From Flavobacteriales bacterium (GTDB lineage Bacteria > Bacteroidota > Bacteroidia > Flavobacteriales > Schleiferiaceae), in assembly GCA_018623275.1 (NCBI GenBank), contig JAAZVU010000002.1, positions 1 to 42,478 on the forward strand: DNA of 42,478 nucleotides, written 5' to 3'. Positions 1-42,478 of the stretch are shown piece after piece; position 1 is the first letter of the stretch; the number at the start of each line of letters is the position of its first letter. The notes below the pieces were generated by a model. The model made no database searches, was not told the DNA's origin, and saw only the letters and a program-made list of their open reading frames with translations. A program made the translations under genes and the position numbers.

Positions 1-1671
1 CGTCTCTAGTTTCCCCATTTGACCGTAGGTACTTTTCTTAAATTCTTCACTACGCCCGTCGGTTCCGTGGTTGTCTACACTAACGACAATCATGTCGTAT
101 TCATTCGCAAGCATCTGGAACCACATACCATTAAATGCGTCATAGCTGTTCTCAACGGTCTGACGGCCAGGGCCACCATAGACAAACATGAACATTGGGT
201 AGGTTTTATTTGCATCAAAGTCCACCGGCTTGATCATCCAAGCGTTGAGGTCACCGCCGGTTGGCGTACTAACTGTGAAAAATTCTTTCGGTGAGTAAGT
301 GTATGCTTCCAATGCAGCCTCAGCGCGTTTGTTTTCTTTGAGTGTACGAACGATGCTGCCGTCGTTGCTTCGAAGTGTGACCACCGGCGGTACCCCTTCG
401 GCACTGTAGGTATTTACGAATAAGCTGAAATCGTTAGTAAAGGTGCCACGGTGCGTTCCTTTTTCGCTGGTGAGCAGTTTTTTGCTACGACCATTGATGC
501 GGATGCTGTAGATGTTACGCTCAGTAGCATTCATCTCCGAGCTCTGGTAATACAAACGCTTGTTTTCATCGATACCGTAGAACGAAGTAACGTTAAAATC
601 GCCGGAGGTAATCTGACGCTTTACTTTGCCTTGTGCACTGATATGGTACAGGTGGTTCCAGCCGTCTCTATCGCTCAGCATGATAAATGAGCCGTCTTCT
701 AGGAAGTACAATTCATCATTGATTTCAAGATATTTCTCGTCAGTCTCTTGGTAGAGTAGGGCATGTTCACCACTTGGCGCATCTACCGCATAGAGCTTGA
801 GGTCATTCTGCAGCCTATTCATGCTTTGAATCACCCACGTGCGATCATCGGACCATTTTGTACGTGGTAGGTATTCGTAAGGCGTCTTATCAAGCACCTG
901 ACGGACGCTTCCGTTTTCGCTGTCCCATAGATGTGCGGTAACTACACTATTGTCTTCACCAGCCTTCGGGTATTTGAAGGTATATGGGTTGGGGTACAAT
1001 TTATTCCCGTAAACATCCATATTGAAACTCCTGACATTGCTCTCGTCAAAGCGTAAAAAGCCGATGTAGCGTGAATCCGGAGACCACCAGAAGGCACTAA
1101 CTAGGGCAAATTCTTCTTCGTAGACCCAGTCCGTTGCACCATTGATGATGCTGTTAAAAGCCCCGTCCTTAGTAATTTGAATATGTGCATCTGTTGCGAT
1201 GTCATACGCATATAGATTATTGCCTAGGACGTAAGCCACGTGCTGGCCATCTGGTGAGTAGGTAGCATAGCGCACCTTTTCGTCGCGTAGTTTTTTAGCA
1301 GTACCCGAATTAAAATCGGCCAACCAAACCACACTGCGAGAACTGTATCTGTAAATACCGACTGTTTCTGTTTCTAAAAGGGCAGCAGTTTCATCTGCGT
1401 TGAATGAATACCCATCGAAACTGTTCAATCCTTCTACCGATGCGATATCGAAAAGTGTGGCTACTTTTTCGCCGCTCTCGTAGCTGTATTTGTCAATGGT
1501 TTTTTGTGTAGTGGCCGAATAGTGTGCACCGTCATTCATGCTGCGCAATCCGCTGATGCCGCCGGCGTAGAAAGAGTAGCGCTGCCAAAGGTCACTAAGG
1601 GTAATTGATTGTTGCGCTACCGCCGTAAAAGAAAGGGCAACACATAGGCTGAAGGAGAATATTTTTTTCAT
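1..1671 (-). CDS. S9 family peptidase, dipeptidyl peptidase IV-like (C-terminus cut off by window edge)
   Basis: Open minus-strand frame from ATG at 1671 (MKKIFSFSLCVALSFTAVAQQ, signal peptide) to the window edge; encodes YGGPGRQTVENSYDAFNGMWFQMLANEYDMIVVSVDNHGTDGRGEEFKKSTYGQMGKLET, typical of the DPP-IV catalytic domain start. Confidence 0.88.
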   Translation of the reverse strand, partial: MKKIFSFSLCVALSFTAVAQQSITLSDLWQRYSFYAGGISGLRSMNDGAHYSATTQKTIDKYSYESGEKVATLFDIASVEGLNSFDGYSFNADETAALLETETVGIYRYSSRSVVWLADFNSGTAKKLRDEKVRYATYSPDGQHVAYVLGNNLYAYDIATDAHIQITKDGAFNSIINGATDWVYEEEFALVSAFWWSPDSRYIGFLRFDESNVRSFNMDVYGNKLYPNPYTFKYPKAGEDNSVVTAHLWDSENGSVRQVLDKTPYEYLPRTKWSDDRTWVIQSMNRLQNDLKLYAVDAPSGEHALLYQETDEKYLEINDELYFLEDGSFIMLSDRDGWNHLYHISAQGKVKRQITSGDFNVTSFYGIDENKRLYYQSSEMNATERNIYSIRINGRSKKLLTSEKGTHRGTFTNDFSLFVNTYSAEGVPPVVTLRSNDGSIVRTLKENKRAEAALEAYTYSPKEFFTVSTPTGGDLNAWMIKPVDFDANKTYPMFMFVYGGPGRQTVENSYDAFNGMWFQMLANEYDMIVVSVDNHGTDGRSEEFKKSTYGQMGKLET

Positions 1672-1731
1672 GGAATTCAATTCTGTGAGGAGCTAAAGAT
1701 AACTCAAGAATTGCCACGAATAAAAGCCTGT

Positions 1732-2058
1732 TTATTCAGATTCAGGCGCAAGGGTAACGGCAAGACCTTCGAGGTCAGGATGCATGAAAATCTGACACCC
1801 CAATCGGCTGTTGTCTTCAACAAAAAATGCTTGATCGAGCATGTCCTCCTCGTCGTCCGAAGGTTCTTTGAGCTGATGATCGCTTTCAACATAGCAATGG
1901 CACGAGGCACACATCGCCATTCCACCACAAGTACCTTTTACAGGCAGCTCGTAGGATTTACAAACCTCCATGAGGTTCATGTTCATATCCGTTGGAGCAA
2001 CGAGTTCATGACTTTGACCTTCACGGTCAACAACAACGATATTGATATCTGCACTCAT
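1732..2058 (-). CDS. 2Fe-2S ferredoxin (adrenodoxin/ISC-like)
   Basis: 108 aa; Cys pattern GTCGGMAMCASCHCY...LGCQI typical of plant/adrenodoxin-type 2Fe-2S ferredoxins. Confidence 0.9.
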   Translation of the reverse strand: MSADINIVVVDREGQSHELVAPTDMNMNLMEVCKSYELPVKGTCGGMAMCASCHCYVESDHQLKEPSDDEEDMLDQAFFVEDNSRLGCQIFMHPDLEGLAVTLAPESE

Positions 2059-2059
2059 C

Positions 2060-3073
2060 TTATTCTAGACTGCCTACACCGCCCATTACGGTAGTGTATT
2101 TGAATGATAGTTTCTTATCTGGATAGGCACGCTTGAAGGCGCTTTGAACCATGATGGTACCCTCGTGGAATCCACAAAGGATAAGCTTGAGCTTACCAGG
2201 ATACGTGTTGACATCGCCTATGGCGTAGATGCCTTCAATATTTGTGCTGTAATCCGTGGCATTATCTACTACAATAGAGTTTTTCTCAATTTCTAATCCC
2301 CAATCTCCAATAGGTCCTAGGGTAGGAGTAAGACCGAAAAGCGGCAACCAGTCGGTACATTCAACCTCTGTTTTGCTCCCGTCTTTTGCATGGATAGTTA
2401 CAGATTCAAGCGTTTCGCCGCCAGCCACCTCTTTGACCTCTGCGTTAGTGATGAGGTTCACCTTACCGGCTTCAGCCAGAGCCATGACTTTATCTACGCT
2501 GTCCAAGTGTCCTCTGAAAGAAGTTCTACGGTGGACTAGGCTCACTTCCTCAGCAATCTCTGCCAAGAAGATGGTCCAGTCCAAGGCGCTATCACCACCG
2601 CCTGAAATCACCACTTTCTTGCCGCGATAAACCTCTGGGTCCTTGATGATGTATTTGATGCCTTTATCTTCAAAATCTGTAATGTTGGCAATAGGAGGTT
2701 TGCGCGGTGTGAATACACCTAGCCCGCCTGCTATGGCAACAGAAGGCGCACGGTGCTGTGTGCCTTTGTCTGTGGTCACGATGAATTGGTCCTCATCGTC
2801 TTTATCGATAGTAACAGCGCTCTCGCCTAGTGTGAAACCTGGGTTAAACGGTTTGATTTGCTCCATCAGATTATCGACCAATTCACCCGCATCTATGGTT
2901 GGAAAACCCGGGATGTCGTAAATAGGTTTCTTTGGATAAATCTCGGCAAGTTGACCGCCCGGTTGTGGCAACGAATCAATCAGGTGACACTTCATTTTCA
3001 AAAGTCCTGCTTCAAAGACTGTAAACAAGCCCGTAGGTCCTGCGCCAATGATGAGAAGATCTGTCTGGATCAT
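2060..3073 (-). CDS. Thioredoxin-reductase-like ferredoxin-NADP(+) reductase
   Basis: MIQTDLLIIGAGPTGLFTVFEAGLL (FAD GxGxxG), VVISGGGDSALDW (NADP site), GIYAIGDVNTYPGK; adjacent to the ferredoxin gene. The ORF track starts 16 codons upstream at 3121; the internal Met at 3073 is a better start. Confidence 0.88.
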   Translation of the reverse strand: MIQTDLLIIGAGPTGLFTVFEAGLLKMKCHLIDSLPQPGGQLAEIYPKKPIYDIPGFPTIDAGELVDNLMEQIKPFNPGFTLGESAVTIDKDDEDQFIVTTDKGTQHRAPSVAIAGGLGVFTPRKPPIANITDFEDKGIKYIIKDPEVYRGKKVVISGGGDSALDWTIFLAEIAEEVSLVHRRTSFRGHLDSVDKVMALAEAGKVNLITNAEVKEVAGGETLESVTIHAKDGSKTEVECTDWLPLFGLTPTLGPIGDWGLEIEKNSIVVDNATDYSTNIEGIYAIGDVNTYPGKLKLILCGFHEGTIMVQSAFKRAYPDKKLSFKYTTVMGGVGSLE

Positions 3074-3201
3074 AAACGAATAGCTATTATTCTGTGCACA
3101 AAAATAGGGTGTAGAAGCCAAAGGAATTACTGAGGATTATCAATGTTTTCAATGAAGTTTTGCGTTTACTCATTTGAGGGCGCTTTGATTGCATATCGAT
3201 G

Positions 3202-3209
3202 TATATTTG
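3202..3209 (+). promoter_or_regulatory. Candidate Bacteroidota -7 box (TATATTTG) for the giant secreted protein
   Basis: Exact TAnnTTTG match 21 nt upstream of the ATG; the nearest TTTG boxes (3184, 3173) have non-ideal spacing. Confidence 0.35.
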
Positions 3210-3229
3210 CTTTATCAAAATAGAAACCT

Positions 3230-6200
3230 ATGCGCTTACGCTTTTTGTGGGCAATGTTATTGCCACTAGGCCTTTTCGGCCAAACTACTATCCTGAACAT
3301 GCCTATTGATGGCTCAACGGACACCACGACAGAATGTTCTGGGATTTTAGTTGACGGCGGAGGTATCAATGGAAACTACACCGCTTACAACAACGGCTAT
3401 GTAATTATTGATCCGCCTGGAAACGATACGGTAACATTGACATTCACTACCTGGAGTTTGTATCACTCAAGCGATTTTATTCAGGTTTATGATGGAGTCG
3501 GGACATCTTCGACTTATCTGGGATATTATTCTTCTACTTCAACGCCAACTACCATCACTGCTCCTTCAGGCGCATTGACCATTAGATTTTACACCAATTA
3601 TTGGGGACATTCGGCAGGGTTTGTAGCGAATTGGTCGACTTCTGGGACCACCGCGCCAACGGCAAATTTCACGTACGCGGCCCAGAGCCAGAATTATAAT
3701 ACCCCAATCCAATTCGTGAACACCTCTTCAAATGGGGGTTCTTCTTTTTGGGATTTCGGGGATGGCAGTACTAGCACGGCGCAGAATCCTACGCACAATT
3801 ACACTTCTTCAGGTACGCAGACCATTACCTTGATCGAGTCAAATTGTAATTCTTCGGATACTATCACTTCGACCATCACCATTTCGAATGGTCCTGATAT
3901 TCAATCGTACGACGATACAATCAATATGACGGTAGCATGTAACACCATTGCAACAGAATATTGGACACTATCAAATGGCACAGGTGCAGGGCCGCTTACT
4001 TTGGATGTCGAGGTGTATGATACGGCTGTGTCGGAACACATACATTTTGATAATGATACGGAAGGCGCATTTATGTCGTCTGGTTATGCAACTATCACAA
4101 GGACTACTTCGGCGGCTCAGGGGTCTCATGCTCTGAGTGTAACAAGTGCTTCGTCTTCAGAGGTAATGACCATTCCAGTAGCTGGTGCTGGCCCGGGATT
4201 TCAACCAACATATTTTGCTTATCGAACCAAAGCTTCTACCTCGTCTTATAGAGCTTGTAAATTCCAAATGGCCAGTGATAACACTTATGCCCCTTCTATT
4301 CTTGGATATACTTTCTGGTATTCTGACGGTAGATTAGGGATTAGACGCAGAACCCTGAGCGGTTCTTTGGGATTTGAGTATATCACTAATAGTCTCGGTA
4401 ACTGGGCGCTTATTGAATACAAGAATATTGACTGGGCTAATGAGACGTTTGATTTATACCTGGACGGTACGTATCACAATTCATATAAGTTCTTGAATCC
4501 TACGACAAACGTCAATGCCAACTATGCGAGCTATTTAAGGCTCGTCAATGATTATTCATCCGATTTAGTATATCTGGATGATATTAAAATTGGTTTTGGT
4601 TCCAATAGTGCCACTCTATCCATTAGTCCGAGCTCAGCGACTGTTCTTGGTGGTAATAGCACAACGTTCAGCCTGCAATTTGACGCAACTGGTTTGACCA
4701 GTGGCCAGTATTACTCCAGTGTAGTTGTTTCTTCGAACGATACGACCATTAATAATGATACTATACCAGTAATAGCCACGGTTGAAGGTAGCTATGAATT
4801 CAACACATTATCGGATACCCTAGATTTTGGCAATGTTGCCTCAGGTAAGCTTTATAATGACTCCATGATGGTATTGAATACCGGTTGTGCTGATCTTCAA
4901 GTAGACTCATTGGTAGAGGCGAGTACGGATTTTATGGCTTCTATGAATTCTATTTCAGATGGTGATACTGGGTATGTATATGCCCAATTCACTGCCCCGT
5001 CTGCAGGAACCTATATAGATAGCTTTATAGTATATACTCCGGACAGCAGTTTTACGAGATACTTTAAAGCATATGCCTTTGATGCACCTTCGATAGCCTT
5101 GGATTCAACGGTCTTCAACCTTTCTGTGAATGGCTGTCCGGATACTGTCGATGTATCTTATTGGATTTATAATAACGGTCAGCAATCTTTGACTTTTGAA
5201 AATGAAGGTGTGCCCACAGTAGCACCTCCGGCTTGTCCTTTTACCATCCAACTCACGGATTCTTATGGTGATGGCTGGAATGGGGCTAAAGTCGATTTAA
5301 TCGATTCCGATGGCAATGTTCTCTACACGCTGGGAACCACCTTTTATTACGGTTCATTATTTAATGAGAGCGTAATGTTGTGTTCCGGAGAGACCTACCG
5401 AATAGTTGTTACAGCTACGGGTAGTTATAAGTCTGAAATCGGCCTTAATGTTATCGAGAACGGAACAACAATAGCTTCTTACTCCAATACATCTGCAACG
5501 AATTTAGGCACTCAGATGGCTCAATTTAGTGCGAATTGTGGCATACCATGTTCAAACCCTTCTACCTTGGTGTTCGATCCTACTACCGGCACTGTTGCCG
5601 CTGCTGACTCACAGTTGGTAGTGATGAAGATTTACACAGATAGCTTGATGGAAGGAACGTATCAGTATTCTGCCTATGTAAGTTCAAATGATCCTGTAGA
5701 TTCAGTAATGGATATTACCGTAAATCTGACCCTTGACGGTGTTTCTGAAACATACATCAACCGTTCGATGTGTTATGACCTAGATACCTTAGTCAAAGGC
5801 GGCACTTATGTGGATAGTGTTTTTGTTGAAAATTTAGGTTGTGACAGCTTGTACTTCAATTCTTTGTCTTCAACTGACGCCATATTTAGTGCCTCAGCAG
5901 CATATAGCGAAATAGGCGTTGGCGATAGCGGTTGGGTAATTGTGACTATTAGTCCTACAACCGTAGGAGCTATAACGGACACCGTTTTTGTAAATACTTC
6001 CGACACGACCTGGCCATTGTGTTACAACGGTTATGTAGCAGAGGCACCAAATGCTTGGGTAAACACTAACCCGATCTCTTTGTCTACGGTGAATTGTGGC
6101 GATTCAGTGGCATTCACATTCCCAATTGCTAACACGGCCTCAGGCACTAGTCTTGACTGGTCAGTAACCTCTGGCGAAGTGCTCAATGTTTTGATGGTGA

Positions 6201-8959
6201 ATTACAGCGTATATCCTGCGTTATTGACCAAATTAGACAACTACCTGGATGGTGTGTCGGACATGAATATCAAGTCAGTGACCACGCTTAGTGCTGCTGT
6301 AGCCGAGCTTGGTTGGGCCGATGTAGTGATATTCCCATCAATCACATCATCGCCTTCAGCATCAGATTACACCAACATTGAGGATGATATGGAGACGTTC
6401 ATCAACGATGGCGGTAAGATGATCATTATTGGATCAGCTTTTGTCAGTGATATACTTTCGATGGATTTTATCTCAGGATACTACTACGGTAATTACACGA
6501 ACTACACCCATTATGTGAATACAACGTTGAACCATCCGTATACGCAAGGCTTGCCTTCTAGTTTTACAGCCCAAAGTGCTGCAATGAATGCTAGAATTAC
6601 GAATACGGGTACGCAGCAACTAGTGTATTATTCTTACTATTCACACGGTTTGACGGTTAGTCCGATCGGTGATGGTGAGCTCATTTACTTTGCATACAAC
6701 TGGAATCAGGTGTATACGGAAATAGAGACTATGATGAGCAATATTCTGACCACCACTTTGTCAGATAAGTCCACCGGTTTGAACTGGATTTCCTTTGCGA
6801 ATAACCTGGGAACTACCAGTGGAGGTGATACCACCATTATAAGTGGTACTGCATACTCGGATAGTCTAGATGCTGGCGTTCATAATTTGAGCATCTCGGT
6901 TACGACCAATGACCCAACAGGCGGCACCTTTAGTATTCCTGTGACACTAACCGTTAACGGTAAAGGGGAGAGTGATCTAGATGCTGGATGTGAGGCGTGG
7001 GGCAGTTCGTTCCAAAACATGACGCACGTTCGCGATGTCGCTGTGTACAATTTGGGATGTGATACTTTGACCATCTCAAGCGTGGCTACTGGCGGATCAG
7101 ATTTCTCAGCGTCGTCTTCGAATGTCGCTATTGCCCCAGGTGATACAGGTTATGTGCCTGTGAGTCTTTATTCGTCAACCATTGGTGCTGTAAGCGATAC
7201 GCTTTCAATCTACACGGATGCAGATACGGTGTATAAGTGTTTAACTGGAACCATTGTTGGCGCATCAGATATAGCGGTAGCACCTAATCCTATAAACGTG
7301 ACGGTGAATAAGTGTAACAGCTTTACTACAGTGCCATACACTATTACGAATAATGGCTCTGCATCGCTCACTTACGATGTCAGTGTTGCAGAGGTGTATG
7401 ATAGTGCTTATACTCAAACTTGGTTGTATCCAGCACCGAATTACTCCAACCAGTTGACCTTCTCTTTTAACAACATCATCGATTCTGATACGCTGTTCTA
7501 CGAGATCATTCTCAATGGTGCTTACAGCAACACGAATCAGTACTATTACCTTTATTTGAACAACAGTTATATTCAGACTTTTTACGATAATAATGTTGCT
7601 GATTACACCAATGATACCATCACAGGTTTCATTACGGGCTGGCAGTTGAGTAATGCCATTACTGCCGGATACTGTGATATTCGATTGTACTCTTACAACT
7701 ACACGAGTGTGACGGGCCAAACGGCTACGGTTCGAGTGAAACAACGTAAATCAGTAACGTGGGCAGCGCCAGTAGGCTTGACTTCTGGTACATTAACTGC
7801 AGGAAACTCGGTTTCTAAATCACTGTTGGTTACGGTTACAAATCTTTCTTTAGGCACCTATAACACCAGTGTGATCTTTGAAACTAATGATCCTTCTGAT
7901 CCATTCTACAGCGTTCCGATGACGGTGAATGTGGTGAGTGAGCCGGATATGGAGCTCAGTACTGGCACACTAAACTATGGTAGCGTGTATGATACGCAGC
8001 CTAAAGTAGATTCAATCATTGTTGAAAACAATGGTTGTACTGATCTTAGCATCACCAACATCACAAGTAACAATTCGCATTTCGTTCCTGGTTGGACTAC
8101 ACAGACTATTTCGGCTGGTGGTTCTGCAATTTTGCCGGTGACCTTCACAGCAACTACACCGGGATTAGAAACAGGTATATTGACTTTTGCAAATAATGAC
8201 AGTGTCCAATTGGTCACCATGCAAGCCAACGTAGTTTTTGCACCAGTAGCAGATTACCAATACACTGTTCAAAATAGCTGTACGGGGTTAATTACGTTCT
8301 CGAATGAGAGTACCAATGGATCGCAGTACTTCTGGTCGTTTGACGATGGGACTTTCTCAGCTGCAGTAAATCCGTCTCATACGTACACGAAACCGGGCAC
8401 CTACAATGTTATGCTTGTTACCTCAAATACCGGTGGCTCTGATACGACCTACAAGACTGTCACTTTGAATGACGTATTGTACGTAGACTTTGCCTTCCCA
8501 ACATCGGTTCAAGCTGGCCAGGTTATTCAGTTCACAGATTCTTCCATGTACCCAGTGTCTTGGCAATGGTTCTTTGGTGATGGTAATAACAGTACCACAC
8601 CGAACCCGCAGCACACTTATGCAAACAAAGGGACGTACATCGTGACTTTGTTGGCTCAGAATAGCGCAGGTTGTTCTGGAAGTGAGAATCAGCAAATTGA
8701 TGTGTTGAGCGGCATTGGACTTGATGAAAGTACACCTGACGACCTTACCATTTATCCTGTGCCAACCACGGGAAGACTGACGGTTGAAACAGCTGCTGAG
8801 GTTGAGAGTATTTCGCTCTACAATATGACGGGCCAATTCATTACTGAAGTGCGCGGTCAACGAAGCTTAGACCTTAGTACGCTCCCGGCAGGTACGTACA
8901 TGCTACGAATCTCAGGAGAGACCTGGGTAGTAAACCGTAGCGTAGAGTTATTGAAATAA
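3230..8959 (+). CDS. Giant secreted multidomain protein: CUB-like domain, PKD domains, iterated Ig-like modules with inserted domains, T9SS C-terminal sorting domain
   Basis: 1909-aa ORF with signal peptide MRLRFLWAMLLPLGLFGQ; PKD motifs (FWDFGDGSTSTAQNPTHNY, YFWSFDDGTFSAAVNPSHTY, WQWFFGDGNNSTTPNPQHTY); C-terminus LTIYPVPTTGRLTVET...LPAGTYMLRISGETWVVNRSVELLK typical of T9SS type A sorting domains. Confidence 0.92.
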   Translation: MRLRFLWAMLLPLGLFGQTTILNMPIDGSTDTTTECSGILVDGGGINGNYTAYNNGYVIIDPPGNDTVTLTFTTWSLYHSSDFIQVYDGVGTSSTYLGYYSSTSTPTTITAPSGALTIRFYTNYWGHSAGFVANWSTSGTTAPTANFTYAAQSQNYNTPIQFVNTSSNGGSSFWDFGDGSTSTAQNPTHNYTSSGTQTITLIESNCNSSDTITSTITISNGPDIQSYDDTINMTVACNTIATEYWTLSNGTGAGPLTLDVEVYDTAVSEHIHFDNDTEGAFMSSGYATITRTTSAAQGSHALSVTSASSSEVMTIPVAGAGPGFQPTYFAYRTKASTSSYRACKFQMASDNTYAPSILGYTFWYSDGRLGIRRRTLSGSLGFEYITNSLGNWALIEYKNIDWANETFDLYLDGTYHNSYKFLNPTTNVNANYASYLRLVNDYSSDLVYLDDIKIGFGSNSATLSISPSSATVLGGNSTTFSLQFDATGLTSGQYYSSVVVSSNDTTINNDTIPVIATVEGSYEFNTLSDTLDFGNVASGKLYNDSMMVLNTGCADLQVDSLVEASTDFMASMNSISDGDTGYVYAQFTAPSAGTYIDSFIVYTPDSSFTRYFKAYAFDAPSIALDSTVFNLSVNGCPDTVDVSYWIYNNGQQSLTFENEGVPTVAPPACPFTIQLTDSYGDGWNGAKVDLIDSDGNVLYTLGTTFYYGSLFNESVMLCSGETYRIVVTATGSYKSEIGLNVIENGTTIASYSNTSATNLGTQMAQFSANCGIPCSNPSTLVFDPTTGTVAAADSQLVVMKIYTDSLMEGTYQYSAYVSSNDPVDSVMDITVNLTLDGVSETYINRSMCYDLDTLVKGGTYVDSVFVENLGCDSLYFNSLSSTDAIFSASAAYSEIGVGDSGWVIVTISPTTVGAITDTVFVNTSDTTWPLCYNGYVAEAPNAWVNTNPISLSTVNCGDSVAFTFPIANTASGTSLDWSVTSGEVLNVLMVNYSVYPALLTKLDNYLDGVSDMNIKSVTTLSAAVAELGWADVVIFPSITSSPSASDYTNIEDDMETFINDGGKMIIIGSAFVSDILSMDFISGYYYGNYTNYTHYVNTTLNHPYTQGLPSSFTAQSAAMNARITNTGTQQLVYYSYYSHGLTVSPIGDGELIYFAYNWNQVYTEIETMMSNILTTTLSDKSTGLNWISFANNLGTTSGGDTTIISGTAYSDSLDAGVHNLSISVTTNDPTGGTFSIPVTLTVNGKGESDLDAGCEAWGSSFQNMTHVRDVAVYNLGCDTLTISSVATGGSDFSASSSNVAIAPGDTGYVPVSLYSSTIGAVSDTLSIYTDADTVYKCLTGTIVGASDIAVAPNPINVTVNKCNSFTTVPYTITNNGSASLTYDVSVAEVYDSAYTQTWLYPAPNYSNQLTFSFNNIIDSDTLFYEIILNGAYSNTNQYYYLYLNNSYIQTFYDNNVADYTNDTITGFITGWQLSNAITAGYCDIRLYSYNYTSVTGQTATVRVKQRKSVTWAAPVGLTSGTLTAGNSVSKSLLVTVTNLSLGTYNTSVIFETNDPSDPFYSVPMTVNVVSEPDMELSTGTLNYGSVYDTQPKVDSIIVENNGCTDLSITNITSNNSHFVPGWTTQTISAGGSAILPVTFTATTPGLETGILTFANNDSVQLVTMQANVVFAPVADYQYTVQNSCTGLITFSNESTNGSQYFWSFDDGTFSAAVNPSHTYTKPGTYNVMLVTSNTGGSDTTYKTVTLNDVLYVDFAFPTSVQAGQVIQFTDSSMYPVSWQWFFGDGNNSTTPNPQHTYANKGTYIVTLLAQNSAGCSGSENQQIDVLSGIGLDESTPDDLTIYPVPTTGRLTVETAAEVESISLYNMTGQFITEVRGQRSLDLSTLPAGTYMLRISGETWVVNRSVELLK

Positions 8960-8977
8960 GACAAGCTTTTTTACTAG

Positions 8978-9017
8978 AAACAAGAAACCCGGCGCATCCG
9001 CGCCGGGTTTCTTGTTT
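8978..9017. terminator. Strong Rho-independent terminator
   Basis: Perfect 18-bp stem AAACAAGAAACCCGGCGC-atcc-GCGCCGGGTTTCTTGTTT followed by T tract, 18 nt after the 3230..8959 stop. Confidence 0.92.
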
Positions 9018-9119
9018 TTATGCTCACCTGTTTATAAACAATGAGTAAGTGAAAGAACGCATTTCATTTTAAGTAGAAAGTCTTATGTATATTCGGAGAA
9101 AGGATTAAAACTCATAATC

Positions 9120-9371
9120 ATGACAGAAAACATTTTTGAACAAGATTTCACTTTGTTGGCTGGAGCGAAAGAACTGGAAGTACTAAACGAACTTGTTGGA
9201 CTTAAACTCCAAGATTTAAACAAACATGTCATGGGCCTACGCGGTCGTGACAAGCAACATGTAGAGGAGGCCCTAGGGCACCTTGAGAACTGCCGAGTGG
9301 CTTTGCGCAATACTGCATTTGAGATTCAGCGCACCATCAACGCAGTAACCCCACAGCCGGTCGACATTTAA
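9120..9371 (+). CDS. Small hypothetical protein (83 aa, predicted helical)
   Basis: Stand-alone ORF between terminators, Leu/Glu/Lys-rich helical composition; no family recognised. Confidence 0.6.
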   Translation: MTENIFEQDFTLLAGAKELEVLNELVGLKLQDLNKHVMGLRGRDKQHVEEALGHLENCRVALRNTAFEIQRTINAVTPQPVDI

Positions 9372-9428
9372 TTCTCGCTCCTTTTCATTTTTATGTTTCC
9401 TACCTCCCCAGGGGGGTATTGACCGGCT

Positions 9429-9460
9429 AAAACGGCGATCCACCAGGATCGCCGTTTTTT
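9429..9460 (+). terminator. Rho-independent terminator after the 83-aa ORF
   Basis: AAAACGGCGATCC-acca-GGATCGCCGTTTT followed by TTTT. Confidence 0.9.
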
Positions 9461-9484
9461 TTGATCCCCAAAAATTTTGGGCAT

Positions 9485-9515
9485 AAAAAACCCCCGCGGG
9501 CGCAGCCCGCGGGGG
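9485..9515 (-). terminator. Rho-independent terminator of metK
   Basis: Stem CCCCCGCGGGC-gca-GCCCGCGGGGG flanked by A6 on the + strand (T6 on the minus transcript), just 3' of the metK stop. Confidence 0.9.
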
Positions 9516-9535
9516 TCTAAGAATTTAAACGCTTC

Positions 9536-10795
9536 TTAAAGACCGAATGCGCCCTTGAAAGTATCTACGTAATTGAGTTTTTCCCAAGTGAACAATTCTA
9601 CTTCAGCGCTCACCTCAGTTTGGCCGTCTGCTGAAAGGAAAGTTTTAGTCACTACCTCATTATTGCGACCCATATGACCGTATGCAGCTGTTTCGCTGTA
9701 CATCGGTTGGCGCAGTTTGAGATTCTTCTCAATAAGGCCAGGACGAAGGTCATAAAGTTCCTTGACCTTGGCAGCAATCTCGCCGTCGGTGAAATCGACC
9801 TTAGAAGTTCCATAAGTATCAACGAATACACCCATAGGCTCAACAACGCCGATAGCATAAGAAACTTGAACAAGTACCTGGTCACATACTCCTGCTGCAA
9901 CTAAGTTCTTCGCAACGTGACGTGTAGCATAGGCAGCAGAACGGTCTACTTTAGAAGGGTCTTTTCCTGAGAATGCACCACCACCGTGTGCGCCTTTACC
10001 ACCATAGGTATCTACGATGATCTTGCGACCAGTCAACCCGGTATCACCGTGTGGCCCACCGATAACAAATTTCCCGGTAGGGTTGATGTGGTACTTGATA
10101 TCGTCACCGAACAAGGCTTGGATATCGGCAGGAAGCTGTGCCTTAACGCGTGGAATAACGATGTTTATGATGTCTTCCTTGATTTTGGCAAGCATCACTT
10201 CATCATTGGCATCAAAGTCATCGTGTTGGGTACTCACAACGATTGCCTCGATACGCTCAGGACGATTGTCGTCGCTGTATTGAATGGTCACCTGCGATTT
10301 AGCATCTGGGCGTAGGTAAGGAATCTCGGTGGCTTCGCGACGAATATCTGCTAATACTTGAAGAATTCTGTGACTGAGATCCAATGCAAGAGGCATGTAG
10401 TTCTCAGTTTCATTCGAAGCATATCCGAACATCATACCTTGGTCACCAGCGCCTTGATCTTCAGGATTACCGCGGTCTACACCACGGTTGATATCATCAC
10501 TCTGCTCGTGAATAGCACTTAGGATACCACAAGAATTGGCATCGAACATGTATTCACTTTTAGTATATCCAATCTTCTCAATAACACCGCGAGTAATGCG
10601 CTGCACATCTAGGTAGGCATTTGATTTAACCTCACCGGCGAGCACAACTTGGCCAGTAGTAACAAGTGTTTCACAAGCTACCTTGGAATTAGGATCAAAG
10701 GCCAAAAAATGGTCAATGATTGAATCTGAAATCTGATCTGCTACTTTATCTGGGTGCCCCTCAGAGACACTTTCAGATGTAAAGAAATATGACAT
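9536..10795 (-). CDS. metK: S-adenosylmethionine synthase
   Basis: [68 protein letters not shown]; start moved from 10828 to 10795 by conserved N-terminus. Confidence 0.97.
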
Positions 10796-11000
10796 CTCTT
10801 CCTGTTTATTAGGGTTGTTATAAATCAATTATAATGGGGGGAGAAGGCTGCTTGCCAAGTGAGATGCTGGTCTGTATTTAGCATTTTTTACTGTGGTTGC
10901 AAGCAGTCAAATCCTTCCACGGGTTCAAAAGTAGAAAAGAATTTAGTTTTTCTAACCCAAGTCGACAAAAAATCAAAAAATCGCTTTAATTTTACGCCGC

Positions 11001-11097
11001 TATCAAGAAAGACCGAGGGATTGGGCCCTGTGAAGTCTTGGCAACCCGGAAGTGCCGGGTGCCACAACCCACCTCTTAACAAGAGGAATGATACGGA
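11001..11097 (+). ncRNA. SAM-I (S-box) riboswitch aptamer upstream of metH
   Basis: TATCAAGAAAGACCGAGGGATTGGGCCCTGTGAAGTCTTGGCAACC...GGTGCCACAACCC...CCTCTTAACAAGAGG-AATGATACGG: conserved SAM-I core (AGGGA-GGCCC, GAAG-C-TGGCAACC, GGTGCCA), P3/P4 hairpins and closing TATC/GATA P1 helix. Confidence 0.92.
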
Positions 11098-11146
11098 TCA
11101 CAGTTGCGTCTCCACCTTTCTTTATAGCCACCTAACACAACAGGAG

Positions 11147-12139
11147 ATGAGCGTTAAAAAGGCTTTACAAGAAAAAATATTGGTTTTGGACGGTGCCATG
11201 GGTACCATGATCCAAGCGTATAAGTTTGAAGAAGAAGATTACCGTGGTGATCGATTTAAGGATTACGCACACCCACTAAAAGGCAATAATGACCTTTTGG
11301 TACTTACCCAACCTCAGGCTATTGAGGACATCCATTTAGCCTATTTAGAGGCCGGGGCAGATATCCTAGAAACAAACACGTTCAATGCAAATTCCATTTC
11401 GATGGAAGATTACCACATGAGCGACCTTGTTGAAGAACTCAATGTAGAAGCTGTTGCCTGCGCACGTCGAGCCATCGAGCGCTTCCATGCGAACGGTGGC
11501 GATGCCCCGAAATTCATTGCGGGATCTGTTGGGCCAACCAACAAAACGGCCTCTTTAAGTCCTGATGTCAACAACCCAGGCTACCGAGCGGTAACTTTTG
11601 ATGACTTGAAAAGTACCTATTACGAGCAATGCGTTGCACTGATCAACGCAGGCGTGGATATCCTCCTCATCGAGACGGTCTTTGATACATTGAATGCAAA
11701 GGCTGCACTTTTTGCCGCCCAAGATGCTATTGAAGCGAGCGGAAAGGAAGTAGAAATCATGTTGAGTGGTACCATTACCGATGCTTCTGGGCGTACACTG
11801 AGTGGCCAGACCACTGAGGCATTTTTAATCTCAGTAAGTCATTCCCCGCTACTTAGTGTTGGATTGAATTGTGCATTAGGCGCTAAACAATTGATGCCTT
11901 ATCTGCAAACATTAGATGCTAAAGCGCCGTTTGCTGTTAGTGCCCACCCGAATGCAGGCTTGCCAAATGCCTTCGGTGAATACGACGAGACGCCAGAGCA
12001 AATGGCTGCGCAGATTAAAGATTATTTGGATTTGAATTTGATCAATATCATTGGCGGTTGTTGCGGTACATCACCGGCACATATTAAAGCCATCGCCGAT
12101 TTATCTAAAAATTACACTCCGAGAACCTATGAGCACTAA
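11147..12139 (+). CDS. metH: Methionine synthase N-terminal part: homocysteine S-methyltransferase domain
   Basis: [37 protein letters not shown]; Zn-site motifs GLNCALG and [14 protein letters not shown]. The track ORF starts upstream inside the leader; the true ATG is likely 11147. Confidence 0.93.
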
Positions 12140-14786
12140 CCTTCCACCGCGTCCAATGCGCTTGAGTGGGTTAGAGCCACTCGTAATTACAGAAGAAACC
12201 AACTTTGTCAATGTTGGTGAGCGTACGAACGTCACAGGTTCGCGTAAGTTTTTACGCTTGATCAAGGAACGTAAGTTTGACGAAGCCTTAGACATTGCAC
12301 GCGATCAAGTTGAAGGCGGCGCTCAGATCTTAGACGTGAACATGGACGAGGGTATGATCGATGGGGTAGAAGCCATGACGACCTTCTTAAACCTCATTGC
12401 GGCAGAACCGGACATCGCACGCATTCCTGTTATGATTGATTCTTCCAAATGGGAAATCATTGAGGCGGGACTTAAATGTGTTCAAGGTAAATGTGTGGTC
12501 AATTCTATCTCACTCAAAGGCGGTGAAGAAGAATTCATCCATCAAGCTACCACTATCAAGCGCTTCGGCGCTGCGGTCATTGTTATGGCATTCGATGAGG
12601 ACGGTCAGGCAGATAATTACGAGCGTCGCATTGAAATTTGTGAGCGTTCCTACAAGGTACTCACCGAAAAAGTAGGCTTCCCACCAGAGGACATCATTTT
12701 CGATCCAAACATCTTTCCGGTTGCCACGGGGATGGAGGAGCACCGCTTAAATGCACTGGACTTTTTCCGTGCTACCAAATGGATCCGCGAAAATCTTCCT
12801 TATGCCAAAGTGAGCGGTGGGGTGAGTAACGTAAGCTTTAGCTTCAGAGGAAACAATACGGTAAGAGAGGCTATGCATGCTTCTTTCTTGTACCACGCCA
12901 TTCAAAACGGAATGAGCATGGGAATTGTGAACCCAACGATGCTTGAGGTTTACGAGGAAGTAGATAAAGAATTAATGACCTACATCGAGGATGTACTTCT
13001 CGACCGTAGAGACGATGCAACAGAGCGATTGCTTGAATTTGCACAGACCGTTGAAGGTACTGCTAAAGACGAAGCGAAAGTCCTTGAGTGGCGTAACGAG
13101 CCTGCTGCAAAGCGATTGCAGCATGCCCTGATCAAAGGGATTACGGAGTTCATTGATGATGATGTAGAGGAGGCACGTCAGCAGTACGCACGCCCGCTTG
13201 AAGTTATCGAAGGTCCTCTGATGGACGGTATGAATGTCGTAGGTGATCTTTTTGGTGAAGGGAAAATGTTCTTGCCTCAGGTAGTCAAGAGTGCCCGTGT
13301 CATGAAAAAGGCGGTTGCCTATCTACTGCCTTACCTAGAAGCTGAGAAAGCTGAAGGTGGTAGCTCGAGCGCGGGTAAAGTTTTACTTGCCACCGTAAAA
13401 GGCGATGTCCATGATATCGGTAAAAATATTGTGGGTGTTGTACTCGCATGTAACAATTTTGAAATCATTGACCTTGGGGTGATGGTACCGCCAGAGAAGA
13501 TTCTACAAGCTGCTCAGGAACACCAGGTAGATATCTTGGGACTCAGTGGACTAATTACGCCGTCTTTGGATGAGATGATTCACATCGCCAAGGAAATGGA
13601 ACGCATGAATATGCACATTCCACTGCTTATTGGTGGGGCGACGACTTCGAGAGCGCATACTGCGGTGAAGATTGATCCAGAGTACAGTGGTGCGGTAATG
13701 CACGTAAGTGATGCGAGCCGTGCAGTAGGTGTAAGCTCTAAGCTGCTTTCAAGCGAAGGGCCTACTTATGTATTGCAAGAGAAAGCCTCTCTTGAAAAGG
13801 TGAGAGAGGGGTATGCGAAGCAACGCGAGCGCAAAGCATTGGTACCGTTTGAATTTGCGCAGAAAAAGAAGCCAGAATTGGTCTTTGATAAAACCACAGT
13901 TCCTACGCCAAAATTCATTGGAAGTAGACAGGTACACGATATTGCCATAGGTGATGTGGTCCCATACATTGACTGGACGCCGTTCTTCCAGACCTGGCAG
14001 CTTTTTGGAAAGTACCCAAGAATTCTTGAGGATAATGTAGTGGGTGAAGAGGCCAAGAAGCTCTTTAAAGATGCACAGGCCATGCTTCGTGAGATCAAAA
14101 AAGGCGGATGGCTCACGCTAAAAGCTGCTTACGGGATTTTCCCCGCAAACAGTGCCGGTGAAGAAATTAAGCTTGGCGAAAACGGTGAATTAGGCAGTTT
14201 CTATGCGCTGCGTCAGACGGGTGAGAAATCTAAATTCCAAAGCTTGGCAGATTTTGTAGCGCCAGAAGGAAGTGTGCAAGATTACGTCGGATGTTTTGCA
14301 GTGACGGCAGGCTTGGATATGGAAGGTCCATTGAAGCGCTTTGAAGATGCCATGGATGATTACAATGCATTGATGTTAAAAGCATTGGCAGACCGATTGG
14401 CAGAAGCATTGGCGGAATACCTGCACCTACGTATGCGTCGCGAGTTCTGGGGATATGCACCACACGAGCAATTGACCAACGATGATCTAATTGCAGAGAA
14501 ATATAGCGGGATTCGCCCTGCTCCGGGATATCCAGCGTGTCCAGACCACCTTGATAAGGAAACCATATTCGAGTTGTTGAAGGCCGAAGAAATAGGGATG
14601 TCATTGACTGAAAGTCTTGCCATGTACCCTGCGGCAAGTGTGAGCGGTTATTACTTCGCACACCCAGAAAGCAAATATTTCGCCGTGGGTAAATTGGCCA
14701 AAGATCAAGTGGAGGCTTATGCAGAAATGCGTGGCATCTCTATGGAGCTTGCAGAAAAGTGGCTGGCGCCAAACTTAAATTATTGA
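12129..14786 (+). CDS. metH: Methionine synthase C-terminal part: pterin-binding, cobalamin-binding and reactivation domains
   Basis: [17 protein letters not shown] (pterin), [18 protein letters not shown] (DxHxxG B12 site), [22 protein letters not shown] and [24 protein letters not shown] (activation domain). ATG overlaps the upstream stop by 11 nt. Confidence 0.94.
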
Positions 14787-14787
14787 T

Positions 14788-15741
14788 ATGAAGATTACCG
14801 ACATACTAGCTAACGCCAAGGGGTGTGAATTCACCTTTGAAATCTTACCGCCACTTAAAGGGCAAAAGGCCCAAGAGATTTTCGACAACATTGATCCGTT
14901 GATGGAATTCAAGCCTCCGTTTATTGACGTGACTTATCATAGAGAGGAAACGGTATACAAGCGTTTGCCTAATGGTCTGTTACAGGAGAAGGTAGTGCGT
15001 AAGCGCCCAGGTACAGTTGGGATTTGTGCGGCATTAATGCACCGTTACCAAACAGAGGCGGTACCGCATGTACTTTGCGGAGGGTTTACGAAGGAGGACA
15101 CTGAGAACGTACTTATTGATCTCAACTTCCTTGGTATAGAAAACGTGGTGGCCCTTCGTGGTGATCAGGCAAAAGGGGAGAGCTACTTTACTCCGAAGCC
15201 AGACGGAAATAACTATGCGATTGATTTGGTGAAGCAAATCAACGATTTGAATCAGGGGAGATATTTAGACGAAGATCTTCAAAATACCATGGCTACAGAT
15301 TTCTGTATCGGCGTAGCGGGTTATCCAGAAAAGCACTTTGAGGCGCCGTCGTTGAATATTGATATAGAACACCTTAAGGCAAAAGTTGATGCCGGTGCAG
15401 ATTACATAGTGACTCAACTGTTTTTTGACAACAGCAAGTTCTTTGCGTTTGTAGATAAATGTCGTGAGGCTGGGATTACGGTGCCTATTGTACCAGGTTT
15501 AAAACCGCTAGTTACAAAACGTCAATTAAGCATTCTCCCTCAGATTTTCCATGTAGATATACCAGATTCACTAGCTATCGAAGTGTTGAAGTGTAAAGAC
15601 AATGCGGAGGTTCGCCAGGTAGGTATCGAATGGTGCATCCAGCAAAGTAAAGAACTCAAGAATGCGGGAGTTCCGGTTCTGCACTACTATAGCATGGGTA
15701 AAAGCAAGAATATCTACGAGATCGCAAGCGCGATATTCTAA
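14788..15741 (+). CDS. metF: Methylenetetrahydrofolate reductase
   Basis: FEILPPLKGQ, PFIDVTYHREE, ALRGD, GADYIVTQLFFDN; directly follows the metH C-terminal part. Confidence 0.95.
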   Translation: MKITDILANAKGCEFTFEILPPLKGQKAQEIFDNIDPLMEFKPPFIDVTYHREETVYKRLPNGLLQEKVVRKRPGTVGICAALMHRYQTEAVPHVLCGGFTKEDTENVLIDLNFLGIENVVALRGDQAKGESYFTPKPDGNNYAIDLVKQINDLNQGRYLDEDLQNTMATDFCIGVAGYPEKHFEAPSLNIDIEHLKAKVDAGADYIVTQLFFDNSKFFAFVDKCREAGITVPIVPGLKPLVTKRQLSILPQIFHVDIPDSLAIEVLKCKDNAEVRQVGIEWCIQQSKELKNAGVPVLHYYSMGKSKNIYEIASAIF

Positions 15742-15743
15742 AT

Positions 15744-16217
15744 CTAGAGGTATTTAGATGCCCAGCTGTCCGCGAGGTCTAGCGTGCCCATCCCGCTTTC
15801 TTTCAAGGTAGCGGCAGTGGTGTTCATAACCTGGGTCTGGGGGCCAATTTTTCCTTCGGCAATCGCTGCTTTCAGTTCTGCGGTAGAGTAGGAGGTGAAT
15901 GTTCCGTCCTCCATGACGTGAACGAGCATGCGATTAAAGAAGTCTAGGTGATGTTTAGAACCAAACTCTTGAAGCAAGTGTACACTTTTGTCGATGCTAC
16001 ATCCCGTGGCTTGTTGCTGAGATTCGTCAACGGCAATGATCAAGAATTGATCCGCAATAAGGCGGTAAGCAGCGGCTAACTGCGCTCCATGCGCCTTCCA
16101 GCCACCTACGAAATCATCCATAATTTCTTTGAGCTCTGCAGCTTGAGCGGTGCTCATTGGAGACTTAAGTCCATAGAACCACATGCGTGATTCTGGATTC
16201 ATTGTGTGCATTCCCAT
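15744..16217 (-). CDS. Conserved hypothetical protein (family often labelled 'ABC transporter ATPase' in Bacteroidota, although no ATPase motifs are present)
   Basis: 157-aa ORF with start 3 nt downstream of the preceding CDS stop; no Walker motifs seen. Confidence 0.7.
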   Translation of the reverse strand: MGMHTMNPESRMWFYGLKSPMSTAQAAELKEIMDDFVGGWKAHGAQLAAAYRLIADQFLIIAVDESQQQATGCSIDKSVHLLQEFGSKHHLDFFNRMLVHVMEDGTFTSYSTAELKAAIAEGKIGPQTQVMNTTAATLKESGMGTLDLADSWASKYL

Positions 16218-16219
16218 AA

Positions 16220-17008
16220 TTATAGATCTTCTGCTAGGGCAATCATTTCAGCAAGGTCCAATACCTGTACTTCTTGCTCTTTTTCACGGTTCTTCACACC
16301 GTCAGTAAGCATGGTATTGCAGAAAGGACATCCAGCGACAACGATCTCAGCCTTGGTTTCTAACGCTTCATCTGCGCGGACATGATTGATCTCTGCATCT
16401 CCTTTTTCTGCTTCCTTGAACATCTGCGCACCCCCTGCACCACAGCATAGGCCGTTTTGCTTGCAGCGGCGCATTTCCTTTAGCTCCACGTCTAGCTTTT
16501 CTAATAAAGCACGAGGAGCTTCGTATTCATCATTTGCACGACCGAGGTAGCAAGGATCGTGGAAGGTGATTTTCTTACCGCGGAACTGACCGCCCTCAAC
16601 TTTTAAGCGGCCTTCTTTGAGCAAGCCGTTAAGGAATTGGCTGTGATGTTCCACTTTGTATGCTCCACCGAGCTCCGGGTATTCGTTCTTCAGAGTATTG
16701 AAGCAGTGTGGACAAGTAGTGACAATGTGCTTTACACCGTAGCCGTTGAGGACTTCGATGTTCATCATCGCTTGCATTTGGAACAGAAATTCGTTCCCTG
16801 CTCGTTTTGCAGGGTCACCAGTACAACCTTCTTCGGTGCCAAGGACGGCGAAGCTTACACCGCTGTGGTGTAAGATTTTCGCCATTGCCTTAGTAATCTT
16901 CTTAGCTCTATCATCAAAACTACCTGCACAGCCAACCCAAAAAAGAACTTCTGGTGCTTCGCCTGAAGCATTCATTTGCGCGAGGGTGGGTACTGTAAAG
17001 GTGGTCAT
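16220..17008 (-). CDS. (Fe-S)-binding protein with CCG domains (heterodisulfide reductase HdrB/D- or GlpC/LutA-like)
   Basis: TTCPHCFNTLKNEYPELGG, HDPCYLGRANDEYEAPR, GLCCGAGGAQMFKE, VAGCPFCNTML. Confidence 0.88.
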   Translation of the reverse strand: MTTFTVPTLAQMNASGEAPEVLFWVGCAGSFDDRAKKITKAMAKILHHSGVSFAVLGTEEGCTGDPAKRAGNEFLFQMQAMMNIEVLNGYGVKHIVTTCPHCFNTLKNEYPELGGAYKVEHHSQFLNGLLKEGRLKVEGGQFRGKKITFHDPCYLGRANDEYEAPRALLEKLDVELKEMRRCKQNGLCCGAGGAQMFKEAEKGDAEINHVRADEALETKAEIVVAGCPFCNTMLTDGVKNREKEQEVQVLDLAEMIALAEDL

Positions 17009-17038
17009 AATTTGGTGTGATAGAGTTAGGTTCAGTGT

Positions 17039-17482
17039 TTAGTCTTCGAAGACTTGGATGGTAGTTTCCTTGTCTACGAGGTCGGTGAATTTACCGGTGT
17101 AACGAGTTGCACGTACAATGTGGTTATCTACCCAGTGGTAGTTACCACCGCGTGGTTTACCCATAAGTAGACCGTGCCATTTGAAGCCGTTTTCTTTAAG
17201 CCACTTTTCAGTGACTTCACGGTGGTCTTCTGTACGAGAGGTGAAGAAGGTAATTACGTGTCCTTGATCGTACCACTTGTTCAACGTGTCCAATGCATCT
17301 GGGTACAGTTTAGCTGTAGCCATACGCTCTGGTTCCTCGTTAGGAATATCGTCACAGATGGTGCCATCGATGTCGATGAGGTAATTCTTGATTTCTTCAG
17401 GCAGCATCGGGCTGATCAGCTGGCCGTCTTCAGAAGCTTCGCGTAATAGGTTGTCAATGTGGGCATTTGCGCTTTTTTCCAT
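17039..17482 (-). CDS. HAD-superfamily hydrolase-like protein
   Basis: LIDIDGTICDDIP (DxDGT motif I), VITFFTSRTEDHREVT (motif II region). Confidence 0.75.
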   Translation of the reverse strand: MEKSANAHIDNLLREASEDGQLISPMLPEEIKNYLIDIDGTICDDIPNEEPERMATAKLYPDALDTLNKWYDQGHVITFFTSRTEDHREVTEKWLKENGFKWHGLLMGKPRGGNYHWVDNHIVRATRYTGKFTDLVDKETTIQVFED

Positions 17483-17539
17483 GTGTGTTGTTTAACGCGT
17501 TTAAAGAATTACTGTTTGTATTTGGGTTGTATTGTAATG

Positions 17540-18844
17540 CTATTCACTTATCCAATTGGCTCTGTCCATTTGTGAAAATGGCCAAGGAGCACCGTTGTTT
17601 TCAACGTTGGTCATCATGGCGTTGAGCTCAGCCGGAGCACTGCTCTCTTCCATAGTGGCAAAGTTACGGAGTTGCATGATGATATTCAAAGGATCTATAT
17701 CAACTGGACAAGCTTGTACACAGGCATTGCACGAAGTACAAGCCCATAGCTCTTCCTGGGTGATGTAATCTCCTAAAAGTGCTTTACCGTCGTCTTTAAA
17801 CTCGCCATTGGCCTCGATGTTTTTTCCGATCTCATCAATGCGATCACGGGTATCCATCATGATTTTACGAGGGCTTAACTTTTTGCCGGTTAAGTTGGCC
17901 GGGCATTCACTTGTACAGCGTCCACATTCAGTACAGGTGTAGGCGTTAAGAAGATTCACCCAGCTCAGGTCCATAGCATCCTTCGCACCAAATTTTTCTA
18001 CAGGGGCATCGGCATCAGGCGCAGGTGCTGCAAAAGGATCTGCCGTCGGGTCCATCATGAGCTTTACCTCCTTAGTTACCGTTGCATTGTTCGTAAACTT
18101 CCCTTTTGATTCCAGATTGGCGTAGTAGGTATTTGGGAAGGCAAGAATGATGTGGAAGTGCTTTGAGAAGGGGAGGTAGTTCAAGAAGGCGAGAATCCCA
18201 GCGATGTGAATCCACCAAAAGAATCGTTCCATCAAATGAAGCGCATTCTCGCTTAGACCAGACCACAAAGGCGCTATGCTGTGACTGATAATGAAGCTGT
18301 GCTCACTAGCGGCGAAGTTTTCCTCTACGGCATTCATGTTCAATAAGGCAAACATGAGCGCGACCTCGATATAGAGAATGATGTTGGCATCTTTGAAGGG
18401 CCAACCTTTCATTTCGGGTTTGTGGAATCGATCTAGTTTACCGACGTTTCTTCTCCACCAGAATAGAACGACAGTGATGATGGTGGCAACCGCTAAGATT
18501 TCGAAGAATGAAATGATGATATCGTATGCGGCACCTAAGTAATGTGCAAAGAATCTATGTGTTCCGAAGATCCCGTCTATGATGATTTCAAGTACTTCAA
18601 TGTTGATTATAAGGAAGCTGGCATAGATGATAAAGTGCAAGAAACCTGCAATAGGGCGGGCCTGCATTTTGCTTTGACCGAATGCTACCCTGAGCATATT
18701 AGCTCTTCTACCTGCTGCATTATCTGTACGATCAATGTCTCTGCCTAGAAGGATATTGCGTCGGATGCGACCGACGTTTTTGGAGAACCAAAAAATGGCT
18801 CCGCCGAGTAACGCTATGAAAATGAGGTTGGGTATAAATGGCAT
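17540..18844 (-). CDS. Membrane-anchored (Fe-S)-binding protein (HdrE/NarI-like membrane region plus two 4Fe-4S clusters)
   Basis: N-terminal transmembrane segments; CTECGRCTSECPA and CTSCNACVQACPVD ferredoxin motifs. Confidence 0.88.
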   Translation of the reverse strand: MPFIPNLIFIALLGGAIFWFSKNVGRIRRNILLGRDIDRTDNAAGRRANMLRVAFGQSKMQARPIAGFLHFIIYASFLIINIEVLEIIIDGIFGTHRFFAHYLGAAYDIIISFFEILAVATIITVVLFWWRRNVGKLDRFHKPEMKGWPFKDANIILYIEVALMFALLNMNAVEENFAASEHSFIISHSIAPLWSGLSENALHLMERFFWWIHIAGILAFLNYLPFSKHFHIILAFPNTYYANLESKGKFTNNATVTKEVKLMMDPTADPFAAPAPDADAPVEKFGAKDAMDLSWVNLLNAYTCTECGRCTSECPANLTGKKLSPRKIMMDTRDRIDEIGKNIEANGEFKDDGKALLGDYITQEELWACTSCNACVQACPVDIDPLNIIMQLRNFATMEESSAPAELNAMMTNVENNGAPWPFSQMDRANWISE

Positions 18845-18847
18845 GGG

Positions 18848-19861
18848 TTAATTACCTTCTTTTTGATCCAATTCCTGTTCAATGGCTTGAATCTCCTGTT
18901 CTGTGTATCGGGTTCTGGTTCCAAAAACGCTCACGTGGAGGTATTTGTTGGGGTTGTACTTAATGTCTAACAACAATCTATTCAGGTTGTTGGTAGCCTC
19001 TATGAGATTGGTATATACTTCGTCGTCAGTGATGAGTTTAGATGCAGAATTTTCACCGTTTTGAAGCTCAGCGAGCAATTGGTCAAATCTAGCTGTGATG
19101 CTTTCTACATTGTTTACGGTTTCAGTAAGACGCGCATTGGCCAATGAATCTGAGATGGCTTCGACGTTGGAGATGGTTTTGCTTATATCATCACCACGTG
19201 CTGCGAGTTCCTCACTCAGGCTTCTGAAATTTGTACTAATGGCGTCAAAGTTTTCCTTGTTTTCCGACAAATAATCACTGATCTCTGCAGCACTTTGCTG
19301 TACACTTTCAAAGGTCTTGTCGATGCTTTCGAAAGTTGATTTGAAGTTCTCGGAAGTTCGCTCATCCAAGAATCCTGATGCCAAGCCAATAACAGTATCA
19401 AGCGTCCCCAAGAGTTCTTCAGTTCTAGCCTTGATAGGAGCAAGTTGCATGTTCACTTCCTCAGTAAGGTCTCTCTCCGTATCTGCACGAAGCGTATCAC
19501 CACTCATTGCAAGAGGTTCTCCGTGTTGGGTGAATAAAGAAATGCTCTTTTCACCCATGATGCTTGAAGAGTAAATCTTTGCCACGGTATTCTTGGTTAC
19601 TGGAAAATCACCTGCGATTTTTAATTCGACCACCAATGACTGACTGCCGTCAGGCATGAATTTGATATCACTTACTTGACCGACTTTGAATCCATTTACA
19701 GTAACGGGATAGGTGGGTAGGAGCCCCTGTGTATTTTCATACACGACATAGAATTTGTCCTGCTTGGAGAAAACGTCCTCGCCCTTCATGTAATTGATTC
19801 CCCAATACAGGAGCAAAACGCTCAGCACTAGAGCAATTCCTATTTTAAATTCTGTCTTCAC
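18848..19861 (-). CDS. MCE/MlaD family protein
   Basis: One N-terminal TM followed by YVVYENTQGLLPTYPVTVNGFKVGQVSDIKF (MCE domain) and long coiled-coil region. Confidence 0.88.
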   Translation of the reverse strand: MKTEFKIGIALVLSVLLLYWGINYMKGEDVFSKQDKFYVVYENTQGLLPTYPVTVNGFKVGQVSDIKFMPDGSQSLVVELKIAGDFPVTKNTVAKIYSSSIMGEKSISLFTQHGEPLAMSGDTLRADTERDLTEEVNMQLAPIKARTEELLGTLDTVIGLASGFLDERTSENFKSTFESIDKTFESVQQSAAEISDYLSENKENFDAISTNFRSLSEELAARGDDISKTISNVEAISDSLANARLTETVNNVESITARFDQLLAELQNGENSASKLITDDEVYTNLIEATNNLNRLLLDIKYNPNKYLHVSVFGTRTRYTEQEIQAIEQELDQKEGN

Positions 19862-19891
19862 AGGTCTATTCGTTTATGTTCCTAAGTTACG

Positions 19892-21106
19892 TTAAGGCGC
19901 AATTTTCTTGGCCTCTTTCACGTCAATTTTCTGCGATCCGTCAAAGGCAACCACATACGCGTCTGGGTAATGCGCTCTGGCGGTTGCCTTTAAGGCCTCT
20001 GCTTCCTTATACGAGGCCACTTTCCCGTAGTAGTATTTGTACAAACCGTAGACATCTGTTCTATAAACGTCAGTTAAACCCATAAAATTTTCTGGCAGTA
20101 GAGGTAAATCGTTTCGACTAACTGCAATTTGTACGCTGTAATAGATGGTGTTCAAGGGAGCTGGGGCCAATTCAACCTTGTCCACAACTTCGGCCTTAGT
20201 TCCCTGTTCAGGTGCCGATTTCGGCGCTTCGGCAGGAGTTTGCCCCACTTCGTCCAAGGTCTTGTCTAGAAGGCTTTCCTCACGCAATATAGCGTCCCTG
20301 CTTTCACGCTTGAATTTATAGGACTTTACCGCGCGGTAAATGGCGCTGGCCAACAATTCTTTCCCGCGAGCACTCTGCAAGAAATCTTCCTCCCCTGGAT
20401 TGGTTAAGAACCCTAATTCTACCAAGACTGCCGGCATAGTTGAGCCGCGCAATACGGCAAGAGGTTGTTGCTTTACTCCTCGATTACGACGCTTGACACG
20501 GTTTTGGAATTGGTTTTGTATTTCATCTGCGATACTGATGCTTTGCTCCAAAAAGGCATCTTGGTAGGCACGCAGAGCGATGACCGCCGCAGGGTTAGAG
20601 GCATCAAGCTTTTCATAATTGCTCTCCCAATTGTCCTCGAGCAATCTTGCAGCATTTTCGAGCTGCGCAGTCTTATTCAATCGCTGATCACGCTCACCCA
20701 TCCCTAATACGAAGCTCTCCGTCCCGTAAGCGGATTTGCTGTCGTTGGCATTGCAATGAATGGAGATGAAAAGGTCAGCATTAGCTCTATTGGCAATAAC
20801 TGTACGCTGATAAAGCTCGACAAACTCTTTGTCATTTCGGGTAAGAATGGCTTTTGTATCTGGTAAGTATTGCTCAATGTATTGTTTTACCAAAAGGCTG
20901 ACATCGTAGCTTACATCTTTCTCGCGGTCCTTGTACCTTCCTGTTCCAAGGTTGCCGGGATCTTTCCCTCCATGACCAGGGTCAATGACTATGATATTCA
21001 CTCCCTCATCCTCTTGGGCAAAAGGTCTAGGATTAAAGGCAGCAGTAACCGTCATAATGAGGGCAAGAGCAGCTACGCGTATTCCTTTATAACTTCCTGT
21101 ATTCAT
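19892..21106 (-). CDS. N-acetylmuramoyl-L-alanine amidase, with a possible SPOR-like C-terminal domain
   Basis: IIVIDPGHGGKDPGNLG, LFISIHCNAND, AVLVELGFLTNPGEEDFL (Amidase_3); C-terminal IYYSVQIAVSRNDLPL...GLYKYYYGKVASYKEAEALK. Confidence 0.93.
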   Translation of the reverse strand: MNTGSYKGIRVAALALIMTVTAAFNPRPFAQEDEGVNIIVIDPGHGGKDPGNLGTGRYKDREKDVSYDVSLLVKQYIEQYLPDTKAILTRNDKEFVELYQRTVIANRANADLFISIHCNANDSKSAYGTESFVLGMGERDQRLNKTAQLENAARLLEDNWESNYEKLDASNPAAVIALRAYQDAFLEQSISIADEIQNQFQNRVKRRNRGVKQQPLAVLRGSTMPAVLVELGFLTNPGEEDFLQSARGKELLASAIYRAVKSYKFKRESRDAILREESLLDKTLDEVGQTPAEAPKSAPEQGTKAEVVDKVELAPAPLNTIYYSVQIAVSRNDLPLLPENFMGLTDVYRTDVYGLYKYYYGKVASYKEAEALKATARAHYPDAYVVAFDGSQKIDVKEAKKIAP

Positions 21107-21130
21107 ACCAACTGAGACGATTGTTCGTTT

Positions 21131-21138
21131 TACCTTTG
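21131..21138 (+). promoter_or_regulatory. Candidate -7 box (TACCTTTG) for lptD
   Basis: Exact TAnnTTTG match in the 60-bp divergent intergenic region, 28 nt before the GTG start. Confidence 0.35.
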
Positions 21139-21166
21139 AATCTTACAATGCAAATTACATACCTGC

Positions 21167-23716
21167 GTGGTTAACAGGCTTACGATTCTGCTTTTTTTGC
21201 TCACATGTTGTGCACCATACACGGGTCTAGCGCAGGACCGACCTATTGCATACACAGCCGAGGATTCCATCGTTAGCAACACTGAAGAAGGAACGGTAGA
21301 ATTGTACAACAACGTTCACATCACTTTCGGAGAAACTAAGCTTCAAGCGGGCTACGCCAAGATTTATTGGAAAGACCAATTAGTAGAGGCCAAGGGCTAC
21401 AAACTTCCTTCAGGTGAAATGTCGCAACAACCTGTTTTTGAGGAAGGTGGAAAGACTTTTTATCTGAGTGAGATTCGGTACAATTGGTCCACGGAAAAAG
21501 CGAAGATCAAAGCACTGCTTACCCAGGAAGGGCAGAATTTCTTAAACGGTGATGCCGTTAAAAAAGTCGATTCTAATACGCTCTACATGGCCGGTACGGG
21601 TTTTACTACCTGTTCACATGAGCAGCCGCACTTCCAGATCAAAACTGGCAAGAGCAAGGTGGTGATGGGTGAGCGCATCATTACAGGTCCTGCACATTTT
21701 GAATTTTTCGACATACCAACCCCTTTGGTCATTCCTTACGGCTATTTTCCAACCAATATTGAGAAACCGGACATCTCAGGGTTGTTAATGCCGTCTTTTC
21801 AAAACTCACCGACGCAAGGTCTTGGTATAGTTAACGGTGGTTGGTACTTCCCAATCAACGATTACATGAATCTTGAATTGCGTGGGGACATCTACTTGCG
21901 CGGGTCTTGGGCCTTGAATGCAACCACTAACTACAAGCGCCGTTACAAATACTCGGGAAATTTTAGCTACAGTTTTAGGAATGTAAAGCAAGGATTGAAA
22001 ATTTACGAGCCCTTCGGCCGCTACTCTCAGACCAACAACTTTAGCATCAAATGGTCGCACACACAGGATCCAAAAGCGCACCCAACACGCAAGTTTAATG
22101 CCCGCATTAACCTGCAAAACCCAAATTTCTTCAAGAATGCCGCGAATGCTGAGGATTTGATGAACGGAACGATGACCACTACGAATAACACGATGAATTC
22201 GAGCATCACCTACAACCAGAAATTGGGCCGTGCGAATTTAACCGTGAGTGGAAATCACAGTCAAAACAATGGTACACAGAGCTTTACTACCAATCTTCCA
22301 AAGGCATCGTTGAATGTTCCTCGATTCTTTCCATTGAAAACCAACGATGGAAAGAGCCAGTGGTACGATAAACTAGGGATGAACTACAGTTCTGTGGCGG
22401 AAGGTCGAATCAAAGGAAATTTGGGAACCATAGCCACCGATCTTGACAGTACCGCCGGTTACGACTTTAGCGATGTCTTGCGTGAATATGGGCAATATGG
22501 CGTCAAACACACCACAAGCCTGAGCACTAACGGTAAAATTCTGAAGTACATCACCTTCAACCCAAGTGCGAACTACACAGAGCGTTGGTACTTCCAGCAA
22601 TACGATTATGCTTTCGATAGCACCCTGAATAAGGCATCAGTTGTGGATACTTTAAACGGATTTAGAGCAGTGAGAGATTTCGGTGTGAGTGCTTCTATGA
22701 ACACCAAGATTTATGGAACCTTTTTAATTTCTAAAGGACCCATCAAAGCGGTTCGACACATGATCACGCCGCGTGCAAGTTTGAACTATCGACCGGATTT
22801 CGGCGATCCATTCTGGGGCTACTATCAAAACTTCGTTGATACCTTAGGCAACCAACTCTATTACAATCGATATACAGGATTCCTATATGGTTCTCCAGGT
22901 CGAGGCTCGAACGGTTCGATCTCCTTTAATTTGGACAACAACGTCGAGGCCAAGATGGTCGCACGTGGCGATACCACTGGGGAGTTAACCAAGGTGAAGC
23001 TCCTCGAGCGCTTTAACTTCAGCACCAACTACAATCTTGCGGCTCAAGACGGCTACAATTGGAACATTCTTCGCTTGACTGCGCAGAGTTCCTTGTTCAA
23101 CAAGAAGCTCCGTTTGAGTTATCAGGGGCAGTTTGACCCCTACAGTTACACCGAGGAAGGGGATAGGCAGCCAATTTTAGCGGCAAGAGAAGGACAAGGA
23201 CTTTTCATACACAGAACTTCCCAATTCTCTGCGAGCACCTCGCTGCGAAGCAATCGGGACAAGAGCAGAGATGCGGTCATGCCCGAGCAACGCGGCGGCA
23301 GTTTCACCCAAGGCGATATCGACTATTACCGCTACGACGGCTTAGTGCCATTGCGCCAAGATTGGGACATCAGGTTAAACTACGATGTACGCTTCATTAC
23401 TCAAGTAGAGGCGGGTGAAGAGGGTAGTGGACGTCCGATGCTGGTAAACGAATTTGCCGCCCACTCGCTAAGCATGTCTGGAAGCTATCGTCCAACAGAC
23501 AACTGGAGCATCAATTATAGAACGGGTATCGATTTCGCTGAGCGCAGTATCGCCTTTACCAACATCAATGCCGTTCGGGATTTGCACTGTTGGGAAATGC
23601 GCTTCACTTGGGTTCCCTTCGGAACTACACGCTCCTACATGGTAGGTATCAATCTCAAAAACCAACAATTCCGCCAGGTAAAAGCCCAGCGTCGCCGTAC
23701 AGCTATAGACTTTTAA
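21167..23716 (+). CDS. lptD: LPS-assembly outer membrane protein LptD-like (OstA-like N-terminus)
   Basis: N-terminal OstA-like VSNTEEGTVELYNNVHITFGETKLQAGYAKIYWKDQLVEAKG, TCSHEQPHFQIKTGKSKVVMGERIITGPAHF and PTPLVIPYGYFP, then a large beta-barrel region; GTG start. Confidence 0.85.
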   Translation: MVNRLTILLFLLTCCAPYTGLAQDRPIAYTAEDSIVSNTEEGTVELYNNVHITFGETKLQAGYAKIYWKDQLVEAKGYKLPSGEMSQQPVFEEGGKTFYLSEIRYNWSTEKAKIKALLTQEGQNFLNGDAVKKVDSNTLYMAGTGFTTCSHEQPHFQIKTGKSKVVMGERIITGPAHFEFFDIPTPLVIPYGYFPTNIEKPDISGLLMPSFQNSPTQGLGIVNGGWYFPINDYMNLELRGDIYLRGSWALNATTNYKRRYKYSGNFSYSFRNVKQGLKIYEPFGRYSQTNNFSIKWSHTQDPKAHPTRKFNARINLQNPNFFKNAANAEDLMNGTMTTTNNTMNSSITYNQKLGRANLTVSGNHSQNNGTQSFTTNLPKASLNVPRFFPLKTNDGKSQWYDKLGMNYSSVAEGRIKGNLGTIATDLDSTAGYDFSDVLREYGQYGVKHTTSLSTNGKILKYITFNPSANYTERWYFQQYDYAFDSTLNKASVVDTLNGFRAVRDFGVSASMNTKIYGTFLISKGPIKAVRHMITPRASLNYRPDFGDPFWGYYQNFVDTLGNQLYYNRYTGFLYGSPGRGSNGSISFNLDNNVEAKMVARGDTTGELTKVKLLERFNFSTNYNLAAQDGYNWNILRLTAQSSLFNKKLRLSYQGQFDPYSYTEEGDRQPILAAREGQGLFIHRTSQFSASTSLRSNRDKSRDAVMPEQRGGSFTQGDIDYYRYDGLVPLRQDWDIRLNYDVRFITQVEAGEEGSGRPMLVNEFAAHSLSMSGSYRPTDNWSINYRTGIDFAERSIAFTNINAVRDLHCWEMRFTWVPFGTTRSYMVGINLKNQQFRQVKAQRRRTAIDF

Positions 23717-24279
23717 CGGAGCGAATTCACCCAGTTTTCCATCATTTTAAAGCCCTCGACAGTCAAGATGCTCTCGGGATGGTACTGCATGGCATAGGCT
23801 TGCTTCTCTTTGTTCTCCATGACCATGGGTGCTGAATCTTCCATCGCAGTTGCGCAGACGCTCCAATCAGAAGGCAAGCCCTCTGCAACCACTGCCCAGC
23901 TATGATATAGCCCAACAGTCACATCCTGAACACCATCCAACAGCAGACTTTCCCTAACATCCTTCAGTTCGGTGGTTCTGCCGTGCATTACGCCGTCTCT
24001 GTTGTAGAGCTTTGCACCTGAATGCTCAGCCAAGGCTTGCATGCCCAGGCAAATGCCAAGAATGGGCATCTTACCGTAAGCCTTAGTAATGATATCCATG
24101 AGTTGACCACTTTCTTCAGGCAAACCCGGTCCAGGGCTTAAGACCAAAGCGTCAAAACTTTGCAGAGAAGGAATTTTATCATCGTTACGTACCACTACAA
24201 CTTCCACATCCATTTTCTCCAAGTAATGGACCAGGTTGTAGGTAAAACTGTCGTAATTATCAATGAGTAGGACCTTCAT
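23713..24279 (-). CDS. Class I glutamine amidotransferase, anthranilate/aminodeoxychorismate synthase component II
   Basis: MKVLLIDNYDSFTYNLVHYL, LSPGPGLPEESG, ILGICLGMQALAE, MQYHPESILT; start moved from 24492 to 24279. Confidence 0.92.
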   Translation of the reverse strand: MKVLLIDNYDSFTYNLVHYLEKMDVEVVVVRNDDKIPSLQSFDALVLSPGPGLPEESGQLMDIITKAYGKMPILGICLGMQALAEHSGAKLYNRDGVMHGRTTELKDVRESLLLDGVQDVTVGLYHSWAVVAEGLPSDWSVCATAMEDSAPMVMENKEKQAYAMQYHPESILTVEGFKMMENWVNSLR

Positions 24280-24322
24280 AGTGCAAATATGAGCTAAATT
24301 GAATTCTGAATAGATCAGAGTT

Positions 24323-24706
24323 ATGAAAAAAGCAATAGAAGGTAAGGGACTTGCTCCCGCTATTGGGCCGTATAGTGCCGGTGTAGAAGTTGGAAACATG
24401 ATTTTCACTTCTGGGCAAATTGCCATGGATCCACACACAGGCGAGCTGGAATTAAATAGTATTGAGCAAGAGACTGAACGGGTCATGTGCAATCTTCAGG
24501 CGGTCCTGCTGGCAGCGGGGTCCGATTTCAATAATGTCGTTAAGACCTCTATTTTCTTGAGCAGCATGGATCATTTTCCAAAGGTGAACGAGGTTTATGC
24601 GCGTCATTTTAGCCCGCCATACCCTGCAAGAGAGACGGTCGCGGTAAAAACTTTGCCTAAAAATGTGAATGTGGAGATATCCTGCATTGCAGTCCGTAAG
24701 AGTTAA
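24323..24706 (+). CDS. ridA: RidA family reactive intermediate/imine deaminase
   Basis: AIGPYSAGVEVGNMIFTSGQIAMDPHTGEL...VVKTSIFLSSMDHFPKVNEVYARHF...PARETVAVKTLPKNVNVEISCIAV. Confidence 0.93.
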   Translation: MKKAIEGKGLAPAIGPYSAGVEVGNMIFTSGQIAMDPHTGELELNSIEQETERVMCNLQAVLLAAGSDFNNVVKTSIFLSSMDHFPKVNEVYARHFSPPYPARETVAVKTLPKNVNVEISCIAVRKS

Positions 24707-24750
24707 GGAATTGGGTATTAAATTGCACCCTCATTTTAAACACATCAGAA

Positions 24751-26139
24751 ATGGATTTTGACGTAATTGTAGTGGGCTCAGGTCCGGGTGGTTATGTAAC
24801 CGCAATTCGTGCATCGCAGTTGGGATTGAAGACCGCTGTAGTCGAAAAAGAAAATCTAGGAGGCGTTTGTCTTAACTGGGGTTGTATCCCTACAAAAGCT
24901 CTGCTGAAGAGTGCTCAAGTTTTTGAATACGTGAAGCACGCAGAAGACTTTGGTATTAAGGTAAGCGAATACGACAAGGATTTCAACGCTGTAGTAAACC
25001 GTTCACGTCAGGTGGCTAACGGTATGAGCGGCGGTGTCCAATTCTTGATGAAGAAAAACAAAATCACAGTTATCGACGGTTTCGGTAAAGTACAGCCAGG
25101 AAAGAAAGTGGCAGTAACTGCTGAGGACGGTAAAGAGACTGTTTATTCTGCGAACCACATCATCATCGCTACCGGTGCTCGTTCGCGCGAGCTTCCATCA
25201 TTGCCGCAAGACGGTAAGAAAATCATTGGTTACCGTCAAGCGATGACTTTGGACAAACAGCCAGAGAAATTGGTGGTAGTAGGTTCAGGTGCCATCGGTA
25301 TTGAGTTTGCGTACTTCTACAACAGTATGGGAACTGATGTAACCGTAGTAGAGTACTTGCCTAACATCGTCCCATTGGAAGACGAAGAAGTGAGCAAGCA
25401 ACTCGAACGCACCTTTAAGAAGAGCGGCATTAAAGTAATGACGAGCTCAGAGGTAACTGGTGTTGATACTTCAGGAGAGGGCTGTAAGGTCACTGTGAAA
25501 ACGAAAAAAGGCGAAGAAGTACTCGACGCTGATATCGTTCTTTCTGCCGTAGGTATTGCACCAAACGTAGAAGGTATTGGTCTAGAGGATGTTGGTATCG
25601 CAACAGATCGCGGTCGTGTGATGGTCAACGACTACTACCAAACTACAGTTCCTGGATACTACGCTATCGGTGATATCGTAAAGGGTCCAGCTTTGGCACA
25701 CGTTGCTTCTGCTGAAGGAATCCTTTGTGTAGAGAAAATCGCGGGTCACAATGTAGAGCCACTAGATTACGGCAACATCCCAGGATGTACATACTGTTTC
25801 CCTGAAGTTGCTTCAGTGGGTATGACTGAGAAGGCGGCCAAAGAAGCTGGTTACGATCTTAAAGTAGGTAAGTTCCCATTCTCTGCTTCAGGTAAGGCAT
25901 CTGCTTCAGGCCACAAAGACGGTTTCATCAAAGTAATCTTTGACGCGAAATACGGTGAATTGCTAGGTGCACACATGATCGGTTCAAACGTAACTGAAAT
26001 GATTGCTGAAGCAGTACTCGCGCGCAAGCTCGAGACTACGGGTCACGAAATCTTGAAGGCTGTTCACCCACACCCAACCCTCAGTGAGGCGTTTATGGAG
26101 GCAACAGCTGCAGCTTACGACGAGGTCATCCACTTGTAA
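24751..26139 (+). CDS. lpdA: Dihydrolipoyl dehydrogenase (E3)
   Basis: DFDVIVVGSGPGGYVTAIRASQLG, NLGGVCLNWGCIPTKALLKSA (redox-active Cys pair), HPHPTLSEAFMEA. Confidence 0.96.
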   Translation: MDFDVIVVGSGPGGYVTAIRASQLGLKTAVVEKENLGGVCLNWGCIPTKALLKSAQVFEYVKHAEDFGIKVSEYDKDFNAVVNRSRQVANGMSGGVQFLMKKNKITVIDGFGKVQPGKKVAVTAEDGKETVYSANHIIIATGARSRELPSLPQDGKKIIGYRQAMTLDKQPEKLVVVGSGAIGIEFAYFYNSMGTDVTVVEYLPNIVPLEDEEVSKQLERTFKKSGIKVMTSSEVTGVDTSGEGCKVTVKTKKGEEVLDADIVLSAVGIAPNVEGIGLEDVGIATDRGRVMVNDYYQTTVPGYYAIGDIVKGPALAHVASAEGILCVEKIAGHNVEPLDYGNIPGCTYCFPEVASVGMTEKAAKEAGYDLKVGKFPFSASGKASASGHKDGFIKVIFDAKYGELLGAHMIGSNVTEMIAEAVLARKLETTGHEILKAVHPHPTLSEAFMEATAAAYDEVIHL

Positions 26140-26161
26140 GAAAAGACGTTAAATAGTTTCA

Positions 26162-26190
26162 AACCGCCCCAACCTTGGGGCGGTTTTTTT
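26162..26190 (+). terminator. Rho-independent terminator of lpdA
   Basis: AACCGCCCC-aacctt-GGGGCGGTT followed by T tract. Confidence 0.9.
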
Positions 26191-26203
26191 GTTACTTCCC
26201 CAT

Positions 26204-27100
26204 ATGGCACAACCACTCTTAGAATTCCAAGAATTGCGCTTTGCGTACGATGAGCTAAAATTTGATTTTGGTAACGCTTCTATTGCTCCTGGGGAGATTG
26301 TAGTGATTGTCGGTCCTTCGGGTGCTGGAAAGAGCACTTTGATGCGTCTTCTGCGCGGAGAACTGGATCCGGGAGAAGGAAAGGTGATCATTGCAGGAAA
26401 GGAAGTAGAAACGCGCAAGAAACGCTTGGTACTTGACGAGACGAAGGCGGGTTGGGTACCACAGCTCGACGATTTACAGAGCATGCTCAGTCTCGAAGAC
26501 AATATCGGTCATCATATTCTTAGAATGGACCCTGAGGACAAGCAGGCACGTGTAGAAGAGCTTAAAGCAGCCATGCATTTACAAGCCTACAGCGGTCAAA
26601 AGGCGAGAACCCTTAGCGGCGGTCAGCGTCAGCGTGTAAGTATTGCTAAGGCAATGGCAGGAAGTCCACCGGTACTATTGATGGACGAGAGTTTAGCGCA
26701 GCTTGATTTGAGGACGAAGTCGCTCATTTTGATGGACTTCAAAGCTATGATTAAGCGAGAGCGCTGTGCGGCGCTTTTAGTTTTGCACGACCCCGCGGAT
26801 GCACTCTTTGTGGCTGATACCCTTTGGGTTATCCGTGGCGGAAAATTGGTACAGCAGGGTAGACCCAATGAAATCATTGCAGAACCTATTCATCACGAGA
26901 TTGCGGGCTTGTTCGATTACATTAATGTAGTTCCAAAGGACGTTGATTTACCAGGTAACTGGCGCGACAATGGCGATCAGAAGTGGTGTTATGCGCACGA
27001 ATTGCCGGAATTGGACACAGAGATTGTAGAGACTATTCCATTGCCAAAAGGGCAGATGCGCATCTATAACTATCAAGGACACCGACTTATTTCTAAATAG
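26204..27100 (+). CDS. ABC transporter ATP-binding protein (no permease nearby)
   Basis: GPSGAGKST (Walker A), LSGGQRQRVSIAKAM (signature), VLLMDES (Walker B-like). Confidence 0.92.
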   Translation: MAQPLLEFQELRFAYDELKFDFGNASIAPGEIVVIVGPSGAGKSTLMRLLRGELDPGEGKVIIAGKEVETRKKRLVLDETKAGWVPQLDDLQSMLSLEDNIGHHILRMDPEDKQARVEELKAAMHLQAYSGQKARTLSGGQRQRVSIAKAMAGSPPVLLMDESLAQLDLRTKSLILMDFKAMIKRERCAALLVLHDPADALFVADTLWVIRGGKLVQQGRPNEIIAEPIHHEIAGLFDYINVVPKDVDLPGNWRDNGDQKWCYAHELPELDTEIVETIPLPKGQMRIYNYQGHRLISK

Positions 27101-27113
27101 ACTCTAGAAAAGT

Positions 27114-27147
27114 AAAACGCCCCGCTCCAAAGGAACGAGGCGTTTTT
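27114..27147. terminator. Bidirectional terminator between the ABC ATPase gene and rplT
   Basis: Imperfect stem AAAACGCC...GGCGTTTTT between convergent genes. Confidence 0.75.
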
Positions 27148-27166
27148 AAGTTAACTCCAAAGATTA

Positions 27167-27511
27167 TTACTTCACCTTATCTACGATCGCTTTGAACGCT
27201 TCAGGGTGGTTCATGGCTAAATCCGCCAAAACCTTACGGTTCAATTCAATGTTCGCTTTTTTCACCTTACCCATGAATTGTGAGTAAGACATACCGTGCA
27301 TACGTGCACCAGCGTTAATACGCTGAATCCACAATGCGCGGAATGTGCGTTTTTTGTTTTTACGGTCGCGGTAAGCGTACTGAAGACCTTTCTCAACAGC
27401 ATTCTTTGCTACCGTCCAAACGTTTTTGCGACGACCAAAGTACCCTTTGGCGTGCTTCATCAATTTTTTTCTGCGCTCTCTAGAAGCTACAGCATTTACT
27501 GAACGTGGCAT
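27167..27511 (-). CDS. rplT: 50S ribosomal protein L20
   Basis: [55 protein letters not shown]. Confidence 0.97.
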
Positions 27512-27597
27512 AATTGTTTAATTTTTTGTGAGCGGTACTTCCACTATTTCAAGAAGGTTTAGTTACCGAGCACAGGGTTATTAACTAACTCAGGGAA

Positions 27598-27795
27598 TTA
27601 CTTCATTCCCAATTGATTCTTGATGTTTTTCTCATCAGAATCAGAAACCAAACCAGATTTCGTCAAACGACGCTTCTGATCAGTTGCTTTCTTTGTCAAG
27701 ATGTGTGACTTGAAAGCGTGCTTTCTTTTGATCTTACCAGAACCTGTCAGCTTAAAACGCTTCTTTGCACTGGATTTAGTTTTCATCTTTGGCAT
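27598..27795 (-). CDS. rpmI: 50S ribosomal protein L35
   Basis: [36 protein letters not shown]. Confidence 0.97.
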
Positions 27796-27824
27796 GATTC
27801 AACTGTATTTATTTGGAGTAACTT

Positions 27825-28367
27825 CTATTTCTTAGGAGCAATAGTGATGTTCATCTTCTTACCATCCATAGACGGCATGTGCTCCACTTTACCGTACTCT
27901 TCCAAATCTTGGGCGAGACGTAGGAGTAAGATTTCACCTTGCTCTTTAAACACGATCGAACGTCCACGGAAGAATACGAATGCTTTCACTTTCGCACCAC
28001 TCTGTAAGAATTCAATGGCGTGCTTTTTCTTGAACTCGTAATCGTGATCTGAGGTATTAGGTCCGAAACGGATTTCTTTAATCACCACTTTCACAGCCTT
28101 GGCAGCAAGTTCCTTCTGCTTCTTACGCTGGTCGTACATGAATTTGCTGTAATCGATGATTTTACACACCGGAGGATCAGCTTTTGGAGAAATCTCTACC
28201 AAATCTAAATCCATATCTTCAGCCATGCGTTTCGCTTGACGTGTATCGTAAACACCAGGTTCTACGTTATCACCTACCAAGCGAATTTTCGGAACGCGGA
28301 TGCGTTCGTTTGTTCTGTGGTTTGCAGCCAGTTTCTCTTTCGGCTGCTTTCTTTTACCTCTTCTCAG
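27825..28367 (-). CDS. infC: Translation initiation factor IF-3 (probable CUG start at 28365-28367)
   Basis: [58 protein letters not shown]; conserved IF-3 N-terminus extends upstream of the track start (TTG at 28280). In-frame stop TAA at 28380-28382 and no ATG/GTG in between. Confidence 0.9.
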
Positions 28368-28394
28368 TGTTCGGTCCTTTTAGTTAAACTACTA

Positions 28395-30323
28395 TTAATC
28401 AATTAATTGAGAAATCTCATTCTCAATACTTTTTACAAATTCTTCTCGGGTCATTGTTCCCAAATCTCCTTGGCCGTGACGACGTACACTTAGTTCACCG
28501 CTCGTGGCTTCTTTTTCGCCGACGATTAACATGTAAGGAATCTTGGTCACTTCCGCATCGCGTATCTTCCTGCCAATCTTCTCGTTACGATCATCTACGA
28601 GGGCGCGAATATCGGAAATTTCTAGGAATTGTGCTATTTCTCGGGCGTACTCATTGTATTTGTCACTAACCGGTAAAATCTTCACTTGTTCTGGGGTCAA
28701 CCACAACGGGAAATTACCTCCACAGTGTTCTAGCAATACGGCCACAAAACGCTCCATAGAGCCAAACGGTGCGCGGTGAATCATCACTGGACGGTGGCTC
28801 TCGTTATCTGAACCTTTGTATTCGAGCTCGAAACGCTCAGGCAGATTGTAATCAACCTGAATAGTACCTAGCTGCCAGCTTCTACCCAAGGCATCCTTAA
28901 CCATGAAATCGAGCTTGGGACCATAGAAGGCTGCTTCACCGTATTCTACGACCGTATTCAAACCTTTCTCGTCAGCTGCTTCAATGATGGCGCTTTCTGC
29001 CTTCACCCAGTTTTCGTCTGAACCAATGTATTTCTCTGGTTTTTCTGGGTCGCGTAAGCTCACTTGGGCAACGTAATCTGTAAAATCCAAAGTTTTGAAG
29101 ATGTACAGAACTAGGTCAATTACATTTTTGAACTCGTCCTTGAGCTGATCAGGTGTACAGAAAATGTGTGCATCATCCTGCGTAAAGCCTCTTACACGAG
29201 TCAACCCGTGTAGCTCCCCACTTTGCTCATAGCGATATACTGTACCGAATTCAGCAAAACGAACCGGTAGGTCTTTGTAAGATTTTGGAGTCGCTTTGTA
29301 CAATTCACAGTGGTGTGGACAGTTCATTGGTTTGAGTAAGTACTCTTCGCCTTCTTCAGGAGTATTGATAGGCTGGAAACTGTCTTTACCATATTTGGCG
29401 TAGTGTCCAGAGCAGACGTAAAGCTCCTTATTTCCAATGTGCGGCGTAATCACACCGTCATAACCTGCTTTCTTCTGAGCACGCTTCAAGAAATTCTCAA
29501 GACGTTCGCGAAGTGCGGCACCTTTTGGCAACCACAATGGTAGGCCTTGACCTACGCGCTGAGAGAAGGTGAACAGCTCCAGCTCTTTACCGAGCTTTCT
29601 GTGGTCTCTTTTCTTCGCTTCTTCAAGCAGTTCCAAGTATTCCTTGAGTTCACCTGCCTTCTGGAATGAAATACCGTAGACACGTGTCAGCTGAGGATTG
29701 TTTTCATCACCACGCCAGTAGGCGCCTGCAACGTTCATGATCTTCACGGCTTTGATGTATCCAGTGTGAGGGATATGTCCACCACGACAGAGGTCGGTAA
29801 AATCTGCATGATCACAGAAAGTGATGGTACCGTCTTCAAGATTAGAGATCAATTCCGTTTTGTAAGGATTGTCTTTATATACTTCAAGAGCTTCTGCTTT
29901 GGTCACAGGACGCAACTTGAATTCAGACTTTGCACGAGCAAATTCGAGCATCTGCTTTTCAATCTTCGCAAAATCGCCTTCACCTATGCTTTCATCGCCG
30001 AAGTCTACATCGTAATAGAATCCTTTTTCAATGGCCGGACCGATAGTCAATTTCGCATTCGGATAGAAGTGGAGGATCGCCTGCGCCAAAACGTGCGCAG
30101 AACTGTGCCAAAAGGCCTCTTTACCCTTAGGGTCTTTCCAAGTAAAAAACTGTAGCGTACCGTCGTGCGTCAATTCATCGTTCAACTCAATGGTTTGTCC
30201 ATCGTAGCTGCCCGATAAGATATTTCTAGCAAGACCGTGAGAGATACTTTTCGCAACATCCATGGCTGTTGTGCCTGGCTCGTAAGTTCTCTGATTTCCG
30301 TCTGGGAACGTTACAGTAATCAT
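28395..30323 (-). CDS. thrS: Threonyl-tRNA synthetase
   Basis: [27 protein letters not shown] (TGS), [39 protein letters not shown]. Confidence 0.97.
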
Positions 30324-30434
30324 TTTTACTCTTTTTGTGTTATCACTAAGAGCGCAAATTTAAGTGTTCGTCGGCATTTGATGTTTTTTTCGAACCGATT
30401 TTATAAACCATATTTCGATAGTAATTTAGCCCCA

Positions 30435-30869
30435 ATGAAAAACACGCCAACCAAGGAGCAAGTTTTAGAAACCATGAACCGTCTTTCGAAGGACACGCTC
30501 ATGGAGACTCTAAACATAAAATACGTGGATGCTGACCCTCTAACAGGTAAGCTAGTAGCCACAATGCCAGTAGATTCGCGTGTATACCAACCCATGCGAA
30601 TTTTGCACGGAGGTGCGACTGTAGCCCTCGCTGAAAGTGTCGGATCTGCAGCTTCTCAGATGCTGATTGACCCTGCAAAGGAAATGGCAGTAGGAGCGGA
30701 AATTTCCGCGAATCATCTCAAAAGTGCGCGCACGGGAACACTTATAGCTACCGCTGAGTGTGTTCATCATGGAAAAAGTTCTCATTTGTACCACATTCGA
30801 GTGGAAAATGAAACTGGCGATTTAATCTCCATGGTCAAGCTTTTAAACTTCGTTAAACAACGTAAATAA
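30435..30869 (+). CDS. Hotdog-fold thioesterase, PaaI/MenI-like
   Basis: MPVDSRVYQPMRILHGGATVALAESVGSAAS; first gene of the men run, stop overlaps next start (TAATG). The track start at 30237 lies inside thrS antisense, so 30435 is preferred. Confidence 0.88.
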   Translation: MKNTPTKEQVLETMNRLSKDTLMETLNIKYVDADPLTGKLVATMPVDSRVYQPMRILHGGATVALAESVGSAASQMLIDPAKEMAVGAEISANHLKSARTGTLIATAECVHHGKSSHLYHIRVENETGDLISMVKLLNFVKQRK

Positions 30870-31831
30870 TGCTCGAGGTACTACTTCGCATTCCCAACCA
30901 ACCACTCCGCAGTCTTCGCTGCGAAGAAACCTCGGCAGCTGCTGCAAATTTGGTTTTACGTGGTTTCAAGGGTGAAGTAGGCTATTACCAGAGTCTTGAT
31001 GCAGAAATAGATCCATTATTTTGGGAGACGTTTTCTGTGGAATCCAATGACGATTCTGAAGTCAAAAGTGCCTTAGAATACCAGCAGATGGTTGCAAGTG
31101 CTGTTTCTCAGATTCAGAAACATACTGTTCAAAAGGTTGTTTTAAGTCGCAAGCAGTTCTGGGATTGCCCGGGTGCGAATCCAAAATTGACTTTTGAAAG
31201 GCTGCTAGAAAATTATCCTTCGTGCACCGTTTTCGCACTAAAGCATGAGCGCTATGGCTCATGGATGGGGGCTTCTCCTGAAGTGTTGCTCGAGAGCACT
31301 GAAGAGGGCTATCGAAGTATGTCGCTAGCAGGAACGAGGTTGGAAGGCAATACCCATTGGGGTCAAAAGGAGCTGGAAGAGCAGAAATTTGTCACTAAGG
31401 AGGTTCATAAGAGTCTGAAAGAGTTCGGAGGCAAGATAACTAGAGACCAGCAGCGTACTTTTAACGCCGGACCGGTAGAGCATCTGCTGACATGGGTCAA
31501 TACGGATAATGTAGAATTGGACCCGAAAGCGGCAGCAGAAGAATTACATCCGACGCCTGCCATTTGCGGATCTCCATCAGATGCAGCTCAAGCACTAATA
31601 GGGCAATTAGAGGGTTACGACCGTTCTCTTTACGCGGGTTATTTAGGCGTATTTGAACAGCACGTGCATGCGACTGTTCTATTGAGGACGATGAAGTGGT
31701 TTTCAAATGGTGTCCAATTTTATGCCGGTGGTGGTATTACCAAAGACAGCGTACCTTTGGACGAGTGGATGGAAACCCAACACAAAATCTCTGCATTAAA
31801 GGAGTTAATTCAAATAGATGACCTCGGATAA
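30869..31831 (+). CDS. menF: Isochorismate synthase
   Basis: Chorismate-binding motifs: VQKVVLSRK, WMGASPEVLLE, MSLAGTR, VEHLLTWV, HPTPAICGSP, YAGYLGVFE, QFYAGGGITKDS. Confidence 0.93.
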   Translation: MLEVLLRIPNQPLRSLRCEETSAAAANLVLRGFKGEVGYYQSLDAEIDPLFWETFSVESNDDSEVKSALEYQQMVASAVSQIQKHTVQKVVLSRKQFWDCPGANPKLTFERLLENYPSCTVFALKHERYGSWMGASPEVLLESTEEGYRSMSLAGTRLEGNTHWGQKELEEQKFVTKEVHKSLKEFGGKITRDQQRTFNAGPVEHLLTWVNTDNVELDPKAAAEELHPTPAICGSPSDAAQALIGQLEGYDRSLYAGYLGVFEQHVHATVLLRTMKWFSNGVQFYAGGGITKDSVPLDEWMETQHKISALKELIQIDDLG

Positions 31832-33356
31832 GGCTATAGCACATTGGACCATAGATGCCCTTATACAATTGGGTATGCAGCGCCTTATTTATTCTCCCGG
31901 ATCTAGAAATACACCCTTGATCATTGCAGGGACAGGACATTCTGCTCTTGAACATCATACCGTATTGGACGAACGTAGTGCCGCTTTTCAAGCTATAGGT
32001 GCCTCTTTGATGACCGATCAAATTGTGGGTGTTTGCTGCACCTCCGGTAGTGCTTTGGCGAATTATTATCCAGCTGTTTTAGAAGCATTTTACAGCAAGA
32101 TTCCGCTTGTGCTTATTACTGCAGATCGACCCTTAGATAGAATTGGCAAAGGGGAGGGGCAAACCTGCGATCAAACGGATTTTTACGGGTCGCATATTGG
32201 ATTCTCAGCATCATTCGATGAAAGCACCACTGTGGAGGAGATTAAAGAAGTCTTCTCGCACATTCACCATAGTTTGGCCATCAAAAAAGAGCCCGTACAT
32301 ATTAATATTCATTTTGATGAACCGTTATATGGTCAGGTGGAACATGTAGAATCTGTTCGATTGCCAGAGTTTGCGCTAACCAAGAGTAAGCCAGCAGATC
32401 TTTCACCTTTGAGCAGTTGTCAGAAGGTAGCCGTCGTTTGTGGCCAATTGCGTCCTGAGGACGTTGAATTTTTCAAAACCTCCGGATTGATCTCTTCCTC
32501 CAATGCTACTTGGTTTGTCGATCCACTAAGCGGTCTGTTGGGAGCGGGAAATTGTGTGAATATTGATGAATTGGTTCATCACGAATTTGACGGGTTGCTT
32601 TCATTTGGTGGCCAGTGGATGAGCAAATTCCCAAAGTTTCATGTGCGCAAAATGAATCTTTCGGTTCATGTACATTGCGATGATCACCAAGCATGGAATG
32701 TCAGCGATTCACGGGACTTTATTTGGCATAAGGTATCTGCCAAAGAATTATCGGGTTGGTCATCCTGTAGTTTCTTGAAAATTGCTGAGAAGCCACTCAA
32801 CCTGCCAGATCTTCCATGGTCAGATGCGTTGGCTGTTCAAACCATCGTCCAGTCTTTATCCAAGGAGGATATTCTCCATTTGGGGAATAGTTCTATTCCT
32901 CGTTACATGAGCTATTTTCTGCATCAAGGCGCAGTGTATTGCAATCGAGGTGTAAGTGGTATTGACGGGAGTTTAAGCACTGCTGTCGGCGCTGCTCGAG
33001 TGCGTCCTGAGAAAAATCATGTGCTGATAATAGGGGACCAGAGTTTTCTCTACGACAGCAATGCATTGATGCATCTTCGAGAGGTAGACAATCTTCGAGT
33101 TTTCGTGATCAATAATTGTGTGGGGGAAATCTTCAATTGGCTCCCAGGTACATCACAGACTTCCAAGGCTGCCCAAGCGGTTTATTCGAACTATCAAGAA
33201 GTCGATATTGCAACCCTTGCCTTAGCATACGATTGCCGTAGTGAAGTAGCGCAGAACCTGAGTGAATTACAGAGCGCTGAAAGCACCTTGGTCGAAGTGC
33301 TCACCGTTGAAGGGAAGAATACTGAGGCCTTTGAGGCGCTCAAAAAAATGAATTGA
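31818..33356 (+). CDS. menD: 2-succinyl-5-enolpyruvyl-6-hydroxy-3-cyclohexene-1-carboxylate synthase
   Basis: YSPGSRNTPLIIA, DERSAAFQAIGASL, VCCTSGSALANYYPAVLEA; ThDP-enzyme fold. Overlaps menF by 14 nt. Confidence 0.94.
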   Translation: MTSDKAIAHWTIDALIQLGMQRLIYSPGSRNTPLIIAGTGHSALEHHTVLDERSAAFQAIGASLMTDQIVGVCCTSGSALANYYPAVLEAFYSKIPLVLITADRPLDRIGKGEGQTCDQTDFYGSHIGFSASFDESTTVEEIKEVFSHIHHSLAIKKEPVHINIHFDEPLYGQVEHVESVRLPEFALTKSKPADLSPLSSCQKVAVVCGQLRPEDVEFFKTSGLISSSNATWFVDPLSGLLGAGNCVNIDELVHHEFDGLLSFGGQWMSKFPKFHVRKMNLSVHVHCDDHQAWNVSDSRDFIWHKVSAKELSGWSSCSFLKIAEKPLNLPDLPWSDALAVQTIVQSLSKEDILHLGNSSIPRYMSYFLHQGAVYCNRGVSGIDGSLSTAVGAARVRPEKNHVLIIGDQSFLYDSNALMHLREVDNLRVFVINNCVGEIFNWLPGTSQTSKAAQAVYSNYQEVDIATLALAYDCRSEVAQNLSELQSAESTLVEVLTVEGKNTEAFEALKKMN

Positions 33357-33454
33357 TTTTCAATTATAAGTAAGTATAAAAACTTATCCGTTACCAACAT
33401 AGTGGAGTGCTTCAGGGTCTACGTTTCTTTGTTATGGAATGCAAATAGACCAAA

Positions 33455-34006
33455 ATGAAGGGACTTATTTTTCAAACGTACATCGATTTCTTGATCAAAT
33501 CTCAGGGAGAGGAACTCAAGAATTTCATTCTTCGCGACGCTGGTTCAGGCGATAGAGATTCTTACGAAGCCATGGGTACTTATCCATTCAAATCTCTTTA
33601 CGACGTAGTAGCGCAAACCCATGCACATACAGGAGATTCAGTGCCGAAAATTTTAGAAGACTACGGTTACTACTTGTTCGATATCTTAGCAGTGTCGTAC
33701 GCGAAGTACTTGGGTGAGGGAGTTGATTTGTTCGGTTTCTTGGAATCGCTTGAGGATCACGTACATGTACATGTGAACCAACAATTCCCGGACGCTTCAT
33801 TGCCGTCATTCACCTACGAGAGAATTGACGATAACAATCTGAAAATGATCTACGAAAGTGAGCGAGCAATGTCGGATTTCGGTATCGGAATGATCAAAGG
33901 GTCGGCGAAACATTTTGGAAACAAAGTGTCTATCGAAAAAGAAGATTTAACCCCTGATAATAATGGTACCGAGGTGGAGATCCGGGTGACCATTATAAAT
34001 GACTAA
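33455..34006 (+). CDS. Stand-alone H-NOX / heme NO-binding (HNOB) domain protein
   Basis: 183 aa; MKGLIFQTYIDFLIKSQGEE N-terminus, heme-ligand region LEDHVHVHVNQQFPDASLPSF (His104), YxSxR motif Y133-E-S-E-R137, MIKGSAKHFGNKVSIEKED; aligns without gaps to the recalled Thermoanaerobacter H-NOX sequence across His102-Tyr140. Confidence 0.88.
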   Translation: MKGLIFQTYIDFLIKSQGEELKNFILRDAGSGDRDSYEAMGTYPFKSLYDVVAQTHAHTGDSVPKILEDYGYYLFDILAVSYAKYLGEGVDLFGFLESLEDHVHVHVNQQFPDASLPSFTYERIDDNNLKMIYESERAMSDFGIGMIKGSAKHFGNKVSIEKEDLTPDNNGTEVEIRVTIIND

Positions 34007-34919
34007 AGAAACAGTTGCATTCAAGCATTGGGTAAAAGCGGCAAGGTTAAGAACACTGCCTCTAGCTTTTGCAGTTATCATTCTAGGCAGTGGGTTAGGC
34101 TATTTTCATATCGGCCAATTCTCTGCCTCTCTTTTTGTCCTAGCCTTACTAACGAGCTTTGCGTACCAAGTCTTGTCCAACTACGCGAATGACCTTGGAG
34201 ACGGCATTAAAGGGACGGACGAAAATAAGAAGGGCGAACAACGCGCTGTAGCTTCCGGCTTAATCACGATTTCGCAAATGCGATCAGCCACAAATGCATT
34301 TACCATACTCGCTTTAGTTTCGGGGGGTACACTAGTTTACTTGGCCTTTTTCGGGACATTCCACTTTTACATTTTCTCCATTTTGAATATTGCAGCCGTT
34401 TGGGCTGCTCGTTCCTACACATTGGGAAGCAACCCTTACGCTTATTGGGGTGGAGGGGACTTTTTCGTTTTTATCTTCTTTGGATTTGTAGGTGTGATGG
34501 GGTCTTCTGCCTTACAAACTGGTGCGTTCAATGCGATAGATGCATTGCCATCTTTAGTGGCTGGAGCCATGAGCGCTTCTGTACTAACTCTTAATAACCT
34601 AAGGGATAGGGAAGGTGATGCACTCCATGGCAAGAGAACCCTCGTCGTTCGATTCGGCGAAAAATGGGGTAGAGGGTATTTCAAAACCTTGTTAATCCTT
34701 TCTATCCTCGTTAGTCTCATCTTCTCAATACTCGCTAGTGCACTTTCTAAAGAGTATTATCCGATCATTGCACACTTAGTTTTCCAGTTTGCCTTACGAG
34801 GCCAATTCAAAAAGTTCAGTCAGGCAGGCATTCCAGAAGAATATGATGCCTTGCTTAAACCTTTGGCGCTAATGACTTTGTTGTATTGTGTACTTACATC
34901 AATCTCATTGTTTTTCTAA
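33999..34919 (+). CDS. menA: 1,4-dihydroxy-2-naphthoate polyprenyltransferase
   Basis: UbiA-family: NYANDLGDGIKGTDENKKGEQRAVASGLI, LNNLRDREGDALHGKRTLVVRFG, multiple TM segments. Overlaps the H-NOX stop by 8 nt (ATGACTAA). Confidence 0.94.
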   Translation: MTKETVAFKHWVKAARLRTLPLAFAVIILGSGLGYFHIGQFSASLFVLALLTSFAYQVLSNYANDLGDGIKGTDENKKGEQRAVASGLITISQMRSATNAFTILALVSGGTLVYLAFFGTFHFYIFSILNIAAVWAARSYTLGSNPYAYWGGGDFFVFIFFGFVGVMGSSALQTGAFNAIDALPSLVAGAMSASVLTLNNLRDREGDALHGKRTLVVRFGEKWGRGYFKTLLILSILVSLIFSILASALSKEYYPIIAHLVFQFALRGQFKKFSQAGIPEEYDALLKPLALMTLLYCVLTSISLFF

Positions 34920-35968
34920 TGGAAGCCAAATACACGTCTTACATCCTAAATTTTAAGATTCCTGGCGGCACCTCTCGTGGTGTATTAACCACCAAAGAGA
35001 GCTTCTTTATTGCCATCCACCACAAGGGAAAAATAGGTTTGGGTGAGGTAGGCGTTTTACGAGGTCTTTCCTACGACGATGTTCCAGAATTAGAATCTCA
35101 GGTTGCATGGACGTGCGAAAACATTCATCTAGGGCTAGCAGAGCTTTATGCTGCCAATAAACAATACCCGAGCATCCAATTCGCTTTAGAACAAGCATTC
35201 AGTCATCTAAAAAATGGCTTTGAGCACTTTCCATCCCCTTTTACTTCAGGGAAATCCACCCAGAATATCAATGGTCTCATTTGGATGGGGAGCTTATCCT
35301 TCATGCGCGATCAAGTAGCCAAACGTTTGGATGAAGGTTTCACCACCTTGAAAATGAAAGTAGGTGCCATTGGATGGAAGGAGGAAAAGTCCATTCTAAG
35401 CGCCTTAAGAAAGGAGTTTTCTGAAGATCAATTAGAACTTCGTGTAGATGCAAATGGTGCTTTTGAACTAGAAGAAGCCGTTGAGATCAGCAAGTATTTA
35501 CGTGATATTTCAGTCCATTCCATGGAACAACCCATTAAGGCAGGAAGAAACGAGGAACTGGCCAAGGCGGTAGAGCAGATGCATATCTCTGTGGCGCTCG
35601 ATGAGAGTCTCATTGGAATGATAGAGCGTAAACAGAAGAAAGAATTATTAGAGGCCATTAGACCACAATATATCATACTGAAGCCTTCATTCATTGGTGG
35701 CTGGAAAGGGGCTGATGAATGGATTGAGCTTGCTACAGCGCGCGATATTCAATGGTGGGCAACCTCTGCACTAGAAAGTAATGTAGGGCTAAATGCAATT
35801 GCTCAGTGGGCTTTCACGAAATCAAATCCAATTCCGCAAGGATTAGGCACAGGTAGTTTGTATACGAATAATATTGAAGGGCCTTACAGTGTAGAAGGGG
35901 GGCTACTGAAGGTGAAGAAGGATATTCTTACCGATTGGGATTTATCCTCTCTTAAATCGATCCTCTAA
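34919..35968 (+). CDS. menC: o-succinylbenzoate synthase (enolase superfamily)
   Basis: TTLKMKVGAIGWKEE, LRVDANGAFELEEA, SMEQPIKAG, VALDESLIG, ILKPSFIGG. TAATG junction with menA. Confidence 0.92.
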   Translation: MEAKYTSYILNFKIPGGTSRGVLTTKESFFIAIHHKGKIGLGEVGVLRGLSYDDVPELESQVAWTCENIHLGLAELYAANKQYPSIQFALEQAFSHLKNGFEHFPSPFTSGKSTQNINGLIWMGSLSFMRDQVAKRLDEGFTTLKMKVGAIGWKEEKSILSALRKEFSEDQLELRVDANGAFELEEAVEISKYLRDISVHSMEQPIKAGRNEELAKAVEQMHISVALDESLIGMIERKQKKELLEAIRPQYIILKPSFIGGWKGADEWIELATARDIQWWATSALESNVGLNAIAQWAFTKSNPIPQGLGTGSLYTNNIEGPYSVEGGLLKVKKDILTDWDLSSLKSIL

Positions 35969-38387
35969 GACCTATAAAAAGTGCTCTACCCGGTGCAACA
36001 ATTCCCGAGGAATACGGTCGGTATTGAGCATCCATGATGTTCTCTATGCCCACTCTGAGCAGAATATTCTTATTGAATTCGTAGTTGGTCATTAGACTTA
36101 AAGTGTACCATCTTGGAGCGTAGGGCAGGCCATTCTCATCAATGGCATAGATGTGCGTCTTACTGCGCTCACTGAAGCTTAAGTCTTCGTGACTCATTTC
36201 CCCATTGTATCTCCCAGTTAGAGTAGCAGTCCATTTTTTCTTGCGGTATACGAGCTGCGAAGTAGCATTGAAGGGACTAGCATGTCTCAAAGGTTGACCT
36301 TCACTGTCCGTTCCAAAAGGGTGTGACCAGTGTATAGTCCAGAACAAAGACCTGCTGAGTTCTGAGCGAACCCCGAATTGGTATCCCCAAATGGTAGCAT
36401 AATCTAAATTTTGAATGGCCAATACTTGGGACAGCTCGTCGTCATACATAATGCTATCCTGACCATTAAAACTGTAGGGAGCACGAATCATAGCATCATC
36501 AAGGTAGCTGTAGTAAAAGCTAGCATCCAGCACTAAATTATCGCCTAGAAGGTGCTTCATACCTATTTCCGCGCTATACAAACGTTCTTCTTTTAGATCT
36601 GTGTTGGGCACGATTAAAGCACCGGGTTGCGAATCAAAAACTTTAGAAGCATCATCCACATTGGGTGCGCGGAAACCCGTACTCAGGTTCAAGAAATACT
36701 TGAAGGATTTTTTAGAGTAGCTGGCACCAACAGAGCCGCTAGGCGCCAAAAAGTTCCATGTTGCGTCGTTCTCATAACCATCGAAGCGTATAGGCGTAAA
36801 CATATGAATATGGTTCAGCCTAGATCCCGCAGAAAGAGATAGGCTAGGGTTAATGTTGTACAAAGCACTTACAAAAGCCGCTGAACTTGCCCATCGAGAA
36901 CCGTCTGCATACCTGGACTGAGCGTTCCAAGTGCTATCTCGATCTTGCGCATCATAGTGAATGGCGTTACTTGAGATCAGATTTAAATTCCAATCTGCCC
37001 CATAGCTGAGGTTCAGCCTTTGGGAAATTTTTTTAGTAGCATCAATGTTTCCTTGCGCCATACGGACACGCTCAGTTTGCAGACGGCCAACGGGATTTCT
37101 ATAGCGTCTTACATCTCTACTTTCTTGATAACCTTGCAGCGCGCCGGCCCACTTTACTCTATCGTAAAATACAGTGCTTTTGCGATCTTCATAAGCAATT
37201 GTTGCCATCGACCACATCTGTGGTCCGTAGTTCCAATAGGCGTAACGAGGTGCACCGTTTCTTGTCTCAATGAATCTGTCGTACCGGTTCACATCTGAGA
37301 GCATACTTAGGTAGAATCCTAATTTGAGTTCACCTGTAGGGGTAATACGAAATTTGAGTTTCTGAGTGAGGTTGCGCTGATCGTAGGCTGTTTTTGGTTG
37401 AACAAGCGTATTCATTGGCTTGCGCATAGTGTCCAAAGTAGCAAATGTTATAGGCTCGCACATTGCAGGATAATTACGCACTGCATCTTCTGGAGTCCAA
37501 GGGAAAATATTGCTGCCCATACGTACATCACTGTACTGGCTATAGGTGATGTTGGTCATCCCAGCCCAATTCAATCCTCCATAATTGATTCGGAAGTTTG
37601 GTCTTCTTGTCAATTGTGCGTTGTTGGTACTAAAATCATAAACCAAACTTTGCAAGACCTCTGTGCTATCACCATAATGCGCATCAAAAGTATTGATGTG
37701 CATTGTACCGCCTAAGGCATCCGATCCGTGCAACACAGAACCTGGTCCTAAGCTTATTTCCATATCTGAGATACTCAAAGGATCAAGGCTGATGATATTG
37801 TGTACATTTCCCGCACGAAATATGGCATTGTTTAAGCGCATGCCGTCTATCAAGATCAAAACACGTGAGGTGCCCATTCCTCTAATCATAGGTGAACCGC
37901 CACCGCTTTGACTTTTTTGAATGAAGACATTTGGGTCCAAACTCAGTGCATCAGCACTATTTCCAATGAATTGACCTTTCATTCGTTTAGCACTGATGGT
38001 TCTTACTTCTTGCGGATTCTGTTTGAAGTCCGCCTCCATGCGATTCGCTTTGATGACGACTTCTTGTATGTTCAGAACACTTTCATAAAGTCCTACTTTA
38101 AAATGCGCACGAGCTAATTGCTTGAAGTTGTAGTGTCTTGGAGCGTACGAAGTATGATAAAAGGAAACAACATCTTCATCCGATAAAGCTCCCACCATAA
38201 CGCGCCCTAAAGGACCTGTAGTAGCTATATATTTATCATTAACTGTAATGCTAACGCCTTCAATAGGGCGATCACTGTTCTTGCTCACTACGGTAATCCA
38301 ATGAGGTCCATGTGAGACTACATGTGCTGACAAAGTCATAGCACTTGTGATCAAAAGGAATAGAAAGATTGTTCTAATTTTGAGCAT
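35952..38387 (-). CDS. TonB-dependent outer membrane receptor
   Basis: Signal peptide MLKIRTIFLFLLITSAMTLSAHV, CarboxypepD_reg-like segment, plug motif SADALSLDPNVFIQKSQSGGGSPMIRGMGTSRVLILIDGMRLNNAIFRAGNVHNIISLDP, C-terminal barrel ending ...ALFIGLRGSI. Start moved from 38528. Confidence 0.92.
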   Translation of the reverse strand: MLKIRTIFLFLLITSAMTLSAHVVSHGPHWITVVSKNSDRPIEGVSITVNDKYIATTGPLGRVMVGALSDEDVVSFYHTSYAPRHYNFKQLARAHFKVGLYESVLNIQEVVIKANRMEADFKQNPQEVRTISAKRMKGQFIGNSADALSLDPNVFIQKSQSGGGSPMIRGMGTSRVLILIDGMRLNNAIFRAGNVHNIISLDPLSISDMEISLGPGSVLHGSDALGGTMHINTFDAHYGDSTEVLQSLVYDFSTNNAQLTRRPNFRINYGGLNWAGMTNITYSQYSDVRMGSNIFPWTPEDAVRNYPAMCEPITFATLDTMRKPMNTLVQPKTAYDQRNLTQKLKFRITPTGELKLGFYLSMLSDVNRYDRFIETRNGAPRYAYWNYGPQMWSMATIAYEDRKSTVFYDRVKWAGALQGYQESRDVRRYRNPVGRLQTERVRMAQGNIDATKKISQRLNLSYGADWNLNLISSNAIHYDAQDRDSTWNAQSRYADGSRWASSAAFVSALYNINPSLSLSAGSRLNHIHMFTPIRFDGYENDATWNFLAPSGSVGASYSKKSFKYFLNLSTGFRAPNVDDASKVFDSQPGALIVPNTDLKEERLYSAEIGMKHLLGDNLVLDASFYYSYLDDAMIRAPYSFNGQDSIMYDDELSQVLAIQNLDYATIWGYQFGVRSELSRSLFWTIHWSHPFGTDSEGQPLRHASPFNATSQLVYRKKKWTATLTGRYNGEMSHEDLSFSERSKTHIYAIDENGLPYAPRWYTLSLMTNYEFNKNILLRVGIENIMDAQYRPYSSGIVAPGRALFIGLRGSI

Positions 38388-38417
38388 CGGCCCACAAGAA
38401 ACAAAAACTGTACCTAA

Positions 38418-39461
38418 TTGACCACATTCGAGCATACTAGAATTGTATTCCAGCACAAGGAATATTCTGTAGAAGATTTTCTTTCGTTGAAGAAGGTGCC
38501 TAATTGGGTTGAAATAATTCAAAATCAATTAGTTGAATTTGCTTCAGATAGTGATGAGATGGCCTTCCAAACCAGCGGGAGTACAGGTGCTCCAAAAACA
38601 ATTTTTCACAAGAAGAAGTATTTGATTGCCTCGGCGCGAAGAACACTGGATTTTTTCAATTTAAAAACGGGTAGTTCGGCCCTTTTGATCCTTCCTGCCC
38701 AGTATACAGGTGGAGCAATGATGCTCATTCGAGCTTTAGTGGGAGGCTTGACCTTATATTTAGTAGAACCAAAGCTGTCAATCAAGGAGGTTCCCCTTGT
38801 AGATTTTTTGCCTTGTACACCGGCTCAGTTCTTGTCTATGCTAGAAAATGGCGTCTTCAATGATTTTACCGGCCAAATTCTTCTTGGGGGAGCGCCCTCT
38901 CAAAAGCGACTTAGTGTAGGCTCTCTGAGGGTTTATGAGGGTTATGGTATGACCGAAACAGCCTCACATATTGCTCTTAAATCTTACGGCGAAGAAGAAT
39001 TTAAAGCGGTGGAAGGCGTGCATTTCACCTTAGCCAAAGGAGCTTTGTTAATTACTGCATCACACCTTGGAGTACATCAGTTAAAAACCAACGATGCTGC
39101 CGAATTAACAAGCGCTACTTCCTTCAAGCTATTGGGCAGATTAGATGATGTAATTAATTCAGGCGGAGTCAAAATGCACCCTAGCAAGATAGAGAGTGAC
39201 CTCCACAATCTGGGTTTAAAAGATATTTGCATTTCTTCAAGAGAAAATGAGCAACTAGGCGAGCAGTTGGTCTTGGTTCATACAGGGCAATTTAAAGAGT
39301 TGGAGCTCTCCAACGCAGTTTCTTCACTACCCCGCATACAACGTCCTAAATGGTATTTTTCAATAGAGAAGTTACCCATCCTCGCGAGTGGTAAGCTCGA
39401 TAGAAAAGAGTTGCGTGGACTTATTCAAGAATTTCCACATCTCCTTTCCCCGCTCGGATAA
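38418..39461 (+). CDS. menE: o-succinylbenzoate-CoA ligase (short AMP-binding form; TTG start)
   Basis: ANL-family motifs FQTSGSTGAPKTIFHKK, YEGYGMTETASHIALK, LLGRLDDVINSGGVKMHPSKIE, LASGKLDRKELR; located with the men genes. Confidence 0.85.
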   Translation: MTTFEHTRIVFQHKEYSVEDFLSLKKVPNWVEIIQNQLVEFASDSDEMAFQTSGSTGAPKTIFHKKKYLIASARRTLDFFNLKTGSSALLILPAQYTGGAMMLIRALVGGLTLYLVEPKLSIKEVPLVDFLPCTPAQFLSMLENGVFNDFTGQILLGGAPSQKRLSVGSLRVYEGYGMTETASHIALKSYGEEEFKAVEGVHFTLAKGALLITASHLGVHQLKTNDAAELTSATSFKLLGRLDDVINSGGVKMHPSKIESDLHNLGLKDICISSRENEQLGEQLVLVHTGQFKELELSNAVSSLPRIQRPKWYFSIEKLPILASGKLDRKELRGLIQEFPHLLSPLG

Positions 39462-40041
39462 GGGTAGGAGTAGGGGAGGTCAAATCGATTACCGTTGAAG
39501 GAGTGTTGTCTCCCCAACCACCATTAATAACGAAATCTACCTTGTGCGCATAGTTGGCCACAATTTCATCAGGGTCGGTGGGATATTGCAGTAATTCATC
39601 ATCATGATGCAATGAGGCTGAAGCCAAAGGACGACCAATCTCTTCTGCCAAGGCACGTACAATCTCATTATCTGGTAATCGTACTCCAATAGTTTTTCTC
39701 TTCTGACCTAGCTTCCGTGCAAGTGTAATATTCGACTCTAAAACCAAGGTGTAAGGCCCTGGGAAACATTGCTTCATAAATTTGAAAGTAGATCCACCTA
39801 CGCTTTGAGTGTATTCAGAAACTTGGCTAAGATTTGTAAACAGGAAAGAAAATTCGGCCTCTTTGACGGATTCCTTCTTAATCTCGGCAAGCTTTTTCAA
39901 TGACCTTGGATTCATGAAATCTCCTACCACCGCATAAACACTATCCGTTGGAATGATGGCTACTTCTCCAGCAATGAGCTTCTGGGCACATTCCTTTATA
40001 ATCTGTTGATTGATGCTATCTGGGTATAAGGTGTAGATCAT
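39421..40041 (-). CDS. Sua5/YciO/YrdC/YwlC family protein (L-threonylcarbamoyladenylate synthase-like)
   Basis: KLIAGEVAIIPTDSVYAVVGD, KECFPGPYTLVLE-like region (MKQCFPGPYTLVLE), RKTIGVRLPDNEIVRAL, RPLASASLH, STVIDLTSPTPTLIRAGKGDV. Confidence 0.9.
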   Translation of the reverse strand: MIYTLYPDSINQQIIKECAQKLIAGEVAIIPTDSVYAVVGDFMNPRSLKKLAEIKKESVKEAEFSFLFTNLSQVSEYTQSVGGSTFKFMKQCFPGPYTLVLESNITLARKLGQKRKTIGVRLPDNEIVRALAEEIGRPLASASLHHDDELLQYPTDPDEIVANYAHKVDFVINGGWGDNTPSTVIDLTSPTPTLIRAGKGDVEILE

Positions 40042-40068
40042 GATTTGGCGCTTTACTCTAAAATAAAA

Positions 40069-40092
40069 AAAGCCCCGCTAACGCAGGGCTTT
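40069..40092 (-). terminator. Rho-independent terminator of the transaldolase-like gene
   Basis: AAAGCCCcGC-taac-GCaGGGCTTT stem; A-rich on the + strand side, i.e. T tract in the minus transcript. Confidence 0.85.
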
Positions 40093-40113
40093 CGAGTATT
40101 CTTTTATTTTGAA

Positions 40114-40770
40114 TTAGCTGTTTGCTTTGGCGTGGTCCGCCAAGAATTTAGCTAGACCTATATCAGTCAATGGGTGCTTCAAAAGTGCTTCAATAGCACT
40201 CAAAGGACCTGTCATTACATCCGCTCCAATCTGCGCACATTCGATGATGTGCATTGGGTGACGAACTGAGGCTGCAAGGATTTCAGTATCAAATCCGTAA
40301 TTGTCGAAAATTACACGGATGCTCTCAATCAAAGCCAAACCATCTGTTGAAATATCGTCCAAACGACCAATGAAAGGACTCACGTAAGTGGCTCCTGCTT
40401 TTGCTGCTAGTAACGCTTGACCGGCAGAGAAAATCAAAGTACAGTTGGTTTTAATCCCCTTATCTGAGAAGTATTTTAACGCCTTTACCCCATCTTTTAC
40501 CATTGGGATTTTAACAACGATTTTTTCATCAAGCGCAGCGAGCGCTTCACCTTCACGTACCATTCCTTCGAAGTCCGTTGAGATAACTTCGGCGCTAACA
40601 TCTCCGTCAACGATTTCACAGATAGCTCTATAGTGAGCGAGTACATTTTCCTCCCCGCTGATACCTTCTTTGGCCATTAGGGATGGGTTGGTAGTTACTC
40701 CGTCAAGAACTCCCAAGTCTTGGGCTTCTTTGATTTGTGCAAGATTTGCTGTGTCAATGAAAAATTTCAT
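40114..40770 (-). CDS. Transaldolase / fructose-6-phosphate aldolase (TalC-like)
   Basis: [83 protein letters not shown]. Confidence 0.95.
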
Positions 40771-40834
40771 GTGTAGATATGCTGATTATGAGATGCGAAA
40801 ATAAACTTTTTATGAAACTTTCGGGCACAAAAAA

Positions 40835-40930
40835 GGGCAAGCTACTTACATCACACCGCTACGACCAATTACCCTTGCTGCGTTCCCGCCCTGGGGGATT
40901 CACTAGGAGCTGGTTGTGTAAGACTTGCCC
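40835..40930 (-). ncRNA. ffs: Bacterial small signal recognition particle RNA (4.5S)
   Basis: Minus strand: GGGCAAGTCTTACACAACCAGCTCCTAGTGAATCCCCCAGGGCGGGAACGCAGCAAGGGTAATTGGTCGTAGCGGTGTGATGTAAGTAGCTTGCCC; conserved CAGG-C-GGAA-GCAGCA apical loop and complementary ends GGGCAAG/CTTGCCC. Confidence 0.93.
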
Positions 40931-40997
40931 ACTGCAAAGTTAAGGCTGCAAGTATTGAGAAAGCAACGATTTGATCAAAATAATTCACCTGTTCGGT

Positions 40998-41005
40998 TAT
41001 CTTTG
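40998..41005 (+). promoter_or_regulatory. Candidate -7 box (TATCTTTG) for the DUF4199-like gene
   Basis: Exact TAnnTTTG match 25 nt upstream of ATG 41031; TTTG at 40970-40973 is slightly far (24-nt spacer). Confidence 0.4.
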
Positions 41006-41030
41006 TCCAAACACTGAAAAATCGCTACCC

Positions 41031-41558
41031 ATGAACGATGCAATGAAAACAATCGCAGTTAAGTACGGATCCTACTTGGCTTTAATTAATATTGCCTACC
41101 TACTTTATGCATATATTATTGACATATCGGTATTTACTCAGACTTGGCCTGGTATCATCTTGTTTTTCTTTGGGATCGGTTTTGGAGTTTTTGCAGTTGG
41201 AAAATTTAAACAAAGCAATGATGGATATGCCAGTTTTAAGGAAGCGTTTTCAGCCTACATCCTAACGGCTATAGTTGCAACACTTATTGGAACTGCATTT
41301 ACTGTGCTCCTTTTCTCTATTATCGACCCTCAATTTGCTGCTGATGCAATGGATATGATTATTGAGGTAACCTTAGAACGCTTCGAATCATCTGGAATGA
41401 GTGACGAACAGATCGATCAAATTATTGGTAGAATCGAAGGCAGTAATCCATTCGGGGTAGCTGGCCAATTGAAAAGTGCGGCATTCTCGGTAATGTTCAA
41501 TGCCATTATAGCATTGATCGTTGGTGCGGCCATGAAAAAGAACAATCCTGAATTTTAA
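41031..41558 (+). CDS. DUF4199-like membrane protein
   Basis: Four predicted TM segments; FFGIGFGVFAVGKFKQSNDGYASFKEAFSAYILTAIVATLIG; precedes a GT2 gene. Start moved to Met 41031. Confidence 0.75.
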   Translation: MNDAMKTIAVKYGSYLALINIAYLLYAYIIDISVFTQTWPGIILFFFGIGFGVFAVGKFKQSNDGYASFKEAFSAYILTAIVATLIGTAFTVLLFSIIDPQFAADAMDMIIEVTLERFESSGMSDEQIDQIIGRIEGSNPFGVAGQLKSAAFSVMFNAIIALIVGAAMKKNNPEF

Positions 41559-41575
41559 TCAGGAAAATAAGGAGC

Positions 41576-42478
41576 ATGAGTAAACTCGACTTAAGTATTG
41601 TAATTCCATTGTTCAATGAAGATGAAAGTCTTCCTGAATTGACTGATTGGATCGCCAAGGTGATGGAACGGGAAGGATATTCCTATGAAATCATTTTTGT
41701 CAACGACGGATCAACGGATAACAGTTGGGCGGTAATTGCAGAGTTACGTGGCAATAACGAAAACGTCAAAGCCATTTCCTTCCGTAAAAACCAAGGCAAG
41801 AGTGCCGGATTGAATCAAGGCTTCAAGGCCGCTTCAGGCGATGTTGTCATCACCATGGATGCAGATTTACAGGACAGTCCTGAAGAGATTCCAGAACTAC
41901 GACGCATGATCATTGAGGATGGCTTTGATTTAGTTAGCGGCTGGAAGCAGAAGCGCTACGATCCACTTAGTAAGACCATTCCAACGAAACTTTTTAACGC
42001 TGCCACACGAAGAATCTCCAAGATTAAATTGAACGATTTTAATTGCGGACTAAAAGCTTACAAGCTCGAAGTAGTGCACAATATTGATGTATACGGCGAG
42101 ATGCACAGATACATCCCATTCTTAGCTAAGAACAAGGGTTTCGATAAGATTGGTGAGAAAGTGGTGCAGCACCAGGCGAGAAAGTACGGGACAACAAAGT
42201 TTGGTCTAGACCGCTTTATTAATGGGTTTTTAGACTTGGCAACGCTCGCAGTCATAGGTAAATTCGGAAGACGTCCTATGCACTTCTTTGGTGCTGCCGG
42301 AACCCTGATGTTTGCTTTGTCAGCTTTAGTGTTGGCTTACCTAGGGATTTATAAACTTTGGGCCTTGGGCGCAGGGGTAGAGGCACGTCTGATTACCGAG
42401 AATCCGTTGTTCTTCATCTTATTGGCCTTAAATATCATTGGTGTCCAATTGTTTGGCGTGGGTTTCATCGCAGAACTA
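41576..42478 (+). CDS. GT2 family glycosyltransferase (polyprenol-phosphate sugar transferase-like), truncated by window end
   Basis: MSKLDLSIVIPLFNEDESLPELTDWIAKVMEREGYSYEIIFVNDGSTDNSWAVI, VITMDADLQDSPEEIPEL, C-terminal TM segments; open to the window edge. Confidence 0.93.
   Translation, partial: MSKLDLSIVIPLFNEDESLPELTDWIAKVMEREGYSYEIIFVNDGSTDNSWAVIAELRGNNENVKAISFRKNQGKSAGLNQGFKAASGDVVITMDADLQDSPEEIPELRRMIIEDGFDLVSGWKQKRYDPLSKTIPTKLFNAATRRISKIKLNDFNCGLKAYKLEVVHNIDVYGEMHRYIPFLAKNKGFDKIGEKVVQHQARKYGTTKFGLDRFINGFLDLATLAVIGKFGRRPMHFFGAAGTLMFALSALVLAYLGIYKLWALGAGVEARLITENPLFFILLALNIIGVQLFGVGFIAEL

Follow-up and report, generated by a model that had tools for sequence, protein, structure and literature searches.

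A type IX-secreted protein of the Schleiferiaceae with four putatively split immunoglobulin-like domains carrying different guests

The window analyzed here, a 42,478-nucleotide stretch from the genome of a marine member of the Schleiferiaceae, encodes a giant protein with four tandem modules of the order A-insert-B-C. Structure models indicate that in each module one PapD/HYDIN-type immunoglobulin-like (Ig) domain is split by the insert into halves, A and B, and is followed by another Ig domain, C, which is intact. Sequence comparison reveals that this slot accepts unrelated folds, with natural swaps between orthologues; the models and the orthologues together argue strongly for both the split fold and the swaps. 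We consider it probable that the protein is a T9SS-exported Ig stalk with guest slots in its split Ig domains, whose guests and modules are swapped by recombination, and that it likely serves as a multi-headed adhesin or glycan binder.

Gene, genome setting and export

Family scans and structure models give the protein the order CUB-PKD-[A-insert-B-C]x4-PKD-PKD-T9SS tail (Table 1). It bears a T9SS export tag: the C-terminal sorting domain scores 34.4 bits with TIGR04183 against a curated cut-off of 23. The source genome, a draft that is 74.8% complete, encodes about 30 proteins with such tails and, on contig C9, the T9SS translocon gene SprA (TIGR04189). Named relatives of the gene are found in Schleiferiaceae/Flavobacteriales metagenome assemblies, Phaeocystidibacter and Owenweeksia, and the whole domain order is common to the orthologues in the genus and in the latter two. 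Pfam and NCBIfam scans found no RTX family in the protein.

Table 1. Features of the protein and their positions in the window
Feature	Position	Strand	Basis
T9SS cargo protein, whole gene, 1,909 aa	3230..8959	+	single open frame; T9SS tail above cut-off
CUB domain, aa 59-134	3404..3631	+	PF00431
PKD domain 1, ~aa 141-216	3650..3877	+	PF18911; PDB matches
A1, putative N-terminal half of split Ig, aa 219-261	3884..4012	+	A1+B1 on one continuous PapD-like Ig
Insert 1, concanavalin A/LamG-like	4013..4612	+	model residues 49-241 match sialidase-type beta-sandwiches
B1, putative C-terminal half of split Ig, aa 462-520	4613..4789	+	repeat comparison; structure match; Ig profile
C1, intact HYDIN/VesB-type Ig, aa 521-618	4790..5083	+	4lk4 VesB Z 10.7, rmsd 2.1; profile E 1.3e-4
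A2, aa 619-658	5084..5203	+	A2+B2 on one continuous PapD-like domain
Insert 2, DSYGDGWNG domain; Reelin-B-like in orthologues	5204..5560	+	orthologue comparison; domain relatives
B2, aa 778-838	5561..5743	+	repeat comparison; structure match; joined A2+B2 vs PF22544
C2, aa 839-938	5744..6043	+	PF22544 25.2 bits, just under cut-off
A3, aa 939-979	6044..6166	+	repeat comparison; AlphaFold2 model
Insert 3, ThuA/class I GATase-like (Rossmann-type), no cysteine	6167..6781	+	model 45-246
B3, aa 1185-1245	6782..6964	+	repeat comparison; AlphaFold2 model
C3, aa 1246-1344	6965..7261	+	PF22544 above cut-off
A4, aa 1345-1386	7262..7387	+	repeat comparison; 2qsv aligned across A4+B4+C4, model 409-730
Insert 4, beta-rich domain	7388..7759	+	secondary structure in AlphaFold2 model
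B4, aa 1511-1571	7760..7942	+	repeat comparison; structure match
C4, aa 1572-1670	7943..8239	+	DUF1573, HYDIN Ig and ASH, all above cut-off
PKD domains 2 and 3	8240..8707	+	family scan; PDB matches
T9SS type A sorting domain	8750..8956	+	PF18962 / TIGR04183 above cut-off

A split and an intact Ig domain in each module

The original prediction described four modules, each with a segment A carrying a fixed cysteine, a variable insert and segments B and C. All twelve motifs quoted for these segments lie in frame where they had been placed, and the four-fold order holds, with the modules starting at residues 219, 619, 939 and 1345 (nucleotides 3884, 5084, 6044 and 7262). Since self-BLASTP of the protein returned the full-length hit only and no internal repeats, the repeats were tested by segment shuffles: every pair of B and of C segments is similar (z 7.9-16.9; 0 of 500 shuffles as good), and five of the six pairs of A segments are significant (0-2 of 500 shuffles), the exception being A1-A3.

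AlphaFold2 models of residues 939-1670 (pLDDT 80.6) and 219-938 (pLDDT 71.7) were compared with the PDB. In the models the strands of A and B flank the insert in every module. A1+B1 superposes on one PapD-like Ig domain with the insert skipped (6fqa, 100 residues, rmsd 2.1, Z 10.7), as does A2+B2 (5ghu, 101 residues, Z 11.4; 6fjy, 105 residues, rmsd 2.4), and C forms a separate HYDIN/VesB-type Ig. As A alone has only about 40 residues and only A+B together fill one Ig fold, the A/B junction is predicted to lie inside a single domain. Hence, the conserved junction had been correctly recognized as the site of the slot, but A and B would be halves of one Ig domain rather than two flanking segments. 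With a pTM of about 0.4, neither model fixes the orientation of the domains.

The top structural matches of the Ig domains are axonemal HYDIN/CFAP proteins. Likewise, models of the HYDIN/CFA65/VesB-type (ASH) Ig (PF22544; choice-of-anchor D, NF012200) match C and most joined A+B sequences. Joined A2+B2 covers positions 1-95 of the 100 of PF22544 (E 2.2e-4, below cut-off). Against the 25.5-bit cut-off of this family, C3 (28.9) and C4 (28.7) score above and C2 (25.2) and C1 (22.6) just below, while A1+B1 (22.2), A2+B2 (21.9) and A4+B4 (16.5) all fall below and A3+B3 has no match at all. The joined A3-B3-C3 unit retrieved nothing from the PDB by sequence, and HYDIN/CFAP chains and 2qsv by profile. 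The HYDIN-type and NF012200 models describe intact domains, and no model of the split form was among the hits of the profile scans. An uncharacterised protein of Porphyromonas gingivalis W83, 2qsv, aligns to A+B and C in both module 4 and module 2 if the insert is skipped, albeit with large whole-chain rmsds (12.6 and 18.5), and matches C by sequence (E 2.8e-6). Its 220 residues offer no space for a guest, making it a plausible empty chassis unit.

Each C-A unit (3884-8317) has four cysteines, of which one in C and one in the next A are present in 24/24 units of the Schleiferiaceae, some of which have lost the remaining two together. Most members from the rest of the phylum have neither of the two invariant ones. 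The cysteine of A, invariant within this family, is hardly ever found in the corresponding module of other Bacteroidota. Disulfides formed by the cysteines of the unit may staple neighbouring Ig domains together and also brace them internally.

The four guests

The inserts had been predicted to differ, and indeed share no similarity with one another (z -0.7 to 1.1 in a shuffle test). None of the four matches a Pfam family, including LamG in the case of insert 1. At the level of modelled structure, the concanavalin/LamG-like assignment of insert 1 finds support in 5mqr (Z 16.7, rmsd 2.8, 170 aligned); its best matches include 2w68, the sialic acid-binding domain of the Vibrio cholerae sialidase (Z 15.1). 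Insert 3, originally called Rossmann-like, is modelled with a ThuA/GATase-like fold (1t0b, Z 17.6, rmsd 2.9, 195 aligned); it has no cysteine, and hence no nucleophile of the class I glutamine amidotransferase kind. Insert 2 is poorly modelled (pLDDT ~35-57), and for inserts 2 and 4 profile searches against the PDB gave no credible match, a result compatible with known folds, such as the jelly-roll-like one predicted for insert 4.

Guest swaps and replacement of module 1

That the protein is a scaffold accepting cargo at the A/B junction is borne out by two slots in which orthologues differ. Slot 2 holds one Reelin-B-like family in 8/8 intact orthologues examined (G021, G017, G002, G009, G001, L057, Phaeocystidibacter and Owenweeksia; the insert of G021 matches Reelin subrepeat B with E 3.3e-18), and the DSYGDGWNG domain in the window alone. 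Slot 3 is ThuA-like in all orthologues but that of Owenweeksia, whose insert belongs to no sequence cluster and has no Pfam match. In a tree of the B-C halves, module 2 of the window groups with the other second modules of its genus (support 99/99), and module 3 of Owenweeksia with that of Phaeocystidibacter (97/95). The B-C halves are thus orthologous even where the inserts differ, which indicates that the guests changed while the chassis stayed.

Module 1 has been replaced as a whole. Genomes G021 and G017 are 96-100% identical elsewhere in the protein, but identity drops to 68% in the first PKD domain and to 28-59% in module 1, with sharp DNA breakpoints near aa 134 (the end of CUB) and aa 618 (the C1/A2 border). 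Within this block dS is saturated and dN reaches 0.60, as against a dN of 0.005-0.006 and a dS of ~0.28 outside it. G021 shares its version with G019 (99%) and G017 with G008 (88%), and the window has a third (32-35% to the others): among five close relatives there are three diverged versions, two of them each in two separate genomes. The window's slot-2 and module-1 versions are each found in one assembly. Since the module-1 halves form one clade in the B-C tree, the replacement was by another version of module 1; no closer donor was found within the genus (best 35%). Around the gene, most neighbouring genes compared over the 42 kb are 90-99% identical and in conserved order. A second variable stretch of the window comprises genes at 30869-35968, only 60-77% identical to those of G021 against the 90-99% of most neighbours, and 33455-34006, which has no counterpart in G021.

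Purifying selection acts on modules 2-4 (dN/dS ~0.02-0.08 where dS is unsaturated). Diversifying point mutation is unsupported, and these low values argue against an arms race of that kind; the protein changes by replacement.

Occurrence across the Bacteroidota

C-A units were detected at E <= 1e-8 in 91/395 Bacteroidota genomes, with some matches spanning C alone. Among the genes fetched, which were hand-chosen and biased to long frames such that counts from them give no frequency estimate, the A-to-B gap is 158-360 residues in 83/85 cases (a few entries overlap, and the gaps near 360 of one gene probably include a missed segment). Clustering by sequence at the chosen threshold sorted these inserts and those of the orthologues into 23 groups, some of which may have a fold in common. 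The families matched in a set of 81 inserts are, among others, NIDO (8), choice_anch_J (6), DUF4350 (5), DUF4394 (5), ThuA (3) and Cleaved_Adhesin (3), along with LamG and Reelin-B; a propeller is also among the phylum-wide guests, many of which match no Pfam family. Thus, the search for homologues whose A/B junction carries a different insert, which the original prediction had called for alongside modelling of the modules, was positive, with ~20 insert clusters across the phylum besides the two orthologue swaps. The same split Ig with varied inserts, some 160-310 residues long, accordingly appears, at the sequence level, to occur across the Bacteroidota. As the A-insert-B pattern marks the ends of the guest, it can serve as a rule by which candidate ligand-binding domains are located in the large surface proteins of this phylum.

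Comparison with known systems

A similar anatomy is seen in RTX adhesins such as FrhA of Vibrio cholerae, MpIBP and AhLap, where 'split' Ig-like domains thrust the ligand-binding domains away from the stalk (PMC12077191, PMC10865825); both papers cite Graham et al. 2024 on split Ig-like domains. Common to the two are a sequence-discontinuous Ig-like domain with a different folded domain inserted, which in the RTX adhesins is thought to be projected from the stalk, and Ig extenders in between. However, the RTX adhesins are type I-secreted with BIg-like Ig domains, whereas the window protein has a T9SS tail, PapD/ASH/HYDIN-type Ig domains and no RTX repeats. FrhA is split after a single first strand, the window protein after ~40 residues (three to four strands); the latter further differs in its four split domains in tandem and in the swaps between close orthologues. 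By anatomy, then, the window protein would work like RTX split domains without itself being an RTX adhesin. Our literature search found no relevant paper on split domains in Bacteroidota, and the present case would show that the principle reaches beyond RTX adhesins, to proteins secreted by the type IX route throughout a phylum.

VARTIG of the Thermococcales is likewise a large Ig protein in which recombination between relatives has replaced one region (PMC8416519). Its variable part is the C-terminal Ig domain together with variable downstream genes (PMC8416519), as against an N-terminal module and guest domains in this bacteroidotan protein.

Proposed function and alternative explanations

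We propose that the protein forms a stalk of Ig-like domains on the cell surface, to which it would be exported by the T9SS. In each module the chain would leave the first Ig domain (A+B) after about 40 residues, form the guest and return to finish the fold, with C acting as an intact Ig spacer. Because both ends of the guest leave from the same loop, it is expected to jut sideways from the stalk, by analogy with the heads on RTX split domains. A loop tolerant of unrelated folds would allow guests and whole modules to be replaced by recombination with the chassis kept; such a site may be useful in protein engineering. The most likely use is that of a multi-headed adhesin or glycan-binding protein of changeable specificity, which would bear on the question of how marine bacteria shift their targets of attachment. 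The adhesin role, ligand binding, sideways projection and selective reason are all inferred. More tentative, if quite conceivable, is the generalization that T9SS-exported split-Ig proteins throughout the Bacteroidota constitute a class with a plug-in site, in which live replacement of cargo and modules changes the specificity of surface heads by recombination.

The swaps could instead be a means of evading phages or protist grazers, or of telling self from non-self with a VARTIG-like logic, ligand binding being secondary. Three module-1 versions in five close relatives, within a conserved gene order and a sharply bounded block, speak for this, but modules 2-4 carry the mark of purifying selection (dN/dS ~0.02-0.08) rather than of a point-mutation arms race and the likeness to VARTIG is by analogy (PMC8416519); we regard it as rather unlikely. 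Less probable still is that the guests are enzymes of a surface-displayed degradative scaffold, acting for example on algal polysaccharide. The glutamine-amidotransferase/ThuA-like fold of insert 3, the resemblance of insert 1 to GH16 and sialidase-associated beta-sandwiches, and related modules behind a thermolysin-type protease in G048 all fit enzymes, while the missing nucleophile of insert 3, the sialic acid-binding domain among the matches of insert 1 and the lack of any Pfam family on the inserts speak against them.

Chimeric metagenome assembly is a very improbable source of the differences in inserts and modules, and for module 1 in particular it is an unlikely explanation. While most of the genomes are fragmented drafts, with masked or unknown stretches in G008 and G019 and out-of-frame fragments in the N-terminal part of G016, the module-1 versions recur in independent genomes (G021/G019, G017/G008), the window gene is open through every junction, the breakpoints lie at domain borders, gene order is kept over 42 kb and eight orthologues share the Reelin-B-like insert. 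Surface proteins built of Ig and PKD modules are widespread in Bacteroidota, but ordinary tandem Ig repeats joined end to end, with the A/B junction as interdomain linker, can be dismissed with near confidence, given that A has only ~40 residues, that one Ig fold is filled by A+B alone and that their strands flank the insert in all modelled modules.

Related sequences in other contexts

The N-terminal portion of the G016 gene (L055:6900-9400) consists of short pieces in shifting frames, reflecting either decay or sequencing errors. In a 2,568-residue protein of G048 (L041:2067-9770), a thermolysin M4 protease is joined to PKD and CUB domains and to split-Ig modules; the latter hold members of the slot 1-3 insert clusters in a different order (ThuA-like, LamG-like, Reelin-B), and the tree does not place their chassis. 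The DSYGDGWNG family is also represented in a second large protein of the source genome (contig C86, L042:3572-7123), where three such domains stand end to end, outside split Ig domains; the C-terminus of its relatives in the genus resembles a T9SS tail. Relatives of the domain are also encoded by 63 IMG/VR loci, and on one viral-collection contig (L060:746-1117) it apparently lies inside a repeat of a propeller-like protein.

Follow-up and report, generated by a model that had tools for sequence, protein, structure and literature searches.

An H-NOX gene within the menaquinone operon of Schleiferiaceae: a possible NO-responsive regulator of quinone synthesis

The men operon and its hnox gene

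The stretch of DNA analysed here, called the window, comprises 42,478 nt (positions 1 to 42,478 of contig JAAZVU010000002.1, assembly GCA_018623275.1) from a Flavobacteriales bacterium of the family Schleiferiaceae. Its genome (G000, 75% complete) has been compared with those of G008, a second species of the same genus (100% complete), and of G039 and G041 (the latter 99% complete), which represent two other genera of the family. On a single strand, the window carries genes of menaquinone biosynthesis in the order menI?-menF-menD-hnox-menA-menC, joined by short overlaps or gaps apart from the 98 nt preceding hnox (Table 1). The first gene encodes a thioesterase for which a function as MenI is possible, a role suggested by its position. 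No TAnnTTTG box of the Bacteroidota promoter type was seen by eye in the 98-nt gap. The 3' end of hnox and the start of menA share 8 nt, ATGACTAA, an overlap that had been reported in the earlier note and that has been confirmed by reading the sequence; H-NOX would be produced together with MenA.

Table 1. Features of the men operon, in positions of the window
Feature	Position	Strand	Evidence and remarks
PaaI/4HBT thioesterase, possible menI	30432..30869	+	PF03061, 58.1 bits
menF (isochorismate synthase)	30869..31831	+	PF00425, 171 bits; 14-nt overlap with menD
menD (SEPHCHC synthase)	31818..33356	+	TPP_enzyme_N and TPP_enzyme_C; 98 nt upstream of hnox
menD-hnox gap, 98 nt	33357..33454	+	Gap also in G008 (sequence comparison)
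hnox	33455..34006	+	183 aa, ATG start; PF07700, 123.2 bits; motif alignment; model
menA (DHNA prenyltransferase)	33999..34919	+	UbiA PF01040, 85.2 bits; TIGR00751, 200.9 bits (cut-off 102)
menC (o-succinylbenzoate synthase)	34922..35968	+	MR_MLE_C, 100.9 bits; MenC_N, 23.1 bits; 2 nt past menA

Two further observations concern the surroundings of hnox. When the window is aligned with G008 over 30901-35380, menF, menD and parts of menA and menC appear as blocks of 67-87% nucleotide identity, the men genes being more divergent than most neighbouring genes or hnox (89-97%). Elsewhere in the window (10859-14786), the cobalamin-dependent methionine synthase is encoded by two overlapping ORFs of about 426 and 911 aa, which we take to be an ordinary split form in Flavobacteria.

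The H-NOX protein

The ORF at 33455-34006 encodes a full-length, intact H-NOX protein, as had been claimed from its signature residues. The HNOB profile check proposed at that time gave a clear match to PF07700 (123.2 bits, cut-off 25.5, E = 1.3e-35), which extends over residues 2-161 of the protein and positions 1-162 of the 163 of the model. The haem motif is seen in the alignment as the proximal H104, P117 and Y133-S135-R137, residues that do not vary among the men-linked proteins and hardly vary among the kinase-linked ones; the invariant residues of the men-linked proteins include, together with YxSxR, a hinge-type Gly. An AlphaFold model built from the window protein and related sequences (pLDDT 83) has as its best solved match the H-NOX of Kordia algicida (6bde, TM 0.92), its other top matches being H-NOX structures as well, and the sequence-profile search agrees with this fold. 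The protein is a putative haem/NO binder.

As regards ligand selectivity, all four men-linked proteins have a phenylalanine (F142 in the window) at the position matched to Tyr140, the O2-stabilising residue of Tt H-NOX, a correspondence that we assume from a hand alignment and general knowledge of that protein. Tt H-NOX, an O2 binder fused to a chemotaxis receptor, shares the same haem fold, whereas the window protein is unfused and Phe replaces the distal Tyr. Taking into account the absence of this distal-pocket Tyr, the men-linked proteins are probably NO-selective rather than O2-binding. No Cys occurs among the 183 residues, the Cys cluster of the Vibrio cholerae type being absent, which excludes for this protein the zinc/thiol redox mode known from V. 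cholerae H-NOX.

Between the window and G008, hnox shows a dN of 0.013 and a dS of 0.34, and its dN/dS of 0.038, a value drawn from two species, is below those of the men neighbours in the same comparison (0.053-0.201). Such purifying selection indicates a working gene; a chance or degenerate ORF is ruled out by this ratio and by the complete motif set.

Distribution and gene order of men-linked hnox

In about 1,500 genome look-ups, made in overlapping sets, men-linked hnox was found in four genomes belonging to three genera of one family, and a contig scan limited to two short peptide patterns yielded these three relatives again, together with one distant H-NOX. Only 2 of the 25 genus members carry hnox, namely the window genome and G008, where it is also men-linked and its product is 97% identical to that of the window; hence, the gene is accessory and dispensable. 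Linkage in three genera rules out a single-genome oddity. Samples at the level of order, class and phylum added no case, and linkage as a general trait of Bacteroidota has been discarded. The men-hnox synteny that the earlier note had suggested following across Bacteroidota extends beyond one genome and, in the genomes covered, was found in one family.

The arrangement of the genes varies among the genera. In G041, the order is hnox-menA-menC and the 8-nt overlap is kept (ATGTCTAA vs ATGACTAA in the window), while in G039, where menD-menB-hnox is found, menA-menC is located on a separate contig, so hnox is not beside menA. In menA loci of the window genus without hnox, menD runs straight into menA, or, in two species, the order is menD-menB-menA; genera g5, g10 and g11 have menD-menB-menA-menC. 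Given the menD-menB-menA(-menC) order of these three genera and of the two species, one ancestral slot between menB and menA would accommodate all three hnox arrangements, and the gene orders fit an ancestral position of hnox directly upstream of menA.

Window and G041 are 42% identical in H-NOX and 44% in MenA, values within the range of kinase-linked H-NOX and of MenA in the family. The divergence of H-NOX thus tracks that of MenA, which is compatible with long co-inheritance. We do not favour the view that hnox and menA were recently transferred as a cassette from the G041 lineage, since both proteins are about equally diverged, and also because the window MenA is nearest to those of its own genus.

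A promoter-like site of Bacteroidota type, TTG-N20-TAATTTTG, is present in G041 (L036, 11905-11945) and ends about 7 nt upstream of the hnox start, so that the hnox leader may be very short or missing in that genome.

The patchy distribution, with 2 of 25 genus members, is what would be expected if hnox were a passenger inserted by chance in the men operon and had no functional tie to quinones. We regard this as improbable, taking into account that the linkage is found in three genera despite rearrangement of the operon, that the identical 8-nt overlap occurs in two of them, that the proteins form one dedicated clade (see below), and that the dN/dS is so low.

A separate clade among kinase-linked relatives

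The H-NOX tree, built from 68 sequences, places the men-linked four on one side of a branch with a support of 99/95 that was recovered in 200 of 200 bootstrap trees, and they constitute a distinct, well-supported clade. For each of the 56 Bacteroidota H-NOX nearest to it in the tree (56/56), a histidine kinase is encoded no more than 1.5 kb away. When the 1.5 kb flanks were searched with a profile made from ten such kinases, high-scoring Bacteroidota loci outside the men clade were found to carry a kinase homologue, with the sole exception of L128, whose contig ends right after hnox. This context agrees with the general observation that H-NOX genes adjoin genes for kinases or for diguanylate cyclases and phosphodiesterases (PMC8738867).

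Distant, low-scoring H-NOX genes without an adjoining kinase exist in other Bacteroidota families (L131-L135), some of them near sigma-factor genes or lipoprotein-like ORFs. An H-NOX gene lacking a kinase neighbour is therefore not unique in itself, and these loci may represent further partnerless groups.

The men-linked proteins share with the HnoX/HnoK type, in which H-NOX is encoded beside a kinase (G027, G055; the nearest solved relative being that of Kordia algicida, 6bdd/6bde), the fold, the proximal His, the Pro, the YxSxR motif, a similar length and the lack of a distal Tyr. They differ from it in belonging to a separate clade (kinase-linked proteins are 25-34% identical to the window H-NOX in the alignment made), in having no adjacent kinase, and in that the docking signature is missing from G000, G008 and G041.

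Search for signalling partners

The earlier note had stated that the usual partners are absent from the window, and this holds: neither the domain scan nor the reading of the other ORFs revealed kinase, GGDEF/EAL or chemotaxis domains among the window genes. The absence also extends genome-wide to the two nearly complete relatives. No kinase gene directly flanks any men-linked copy, the adjoining genes being men genes. The N-terminal coiled coil of H-NOX-associated kinases was taken as their signature, and its profile matched in G039 and in the two controls, G027 and G055, and gave no match in G008, G041 and G000, where the only H-NOX is the men-linked one; the result for G000 carries little weight, since this genome is 75% complete. 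GGDEF likewise had no match genome-wide in G000, G008 and G041.

H-NOX proteins acting on a diguanylate cyclase or phosphodiesterase offer a parallel to the role proposed below, in that a single-domain H-NOX would there, too, act directly on an enzyme encoded by a neighbouring gene. The men-linked genes differ from these in having menaquinone enzymes as neighbours, and no GGDEF match in the three genomes mentioned.

Kinase signalling is the usual route of H-NOX (PMC8738867), and HisKA kinases are found in all the genomes concerned, with 9 encoded in trans in G000, 19 in G008 and 10 in G041; the men-linked protein could accordingly be paired with an unrelated kinase. The men operon would then merely provide co-expression with respiratory genes, and the signal would pass through a non-cognate histidine kinase elsewhere. 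We consider this unlikely, though worth weighing: the N-terminus of H-NOX-associated kinases, found in the controls, is missing from G008, G041 and G000, the men-linked copies have no directly flanking kinase gene, and G039 possesses both kinds of H-NOX, which points to divided roles. The kinase-linked and men-linked genes of G039 (L004, L037) constitute a natural pair for a comparison of partner specificity. In G008, a weak HisKA ORF is located about 7.5 kb away, inside an insert absent from the window.

A single domain for which no partner was found, co-encoded with quinone synthesis, might also be a haem/NO buffer or a sensor of the redox state of the quinone pool, by menaquinol-driven haem redox at the membrane or by scavenging of NO near respiratory enzymes. 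This appears rather doubtful, taking into account that the H-NOX proteins characterised so far serve as signalling modules, and that YxSxR and the hinge-type Gly are invariant here; scavenging, moreover, would be poorly served by co-expression with a low-flux biosynthetic operon.

A proposed role in menaquinone synthesis

It is proposed that the men-linked H-NOX regulates menaquinone synthesis in response to NO, probably by contacting a Men enzyme directly. We put this forward tentatively, at somewhat less than an even chance, with NO binding, partner and direction all inferred. As the best explanation it is supported by the absence of canonical partners, by the clade and by the repeated men linkage, a set of genomic comparisons that comprises four genomes and at most three lineages. 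In evolutionary terms, a clade of NO-selective, single-domain H-NOX proteins would have exchanged the kinase and c-di-GMP circuits for a place in the men operon. The stronger form, in which proteins of this clade exert direct allosteric control over a menaquinone-synthesis enzyme and would be the first H-NOX to target a biosynthetic enzyme rather than a kinase, cyclase or chemoreceptor, is possible but more speculative.

Under the proposed mechanism, H-NOX would bind NO through its ferrous haem, and one of its ligand states would make contact with a Men enzyme, which could be the membrane-located MenA or a cytosolic protein such as MenD or MenB. The synthesis of DHNA and menaquinone would thereby follow the NO load of the respiratory chain. 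By analogy with the inhibition of kinases by NO-bound H-NOX, the favoured direction, which is the least certain part, is that NO would slow quinone synthesis while the terminal oxidases are blocked.

Haem-copper oxidases are blocked by NO. Genes for aa3-type oxidases are present in G008 and G000, together with a cbb3 fragment in G000, and G041 has a cbb3 oxidase as well as a cNorB-type NO reductase gene (L189, 372 bits to solved NorB); taken together, these make NO a plausible respiratory signal in these organisms. A scan of MenA for coevolution with H-NOX, which like that of MenC was short of statistical power, yielded two shared rare residues, F36 and K78, a weak, post hoc result that was matched by 1 of 300 control quartets, and the scan of MenC, equally post hoc, yielded one shared site, at the control level.

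Regulation of this pathway at the protein level is known elsewhere, since MenD is allosterically inhibited by DHNA in Staphylococcus aureus and Mycobacterium tuberculosis (PMC9835592). Both that case and the one proposed here would be protein-level control of menaquinone synthesis, exerted there by metabolite feedback and here by a gas-sensor protein. In the portion of the literature covered, which is incomplete and does not prove absence, no link between H-NOX and menaquinone is announced in the titles or abstracts of papers naming both. A chorismate-binding enzyme is drawn near hnox for some H-NOX group in the neighbourhood figure of a review (PMC8738867).

Outlook

The presence of an H-NOX gene in the men operon suggests an undescribed route by which NO may control the supply of respiratory quinone in this family. 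The exchange of a kinase or c-di-GMP context for the men operon allows the idea that NO sets quinone supply by direct protein contact to be tested clearly and at little cost. If this is true, NO toxicity, respiration and the synthesis of vitamin K2 would be connected in a single step.
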